The notes under the pieces: generated by a model
The model's input: the letters and a program-made list of their open reading frames with translations, nothing else
Database searches by the model: none
What the model was told of the DNA's origin: nothing
In this document: piece after piece, positions 1 through 22,551 of the stretch
Layout: every line of letters starts with the position of its first letter
Position numbering within the stretch: position 1 is the first letter of the stretch
Position numbers and translations under genes: made by a program
DNA from: a virus
Length of the DNA stretch: 22,551 nucleotides
IMG/VR virus record: IMGVR_UViG_3300043570_000086
Coordinates: 1 to 22,551 of that record
Reading direction: 5' to 3' (one strand)

Positions 1-35
1 TATAGGTTCTCGTCAATTTTAAATTGGACGGGCAT
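1..35 (-). CDS. Truncated gene start at the left edge, possibly a DUF5615 PIN-like protein
   Basis: An ATG at 35 is followed by 11 sense codons reading MPVQFKIDENL before the window ends. An AGGA Shine-Dalgarno element lies about 7 nt upstream, and the start is only 8 nt after the stop of the holin-like gene, so it is a credible last member of the operon visible here. The phrase 'F-x-I-D-E-N-L' at the extreme N-terminus is typical of DUF5615 PIN-like proteins, which begin with an acidic DEN motif that forms part of the nuclease metal site. That is recognition from very few residues. An endolysin or spanin would be the ordinary neighbour of a holin and cannot be excluded. Confidence 0.4.
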   Translation of the reverse strand, partial: MPVQFKIDENL

Positions 36-43
36 TATTAATC

Positions 44-244
44 CTAATCTTTTGGCAAACGCTCCCCTGAGAGCCTTGCTTCAAACCAATCGTAAATGCG
101 TAGCGTCATCCAAAATATAGTCAACAGAGATGCCAATGGCGGCAGAAACTGCACCAAAGTACCAAAAGCAGCCGCAACCGCCAAACCATCAGCGATGTGC
201 TTCACGTTATCCCCCAAGTGATTCAGTATTGAACTAACGCTCAC
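44..244 (-). CDS. Small holin-like membrane protein
   Basis: This 66-aa protein has a short N-terminal segment, a hydrophobic stretch (GLAVAAAFGTLVQFL), a Pro-Pro turn, a second hydrophobic stretch (LASLLTIFWMTLRIYDWF) and a charged tail ending in SGERLPKD. Small size, one or two membrane segments, a charged C-terminus and a place just after the tail-fibre genes fit a holin, which makes the inner-membrane hole that starts lysis. I prefer the GTG at 244 because it overlaps the upstream stop as GTGA, matching the junction style of this operon; a GTG five codons earlier (259) is also open. The fold resembles small 'x-LGTLV-x-LPP' proteins annotated as putative holins in aquatic phages, from memory. 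No endolysin is present in the window to confirm the lysis module. Confidence 0.6.
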   Translation of the reverse strand: MSVSSILNHLGDNVKHIADGLAVAAAFGTLVQFLPPLASLLTIFWMTLRIYDWFEARLSGERLPKD

Positions 245-684
245 GGCGCTACAGGCCACTCAATGCTGAATGGATCATCTTGGGTTGTAATATCACGCAG
301 GGCTTGGCGGTAGGTTGCCCAAAGTTGTTTGTCCGTATTGGTCAAGGGCGTGTCATCAATTTGCGTCCAATCGCTGTTGACTAGTTTTGCGTTGCGCTGC
401 TGGCGAATAGCGGACCACTGTCGCTCAGTCAGCGCGTCAATCGCCTCTTGCTCCATATCCACGACAGAGTACTTGGCGAACCACTGGCCTTCAACCTCTT
501 CAACGCCGTCGCGGCAAACCACTTGGAATTGAGTGGCAATTGGGTACACGCCTTCCAACACTGGATCAACGCCAAGTGCGTCAAAATCTTCTACGGTTAG
601 TACAGCCGGAAGGCTGCTATTTGGAAAGGCGGTGGCGAGGTTAGTGATGATTTCGCCAGTTTCACGAATGCGGTATTCAGCCAT
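241..684 (-). CDS. Tail fibre assembly chaperone-like protein (Phage_tail_APC type C-terminus)
   Basis: This 147-aa protein has a C-terminal half with the signature of tail-assembly chaperones found beside fibre genes: 'RNAKLVNSDWTQ' followed by 'LWATYRQALRDI' and a final 'FSIEWPVAP'. The pattern R-x-x-x-L-x-x-S-D-W-T then W-x-x-Y-R-Q-x-L-R-D is that of the Phage_tail_APC group (PF16778, from memory). The N-terminal half (residues 1-85) is probably the variable part that fits the cognate fibre. It acts in the cytoplasm, helping the fibre fold or attach, and is not expected in the virion. The ATG at 684 has an AAGGA element 8 nt upstream. It sits directly after the fibre-tip gene and overlaps the holin-like gene. 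The family call is firm; the partner is inferred. Confidence 0.8.
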   Translation of the reverse strand: MAEYRIRETGEIITNLATAFPNSSLPAVLTVEDFDALGVDPVLEGVYPIATQFQVVCRDGVEEVEGQWFAKYSVVDMEQEAIDALTERQWSAIRQQRNAKLVNSDWTQIDDTPLTNTDKQLWATYRQALRDITTQDDPFSIEWPVAP

Positions 685-741
685 TGTTTTTGTCCTTACG
701 CAATTGCCAAGAGGATGTAAGAGGCAGCGTTCACGTTGATG

Positions 742-1737
742 TTAAGTGCTACCACGGATGGCAATATAGTTGTACTGCGCTCCTTGAGGGTAGTTTGAGG
801 CGTAGTATGAAATAGGCGATATCGTAAATCCTGTTGCGTCCAGATTGATTATTTCAACAAGACTTTCGGTGTCAGTAGTATTTGCTAGAAGCATCTGATC
901 AGTTGTCGACGTTATGCCGCGTGTACTGTCAAACATAAGCCAGTTTTCAGACGCCTGATTTTCCGAAAGTGTCGCTTTTTTTATTATGACAAATTGGGGT
1001 TGCCAACCAAGATTTACGGGCACGGGTGATCCCACCTGTGCTGTATATGACCCGCATTGAACCAACCCAGTGGCCGCGGTATCATGGGCGAATAAATAGG
1101 CGATGTAATTGCTACCAGAAGCGTTGTAATCGCCAGCGTAGTCAATGCCAAACGATGTCGATGTAACTCTTGGAAAAATACCAGAATTGAATGCAGCAGG
1201 CAGATTTGAATTTAATACTAAATTATAATTTGCTCCACTTGAGCGATGATAGACCGTCCAATTCTGAAAAGCGTTTATTTTCTTAATGATAATTACGCCA
1301 GGGACAATTCCAAGGGTATGTGGTATGTCCCTAGCGACGCCAGTCCCGCTCCATGTAACAATATCAAAGAACTTAGGTGCTTCGCGGAATGTCCATGAGG
1401 CGTAAGCCACACCATTAGTATTCCACTGAATGTGACCACCAGTGTTAAATCCATTTGAGTTAAATGTAACGCCAGGATTCCAAAAATCTAATTGTGAGCC
1501 AGCCTCATTTGTTGAGAGACTGCATGGTGAACCACGCGCTGTATCGAACAGCCAGTGGGCTGGGTTATTACCTCCCGATACTCGCTGTTTCAGCCACACC
1601 AAACCACCTTTACTATTAAGTTTGATCCCGTTTGTAACGTTCTGTGAGCCACCGTTGCCCGTGTACAGCGAAGTCGAGAACACATCCCCGATAGTCACCG
1701 TTTCGCCGCCCTGTTTAAGAAGCATCCGGTCCAACAT
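742..1737 (-). CDS. Lectin-like tail fibre tip / receptor-binding protein (DUF7483-like)
   Basis: This 331-aa protein is rich in aromatic, Gly, Ser and Asn residues. After a short N-terminal linker (residues 1-22) it has 'TGNGGSQNVTNGI' and then three copies of a motif of the form hydrophobic-I/W-x-K-K/Q ... W ... F/Y-D/H-x-x-R-G (around residues 46-69, 147-168 and 230-258). 'YASWTFREAPKFFDIVTW', 'PHTLGIVPG' and 'NYIAYLFAHDTA' are hallmark phrases of a family common in marine phage fibres that I recall as DUF7483, a beta-sandwich lectin-like domain. The likely role is binding the cell-surface receptor at the distal end of the fibre. It starts in a TAATG overlap with the preceding fibre gene, suggesting coupled translation and a shared structure. 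Receptor specificity cannot be read from the sequence. Confidence 0.72.
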   Translation of the reverse strand: MLDRMLLKQGGETVTIGDVFSTSLYTGNGGSQNVTNGIKLNSKGGLVWLKQRVSGGNNPAHWLFDTARGSPCSLSTNEAGSQLDFWNPGVTFNSNGFNTGGHIQWNTNGVAYASWTFREAPKFFDIVTWSGTGVARDIPHTLGIVPGVIIIKKINAFQNWTVYHRSSGANYNLVLNSNLPAAFNSGIFPRVTSTSFGIDYAGDYNASGSNYIAYLFAHDTAATGLVQCGSYTAQVGSPVPVNLGWQPQFVIIKKATLSENQASENWLMFDSTRGITSTTDQMLLANTTDTESLVEIINLDATGFTISPISYYASNYPQGAQYNYIAIRGST

Positions 1738-2849
1738 TACTTGCTATCCGTCATTAGGGCTACACCACGCCATGTCGTGCCGCCATCATCAGTGATAAAA
1801 CCAAGAACATCCACACCGCTTGCGGTAAGTGTCGGCGCTGTGCCCCCAGGCCATTTAATGCCGGACATCCACGTTTGCGTCCCTGTACCGCCGTTGGTTA
1901 GTTCAAGGATAAAGCTGTAGGCGCGGGTGGCTGGGATGTTGGTGGTAGTCCAAGTAAGAGCGCCAGAGGCAGTCTTAATAAAATAGTTGCCCAAAGAGCA
2001 ATCAACAGCACTTGCTGCTACAGTTGTAATATTGCTTCGCACAGAGCCAAGCAGATCGGCAGTTGCCGTTGTAACTGTGCCTGTGAATGTTGGCGAAGCA
2101 AGTGGAGCAGCGCCCGTTACATCAGCTACTGGTATTGCAGCCGATGCCGTCATGGCGCTTGTGCCAGTACCCTTAACGTATCCGGTCAGCGTGGCTGCGC
2201 CCGTGCCGCCGTTAGCGACAGGCAGTGTGCCTGTTACCTGTGACGTTAGGTCAACGCCTGACAGTGTGCCGCCAAGCGTAAGTGATCCTGAAGCAGTTAC
2301 CGTGCCAGTAAGCGTAATGCCATTGATGGTTCCAGTGCCACCGACAGATGTCACTGTGCCGACTGTGCTATCGGCAGACGTTATAGTGAAGCTAGGATAT
2401 GTACCAGTTATGGTCGTTGTGCCAGCGCCAGTAAGTGACACGACTTGATCTGGGGCAGTATTAGTAACTGTAATAGCGCCAGATGATGTAACTGGTCCGC
2501 CAGAAACACTAACGCCAGTTCCAGCCGTCAAGTTGACGCTAGTTACTGTGCCTGTGTTTGATGTATAGCTATTAGGGTTTGCAGCAGGATAAGCGCCAAG
2601 GGCAGTCAATGCACCGCCAGCAGTTGTCGCATTTGTACCGCCATTGGCGATAGGCAGTGTGCCAGTAACACCAGTGCTTACATTTACTCCAGAAACTCCA
2701 CCCGTCGCCGTAAGCGTCCCTGCCACAGTAACGTTCGCGCCATTCGCCGTCAGCGCGGTTACGCCGTCAGACTGCAATACCAGAACGCCAGAACTATCTG
2801 CTGTTACTACTGCGCCAGTGGCGGTGCTTGCGTTAAAGGTTGTTGGCAT
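1737..2849 (-). CDS. Repeat-rich tail fibre protein, second fibre subunit
   Basis: This 370-aa protein is made almost wholly of Thr, Gly, Ser, Ala and Val, with the low-complexity beta-repeat look of phage fibre shafts. Recognisable modules are 'TGTLPIANGGTNATTAGG', 'GTGVSVSGGPVTSSGAITV', 'NTAPDQVVSLTGAGTTTITG', 'VGTVTSVGGTGTINGITL' and 'GTLPVANGGTGAATLTGY'. The same modules occur in the longer fibre immediately upstream. The last 100 residues leave the repeat and form a compact end ('YSFILELTNGGTGTQTWM', 'GFITDDGGTTWRGVALM') typical of an intramolecular cap or C-terminal domain in fibre proteins. A GGGGA Shine-Dalgarno sits 7 nt before the ATG. It overlaps the fibre-tip gene by TAATG. I infer that it forms the distal shaft between the long fibre and the tip. 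Confidence 0.75.
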   Translation of the reverse strand: MPTTFNASTATGAVVTADSSGVLVLQSDGVTALTANGANVTVAGTLTATGGVSGVNVSTGVTGTLPIANGGTNATTAGGALTALGAYPAANPNSYTSNTGTVTSVNLTAGTGVSVSGGPVTSSGAITVTNTAPDQVVSLTGAGTTTITGTYPSFTITSADSTVGTVTSVGGTGTINGITLTGTVTASGSLTLGGTLSGVDLTSQVTGTLPVANGGTGAATLTGYVKGTGTSAMTASAAIPVADVTGAAPLASPTFTGTVTTATADLLGSVRSNITTVAASAVDCSLGNYFIKTASGALTWTTTNIPATRAYSFILELTNGGTGTQTWMSGIKWPGGTAPTLTASGVDVLGFITDDGGTTWRGVALMTDSK

Positions 2850-2852
2850 GGT

Positions 2853-2915
2853 TTATTCCCCAGATGTGCCGACGCCAAAAGCGCCATTGTCGTTGGTTGT
2901 TTTGATTGCGTTCAT
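2853..2915 (-). CDS. Possible 20-aa ORF between the two fibre genes
   Basis: A 20-codon ORF (MNAIKTTNDNGAFGVGTSGE) starts 1 nt after the stop of the upstream fibre (TAGGATG) and ends just before the next fibre gene, whose Shine-Dalgarno lies in its last codons. The placement suits termination-reinitiation, in which a ribosome finishing the long fibre restarts at once. It has no well-spaced Shine-Dalgarno of its own and no recognisable family. It may be a leader peptide coupling the two fibre genes, or may simply be an open stretch of intergenic DNA. Confidence 0.25.
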   Translation of the reverse strand: MNAIKTTNDNGAFGVGTSGE

Positions 2916-2916
2916 C

Positions 2917-5601
2917 CTAAATTACCACCCACCTAGCACCCGAAGAAACAGTTACCGCAATACCTGAAGCAATCGTAATAGGCCCAACAGACATAGCATT
3001 CTTAGTCGCCGGAACATTATAGCTTTGATTGATCGTGTTGTCACTAAGGAAAAAGCCGTTGGTGGCATTAATGGCTTTGGAAGAAAAGTTGCCTGTCAAT
3101 GGGTTGAAAGTATAATTTGGACTGCTTGTATAGATCGTGGTTGCAGCGCCAGAGGTTGCGTCGGCAAAGATTGGGTAGCGCGTGGCGTTTGTTGTGGTAT
3201 CGTTGCTCAGTGTAGCCCCAGATGCGGCAGGGGCGGCAGATTCCCAAGTAGTGCCATTCGACTTCAAAATGTTGCCAGAAGTACCAGGTGAAACAGTCTG
3301 TACTGCGCTGGTTCCGTTGCCGAGCAAAACGCTGTTTGTAGTCAGGGTCGCAGCACCTGTACCACCGTTTGCTACGGGCAAAGTTCCTGTGACTTGTGAT
3401 GCAAGGTTAACACCAGAAAGAGTGCCGCCAAGGGTCAACGATCCGCTCGTTGTCACCGTTCCTGTCAGCGTAAGACCATTTACAGTCCCTGTGCCGCCAA
3501 CAGACGTTACTGTGCCAACAGTGCTGTCGTTCGATGTAATCGTGAAATTGGGATATGTTCCGGTTATGGTGGTCGTACCAGCGCCCGTCAAAGCAACAGT
3601 CTGATCTGGTGCAGAGTTGGTAATTACGCCACTGGTGTTATTGTAGCTTATGCCTGTTCCCGCAGAAACAGAACCACGGGCGGCAGCTTCCGTAAAATAC
3701 AGGTTAGTACCTTGGGCAACATCAGTTGTTGTCAGAACAACTGCGCCAGTAAATCCGTTGACCGAAGACACAGAGTCGGTGTTGTCAACCTTCTGCCATG
3801 TCGAACCGTCGTACACGGCCCAATCGCCAATCTTCCAATCAGTTATTCCGTTTAGATTTGTTGATCCAGCAGTGCTGACAACATAGTAATAGCCTTTTGA
3901 GCCAGTGCTAGATGCCAAAGCTGGCGTATTGGTGGATGCGTTCCACGTTCCTTGATAGTTTACGCCACCAAGAACTGCCCCAGGCAACTGAGATGTTGGC
4001 ACTGTGCCACTGCCGTCAAGAGTAGCAACGCCGTTAGCAACACCAGAGTTTAGAACCGCAGCAGTTCCTAAACCAAGGGCTGTACGCGCACCGGAATCAG
4101 TCGTGGCCCCTGTACCGCCATTAGTAATTGGAAGAGTGCCAGTGACGTTTGATGTCAAGCTGACAGTGGAAAGGTATCCGCTTGGATTCGTAGCATTGTA
4201 CGGTGTGTAGCCCAGTGCCGTAACAATCGACTTCTTTTCCCAGAGGCTTGTAGATGTGTTGTAGAACAAACCATCATTGTTTGCTGGGGACTGAGCCGAC
4301 ACATTGTGCAACTCGTCCATCTCATAGCCGTTTTGGACTTTGACGAATAGCTTGCCCTGCGTAGGGTGAGCGTGTTCCACGACAGCCATGTAGACCAAAT
4401 GCTGTGGTGCGTATGGCTTGGTTGCGGTTAATGTCCCAGCCGTTGTTGGGCTAAGGTATAATTGCTCCCCATCCGTGTAAGCAGATGTATTGATGTTGGA
4501 GATTGTTCCAATAAGCGTTACATTGCCGTTAGCATTGTTGGAAATGTTGGCTGTGACCAATCCCAATGTTTGTGCTGACGTTGGGTCACTGGTTGCGATT
4601 GCCTTGCTGACAGTTGAAAGCTGACCAGTAGCGCCGCTAATATAGACGGCAGTACCCTTAGTAAGAGTTGCGCCAGTGGTATTGCGGACAGGAAGTAGGA
4701 CAGAGTTGGTTGCAGCAGTCACTGGAACAGACAGATCAATAGCTGTCGTGCCTGTAATTGTTACGGAGCCATCTGCTGAGGCAATGGTTTGAACAGCCGT
4801 GTCAGCCTTAGCCCCCTGGGCCGCTGTAGCATATGCAGAAGCATCTGTAGTGGCCGCAGTACCCAAGCCAAGGTTGGTTCGCGCAGTAGGTGCGTCTGTA
4901 GCGCCTGTACCGCCATTAGCTAAAGCAAGTGTGCCGCCAAGGGTCAGAGTGCCGCTTGTTGTTATCGGTGAGCCAGTGAACGTGAGGCCAGTTGTGCCGC
5001 CAGACGCAGCTACTGATGTTACTGTGCCAGAGCCACCACCAGTTGTGGTGATGGTGAAATTTGGATACGTTCCCGTAACAGTGGTCGCTCCACCGCCTGT
5101 CAGGCTTACAACTTGATCGGGCGCAGTGTTAGTGACCGTGATCGATCCGCTTGAAGTGATAGGGCCACCAGAAACGCTAACGCCTGTTCCAGCAATTAGA
5201 CCAACGCTTGTGACTGTTCCAGTGTTGGCGGTATAGCCAGCAGGGTTTGTGGCGTTATATGGTGTATAACCCAGCGCAGTAGTAACTTGACCACTGGTTA
5301 TACCAGTAAGATAAGTGGCAGTATCTAGCGAATATGTGTCGGCAGCAGTCTTGCGGATCAGGCCAACCGTTCCCGCCAAAGCAGCTATTGCTGTAAGGTC
5401 GCCATCAAGTGGTTGGTATGTTGTCGCCGCTGTCGCGCTGGTGAGATACGGTGAAAGCGAAGATGCTGTAATATAGCCAGCAGGGTTTGTTGCATTGTAT
5501 GGCGTAAACCCAAGAGCCGTTGTGACGTTCCCAGATGTCAGCGACAGGGTTCCACCGAGCGTCAGTGACCCAGATGTAGTAATGCTACCCGTTAGTGCCA
5601 C
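2917..5601 (-). CDS. Long repeat-rich tail fibre protein, main part (N-terminus displaced by a frameshift)
   Basis: This 894-aa reading frame is a fibre shaft of Thr/Gly/Ser/Val repeats with globular insertions. It holds three 'LG[FY]TPYNATNP[AS]GY' motifs, several 'TGTLP-x-x-NGGTGA' motifs and two copies of the 'APDQ-x-V-x-LTG' module. Two more complex domains are visible: residues about 304-440 ('LTKGTAVYISGATGQL', 'GEQLYLSPTTAGTLTA', 'VYMAVVEHAHPTQGKL') and about 545-625 ('NYQGTWNASTNTPALA', 'DWKIGDWAVYDGSTWQKV'), both seen as inserted domains in other fibres. The C-terminus is a short beta segment ending GARWVVI. The only in-frame start near the 5' end is a GTG at 5601 with no convincing Shine-Dalgarno, and the usual N-terminal attachment sequence lies in another frame at 5585-5872. 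I therefore read this as the body of a fibre gene disrupted by a frameshift, unless recoding or a sequencing error explains it. Confidence 0.75.
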   Translation of the reverse strand: MALTGSITTSGSLTLGGTLSLTSGNVTTALGFTPYNATNPAGYITASSLSPYLTSATAATTYQPLDGDLTAIAALAGTVGLIRKTAADTYSLDTATYLTGITSGQVTTALGYTPYNATNPAGYTANTGTVTSVGLIAGTGVSVSGGPITSSGSITVTNTAPDQVVSLTGGGATTVTGTYPNFTITTTGGGSGTVTSVAASGGTTGLTFTGSPITTSGTLTLGGTLALANGGTGATDAPTARTNLGLGTAATTDASAYATAAQGAKADTAVQTIASADGSVTITGTTAIDLSVPVTAATNSVLLPVRNTTGATLTKGTAVYISGATGQLSTVSKAIATSDPTSAQTLGLVTANISNNANGNVTLIGTISNINTSAYTDGEQLYLSPTTAGTLTATKPYAPQHLVYMAVVEHAHPTQGKLFVKVQNGYEMDELHNVSAQSPANNDGLFYNTSTSLWEKKSIVTALGYTPYNATNPSGYLSTVSLTSNVTGTLPITNGGTGATTDSGARTALGLGTAAVLNSGVANGVATLDGSGTVPTSQLPGAVLGGVNYQGTWNASTNTPALASSTGSKGYYYVVSTAGSTNLNGITDWKIGDWAVYDGSTWQKVDNTDSVSSVNGFTGAVVLTTTDVAQGTNLYFTEAAARGSVSAGTGISYNNTSGVITNSAPDQTVALTGAGTTTITGTYPNFTITSNDSTVGTVTSVGGTGTVNGLTLTGTVTTSGSLTLGGTLSGVNLASQVTGTLPVANGGTGAATLTTNSVLLGNGTSAVQTVSPGTSGNILKSNGTTWESAAPAASGATLSNDTTTNATRYPIFADATSGAATTIYTSSPNYTFNPLTGNFSSKAINATNGFFLSDNTINQSYNVPATKNAMSVGPITIASGIAVTVSSGARWVVI

Positions 5602-5872
5602 TTACAGATGTAACTGTTCCTGCGCCGCCAAGACTTGCAGTAGTTTGGGTTGTTCCGTCTGGGAACCTAAATCCACCAGTTGTGCTTTCAACAATACCAG
5701 TGGCAGTAATAGTTCCGGTTTTGCCAACAGTAAATTTGGAAACGCCACCAATCTTTATATCAACCAGCTTTGAACCAGCCGCACTTGCAGTATCGGTGAC
5801 ATTCAACTTGATGCCGTTGAACGAAGTACCAGCATTGTTCCAAGTATCAGTCAGGTCGTAGATAAATGCCAT
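5585..5872 (-). CDS. N-terminal fragment of the long tail fibre, frameshifted
   Basis: This 95-aa frame starts at an ATG with a good AAGGGA Shine-Dalgarno 7 nt upstream. It begins MAFIYDLTDTWNNAGTSFNG, followed by 'GGVSKFTVGKTGTITATG' and 'FRFPDGTTQTTAS', a standard N-terminal region of phage fibres that precedes the repeats. It ends 'GTVTSVSGTNG' then TAG. The frame 1 nt further on continues at once with 'LTGSITTSGSLTLGGTL', the normal continuation of such a module (compare 'VNGLTLTGTVTTSGSLTL' later in the long fibre). The two frames together would make one fibre of about 980 residues. The stop is thus almost certainly the result of an indel or of unrecognised recoding, not a natural protein end. 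Confidence 0.75.
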   Translation of the reverse strand: MAFIYDLTDTWNNAGTSFNGIKLNVTDTASAAGSKLVDIKIGGVSKFTVGKTGTITATGIVESTTGGFRFPDGTTQTTASLGGAGTVTSVSGTNG

Positions 5873-5930
5873 TGGTATTCCCTTCGTGCCGTATCTTTAG
5901 CACTTTATGACTTAGCTGCCAACTGAGTAT

Positions 5931-6086
5931 TCATGATTTAGGGAAACGTGCCTTTACGGCTGCAATCTTTTTTAGCATCGCTTCCATCTCCGCCCCGCCC
6001 TTCCACAGCGCATCCAACTGATCGCCAATAGGCGGATAGGCATCTGCGCGGCGCTTGGCGTAATCGTCGGTAAATTTAAGGCGCAT
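5931..6086 (-). CDS. Small conserved tail-region protein with a 'YPPIGDQLDALWKG' motif
   Basis: This 51-aa gene begins MRLKFTDDYAKRRADAYPPI, continues with the motif 'GDQLDALWKG' and ends 'AAVKARFPKS'. The ATG at 6086 has a GAGG element 6 nt upstream and overlaps the preceding gene by 11 nt, so it is translationally linked. Small proteins built around Y-P-x-x-x-D-Q-L-D-A-L and ending in A-V-K-A-x-[YF]-P-K are very common beside fibre genes in phages of aquatic bacteria. I know of no proven function. The sequence is predicted to be helical and soluble. A role in fibre assembly is inferred from location only. Confidence 0.75.
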   Translation of the reverse strand: MRLKFTDDYAKRRADAYPPIGDQLDALWKGGAEMEAMLKKIAAVKARFPKS

Positions 6087-6441
6087 ATTCTACCTCGAAC
6101 GTCTTGTTTAGATATGGAAAGCAATAAACTGTGACAGCATATGTGCCAGGGAACGGAAACTCTAATTCTGCCGTGCCATCATCGATTATGGCGTATTGCT
6201 GATCAAACAGCAATACAGTACCAACTGGAATGTTTTCAATAACAGTACCGTTAAGCGTTGCAGGGTTCTCTGGGCGTTCAGCCAAAGCGCCATCCAAAAC
6301 GTAAGGATTATTGAACGTGGTATCGACCTCAATAGCTTGTTCGCCATCTTCAAGATTTAAAGCAATCGCCTCAACATCTGTGCTGAAGAATGACCGCATT
6401 ATCCTGCCGTTCTGGCTGTCATATATGAAGAATTTTATCAC
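6076..6441 (-). CDS. Small tail-tip/fibre-associated protein of unknown function
   Basis: This 121-aa protein starts at GTG in a GTGA overlap with the stop of the J-like gene, behind a near-perfect AGGAGGTG Shine-Dalgarno (6447-6454). The N-terminal half has 'FFIYDSQNGRIMRSFFSTD', the middle has 'YVLDGALAERPENPATLNG', and the C-terminal 50 residues look like a small beta-sandwich ending 'PGTYAVTVYCFPYLNKTFEV'. The combination of a 'Y-V-x-D-G-x-L-x-x-R-P' strand with 'PGTY-x-V-x-V-x-x-F-P-Y-L' recurs in small proteins after the J gene in other phages, from memory, without an assigned role. It could be a fibre adaptor or an assembly factor. Confidence 0.65.
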   Translation of the reverse strand: MIKFFIYDSQNGRIMRSFFSTDVEAIALNLEDGEQAIEVDTTFNNPYVLDGALAERPENPATLNGTVIENIPVGTVLLFDQQYAIIDDGTAELEFPFPGTYAVTVYCFPYLNKTFEVEYAP

Positions 6442-9400
6442 TTCTTCACCTCCTGAACAGTTAGTGTAACAGGCGCATACGTTGTAAGGTTTAATGCGGC
6501 TGACGAATACTGGTTATCAAAATTCACGGTATAAGTGTAAGTCCCTGGGAAAAGCCCTGCGTCCACATGATCAACAATTAAAGGAATTGCGGCTGTAAAA
6601 GGGCCATTTCCAGCAGAGCCAACTACACTTGTAAGAAGCCCCTGCCCAGTTCTGTTCAGAAGTGCATACGCAATAAAATTGCTACTATTTGGGGTTGATG
6701 TCACCTGAATAAGGACATTTGATTCAGTGCCGCCAACTTTAGTAAATGTAAGCGACAGAATGGTTCCTGAAGTGGTGTATGCTGGAACAACAATTGAAGT
6801 GCTTGTTTGTACCGAAGACACAGAATTGACAGCAAAGTTAGCAATCTTCAACGTACTGACCTGAAGGTCACCAATCTTGGCGGTCTGGATCACGCCGTCC
6901 TTGATGTTGGCAGATAAAGCAACAATTTCGTTTGAGGCGACCTTTGCCGCAGTAATGGCCCCTGCAAGAATTTTATTAGCAGTAATTGCGTCTGTTGCGA
7001 TTTCTGTGGCAGTTACGGCGTTTGCTGCGATTGTCCCCGCAGTTACAGCAGATGCAGCTATGTCTCCAGCCTGTACTGAACTAGCAGCCAGCTTGCCAGC
7101 AATTACAGCGCCAGCGGCTATTTTAGGCGATGAGATTGAACTATCTGTAATCTGAGTTCCAGTGATCTGACCCGTAACCTTAGCAGCAGCCACTGCCGCA
7201 ATCTGAGCGTCAGCCAGGGTTCCTGTAATATCAACAGCAGGAACTGCCGTTGTCCACGCCGCACCTGTGTAGCGATACAACTTATCGTCGGTTGTCAGGA
7301 ATACAACGCGGCCTTCAAACAGGTCAGTACTAGGCAATGTAGCTACAATCTCATAGCCGCCCTTTGCTTTCGACAGCGAAAAGACTTTATCAACCGTTAC
7401 ACCAGCATAGGCTCCTGATCCGGTAGCGCGGATCGTTACGCTTGCAGTATCTTCGTTATTATCAAAGCCAGCCGTTACCGAGTAGGTCTGCCCAGCATAA
7501 GAAACGGTCAAAGATTCTGGGTTGCTCAAAGTTGAGAGCGTGAACGATGTGCTTACATCCGTATTGCCGCTGAACACCTTAAAGCTGCCGGACGCTGGCG
7601 TGTACGAAACAATACCACCATTGGCATACGCAAATAACTGCACAACTTCTTTGGTAAGATAGCCGCTGATTGAGGCAGCGCCAGAGCCAGCAGCGCCCTC
7701 TTGTGATTTTGCAACGCTTAAAGATTTGGTAATGGTCGTACCATTGTACGTTCCAGTAAAGGTTGCAGAGCCAGTTGATGCGCTCATAGCAGTAACAGAG
7801 TATACCCCTGTCGTGGCATTTATAGTGGCAGTGATCCCTGATGACGCAGTTAAAGCAAACGTGGATGTAGTTGTTACATCGACAGTTCCCTCAAACATCT
7901 TGAAAGTGCCTGTAGCCGTGGCAAAGCTAATGACGTTTCCGCTTGCATCTGCCGCAAGGGTTATGGCCTCATTGGTTAAATAGCCAGAAACAACGGTAGC
8001 TTCATTAATGCCCAGGATAAGTGGATTGTTTAGCGGATCATAGATCGTCGGCGCAGTTGGCGTCACGGGCGCTAGATCATCCGCATCCCACGCATAGATA
8101 GCCGCGTTTTCTTCGACCAAAGCCATTGGAACTTGACCGTCAAAGCGGATTTCTTGACTGATGACGCGGAATAGTTTGTTCGACCAGCCTAGAGACTCAA
8201 GGCTAATGCGCACAACATCACCAACCTGACAGCCCAGTGCTTTGGCGTTAAAGGTTGTCGAGAACATCCCGCGATATTGATTGCGCTGCAAAACTTGCTT
8301 GGCAATGCGCTGCGCACGGCGACCATCTTCGACATATGGAAGATCAAGCGACATAACCCGCTCAATCCCATCAGAAGCTGCAAAGCCTACCTCTGGATAG
8401 TCCACCATTTGATAAAGGCTGTTGTTTGATGGATCGACATAGCGGCCACGGGCAATGTTGTAGTTTTCTGTCAATCCGCGAGTTTGCTGCCAATCAAACT
8501 CACCCAGCATTTCGCCTTCATTAAAGGTAAGCACATAGTCGGCAAGGTCGTTCTTCATTGCCGTTACCGTCAACTTGCCGCCATTGTCACGAAGTGTACC
8601 GTTCATTGACGCAAGCAAGTTGTTAATGATTTCCATGCGGTCATCAGCATCAGATGCAGTTCCGCTGGTGCGGTAACGTTTCTGAGTTCCGCCAATTGCC
8701 AAAGTTATGTTTTCATCACAGGTGTTGGCCGCTGTAATGAAAGACTCCATGTCTATGCGACTATAGGGAACACCACAACCAACTGATAACTTGCTGTTAA
8801 TCTCCCAACCAAGCAGCCACCAAAGTAATTGCAACGCAGGATTGTCAGTGTCATCCGCATTGGTGTAAGCGCCCCAAGTCGCTTGGTTGTTTGCACGATG
8901 TGAACCAGAGCCACCAGGCACAGTGCTATCCTTGCGCGGATCGTAAAGAAGAGCGCCATCGCCAATAACAGTTACGCGACTTGGCAAGCCACTTGCCAGA
9001 GGGCTTTCCGCTTTTTTGACATTGCCCGTTCGCTTGATGCGAAGATGCAGATAAGCGCAGCCAGTAAGGCGACGGCTTGATCCCCACTTTGTTCCACCAT
9101 TAATGGAAATGTAGTTGGCAGCAGTCCCCTCAGTGACAACTGCTACCGTTAAATATCCAGAATAGGTCGCCGTTACGCCACCAGCGAGTGTCCAGGCTTG
9201 TTTTTCCTCAAACCATATCTCAGTAATTGACGCAACTTTATGAGCAGCCACAGCAATAATATAATCAATATATTCTTGGTCTGTACCACTGGATTCGTGA
9301 TAGCGAAGGTCGAGTGGCATTGCTGTAGTGCCGAACACAGCCTTGCGTGGCGTAGACGGGTCTAGGCTTACGTTTAGGCGTGATATTTGTGTCCTTGGTA

Positions 9401-9575
9401 TCTTAGGACCAAAGAGTGCCATTGATGTTGTAGATAGTGCTAGTGAAACCCCTACGGCAGCAATAGTGCCAGCAGCGGCTGTGCTACCAAGCAATGCGAT
9501 TGAAATCTGTGGTGCAAAATACGCAACAGCAACAGCAGCCGCAACTATTGCAATAGTTTTTAGAGTCTTACCCAC
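6438..9575 (-). CDS. Tail tip attachment protein, lambda gpJ-like, with C-terminal Ig-like domains and repeat
   Basis: This 1045-aa protein is the central tip protein that closes the tail tube and carries the fibres. Residues 1-60 hold two hydrophobic stretches, usual for this family. Residues about 65-510 are the conserved core, with 'AVFGTTAMPLDLRYH', 'GVPYSRIDMESFITAANTCD', 'YNIARGRYVDP' and 'GCQVGDVVRISLESLGWS', resembling phage-tail_3/gpJ hub domains. Two tandem Ig-like repeats follow, each opening 'GYLT-[NK]-E' (about 530-630 and 635-735). Residues about 783-908 are a chain of ~10-residue repeats of the type 'A-x-x-I-x-A-x-A-V-T-A', a likely trimeric beta-helix or coiled stalk. The last 135 residues form a beta-rich C-terminal domain that may contact fibres or receptor. 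A GTG start at 9575 has GGAG 8 nt upstream and overlaps the preceding gene by 8 nt. Confidence 0.88.
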   Translation of the reverse strand: MGKTLKTIAIVAAAVAVAYFAPQISIALLGSTAAAGTIAAVGVSLALSTTSMALFGPKIPRTQISRLNVSLDPSTPRKAVFGTTAMPLDLRYHESSGTDQEYIDYIIAVAAHKVASITEIWFEEKQAWTLAGGVTATYSGYLTVAVVTEGTAANYISINGGTKWGSSRRLTGCAYLHLRIKRTGNVKKAESPLASGLPSRVTVIGDGALLYDPRKDSTVPGGSGSHRANNQATWGAYTNADDTDNPALQLLWWLLGWEINSKLSVGCGVPYSRIDMESFITAANTCDENITLAIGGTQKRYRTSGTASDADDRMEIINNLLASMNGTLRDNGGKLTVTAMKNDLADYVLTFNEGEMLGEFDWQQTRGLTENYNIARGRYVDPSNNSLYQMVDYPEVGFAASDGIERVMSLDLPYVEDGRRAQRIAKQVLQRNQYRGMFSTTFNAKALGCQVGDVVRISLESLGWSNKLFRVISQEIRFDGQVPMALVEENAAIYAWDADDLAPVTPTAPTIYDPLNNPLILGINEATVVSGYLTNEAITLAADASGNVISFATATGTFKMFEGTVDVTTTSTFALTASSGITATINATTGVYSVTAMSASTGSATFTGTYNGTTITKSLSVAKSQEGAAGSGAASISGYLTKEVVQLFAYANGGIVSYTPASGSFKVFSGNTDVSTSFTLSTLSNPESLTVSYAGQTYSVTAGFDNNEDTASVTIRATGSGAYAGVTVDKVFSLSKAKGGYEIVATLPSTDLFEGRVVFLTTDDKLYRYTGAAWTTAVPAVDITGTLADAQIAAVAAAKVTGQITGTQITDSSISSPKIAAGAVIAGKLAASSVQAGDIAASAVTAGTIAANAVTATEIATDAITANKILAGAITAAKVASNEIVALSANIKDGVIQTAKIGDLQVSTLKIANFAVNSVSSVQTSTSIVVPAYTTSGTILSLTFTKVGGTESNVLIQVTSTPNSSNFIAYALLNRTGQGLLTSVVGSAGNGPFTAAIPLIVDHVDAGLFPGTYTYTVNFDNQYSSAALNLTTYAPVTLTVQEVKK

Positions 9576-9966
9576 GGCCTACACTCCAACATTTGCCCCA
9601 GAAAGATCGGTTAATGCGCTCCAATCCATCGTCTGAAACGAAATAAGCGAAGCCACCTACTACTACTCCAACGCTGTCATTAAAGAAAGCCAAGTCTCCA
9701 CGCTGCGCATGGCCTATTGCTACCTCTGGAAACTTGCCATCCATAGTGGCCTCAAGGGTTCCTGCGCCAATGTCTTGAATCGCCTTTAAGCTAGTTTTAA
9801 GGCTGTCATACTTGCCACGAAACTCAGACATAGGGTCTTCGCCCGTTATAGCCTCAACGGCCCCTGCCGCAAACAAGCAACAATCATTCACGCCATACTC
9901 GAACGGCTCATGGCGCTTGGTAATAATGTAGTTGGATAGGGCTTCTTCCCAAGTTGATATTCTCAT
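9568..9966 (-). CDS. Tail-tip NlpC/P60-like (DUF6950-type) protein in the lambda K position
   Basis: This 132-aa protein has the N-terminal signature of the NlpC/P60-like phage tail family: 'FEYGVNDCCLFAAGAV' (D28-C29), a following 'FRGKYDSL' and, near residue 85, 'GHAQRGDLAFF', the strand where NlpC/P60 enzymes carry R-G-D-L. It is the right length for the small DUF6950 group. NlpC/P60 peptidases use a Cys-His pair to cut peptidoglycan peptides. Here the expected 'H-V-G-I' strand reads S98-V-G-V, so the catalytic His seems absent at its usual place. It may be a structural tip protein derived from a peptidase instead of an active enzyme. It overlaps the upstream gene by ATGA and the J-like gene by 8 nt, in the position of lambda K. 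Confidence 0.75.
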   Translation of the reverse strand: MRISTWEEALSNYIITKRHEPFEYGVNDCCLFAAGAVEAITGEDPMSEFRGKYDSLKTSLKAIQDIGAGTLEATMDGKFPEVAIGHAQRGDLAFFNDSVGVVVGGFAYFVSDDGLERINRSFWGKCWSVGRG

Positions 9967-10598
9967 CGAAAATTCCCATTGCTTCCGTCTTCAAAGCCAC
10001 CGCCGCCACCACCACCGTAGCCATAGCTACCAGCTTCAGCCATACCGTTTGCTGCTGCTATAGATGTTTCCGCGCTTAGATCGCCAGCGTCAAAGATGTT
10101 CTGAATAAGATAAGTTTTGTTTTGTGCGCCAGCGATACTTGTCAAATAGTTTTCGATTGTGAGTGTTACCGTCTGACTTTCCGCACTACCAGAAATACCT
10201 ACCTCGTTCATGTAACCAGTGTAATAGGCTACAACAGAACCAACTTGGCTTTCATTCTGATCAACGCAATAAAACCAAAGTCTTGCAATGCGCCCCTGCC
10301 ACTTTGACTTGTCGCCAATAATAGCCAAAAAGTCAGCATTGTTTACTAAAAGTCCGCTCATTGATATTGCCACGGTATCAGAGCCTGTTTCATTATGTTT
10401 AACAGGAGATACATTTATTAGATTGTGATCAAAACTTTCGTAAGTTCCATCCAATTCTGAATCACCTGATCCAGAGATTGTCTTATCATAAAGACCGCTT
10501 GTGCCTCGCAGTACATCGCCAACAAAGTCAGCGTAGATTAGAACGCGCCAGTTAACGACTGTGGCTTCAAGTGCCGCCTGTGTTGTTGCATCAACCAT
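9963..10598 (-). CDS. Tail-tip/baseplate hub protein in the lambda L position
   Basis: This 211-aa, mostly beta protein begins with 'VVNWRVLIYADFVGDVLRGT' and runs through 'SPVKHNETGSDTVAISMSGL' to 'GRIARLWFYCVDQNES', 'VVAYYTGYMNEVGISGS' and 'QTVTLTIENYL'. The motif G-R-x-A-R-x-W followed by Y-x-G-Y-M and T-V-T-L-x-x-E-N is typical of hub-like proteins between the distal tail protein and the NlpC/P60 protein in siphophages and gene transfer agents (compare DUF2163-type proteins). The C-terminus is a flexible Gly-rich tail (GYGGGGGGGFEDG). It starts in a TAATG overlap with the preceding gene. The hub role rests on position and general fold, since no catalytic residues are evident. Confidence 0.65.
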   Translation of the reverse strand: MVDATTQAALEATVVNWRVLIYADFVGDVLRGTSGLYDKTISGSGDSELDGTYESFDHNLINVSPVKHNETGSDTVAISMSGLLVNNADFLAIIGDKSKWQGRIARLWFYCVDQNESQVGSVVAYYTGYMNEVGISGSAESQTVTLTIENYLTSIAGAQNKTYLIQNIFDAGDLSAETSIAAANGMAEAGSYGYGGGGGGGFEDGSNGNFR

Positions 10599-11188
10599 TA
10601 GAAGGACTCCCGTAGGTTCAGTGAAAGGCTATATACATAACCGTTCTCAACTGAAAGCGTTGGCTCCTCTACAAAGTACATTAGGCAATATGGGTTCTTG
10701 TATTCAATCGCTGCGTTGTCAGATGACGCTGTGCGAATGGGTGGCTCAAAAGTCAGGGTGGCAACGCCCGATCCGTTTGACGTTACATTCTCAGTCAACT
10801 GCAAAAGCTGGTTGTTAATGGTGACATACTGACCCGCGACAAGCACCGTTGTTGATACGGGCCATCCGTCAGTAGCTAATGTGCGACCAGTTTGCCCAGC
10901 CCCATTGACTAACGGAGTGGCTGTAGATGCAGACTGCGCAATTGGATCAACTGGTATCTGAAAGTCGTTAGCACGGCCACGGCTCTTGGCTATGAACGAG
11001 CGCCATGCGTTAACATTTGTCGTTCCCACAATTGGCGGCAAAGCAATTTGGCATTCCCACCATCCACGCCCAGATGCAATGGTCTGCCTACGGCCCGTCC
11101 AATCAGATACGTTGGTCTGCGCTGGCATAAGCAGCCGCCACGACATGCCCTGCGGCTTTGGTGTCGAAGGATATGTGATTGTCGCCAT
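10598..11188 (-). CDS. Distal tail / minor tail protein in the lambda M position
   Basis: This 196-aa protein follows the tape measure in a TAATG overlap. The N-terminal third ('MSWRLLMPAQTNVSDWTGRR', 'GWWECQIALPPI', 'AWRSFIAKSRGRANDFQIPV') resembles the distal-tail fold, in which a strand carrying the tail-tube sequence is compared with a sheet. The middle has 'GWPVSTTVLVAGQYVTI', then 'LLQLTENVTSNGSGVATLTF' and 'EPPIR', a phrase widely found in phage tail-tip proteins with an inserted OB- or SH3-like domain. The end returns to beta strands ('SLSLNLRESF'). It probably forms the ring joining the tail tube to the tip hub. The family is recognised, but exact equivalence to lambda gpM is inferred from gene order. 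Confidence 0.68.
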   Translation of the reverse strand: MATITYPSTPKPQGMSWRLLMPAQTNVSDWTGRRQTIASGRGWWECQIALPPIVGTTNVNAWRSFIAKSRGRANDFQIPVDPIAQSASTATPLVNGAGQTGRTLATDGWPVSTTVLVAGQYVTINNQLLQLTENVTSNGSGVATLTFEPPIRTASSDNAAIEYKNPYCLMYFVEEPTLSVENGYVYSLSLNLRESF

Positions 11189-13155
11189 TACTGCATTGCT
11201 CCACCGAGGCGTGGCCTACGAAGATTTGAGATTGTGCGTGACTCTGCTGCTGCGATAATTGCCGGAGCAGTCTCAAGGATGCCTTGCATTACCTGAGCGC
11301 GAACAGCGGCTGGATCATTTGAGCCACGGGCGTCTACGCTGATGTTAAAGCTGCTTCCACCGCCGTTACCGCCGCGCATGTTGCCGTTAGGAATAATTGT
11401 GCCGTTGCCACCTGGAACAAATAGTTCTGGGCCGCGTTCGCCAACCATGTATGGCTTGTTGCTGTCTACTGAACCGCCATAAGCCCTTACTCCGGCAAGG
11501 TTTACGCTAGAGCCAAAGCCACCAGTTGGACCACCCGCTGCGCCACCTAAAGCGCCACTTACAATACCCACAATCTGCTGCACAATAAATAACCGAAACA
11601 GTTCGTCAATGACTGCGCTAATAATACCCTTCATTGCAGTTTTAAATGACATTGCCCCAGTAAGCATACCCTTAAATGAGTTTGCTACGGAATTTCCTAT
11701 AGAATCAAAAGACTTCTTCATTTCATCCGCACGAGCTATTATGTCATCCATTTCTTTGCTGACAGGAAGGTCTTTAAAATCAGGCAAAGCGTCTTTGGCC
11801 ATGCGGTCAGCGTCTTTAAGACTTTCTTTAAGCGCATCATTATAATGCGCCATCTCAATAGATTCGACAGCAGTCTTGAATGGCTCAATAGTTGCGCTTT
11901 GTCCGGCTTTAGACAAATCCATAAAAGATTTTTCTAGTTCAGCAATCTGCCGTTGGTAAGCAGGAATTTCCTTCATCCCAACCTTGCCAATCTTTTCCAT
12001 AAAGGACTCGATTGACTTCAACTCTCTTTCTTGCTCTTTTTCAGCTTCAGTTTTACCAGTGCGCTTCTTGCCGCGAACCTTTTTCATGGAATCCAGCAAT
12101 TTGTTATAGGATGAAGTTTCAGCGTCTACAGCAGACCTAAACTTATCTTGAGATATCTTTCCATTCGCATAGGCATTGCGCAAATTGTTTATAGCTTGCT
12201 CATGCTTTTCAGTTGCCATAGCCGAAGCACCCATTGCAGCCGATAGGGTGTAGGATTCGGCTTGAGATTTTCTTGTAGCTATCTGGAAACCTTCTAGGCG
12301 CTTTTCCAACACGCCCAAAGCGGTTTCAGCTTTTTTAGTGTTAGCAAGTTGTCTTGCTGTATTTTGATTGTCTTGCCCAATGTTCGCAAACGCCTCAGAC
12401 CCAGAAAGAGCGTCTTGATATTTTGTGTTTGCTTCGCCAATGGCGATAATTCCATTCAGCTTTGTCCTGGCTAATGCAGCTTCAATCCGCGCAAGTTGCA
12501 ATGCAGCCTGAGCCTGATCTGCGTAACGAGCAGTTAAAATAGCACTTGCATTTGCTGCTTGTATAGCAGTCTGGGCAATATCACGATTGTTTTTAGCCAA
12601 CAATTCATCAATTGCCACCAAATCCTTAACGGATGCAGTCTGCAAATGGTAGCTATCAGTTAGGCTGTCTATAGAGGATTTAGTCTTGTCGCTTTCTTCA
12701 CCCGTTAAAATAAACTTTTCAACAAGGTATCCCAAGACCATTGAAGCGCCAATAATTAAAACACTCCAAGGGCCAGCAAGAAAATTACCAATAGCCCCAG
12801 CCTTGCCGCCCATTTGCTGCATGGCAATACCGACTTGACCAATTTGCTGGTTAAATGCTTGTACTGGACTCGCGCCAGTTGAAACACTGGTTGCAAAATC
12901 GTTGATTTGCATACCAAGTTGCTGAGTGCCTTGACGGGTTTGACGCAACGCTTTGGATTGCGCATCAAGAGCATTATTATATCGAACGCCATTACTAATC
13001 ACGGCATTAGTTGATGAAGCAAGGCCAGCATTAGCGGATTTCAACTGCTCAGTTTCTTTGCGCAGTGAATCAACGGAAGATATTAATTTCTGAAGCTGCT
13101 CCTGCCCAGAGACTTGAGCAGCAAATAGAAACTCAACTCTTTGGTCTTGGGCCAC
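11188..13155 (-). CDS. Tail length tape measure protein, lambda gpH-like
   Basis: This 655-aa protein has an N-terminal coiled coil ('LQKLISSVDSLRKETEQLKS'), a hydrophobic segment at about residues 118-147 ('PWSVLIIGASMVLGYLVEKF'), long helical Ala/Lys/Glu-rich middle parts, a second apolar segment near 525-550 ('LFRLFIVQQIVGIVSGALGG') and a C-terminal domain like the lambda tape-measure end ('GERGPELFVPGGNGTIIPNG', 'SFNISVDARGSNDPAAVRAQ'). It sets tail length and later passes into the cell membrane on infection. At about 0.15 nm per residue it predicts a tail near 100 nm if not trimmed. The start is GTG at 13155, with AGAAAGG upstream, and it overlaps the end of the frameshifted chaperone by 23 nt, as in other G/GT-H junctions. 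Confidence 0.9.
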   Translation of the reverse strand: MAQDQRVEFLFAAQVSGQEQLQKLISSVDSLRKETEQLKSANAGLASSTNAVISNGVRYNNALDAQSKALRQTRQGTQQLGMQINDFATSVSTGASPVQAFNQQIGQVGIAMQQMGGKAGAIGNFLAGPWSVLIIGASMVLGYLVEKFILTGEESDKTKSSIDSLTDSYHLQTASVKDLVAIDELLAKNNRDIAQTAIQAANASAILTARYADQAQAALQLARIEAALARTKLNGIIAIGEANTKYQDALSGSEAFANIGQDNQNTARQLANTKKAETALGVLEKRLEGFQIATRKSQAESYTLSAAMGASAMATEKHEQAINNLRNAYANGKISQDKFRSAVDAETSSYNKLLDSMKKVRGKKRTGKTEAEKEQERELKSIESFMEKIGKVGMKEIPAYQRQIAELEKSFMDLSKAGQSATIEPFKTAVESIEMAHYNDALKESLKDADRMAKDALPDFKDLPVSKEMDDIIARADEMKKSFDSIGNSVANSFKGMLTGAMSFKTAMKGIISAVIDELFRLFIVQQIVGIVSGALGGAAGGPTGGFGSSVNLAGVRAYGGSVDSNKPYMVGERGPELFVPGGNGTIIPNGNMRGGNGGGSSFNISVDARGSNDPAAVRAQVMQGILETAPAIIAAAESRTISNLRRPRLGGAMQ

Positions 13156-13632
13156 GCTTTTGCCTTTCTTCGCTCAGGTTAAAATAAGCGACCCATTCGT
13201 TATACTCTTCAATTGAAATAAGTTCAATCTCTGCAATGGTTTTGCCAAGTCGATCCGCCAAGGTGAGTAAATTATACCTAAACGGATCGCCTCTTAGTTT
13301 TTTTCCTGCTCCTCGACACTGTCCCCGCTCATAAATGCGGCAGCAACAGTTGAAATCACAGATACCTCTTCGCGCATAAGAACGGCCTTGTCCTCAAGCG
13401 TAAACAGTTTTTCACCCTGACCATTTTCAGCCTTAAGAACAATAAGGTCAACCATTGCATCAAAAGATGCCGAACCCAAAAAGTTAGGGTGCTTACGCTG
13501 GATACGGTTTAATTCACCAGCAAGCAGAGGGCCATAATAGACCTTCTCTGGCTTGCCCTCATCACCCCACTGTGGAACTTCTATGTGACGCTTATTCGAT
13601 GTCCGCTCTGCGATACGCTTGGCAATACTCAT
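13133..13632 (-). CDS. Tail assembly chaperone, long GT-like form made by -1 frameshifting
   Basis: Reading of the G-like gene shifts back by 1 nt at the heptamer A-AAA-AAC (13297-13303), just before its TAA stop, and continues for 54 codons to a TGA at 13133-13135. The product would be 166 aa. The added part begins LRGDPFRYNLLTLADRLGKT and contains 'IELISIEEYNEWVAYFNL', which has the classic look of the T domain of siphophage chaperones (L-A-x-x-L-G-x-T-[IV]-x-E-[IL] ... EEYxEWxAYF). That recognisable domain has no start codon or ribosome site of its own, so frameshifting is the natural route. In lambda, gpG coats the tape measure and gpGT recruits tube subunits, and neither stays in the tail. 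Position directly before the tape measure fits exactly. Confidence 0.85.
13294..13632 (-). CDS. Tail assembly chaperone, short G-like form
   Basis: This 112-aa protein begins MSIAKRIAERTSNKRHIEVP, with 'WGDEGKPEKVYYGPLLAGEL' and a helical C-terminal half ('TLEDKAVLMREEVSVISTVA') ending in an acidic tail (DSVEEQEKN). Its size, charge and place between the tube genes and the tape measure match the short chaperone of lambda-like and HK97-like tails, which binds the tape measure during assembly. The ATG at 13632 has an AAGGAAG element about 8 nt upstream, 15 nt after the stop of the second tube gene. The last codons (GAA AAA AAC TAA) form a slippery site, so part of the product should be extended into the GT-like form. 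Confidence 0.85.
   Translation of the reverse strand: MSIAKRIAERTSNKRHIEVPQWGDEGKPEKVYYGPLLAGELNRIQRKHPNFLGSASFDAMVDLIVLKAENGQGEKLFTLEDKAVLMREEVSVISTVAAAFMSGDSVEEQEKN
13297..13303 (-). promoter_or_regulatory. -1 ribosomal frameshift site (A AAA AAC)
   Basis: The heptamer A-AAA-AAC is in the phase required for X-XXY-YYZ slippage (zero-frame codons AAA AAC) and sits immediately before the TAA stop of the short chaperone. A slip back by one leads into a 54-codon extension with a conserved T-like domain. The 20 nt just after the heptamer (13278-13297) can form an imperfect hairpin (8 positions per arm, one mismatch, CGAT loop). It starts without the usual 5-9 nt spacer, so its stimulatory role is uncertain. 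Confidence 0.82.
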
Positions 13633-13647
13633 ATTAATCTTCCTTAA

Positions 13648-14040
13648 TTATACAGCCGCGCTAGTCAAAGCCCCTGTTCCTTGAACAGTGATAGTGGATT
13701 CCACCATACCATCGAAGCTGCCAGTGATAGTCTTACCAGTTACAATGGCTTGACCCGTGTAATAAATGTCGGTCGAAACTGCGCCCTCTGGGTAAAAGCG
13801 GATAGCTACTTCAGCGCCAGGGATCAATGCTCCTTGACCTGTGGTATCAGTTTCGTCCCAAAACACATCAACCGAACCAGACCAACCCTTTAAGGTAGTC
13901 TTAAACGTGCGATAGCTATCGCTCATTGAGGTATCTTCAACAGTATCGGCAGTTTCCTCAAGCGAGTACGAACGAATTTCAAGCACGTTGTTGGTCGATC
14001 CAACGCGAACTGTGCCTTCTGAACCAGTATGGGTAGCCAT
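13648..14040 (-). CDS. Tail tube protein, second paralogue
   Basis: This 130-aa protein begins MATHTGSEGTVRVGSTNNVL and contains 'EIRSYSLEETADTVEDTSM', 'FKTTLKGWSGSVDVFWDETD' and 'AIVTGKTITGSFDGMVESTI'. It matches the neighbouring gene at roughly three quarters of its positions by eye, so the two are tandem paralogues. The strand pattern, with W-x-G-S-V-x-x-x-W-D and a final T-x-Q-G-T-G-x-L-T, is that of siphophage major tail proteins of the lambda gpV/TP901 type, which stack as hexameric rings into the tail tube. The ATG lies behind TAAGGA, where the TAA ends the upstream copy, giving very tight spacing. Both copies keep the whole domain, so neither looks like a remnant. Confidence 0.85.
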   Translation of the reverse strand: MATHTGSEGTVRVGSTNNVLEIRSYSLEETADTVEDTSMSDSYRTFKTTLKGWSGSVDVFWDETDTTGQGALIPGAEVAIRFYPEGAVSTDIYYTGQAIVTGKTITGSFDGMVESTITVQGTGALTSAAV

Positions 14041-14049
14041 GTCTTATCC

Positions 14050-14448
14050 TTACGCCAGTGTTGCTTCAGTCAAAGCACCAGTGCCTTGAAGCGTGATTGT
14101 TGATTCCACCATACCGTCAAAGCTGCCAGTGATCGTCTTGCCTGTCACAATTGCCGTTCCGGTGTAGTACTTTTCAGATACGCCAGCCGACGCACCTTCT
14201 GGAAATACGTTAATTGTCGCTTCAGCGCCGACCACAAGGCCACCTTGGCCCAAGGTGTCAGTCTCATCCCAGAATACATCAACGGAGCCTGACCAGCCCT
14301 TTAGAGTCGTTTTGAAGCTGCGATAGCTATCACCCATCGAAGTGTCTTCGACGGTATCAGCGGTTTCTTCCAAAGAGTAGGAGCGAATCTCTGCGATGGT
14401 GTTCGCACCAACCTTGAGCGTTCCTTCACTGCCAGTATGCGTAGCCAT
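14050..14448 (-). CDS. Tail tube protein, first paralogue
   Basis: This 132-aa protein is the upstream member of a tandem pair and starts in a TAATG overlap with the 48-aa gene. Its N-terminus (MATHTGSEGTLKVGANTIAE), the central 'TTLKGWSGSVDVFWDETDTL' and the C-terminal 'TGKTITGSFDGMVESTITLQ' are shared almost unchanged with the downstream copy. Differences cluster in a loop around residues 70-95 ('GGLVVGAEATINVFPEGASA'), probably exposed on the tube. The fold and position are those of the major tail (tube) protein. It is open whether both copies enter one mixed tube or one is the main subunit. Nothing in ribosome-site strength clearly favours either. Confidence 0.85.
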   Translation of the reverse strand: MATHTGSEGTLKVGANTIAEIRSYSLEETADTVEDTSMGDSYRSFKTTLKGWSGSVDVFWDETDTLGQGGLVVGAEATINVFPEGASAGVSEKYYTGTAIVTGKTITGSFDGMVESTITLQGTGALTEATLA

Positions 14449-14594
14449 TACTCAGACTCCTCGACTTTCTCTGCTTGAACCTTTGGCTTTGCAGCCTTCT
14501 TTACATCCCAGCCCTTAGACTGATAGTGTGCCAGATCAACCTCACAGGCAAGTATTTCATCACCAGCTTTGTTGTAAACTTTGACCATCTTCAT
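14448..14594 (-). CDS. 48-aa protein between tail terminator and tail tube genes
   Basis: This short gene links its neighbours by an ATGA overlap upstream and a TAATG overlap downstream, strong evidence that it is real. The protein reads MKMVKVYNKAGDEILACEVD, then 'LAHYQSKGWDVKKAAKPK' and a charged end (VQAEKVEESE). The pattern V-x-V-Y-N-K-x-G, then A-H-Y-x-x-K-G-W followed by a Lys/Ala/Pro-rich tail recurs in small phage proteins that precede tail tube genes. The K-G-W turn resembles the small helical folds of Rho-N-like or FluMu-type proteins. I cannot assign a function. A helper of tube or terminator assembly is a guess from position. Confidence 0.8.
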   Translation of the reverse strand: MKMVKVYNKAGDEILACEVDLAHYQSKGWDVKKAAKPKVQAEKVEESE

Positions 14595-15034
14595 CTTGGT
14601 GTCTCCACATCAGCTATGGATGTAACATATTCAGCAACGTAAGACAACCGAGCAGAAGCCGTTGGCTTTTCGCCTTCGACGTTAATGTCTACGTCTGTTT
14701 CAGTCAAAACGCAACTCTTAACTAATCCGTTGAGTGAGAAATCAGAGCCAATGGCATCCTCAATCAAAACACAGGCATCGTCGATTTCATTTACTATCGT
14801 TGCGCTAGAACCCTTGATGTGAATATCCACCGTCAGATTCAACGAACCACGAAGCGTCCTGAAGCCTATACTGACAAGCGAAGATGATTGACTGTTGGTG
14901 TAAACTACAGCCGCTGGCAGCTTTGCCTCATCCAAGGCATAGGAGCGCATCTTGTAAACGCTGCCAGAAAAGAAAGGCAAAGCACCAATGATGGTAGCCA
15001 CCCGATCCCTGATCTGTTGGTTCATATGCGCCAT
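14591..15034 (-). CDS. Tail terminator / minor tail protein, second paralogue
   Basis: This 147-aa protein begins MAHMNQQIRDRVATIIGALP. It contains 'VYKMRSYALDEAKLPAAVVY', 'IHIKGSSATIVNEIDD' and 'DFSLNGLVKSCVLTETDVDI', each with a direct counterpart in the preceding gene. Proteins of this size, with an opening helix, a 'LP-x-x-V-Y' strand and a V-D-I-x-x-K-G motif, placed between head-tail joining and tail tube genes are typical of lambda gpU/gpZ-like terminators, which cap the finished tail and join it to the head. The ATG overlaps the stop of the upstream paralogue as TAATG. It lacks the ~24-residue insertion of its paralogue. The terminator call comes from position and strand pattern. Confidence 0.7.
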   Translation of the reverse strand: MAHMNQQIRDRVATIIGALPFFSGSVYKMRSYALDEAKLPAAVVYTNSQSSSLVSIGFRTLRGSLNLTVDIHIKGSSATIVNEIDDACVLIEDAIGSDFSLNGLVKSCVLTETDVDINVEGEKPTASARLSYVAEYVTSIADVETPR

Positions 15035-15549
15035 TAGATCGACACCTGAGAATTATTTATGGCGGTTGTATACTGGACGTTGAATATCATCTTGCCGGAA
15101 CCGATAGCCTTTTCGCCGCCAGTTTCAACGTCAAAGTCTGAACTTGCCAGAACACAGCTTTTTGCCAATCCGCCTAAATCAAAATCATCCTCAACAGCGT
15201 GTATAAGTTCCGCTGAAAACTGCTCAATGTTCTCAAATATGCTAACACTTGATCCCTTGTTTATGATGTCCACCCTCAATTCAAGATCGTGTGTCATCGT
15301 CCGCTGGCCTATGGTTGCAAGCCGAGATAAATCAGTAGTGGTGTAAACAATCAGAGCGGGTAGTTTATCTTCATCGAGCGCATAACGACGAAATTTGTAC
15401 AATGTTCCTGTAGAAAGCAAATCCCCAGACCCTCTGGCTGCAAGATTATTGCTAAAACGATCTTGGATTACAATACCAAACCTGTCGTAAATAAAATTTA
15501 CAAGCAGAGTGGCAACATAATCTCTGATCTGCTGCCGAACGTGCGCCAT
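15034..15549 (-). CDS. Tail terminator / minor tail protein, first paralogue
   Basis: I place the start at the ATG at 15549 (MAHVRQQIRDYVATLLVNFI), not at an in-frame ATG 11 codons earlier, because it has AAAGG about 7 nt upstream, follows the preceding stop by 1 nt, and aligns exactly with the MAH start of the downstream copy. The 171-aa protein shares 'LYKFRRYALDEDKLPALIVY', 'VDIINKGSSVSIFENIEQ' and 'DFDLGGLAKSCVLASSDFDV' with that copy, and has an extra segment of about 24 residues near 20-45 ('YDRFGIVIQDRFSNNLAARG'). One of the pair may correspond to lambda gpU and the other to gpZ, or one may be a completion protein. The sequence alone does not decide. Confidence 0.7.
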   Translation of the reverse strand: MAHVRQQIRDYVATLLVNFIYDRFGIVIQDRFSNNLAARGSGDLLSTGTLYKFRRYALDEDKLPALIVYTTTDLSRLATIGQRTMTHDLELRVDIINKGSSVSIFENIEQFSAELIHAVEDDFDLGGLAKSCVLASSDFDVETGGEKAIGSGKMIFNVQYTTAINNSQVSI

Positions 15550-15550
15550 G

Positions 15551-15862
15551 TTACACCTTTTCGAGTATAAGCGTCGATACACCAGTTCCGTCTGTCAGTA
15601 CAACGCGCACGTTGTAAGCCACAGACCTAATGATAATTTCATCGCCATCAGCAGCCGAAGCTACATCAGCAGTGCGGCAGACAAACTGTGGTGATGGAAT
15701 TGTGATGTCCATCAAGTCTGTTGCGCCACGGCTGGCCTGTGGAGCATCAAAGATACCGTTCACAGAAACAGCACTGCCACCTACTGGTGTGTAAGTGGCA
15801 GTATCTGCAAAATCGTCGAGTTCGAAGAAATCGAGAATATCAGCGGCAGACTCAACGCCCAT
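15551..15862 (-). CDS. Head-tail joining protein, lambda gpFII-like
   Basis: This 103-aa protein begins MGVESAADILDFFELDDFAD and continues with 'ATYTPVGGSAVSVNGIFDAP', 'ITIPSPQFVCRTADV', 'GDEIIIRSVAYNVRVV' and a last strand 'LTDGTGVSTLILEK'. The order (short helical start, 'A-x-Y-x-x-x-G-x-x-V-x-G-I-F', then 'G-D-x-I-x-I-x-x-x-x-Y-x-V') is that of the phage attachment/FII family that attaches to gpW and forms the binding site for the tail. It overlaps the upstream gene by 11 nt. Position between the head genes and the tail terminators agrees. Residue-level identity to lambda is low, so the call rests on pattern and order. Confidence 0.78.
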   Translation of the reverse strand: MGVESAADILDFFELDDFADTATYTPVGGSAVSVNGIFDAPQASRGATDLMDITIPSPQFVCRTADVASAADGDEIIIRSVAYNVRVVLTDGTGVSTLILEKV

Positions 15863-16055
15863 TCTTAGGACTGCGCTTGATTACAGGATCACGATGCTCA
15901 ACCTTTGGGGCTTCGGCTACGCGGACCGCCTCAAAGATTTCAATCTTCTTGTCAGCGATAAGCACTAGAGCCTCGCCATGCGGAAGGGTAGCAACGTCAC
16001 CCTCATTAAGTGGACCTTGCGATGTTACTACGCCACGAATGCACTTGTATTGCAT
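15852..16055 (-). CDS. Small head/neck protein of unknown function
   Basis: A longer reading from 16112 is possible, but I choose the ATG at 16055 because GGAG lies 6 nt before it and because the extra 19 codons run through a perfect inverted repeat. The 67-aa protein begins MQYKCIRGVVTSQGPLNEGD and continues 'VATLPHGEALVLIADKKIEI', an all-beta SH3-like small domain, then a charged tail (VEHRDPVIKRSPKNGR). Small proteins with this 'G-x-x-[LV]-x-x-G-D-V-x-x-L-P' pattern directly after the capsid gene occur in many siphophages. Lambda has decoration and FI proteins near this position, but I see no specific match to either. Confidence 0.7.
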   Translation of the reverse strand: MQYKCIRGVVTSQGPLNEGDVATLPHGEALVLIADKKIEIFEAVRVAEAPKVEHRDPVIKRSPKNGR

Positions 16056-16074
16056 GTTATTCTCCAAAGAAGTC

Positions 16075-16107
16075 GGGGACCGAGATGACTTCCAAATCCC
16101 GGTCCCC
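16075..16107 (-). other. Inverted repeat between the capsid gene and the next gene
   Basis: GGGGACCG at 16075-16082 and CGGTCCCC at 16100-16107 form a perfect 8-bp GC-rich stem with a 17-nt loop, within the 60 nt between the capsid stop and the next start. On the minus strand it is followed by GACTTCTTT, not a proper U-run, so it is at best a weak terminator. It could equally be a 3' stabiliser or processing site that raises capsid messenger level over the downstream genes. Confidence 0.6.
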
Positions 16108-16115
16108 AACATTTC

Positions 16116-17348
16116 TTATACCGTGTCGTTGTTGTATGCGAACGAAACTGCGTGACGTACTGCAACGTCAACAGTCTGAAGCGCAACAATGCGGACGGTT
16201 CCACTTGTCGATGCAGTGTATGGATCAACCGTCAGGTCAAGTCCACCCCACATGCCGATCAAGCAGTCAGCGAAGTTACCGAAGTAAACGTTACCAGCAG
16301 TTGACTGCTGAGTGCGGATTACGTTGTAACCGTTAGCTTGACCGTTTTCGAGAACGAACATGCCTGAACCAGTGTCCTTGCTCTTCGTCTTCAGACCGCC
16401 GTAAGTGGCTGCGTCCGTGATGTAGGCCAAGTTGCCGAACAGAGCGTTGTCTTCTGCAACAGCAGTTTCCATCGCAACCATTTCAGCAAAGGTTGGTACA
16501 GCAGCAGCAAACGCGGTTGGCTTGTTAACACCGGAGGTGTTCAAGATACCTGTTGGCTGACCGGACGATCCCGAACCTTCCAATGCGCCCTTGTCGATTG
16601 CCAAGGCCAGAGCCTGTGTCAAATCGTCACGGACCAACTGCTCAATGGCAGGAGTCGATTGAAGGATCAACTGACGGGTCATGTCGGTGAATGCACCAAT
16701 GTTCTTTGGAGCTAGCGAGACAGTACCAAAGGTTGGTTCCGACTCAGATGCAGCGCCGCCTTCTGTGCTGATCCAGCCAGAAGAAGAAGCAGCAGTCTTT
16801 TTAGGGATTGCTACGTTGCCTTGCAGACCTGGGAGCATACGCGCACCAGCTTGCATTACCGACGATGCGTTACGCAGAACGTCAATGAACTCGTTTGCAA
16901 GCAGATTCGTTGCAACGATTTCGTTGTCATCGCTGGTGTTCAGGTCACGCTTCCAGACGCCGAGAATGTCGGTTGGGAGCATAACGCCCTGTGCGCCACG
17001 GCCATAACGCTGTGCAGCAGCTTCCGAGACTTCAAACTCGAATGCAGCGGCTTCGCGAAGGCGACGGTCACTTGGGTTAGCAAGGGCAGCAATTGCACGA
17101 ACAACCGAGAACTGACGGATTTCTTTTTTCGTCAGGCCAATGTTTTCGTTTGCAAGCGGCGTGTCCGAACCAATTACGTCAAGCAGTTCACCACGGAACT
17201 GTTCAATGCTCTTGCCCGAACGGAGGGCGGCGTCGCCAAGATCACGCTTGTTGTGACGAGCGGCGAGTTCGATGATTGCAGATGCGTTCTTGGCAGCAGC
17301 TTCAGCAGCTTCAGCCCGAACCGCATCCATATTTACTTCGTCAGTCAT
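16116..17348 (-). CDS. Major capsid protein made from an internal start (nested, in frame)
   Basis: Inside the fused gene, the ATG at 17348 (MTDEVNMDAVRAEAAEAAAK) is preceded by AAGGAAG, with AGGA 7 nt from the start, as good a ribosome site as those of neighbouring genes and exactly at the protease-capsid boundary. Translation here would give a 410-aa scaffold-plus-capsid protein without protease. Capsid needs hundreds of copies and protease few, so a nested start would give the right ratio, as lambda Nu3 is nested in C. The N-terminal ~85 residues are Ala/Glu-rich and helical like the HK97 delta domain, and 'GLTKKEIRQFSVVRAI' begins the next section. The start is inferred from the ribosome site, and no product has been seen. 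Confidence 0.7.
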   Translation of the reverse strand: MTDEVNMDAVRAEAAEAAAKNASAIIELAARHNKRDLGDAALRSGKSIEQFRGELLDVIGSDTPLANENIGLTKKEIRQFSVVRAIAALANPSDRRLREAAAFEFEVSEAAAQRYGRGAQGVMLPTDILGVWKRDLNTSDDNEIVATNLLANEFIDVLRNASSVMQAGARMLPGLQGNVAIPKKTAASSSGWISTEGGAASESEPTFGTVSLAPKNIGAFTDMTRQLILQSTPAIEQLVRDDLTQALALAIDKGALEGSGSSGQPTGILNTSGVNKPTAFAAAVPTFAEMVAMETAVAEDNALFGNLAYITDAATYGGLKTKSKDTGSGMFVLENGQANGYNVIRTQQSTAGNVYFGNFADCLIGMWGGLDLTVDPYTASTSGTVRIVALQTVDVAVRHAVSFAYNNDTV

Positions 17349-17993
17349 TTTGACTTCCTTTTTGATAGATGGTTCAACTTTAGGTTGGGGTTCAAGAGCA
17401 GCCGCGCTACGACCCACGCCAACTGACGGGTCAGCAGGAATAGAAACGACAGATACCTCAAGGGGCGACCAAGAGCGAACAAGGTACTCGTCCTTATTCG
17501 TCGTAGACCGCTCCATTTTGTTGACGCGATAGCCCACCGAAACATTCGACCGGATACCATCGACAACGTCCTGAAAAACTTCCTGAGCAAGTGCCGAGCG
17601 CCCGAACCTGACTTTGGCTCGAAGAACACGGTCCTCAGAGAGTTCCACGGATTCAATAACGCCAATCTGCTTCTCTGGATCATGGTCCAGAAGCAGTGGC
17701 GCACGGCCCGAAGCAACAAAGCCCATATCAATGGCTTGGCTTTCGTGGACCAGTATTTCACGACCAAACGAACGGTCAACCGCCAGTTCAGAAGATACGG
17801 CAATCTCAACAGTGCGCTTCTCTTCCGAGATCGCCTTTGGCTGCATGTGGATAGCGCGGTGAAGCACTTCTACTGGAGCCTTGCGCTCTTCCTCAGTCGC
17901 TTCTTCAACGATTTCAGCCTCTACGGCCTCAACCTCTACAGCAACTTCGACTTCTGCAACTTCAGCTTCTACAGGTTCATCAACTTCTGACAT
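16116..17993 (-). CDS. Prohead protease (S78) fused to HK97-fold major capsid protein
   Basis: I start at the ATG at 17993, with GGAG 6 nt upstream; a TTG four codons earlier overlaps that site. Residues 9-37 are a very acidic Glu/Val stretch. Residues about 42-200 are an HK97-type prohead protease: 'LLLDHDPEKQIGVIESVEL' supplies the catalytic His (H104), 'GIRSNVSVGYRV' the Ser (S152), and 'RSWSPLEVSVVSIPADPS' the conserved strand with E179. A short linker leads into residues 216-625, the capsid protein: a scaffold-like helical segment (to about 300), then 'GVMLPTDILGVWKRDL' and 'VAIPKKTAASSSGWISTEGG', 'APKNIGAFTDMTRQLILQST' and 'YFGNFADCLIGMWGGLDLTV', all HK97-fold hallmarks. The two are separate genes in HK97. 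Self-cleavage should free the capsid half, and an internal start can also make it. Confidence 0.9.
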   Translation of the reverse strand: MSEVDEPVEAEVAEVEVAVEVEAVEAEIVEEATEEERKAPVEVLHRAIHMQPKAISEEKRTVEIAVSSELAVDRSFGREILVHESQAIDMGFVASGRAPLLLDHDPEKQIGVIESVELSEDRVLRAKVRFGRSALAQEVFQDVVDGIRSNVSVGYRVNKMERSTTNKDEYLVRSWSPLEVSVVSIPADPSVGVGRSAAALEPQPKVEPSIKKEVKMTDEVNMDAVRAEAAEAAAKNASAIIELAARHNKRDLGDAALRSGKSIEQFRGELLDVIGSDTPLANENIGLTKKEIRQFSVVRAIAALANPSDRRLREAAAFEFEVSEAAAQRYGRGAQGVMLPTDILGVWKRDLNTSDDNEIVATNLLANEFIDVLRNASSVMQAGARMLPGLQGNVAIPKKTAASSSGWISTEGGAASESEPTFGTVSLAPKNIGAFTDMTRQLILQSTPAIEQLVRDDLTQALALAIDKGALEGSGSSGQPTGILNTSGVNKPTAFAAAVPTFAEMVAMETAVAEDNALFGNLAYITDAATYGGLKTKSKDTGSGMFVLENGQANGYNVIRTQQSTAGNVYFGNFADCLIGMWGGLDLTVDPYTASTSGTVRIVALQTVDVAVRHAVSFAYNNDTV

Positions 17994-18046
17994 AAATTGC
18001 TCCAAAAAGCGTTTCAGCGAAACAATAACACCAAATTACGCAACAA

Positions 18047-19522
18047 TCAATCAATCGGTTCTGGCTCATCTACACCTTTAGTAGCCTCATTAGCTCCAAA
18101 CGGGAAGAATGACAGTTCAAGGCCAAAGGCATCCGCCATTTCTTTGTCACGCTGCCACTGGCTAAATGTTTCTTCAACATCGCGGCCATACTGACCAGCA
18201 ACATCCTGCATCGACATAACACCATTGTGCATAGCTGTGACTGCTGCGTTGATTTCCTTCTGAGGATCGACCCACTGCCAGCCACGAGCGCGGAAACTTG
18301 ACGCCGAAGAAAACTTGTCAAAGCGTGATGCCGGAATTGGTATCAAACCAAACTCCATAACGTGAAGCAGCCAAGTGTTATAAGCAGGGATGACAAAATG
18401 CTCCATCAAGAACTGCTGCATCATCTTGTATGAATCGCGCTCTTCCAATGCGCCCTGGCGTATGGAACTGTAGGATGTTCCCTCCAGATCGTTGGACAGC
18501 GCAGCGTAAGATACACCAAGACCAGAGGCTATCCCGCGAATGATGCCCTTCTGGAAATCAGAAAATGCAGTAGCCGGATGCGACGGGTCGAACGGCTTAA
18601 AGTCAACGCCGTTTGGCAACTGGTGGAATGTGCCTGGTTCAGCATCAATGATTGGGACAGTGTTGTCGTAATCGTCGGCTGGGGCATCTTCGCCAGTGTC
18701 TGAGGTAAAGAAGCCCATCTTGGACGCAGCCATACGCGATGCGACCAACTCAGCCTCACGGTGAGCGTTCAGCATCTTCAACTGGCTTATGGCTGGTGAC
18801 ATCCAAGGTTCACCCCGTGTCTGACCAGCGCGAAGCGGATCGTAAACGTGGATGATATTCTTAGCGTCAATCCGATCTGAAACATTCATAGATATCGCAG
18901 AAAATTCAGAGTCGCCAGGGTGACGCTTTTTCACCCAGTAAGCAACTGGCCGCTGCATTTCATCGACCTCAATGCCCATGCGGATTTCGCGTCCGTTACG
19001 CAGCTTTTCGTTCTTCTGCTCATCAATCTGGTCAGATTCGATAGGGTGAAATGCAATGCCGTGGATAAACGAACGGTTGCGGACAATCTGCAAGAATGCT
19101 TCGCCGTCACGGGCGGTAGCTTCCATCACATACTTCTGCAAGTCGATCCAGCTTAGGCGACCATCTGCCGTGCAGTTGCCCTTCAATGCAAATTGATAAA
19201 AGCTGTCTTCGATGATCTGGTTGCCAATGGCATCCAGTGATCCGTTGGTATTCCGCGCCTTAACTTGCAGGGTCATGCCCTTTTCGCCAACAACGTTGGT
19301 CTTTAGCAAGTTCAGGAAACGCTTAACATAAACATCATTCCGCGCCAGTTCGCGTGAGCGGTTACGCATAAGAACAAGATCAGGACGCAGTTCACTGTCT
19401 GGGCTACGGCTGGACGCCATAAAGTCGGCAAAGAGCCGACCTGTGTTCGCAGCGTGATAATTGCGCTTTGCAACTTTGTTCTTTTTCTGGGGTAGGCCCA
19501 GTGCTTCACGCCACAAACTCAT
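18047..19522 (-). CDS. Portal protein, lambda gpB family
   Basis: This 491-aa protein is the dodecameric ring through which DNA enters and leaves the head. It opens MSLWREALGLPQKKNKVAKR and has the family's 'RSPDSELRPDLVLMRNRSRE', 'NDVYVKRFLNLLKTNVVGEK', 'WIDLQKYVMEATARDGEAFL', 'IESDQIDEQKN', 'VYDPLRAGQTRGEPWMSPAI' and 'GLGVSYAALSNDLEGTSYSS', in the order of lambda-type portals (PF05136). The C-terminal part ('FRARGWQWVDPQKEINAAVT', 'YGRDVEETFSQWQRDKEMAD') is also characteristic. Length is usual for the family. It starts in an ATGA overlap with the gpW-like gene. In lambda the next gene is the C protease; here a different, HK97-type protease-capsid gene follows, so the head module is a mosaic. 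Confidence 0.94.
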   Translation of the reverse strand: MSLWREALGLPQKKNKVAKRNYHAANTGRLFADFMASSRSPDSELRPDLVLMRNRSRELARNDVYVKRFLNLLKTNVVGEKGMTLQVKARNTNGSLDAIGNQIIEDSFYQFALKGNCTADGRLSWIDLQKYVMEATARDGEAFLQIVRNRSFIHGIAFHPIESDQIDEQKNEKLRNGREIRMGIEVDEMQRPVAYWVKKRHPGDSEFSAISMNVSDRIDAKNIIHVYDPLRAGQTRGEPWMSPAISQLKMLNAHREAELVASRMAASKMGFFTSDTGEDAPADDYDNTVPIIDAEPGTFHQLPNGVDFKPFDPSHPATAFSDFQKGIIRGIASGLGVSYAALSNDLEGTSYSSIRQGALEERDSYKMMQQFLMEHFVIPAYNTWLLHVMEFGLIPIPASRFDKFSSASSFRARGWQWVDPQKEINAAVTAMHNGVMSMQDVAGQYGRDVEETFSQWQRDKEMADAFGLELSFFPFGANEATKGVDEPEPID

Positions 19523-20106
19523 ATGAAACGCACCTTCATTGTGGTCTTAGTCGGCTTACCAAGAGAAATGGCGTTATCGCGCCGCTCCTTTAAAACTTCC
19601 TTGCGATAATAATCACGCCACTGCAATAGGTCCACTACGGACATCTTGGCAATGGAGCGTCCCTGAATAGAGTAAGATGATACATCCTTGTCTGCACGGC
19701 CTTGTAGAAGTGACTGAATCTTATCCAGCATAATCTCAGCATGGCTGCGTGGATCAGCGCCATTGTTGTCAAGGTCTTGAACAAATTCAAACTCGCCGCG
19801 CTCAACTACAATTCTGTTGCCGCTAGAGGTTTGTGTGACTTCAAGTTGCCAATGATAAAAGCCTGAAACAAAGGCAGCAGATGTTGCGCTACTGACCGTA
19901 AACAAATAATAGCTACTTGTTTCAGTAGCTGCTATTTGTACCTCAGTTGCGCCGCCAGCAGTAATCCGCGCAACATAGTTAGCCGAATAAAGTGCAGGAG
20001 GATATGTCTCTGCAAGGGATGACTTCTTCCACTGAATAAAATCGCCAACAACGATCTTTAGTGGTTCGCCTTCTGGTGCTTCGTTTTCGTTAAAAAGATT
20101 AGCCAT
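19519..20106 (-). CDS. gpW-like head-tail connector with an extra N-terminal beta-rich domain
   Basis: This 195-aa protein has two parts. Residues about 122-172 ('HAEIMLDKIQSLLQGRADKD', 'SYSIQGRSIAKMSVVDLLQW', 'RDYYRKEV') match the gpW-like pattern: helix, a short hairpin with 'G-R-S', then helix with L-x-x-W-R-x-x-Y. Lambda gpW itself is only 68 residues and sits between terminase and portal, as here. Residues about 15-112 are an added strand-rich domain ('LKIVVGDFIQWKKSSLAETY', 'YYLFTVSSATSAAFVSGFYH', 'RIVVERGEFEFVQDL') that looks like an Ig-like or BppU-type sandwich. The head-completion role is established for gpW; the job of the added domain is unknown. An AGGG ribosome site sits before the ATG, 6 nt after the large terminase stop. 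Confidence 0.75.
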   Translation of the reverse strand: MANLFNENEAPEGEPLKIVVGDFIQWKKSSLAETYPPALYSANYVARITAGGATEVQIAATETSSYYLFTVSSATSAAFVSGFYHWQLEVTQTSSGNRIVVERGEFEFVQDLDNNGADPRSHAEIMLDKIQSLLQGRADKDVSSYSIQGRSIAKMSVVDLLQWRDYYRKEVLKERRDNAISLGKPTKTTMKVRFI

Positions 20107-20112
20107 GATCCC

Positions 20113-21969
20113 TCAGCGCCAGTTGTTTGCAAAGCCACCCCTGCGAATAGCTTTTTTACCACCCGCTAAAGGATGGGGTTTATCAGCTTCTTCCGCATTT
20201 GGCAATTTATGCTTTTCCATGTTAGCATAAAACTTACGAGCCACGCTATCCATATTTACATTTAGGATCGTAAGCGCCGCAATTGCATACACTCGAACGT
20301 CTAAAGCTTCGTTTCTTGTTCTTGTCTTTACCCATACTCTTGACGGAAAACCCTTGTGATAACGGATCATCTGCTTTTCAGCAGTCAACTGTTTAAAGTA
20401 TTCATCATCCCTCTTGGATGGAAAGTGGCAATAGCCTGGGCCAGCTTCATCCATCTTTAAACGGGAGTAATGCACTTCCTTCGCAGTATCGACACCAATG
20501 GGATACAGCGGAACCCTGCCAATGTTGTTCTTGGATGGCCGTCCAACAATCGGCTTGCCCTCGCCACCAATACCCTTGATCGCGAACACCCTGTGTCCAG
20601 CCCTAGTCTTGGCGTAATTATAAACGGCGCGTGTATGGTGTCCGCCAGTATCTATGCACGTTGCGCGAACCAGCATTGGCTCACCGGACGGATGCTCATA
20701 GGTTGCCAGCAAGACCTCATCGACCTTATGCCAAAGCTGCGTGGTGGATGGATCGCCGTAGATCACATGGTAATCGACTTGCCAGCTTTCTTCGCCAGCG
20801 CCCCAGCCCACAATCTCTACTTCGACGCGGTCATCCTGAACGTCGGCTCCAGCCGTAAGTAGCACCACTTCGTCAGGGATGCCTTCGTAATCTTCCTTGC
20901 GCTGGGCTACAGAATAATCGTCAACGCCCTCGCCAGCATCTTCCCATGTCTCACCAAGGAAGGTGTTGACAAAGGTTTTGAGCCGCATGGGGTTCTTTCG
21001 CGCCGCCAAAAACTCCTCAATGGCGTCGGATAGAACGGACCAGGGCGAGTACAATCCGTTTAAGTGGAACCCTGCCACCCCATTATACGGCGCAAACGCA
21101 ACCCACTCGCCATGCCGAATAGCCCTGTGCCGCTCCGTATCAGACCAGATCGACCCGCATTCAGAGCAATGGTAGGCTCCAGTGCTGGGATTATCGTCAG
21201 TCCATGTGACGTTCGACCACGCCAGAACTTGCTTGTGGCCGCAATCATGGCACGGGACCATGAACTTGCGCTGGTCGCTTTCGGTATATGCGGACTCGAT
21301 CCGGCTCCCGCCCTTATTAGTTGGCGTAGATACTAAAATGATCTTCCTGTTCCAGAAGGTGGCTGCTCTTCGTTTGGCAAGAGATATAGGGTCACCTTCC
21401 TCCCCAGCAGAAGGAGGATATCGATCAACTTCATCGCAAAGAACAATGCGGATCGGACGAGAAGCAAGGGAACTAGGAGAATTAGCGCCAACAAGAGATA
21501 GAGCGCCACCAGGAAAGACCTTGTGTAGAGTAGTATTGTTTGCATCTTTTGCCTTACTGTCTTTAACCTTGTCCCGAAGGCAAGGGGTTGAGCGTAAAAG
21601 ACCAGCCGTCACACGGTCCTTACTAAAACTTTGCGCCATATCTACAGTTGGCTGCATCATCAGGATCGGCGCAGGATCGTGGGCCATGTGATAGCCAATT
21701 GTGTTTAGCAGCATCTCAGACTTGCCAAGCTGCGCACCGCACATCACCACAACCTCTTTTACCAAGGGGTCGGAACAGGCGTCCATGATCCCGCGCTGGT
21801 ATTCAGCCCTCGCCGTAACCCATCGACCTGGCTCCGAACTGCTCTGCGAATCCAGCCGCCGTTCATGGTCGGCCCACTGCGCCACACTCATTTGCGGAGG
21901 TGGCGTCATTTGCTTCATGGCCTTCGCCATTAACTCTAGCGCAGCTTCTCGCGTGGCTTGTTCGATCAT
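20113..21969 (-). CDS. terL: Terminase large subunit, lambda gpA type
   Basis: This 618-aa protein is the packaging motor and nuclease. The ATPase has an adenine-side region (MSVAQWADHERRLDSQSSSE), a Walker A-like 'CGAQLGKSE' (77-85), Walker B 'RIVLCDEVDRYP' with D179-E180, and motif III 'LVSTP' (212-216). Two Cys pairs (C240/C243 and C268/C271, 'CHDCGHKQ', 'YHCSECGSIW') make the zinc ribbon found in gpA proteins. The nuclease domain shows 'LLTAGADVQDDRVEVEIVGW' (D376), 'CIDTGGHHTRAVYNYA' (D440) and 'NEALDVRVYAIAAL' (D557), the usual acidic metal ligands. Length and motif order fit PF05876-type terminases, many of which use cohesive ends. It begins in an ATGA overlap with the small terminase gene. 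Confidence 0.95.
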   Translation of the reverse strand: MIEQATREAALELMAKAMKQMTPPPQMSVAQWADHERRLDSQSSSEPGRWVTARAEYQRGIMDACSDPLVKEVVVMCGAQLGKSEMLLNTIGYHMAHDPAPILMMQPTVDMAQSFSKDRVTAGLLRSTPCLRDKVKDSKAKDANNTTLHKVFPGGALSLVGANSPSSLASRPIRIVLCDEVDRYPPSAGEEGDPISLAKRRAATFWNRKIILVSTPTNKGGSRIESAYTESDQRKFMVPCHDCGHKQVLAWSNVTWTDDNPSTGAYHCSECGSIWSDTERHRAIRHGEWVAFAPYNGVAGFHLNGLYSPWSVLSDAIEEFLAARKNPMRLKTFVNTFLGETWEDAGEGVDDYSVAQRKEDYEGIPDEVVLLTAGADVQDDRVEVEIVGWGAGEESWQVDYHVIYGDPSTTQLWHKVDEVLLATYEHPSGEPMLVRATCIDTGGHHTRAVYNYAKTRAGHRVFAIKGIGGEGKPIVGRPSKNNIGRVPLYPIGVDTAKEVHYSRLKMDEAGPGYCHFPSKRDDEYFKQLTAEKQMIRYHKGFPSRVWVKTRTRNEALDVRVYAIAALTILNVNMDSVARKFYANMEKHKLPNAEEADKPHPLAGGKKAIRRGGFANNWR

Positions 21970-22403
21970 ACGACTATTGTCCGGCCCTTTTTGGGGCGAC
22001 CAACCCTGCGCTTGGGCTGATCGACCACTGCTGTTTCGGCTGGGGCCTCTTCGTTCGCCGATCCGGTGCGGACAGGGTCAATGCTTGGCTGGTAGTTGGA
22101 CAATTCGGTCAGAGCCTCGCGGATCGCGTTCTCTAAGTAGTCCTTGGCTACAACAACATCTGTCTCTGTGGCTAAAATTGGCGCGACTTTAGTAGGCAGG
22201 GCCAGAAACTTGGCTTTACAGGCGTGAAGGACGCTCTCCCAGGCCGCGACCACATCATTGGTCATGCACAAAGTGCCGCGTATCTTGGCTAACTCCAGTT
22301 CAGCAATTTCTGCCTCAGCATTAATCTTGCGCGTCCTAGCTTCGTCATATGATGAGCCAATTAAGATGCCGCCAGTGGTGGGTTTGCGCTGTTGTACTGT
22401 CAC
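21966..22403 (-). CDS. terS: Terminase small subunit, Nu1-like
   Basis: I choose the GTG at 22403, giving 145 aa, because AGGA lies 6 nt upstream and the frame above it consists of promoter and leader DNA with no family character. The protein reads MTVQQRKPTTGGILIGSSYD, then 'EARTRKINAEAEIAELELAK', 'RGTLCMTNDVVAAWESVLHA' and 'KFLALPTKVAPILATE', a combination typical of Nu1-type small terminases: a long charged helix with A-R-x-R-K-x-N-A-E-A-E, an E/R-G-x-L-x-x-x-x-D-V turn and L-P-x-K-x-A-P. The C-terminus is basic (KRRVGRPKKGRTIVV) with an AT-hook-like R-G-R/G-R-P-K core, suited to DNA contact. It recognises the packaging site and hands DNA to the large subunit, whose start overlaps its stop. 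The N-terminal DNA-binding helix-turn-helix of lambda Nu1 seems to be missing. Confidence 0.8.
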   Translation of the reverse strand: MTVQQRKPTTGGILIGSSYDEARTRKINAEAEIAELELAKIRGTLCMTNDVVAAWESVLHACKAKFLALPTKVAPILATETDVVVAKDYLENAIREALTELSNYQPSIDPVRTGSANEEAPAETAVVDQPKRRVGRPKKGRTIVV

Positions 22404-22421
22404 AATGGTTCCTAAAATTCC

Positions 22422-22438
22422 ATAAAATATAATTTTAT
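22422..22438 (-). repeat. A/T palindrome in the 5' leader
   Basis: ATAAAAT-ATA-ATTTTAT is a perfect 7-bp inverted repeat with a 3-bp centre, located right at the predicted transcription start and before the ribosome site. It could be an operator for a phage regulator or a 5' hairpin of the messenger. A stem made only of A-U pairs is weak as RNA. Confidence 0.45.
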
Positions 22439-22445
22439 TTCTTGC

Positions 22446-22473
22446 ATTGTACAGCAAGCCAAAAACCTGTCCA
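22446..22473 (-). promoter_or_regulatory. Putative sigma70 promoter of the late operon
   Basis: On the minus strand TGGACA (22468-22473, 5 of 6 to TTGACA) and TACAAT (22446-22451, 5 of 6 to TATAAT) are separated by 16 bp. The expected start of transcription is about 22439, leaving a leader of about 36 nt before the GTG of the small terminase gene. It is the strongest promoter-like site I found in any intergenic stretch, and it stands at the head of the whole co-directional cluster. Confidence 0.6.
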
Positions 22474-22551
22474 GCCCTAAGTGCGCAACAATATTTCAAG
22501 AATGGGTACGGAAATTGCTTTCTCTGCAAATTGTTTGGGCTCCTAATCACC

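Follow-up and report, generated by a model that had tools for sequence, protein, structure and literature searches.

Tail tubes are classically described as rings of one protein. The window analyzed here, a 22,551-base virus record (IMGVR_UViG_3300043570_000086), carries two tail tube genes side by side, and this arrangement raises the question of what a phage does with the second one. A preliminary description of the locus had proposed an old duplication kept by selection, with either a mixed tube or a specialized ring near one end of the tail. Judging from sequence comparisons and predicted folds, we consider it probable, at about 60%, that the two proteins, tubeA and tubeB, co-assemble in one tail tube. 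The genes concerned are as follows.

15551..15862, minus strand: head closure / head-tail joining protein, upstream marker (PF05354, 1.7e-18; PHROG 82, 2.7e-20)
15034..15549, minus strand: termA, tail terminator paralog A, 171 aa (PHROG 4204, 4e-15)
14591..15034, minus strand: termB, tail terminator paralog B, 147 aa (PHROG 4204, 5.5e-18)
14448..14588, minus strand: 46-aa ORF between termB and tubeA, its TAA overlapping the tubeA ATG (TAATG)
14050..14448, minus strand: tubeA, tail tube protein paralog A, 132 aa (PHROG 1407, 1.2e-15)
13648..14040, minus strand: tubeB, tail tube protein paralog B, 130 aa (PHROG 1407, 1.6e-16)
13294..13632, minus strand: tail assembly chaperone, downstream marker (PHROG 344, 1.8e-5)
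11188..13155, minus strand: tape measure protein, 655 aa (PHROG 1538, 1.1e-17)
10598-11188, minus strand: distal tail protein

The tail gene block occupies the minus strand of the record, where transcription order runs from a capsid ORF through head closure, termA, termB and the 46-aa ORF to tubeA and tubeB, and then to the tail assembly chaperone, tape measure and distal tail protein. Both tube genes therefore lie between the head-completion/terminator genes and the chaperone/tape measure genes, as expected of tail tube genes. For termA, the start given is the ATG at which relatives begin; in the ORF list it starts at a GTG at 15582. The 46-aa ORF is present at the same place, between terminator and tubeA, in many relatives. 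The ORF at 16116-18005 (minus strand) apparently fuses a prohead protease-like N-terminal part, recognized by eye only, to a major capsid protein, and in phage CRP-406 the annotated major capsid protein gene is comparably long.

Both tube ORFs are complete, a gap of 9 nt separating the stop of tubeA from the start of tubeB, and both match the curated major tail protein family PHROG 1407, so that the initial identification of two complete tandem tail tube genes holds; their scores against Pfam PF06199 (18.0 bits for tubeA, 13.5 bits for tubeB) are below the cut-off of 23.8. An estimate by eye of about 100 identical residues in roughly 130 was close to the measured 102 of 129 aligned residues (79%), and the local alignment score of 516 compares with a maximum of 69 among 500 shuffles. 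The DNA does differ at many silent positions, as had been noticed: different codons are used at 57 of the 102 identical residues, third positions differ at 79 of 129, and the NG86 estimates are a saturated pS of 0.77 and a dN of 0.17. The differences had also been said to cluster around residues 70-95, where 13 of 24 aligned positions indeed differ; in the segment 66-98 the count is 15 of 31, versus 2 of 46 in 20-65 (hypergeometric p ~5e-5), and small extra clusters occur at 11-19 and 128-131. Rather than a fused double domain, the window has two tube ORFs that each start and stop independently, and the two genes are separate in all complete pairs, relatives included. Frameshift extension of the SPP1 type does not describe them either, both genes being full-length, with products that differ from residue 11 onward.

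Relatives were gathered from four IMG/VR scans with tube queries, four MAG loci and four named phages, giving 114 distinct tube-DNA sets after copies of the window locus (L081 and L082) had been excluded. Each query contributed no more than its 80 best loci, and the following frequencies are therefore not population estimates. Ninety-nine of the 114 sets lie between recognized neighbors with at least one terminator, and these divide into 55 with one terminator and one tube, 27 with two of each (window included), 16 with one terminator and two tubes, and a single set (L049) with two terminators and one tube. In one of the 16, L003, the contig ends within the second terminator. The other 15 sets are open or have no terminator recognized by these queries (RcCronus, L090). 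Seventeen named phage records match tubeA, each at a single place, and CRP-823, CRP-406, HTVC112P and RcCronus have one tube gene each; among the phages compared, none with two tube genes is a cultured one. Since the nearest named phages by tube and terminase are CRP-8xx roseophages (63% and 61% identity, respectively), we infer a Rhodobacterales-like aquatic host. Elsewhere in the block, the tape measure (window 11188-13155; loci L001-L080) often stands at 40-60% in pieces while its neighbors stand at 90% or more. Its median ORF length is 617 aa in two-tube loci (n=41) versus 573 aa (n=51; Mann-Whitney p 3e-5), a comparison with relatedness uncontrolled and some loci overlapping, on which we base no claim.

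For comparisons between the copies, identical protein pairs were counted once, which reduced 48 complete pairs to 40 distinct ones, and two unusual loci, L054 or L018, were excluded where stated. Columns were divided into core and variable after inspection of the alignment, and the core tests are accordingly not blind. A single clade of the protein tree (99/96) holds 41 of the 42 B rows, all except that of L054; A rows are less well resolved from single-copy rows in this tree of only 133 columns. The A-B difference at 4-fold sites of the core is 0.67 within genomes, against 0.68 at full saturation. Purifying selection is evident for each copy from median dN/dS values of 0.079 among A orthologs (170 pairs) and 0.088 among B orthologs (191 pairs). 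We also looked for a truncated second copy, and no complete tube ORF shorter than 120 aa occurs in the 114 distinct tube sets. Decay of one copy in relatives, which the preliminary description had named as the outcome that would speak against it, is rejected in this way for copies uncut by contig ends. The tube duplication is thus old, with synonymous sites saturated and A and B separate in the tree except in L054, and both copies are under selection, much as had been proposed. The tandem pair of L054 (4001-4797), with a longer first and a shorter second copy, falls outside the main A and B clades and may represent a separate duplication.

The most informative pattern concerns how the copies change together. 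Columns 30, 33, 36, 45, 51, 53, 55, 107 and 108 vary from one genome to another, yet the two copies in the same genome mostly agree: across the 40 pairs, A and B carry the same residue in all 40 at sites 45 and 107, in 39 at sites 33 and 51, in 36 at site 53 and in 35 at site 30. Core identity averages 0.943 within genomes versus 0.898 between them, a value that none of 10,000 re-pairings reaches. Synonymous codon differences amount to 0.574 within versus 0.560 between genomes, with 9502 of 10,000 re-pairings as low. Because these differences are no lower within genomes than between, synonymous codons in the core have not been homogenized. Re-pairing ignores relatedness, and we therefore placed the changes on a tree built from third codon positions. 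With all 40 genomes, 20 core changes fall on the same branch in both copies versus 8.1 expected; without L054 and L018 the count is 19 versus 5.9, with 17 of the 19 identical in both starting and resulting residue; and with three more divergent genomes removed it is 12 versus 3.4. None of 5000 simulations attained the observed number in any of these cases. Outside the core, same-branch changes number 17 versus 17.6 expected for all genomes and 7 versus 12.0 without L054 and L018.

Such a match could be structurally meaningless if occasional gene conversion simply kept the core of the two genes alike. High A-B identity is confined to two tract-like blocks, at about 20-65 and 99-125, as conversion would have it, and conversion at deep branches is possible because silent sites at that depth are saturated. 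In shallow clades, however, recent conversion is rejected as the source of the matched core. Besides the unhomogenized codons described above, the 4-fold difference in the clade of the window (W clade) is 0.81 between A and B versus 0.18 among A and 0.16 among B copies. Moreover, some matched changes between close genomes are made by different codons (for example, T to S at site 53 by TCG and TCA; I to L at site 79, outside the core, by TTA and CTT), alongside others made by the same codon (such as T to S at site 36, TCA in both). Taken as a whole, we regard conversion as an unlikely explanation. It is also true that matched change could arise from a shared third partner or from the host environment rather than from contact between A and B.

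One locus bears on how strictly the copies must correspond. L018 (4351-4987) has a recombination break near the end of tubeA, with tubeB and chaperone DNA of the W clade, and with tubeA and upstream genes of another clade (the N-clade of tubeA) whose core residues are mismatched with its tubeB. The contig (5 kb) is either chimeric or derived from a natural recombinant in which the mismatch is tolerated. Unless it is chimeric, this combination of an N-clade A and a W-clade B suggests that the A/B match is not strictly required.

Other sites behave in the opposite manner and always distinguish the copies. With L054 left out, eight columns (19, 80, 90-93, 131 and 132) have no residue common to A and B over 39 pairs, and an insertion after residue 15 is in B and absent from A throughout. 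Compared with 27 single-copy rows, tubeA retains A19 and N80 and has gained residues 90-91 (a 2-residue insertion) and E92, while tubeB retains the short hairpin and D92 and has gained an L19-type residue, R80 and its one-residue insertion. Because each has gained residues relative to the single-copy rows, derived features are present in both copies. This pattern bears on the idea that the second gene serves merely for dosage, or to vary a protein sensed by host defenses. The defense protein DSR2 recognizes the phage tail tube, according to PMC10981675, and segment 66-98 is the variable one. Nevertheless, dosage alone does not predict A/B differences that are fixed over 39 pairs, and we think it very improbable that dosage or evasion is the explanation.

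Where these two sets of sites fall can be judged from predicted structures. AlphaFold2 single-chain models have a mean pLDDT of 85.7 for tubeA and 81.6 for tubeB. The tubeA model consists of strands, an irregular segment at 35-44, a helix at 65-70, a strand at 76-82 and a hairpin loop at 83-92, which together give the beta sandwich, long loop and flanking helix of the tube-protein fold. The surface loop previously suggested for residues 70-95 is only partly right, as the variable region takes in the modeled helix and strand as well as the hairpin loop at 83-92. A structure search with the tubeA model alone as query found the tail tube protein (TTP) of roseophage vB_DshS-R4C (8gtb) as the best solved match (Z 9.8, rmsd 5.2, 121 aligned), and the same protein is the first match in a profile search (E 6.7e-13), with numbering that corresponds one-to-one over residues 16 to 49. 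As reported in PMC10276861, the R4C tube is built of 20 hexamers of one TTP, with inter-disc contacts through V33, W36, M38, F46, T48, V49 and K107, and with intra-disc salt bridges joining D67, E70 and E103 to R91 and K126. In the profile alignment, sites 33 and 36, both of the matched class, align with the inter-disc contact residues V33 and W36 listed there. By contrast, sites 69, 72, 95 and 129 align on or next to D67, E70, R91 and K126, where placement near 67-72 is uncertain (a 2-residue gap) and K126 is just past the alignment end. A and B agree at these four sites in only 28-50% of pairs, with site 106 intermediate at 62%. The R4C salt-bridge charges themselves are not conserved in tubeA or tubeB. 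That positions differing between A and B align with or next to intra-ring contact residues of R4C was overlooked in the preliminary description.

These observations suggest the following scheme. One old duplication of a tail tube gene would have been kept in both copies because their roles split. A common long inter-disc loop (~28-57) and docking hairpin (~107-108) would allow either protein to stack on a ring of the other, and a change to the stacking surface in one gene would then have to be made in both. If both do stack through this surface, its being common to A and B would account for the matched changes. Each copy would have its own helix-strand-hairpin flank (~66-98), adjoining positions that correspond to the within-disc subunit contact of R4C, such that A and B would share a stacking surface and differ at the ring flank and outer face. 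The mixed tube proposed earlier gains indirect support from the matched changes at stacking-loop sites. The most likely single arrangement would be alternating A/B rings (A3B3), a two-gene version of the T5 and P74-26 tubes, although we put this forward only tentatively; that rings are mixed rather than of a single kind is the least certain point of the explanation. A paralog-specific flank near the in-ring contact is compatible with A-B pairing as well as with self-sorting. Co-assembly could also take the form of one tube in which homo-hexameric rings, some all A and others all B, stack randomly or in blocks; lateral faces would then self-sort and the stacking surface alone would be shared. 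The matched loop sites and distinct flanks fit this arrangement equally well, single-copy relatives manage with one protein, and the present evidence separates neither kind of ring from the other; we view it as a somewhat doubtful sub-case.

The specialized ring of the preliminary description corresponds to a different proposal, in which one copy would form a special ring of ~6 subunits at one end of the tube, by the baseplate or by the terminator, and the other would build the tube. The phage T4 proteins gp48 and gp54 have tube-like folds. Rings of these two proteins form the hub for tube polymerization at the T4 baseplate, as described in PMC8718954, and offer a precedent. However, both genes lie within the tube locus, their products share 79% of residues and are equally constrained by the dN/dS values above, and they match at the stacking loop, whereas greater divergence would be expected of an end ring. 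An end ring is therefore an improbable role for either protein, and we favor co-assembly along the tube.

The tail terminator is doubled too, a feature that had gone unnoticed. TermA and termB are identical at 66 of 147 residues (45%), both match the tail terminator family PHROG 4204, and each forms one clade in the tree (100/100 and 100/99). In the relatives, the numbers of terminators and of tubes vary independently, and the two doublings are for this reason best read as separate events; a single event that doubled both is unsupported, as their trees also differ. The notion that each terminator serves its own tube is weakened by the 15 flanked sets (L003 aside) with two tubes and one terminator. 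A single terminator in L036 (540-1046) has a termA-like N-terminal insertion on a body of the single-copy type, and is possibly a chimera of terminator types. It is conceivable, though doubtful, that an A3B3 tube made from unfused paralogs represents an evolutionary stage preceding fused tubes with three-fold symmetry like those of T5 and P74-26, and that the doubled terminator, present in many of these phages, may follow a 3+3 arrangement.

The finding is larger than first stated, as the terminator was doubled independently of the tube. If co-assembly is correct, a two-gene tube with one-gene relatives would open the origin of fused pseudo-hexameric tubes to testing, and a phage would be able to diversify the flank of its tail while the stacking surface stays fixed. 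The duplication yields a testable structural prediction, namely a shared stacking surface with distinct flanks, and the map of A/B sites names the residues to inspect first in a structure.

Among the accessible portions of open-licence papers, we found no described case of a tandem tail-tube gene pair, and the known systems each differ from the window in some respect. The named phages CRP-823 and CRP-406 (Roseobacter), HTVC112P (Pelagibacter) and RcCronus (Rhodobacter) have a similar tail gene order, with tube identity from 63% to 37%; the first two have one annotated terminator-type gene, and the other two have none so annotated. The R4C TTP and the RcGTA tail tube (GTA entry 6tba, Z 8.0) share family and fold with the window proteins, and the long-loop methionine M38 aligns, but R4C is described as using one TTP where the window has two tube genes. 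SPP1 places two tube proteins, gp17.1 and gp17.1*, in one tail at ~3:1 (PMC6316719); there, a +1 frameshift in one gene adds a C-terminal domain, whereas the window has two genes. Two tube proteins per ring are described for the Bacteroides fragilis T6SS Hcp2-Hcp3 heterohexamer (9vne; PMC13323088), which is of the same fold class with only remote structural similarity (Z 7.4 to the tubeA model) and which, unlike a phage tail tube, belongs to a secretion system with effector loading. Finally, PMC5717097 and PMC10034513 describe a duplicated tube domain in T5 pb6 and in the P74-26 tube protein, with the domains fused in one polypeptide that forms trimeric, pseudo-hexameric rings. The window has two genes instead of one fused polypeptide, and domain identity is 16% in P74-26 versus 79% between tubeA and tubeB. 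By analogy with these phages, hetero-hexameric rings of tubeA and tubeB would be a plausible unfused counterpart of the fused T5 and P74-26 tubes.
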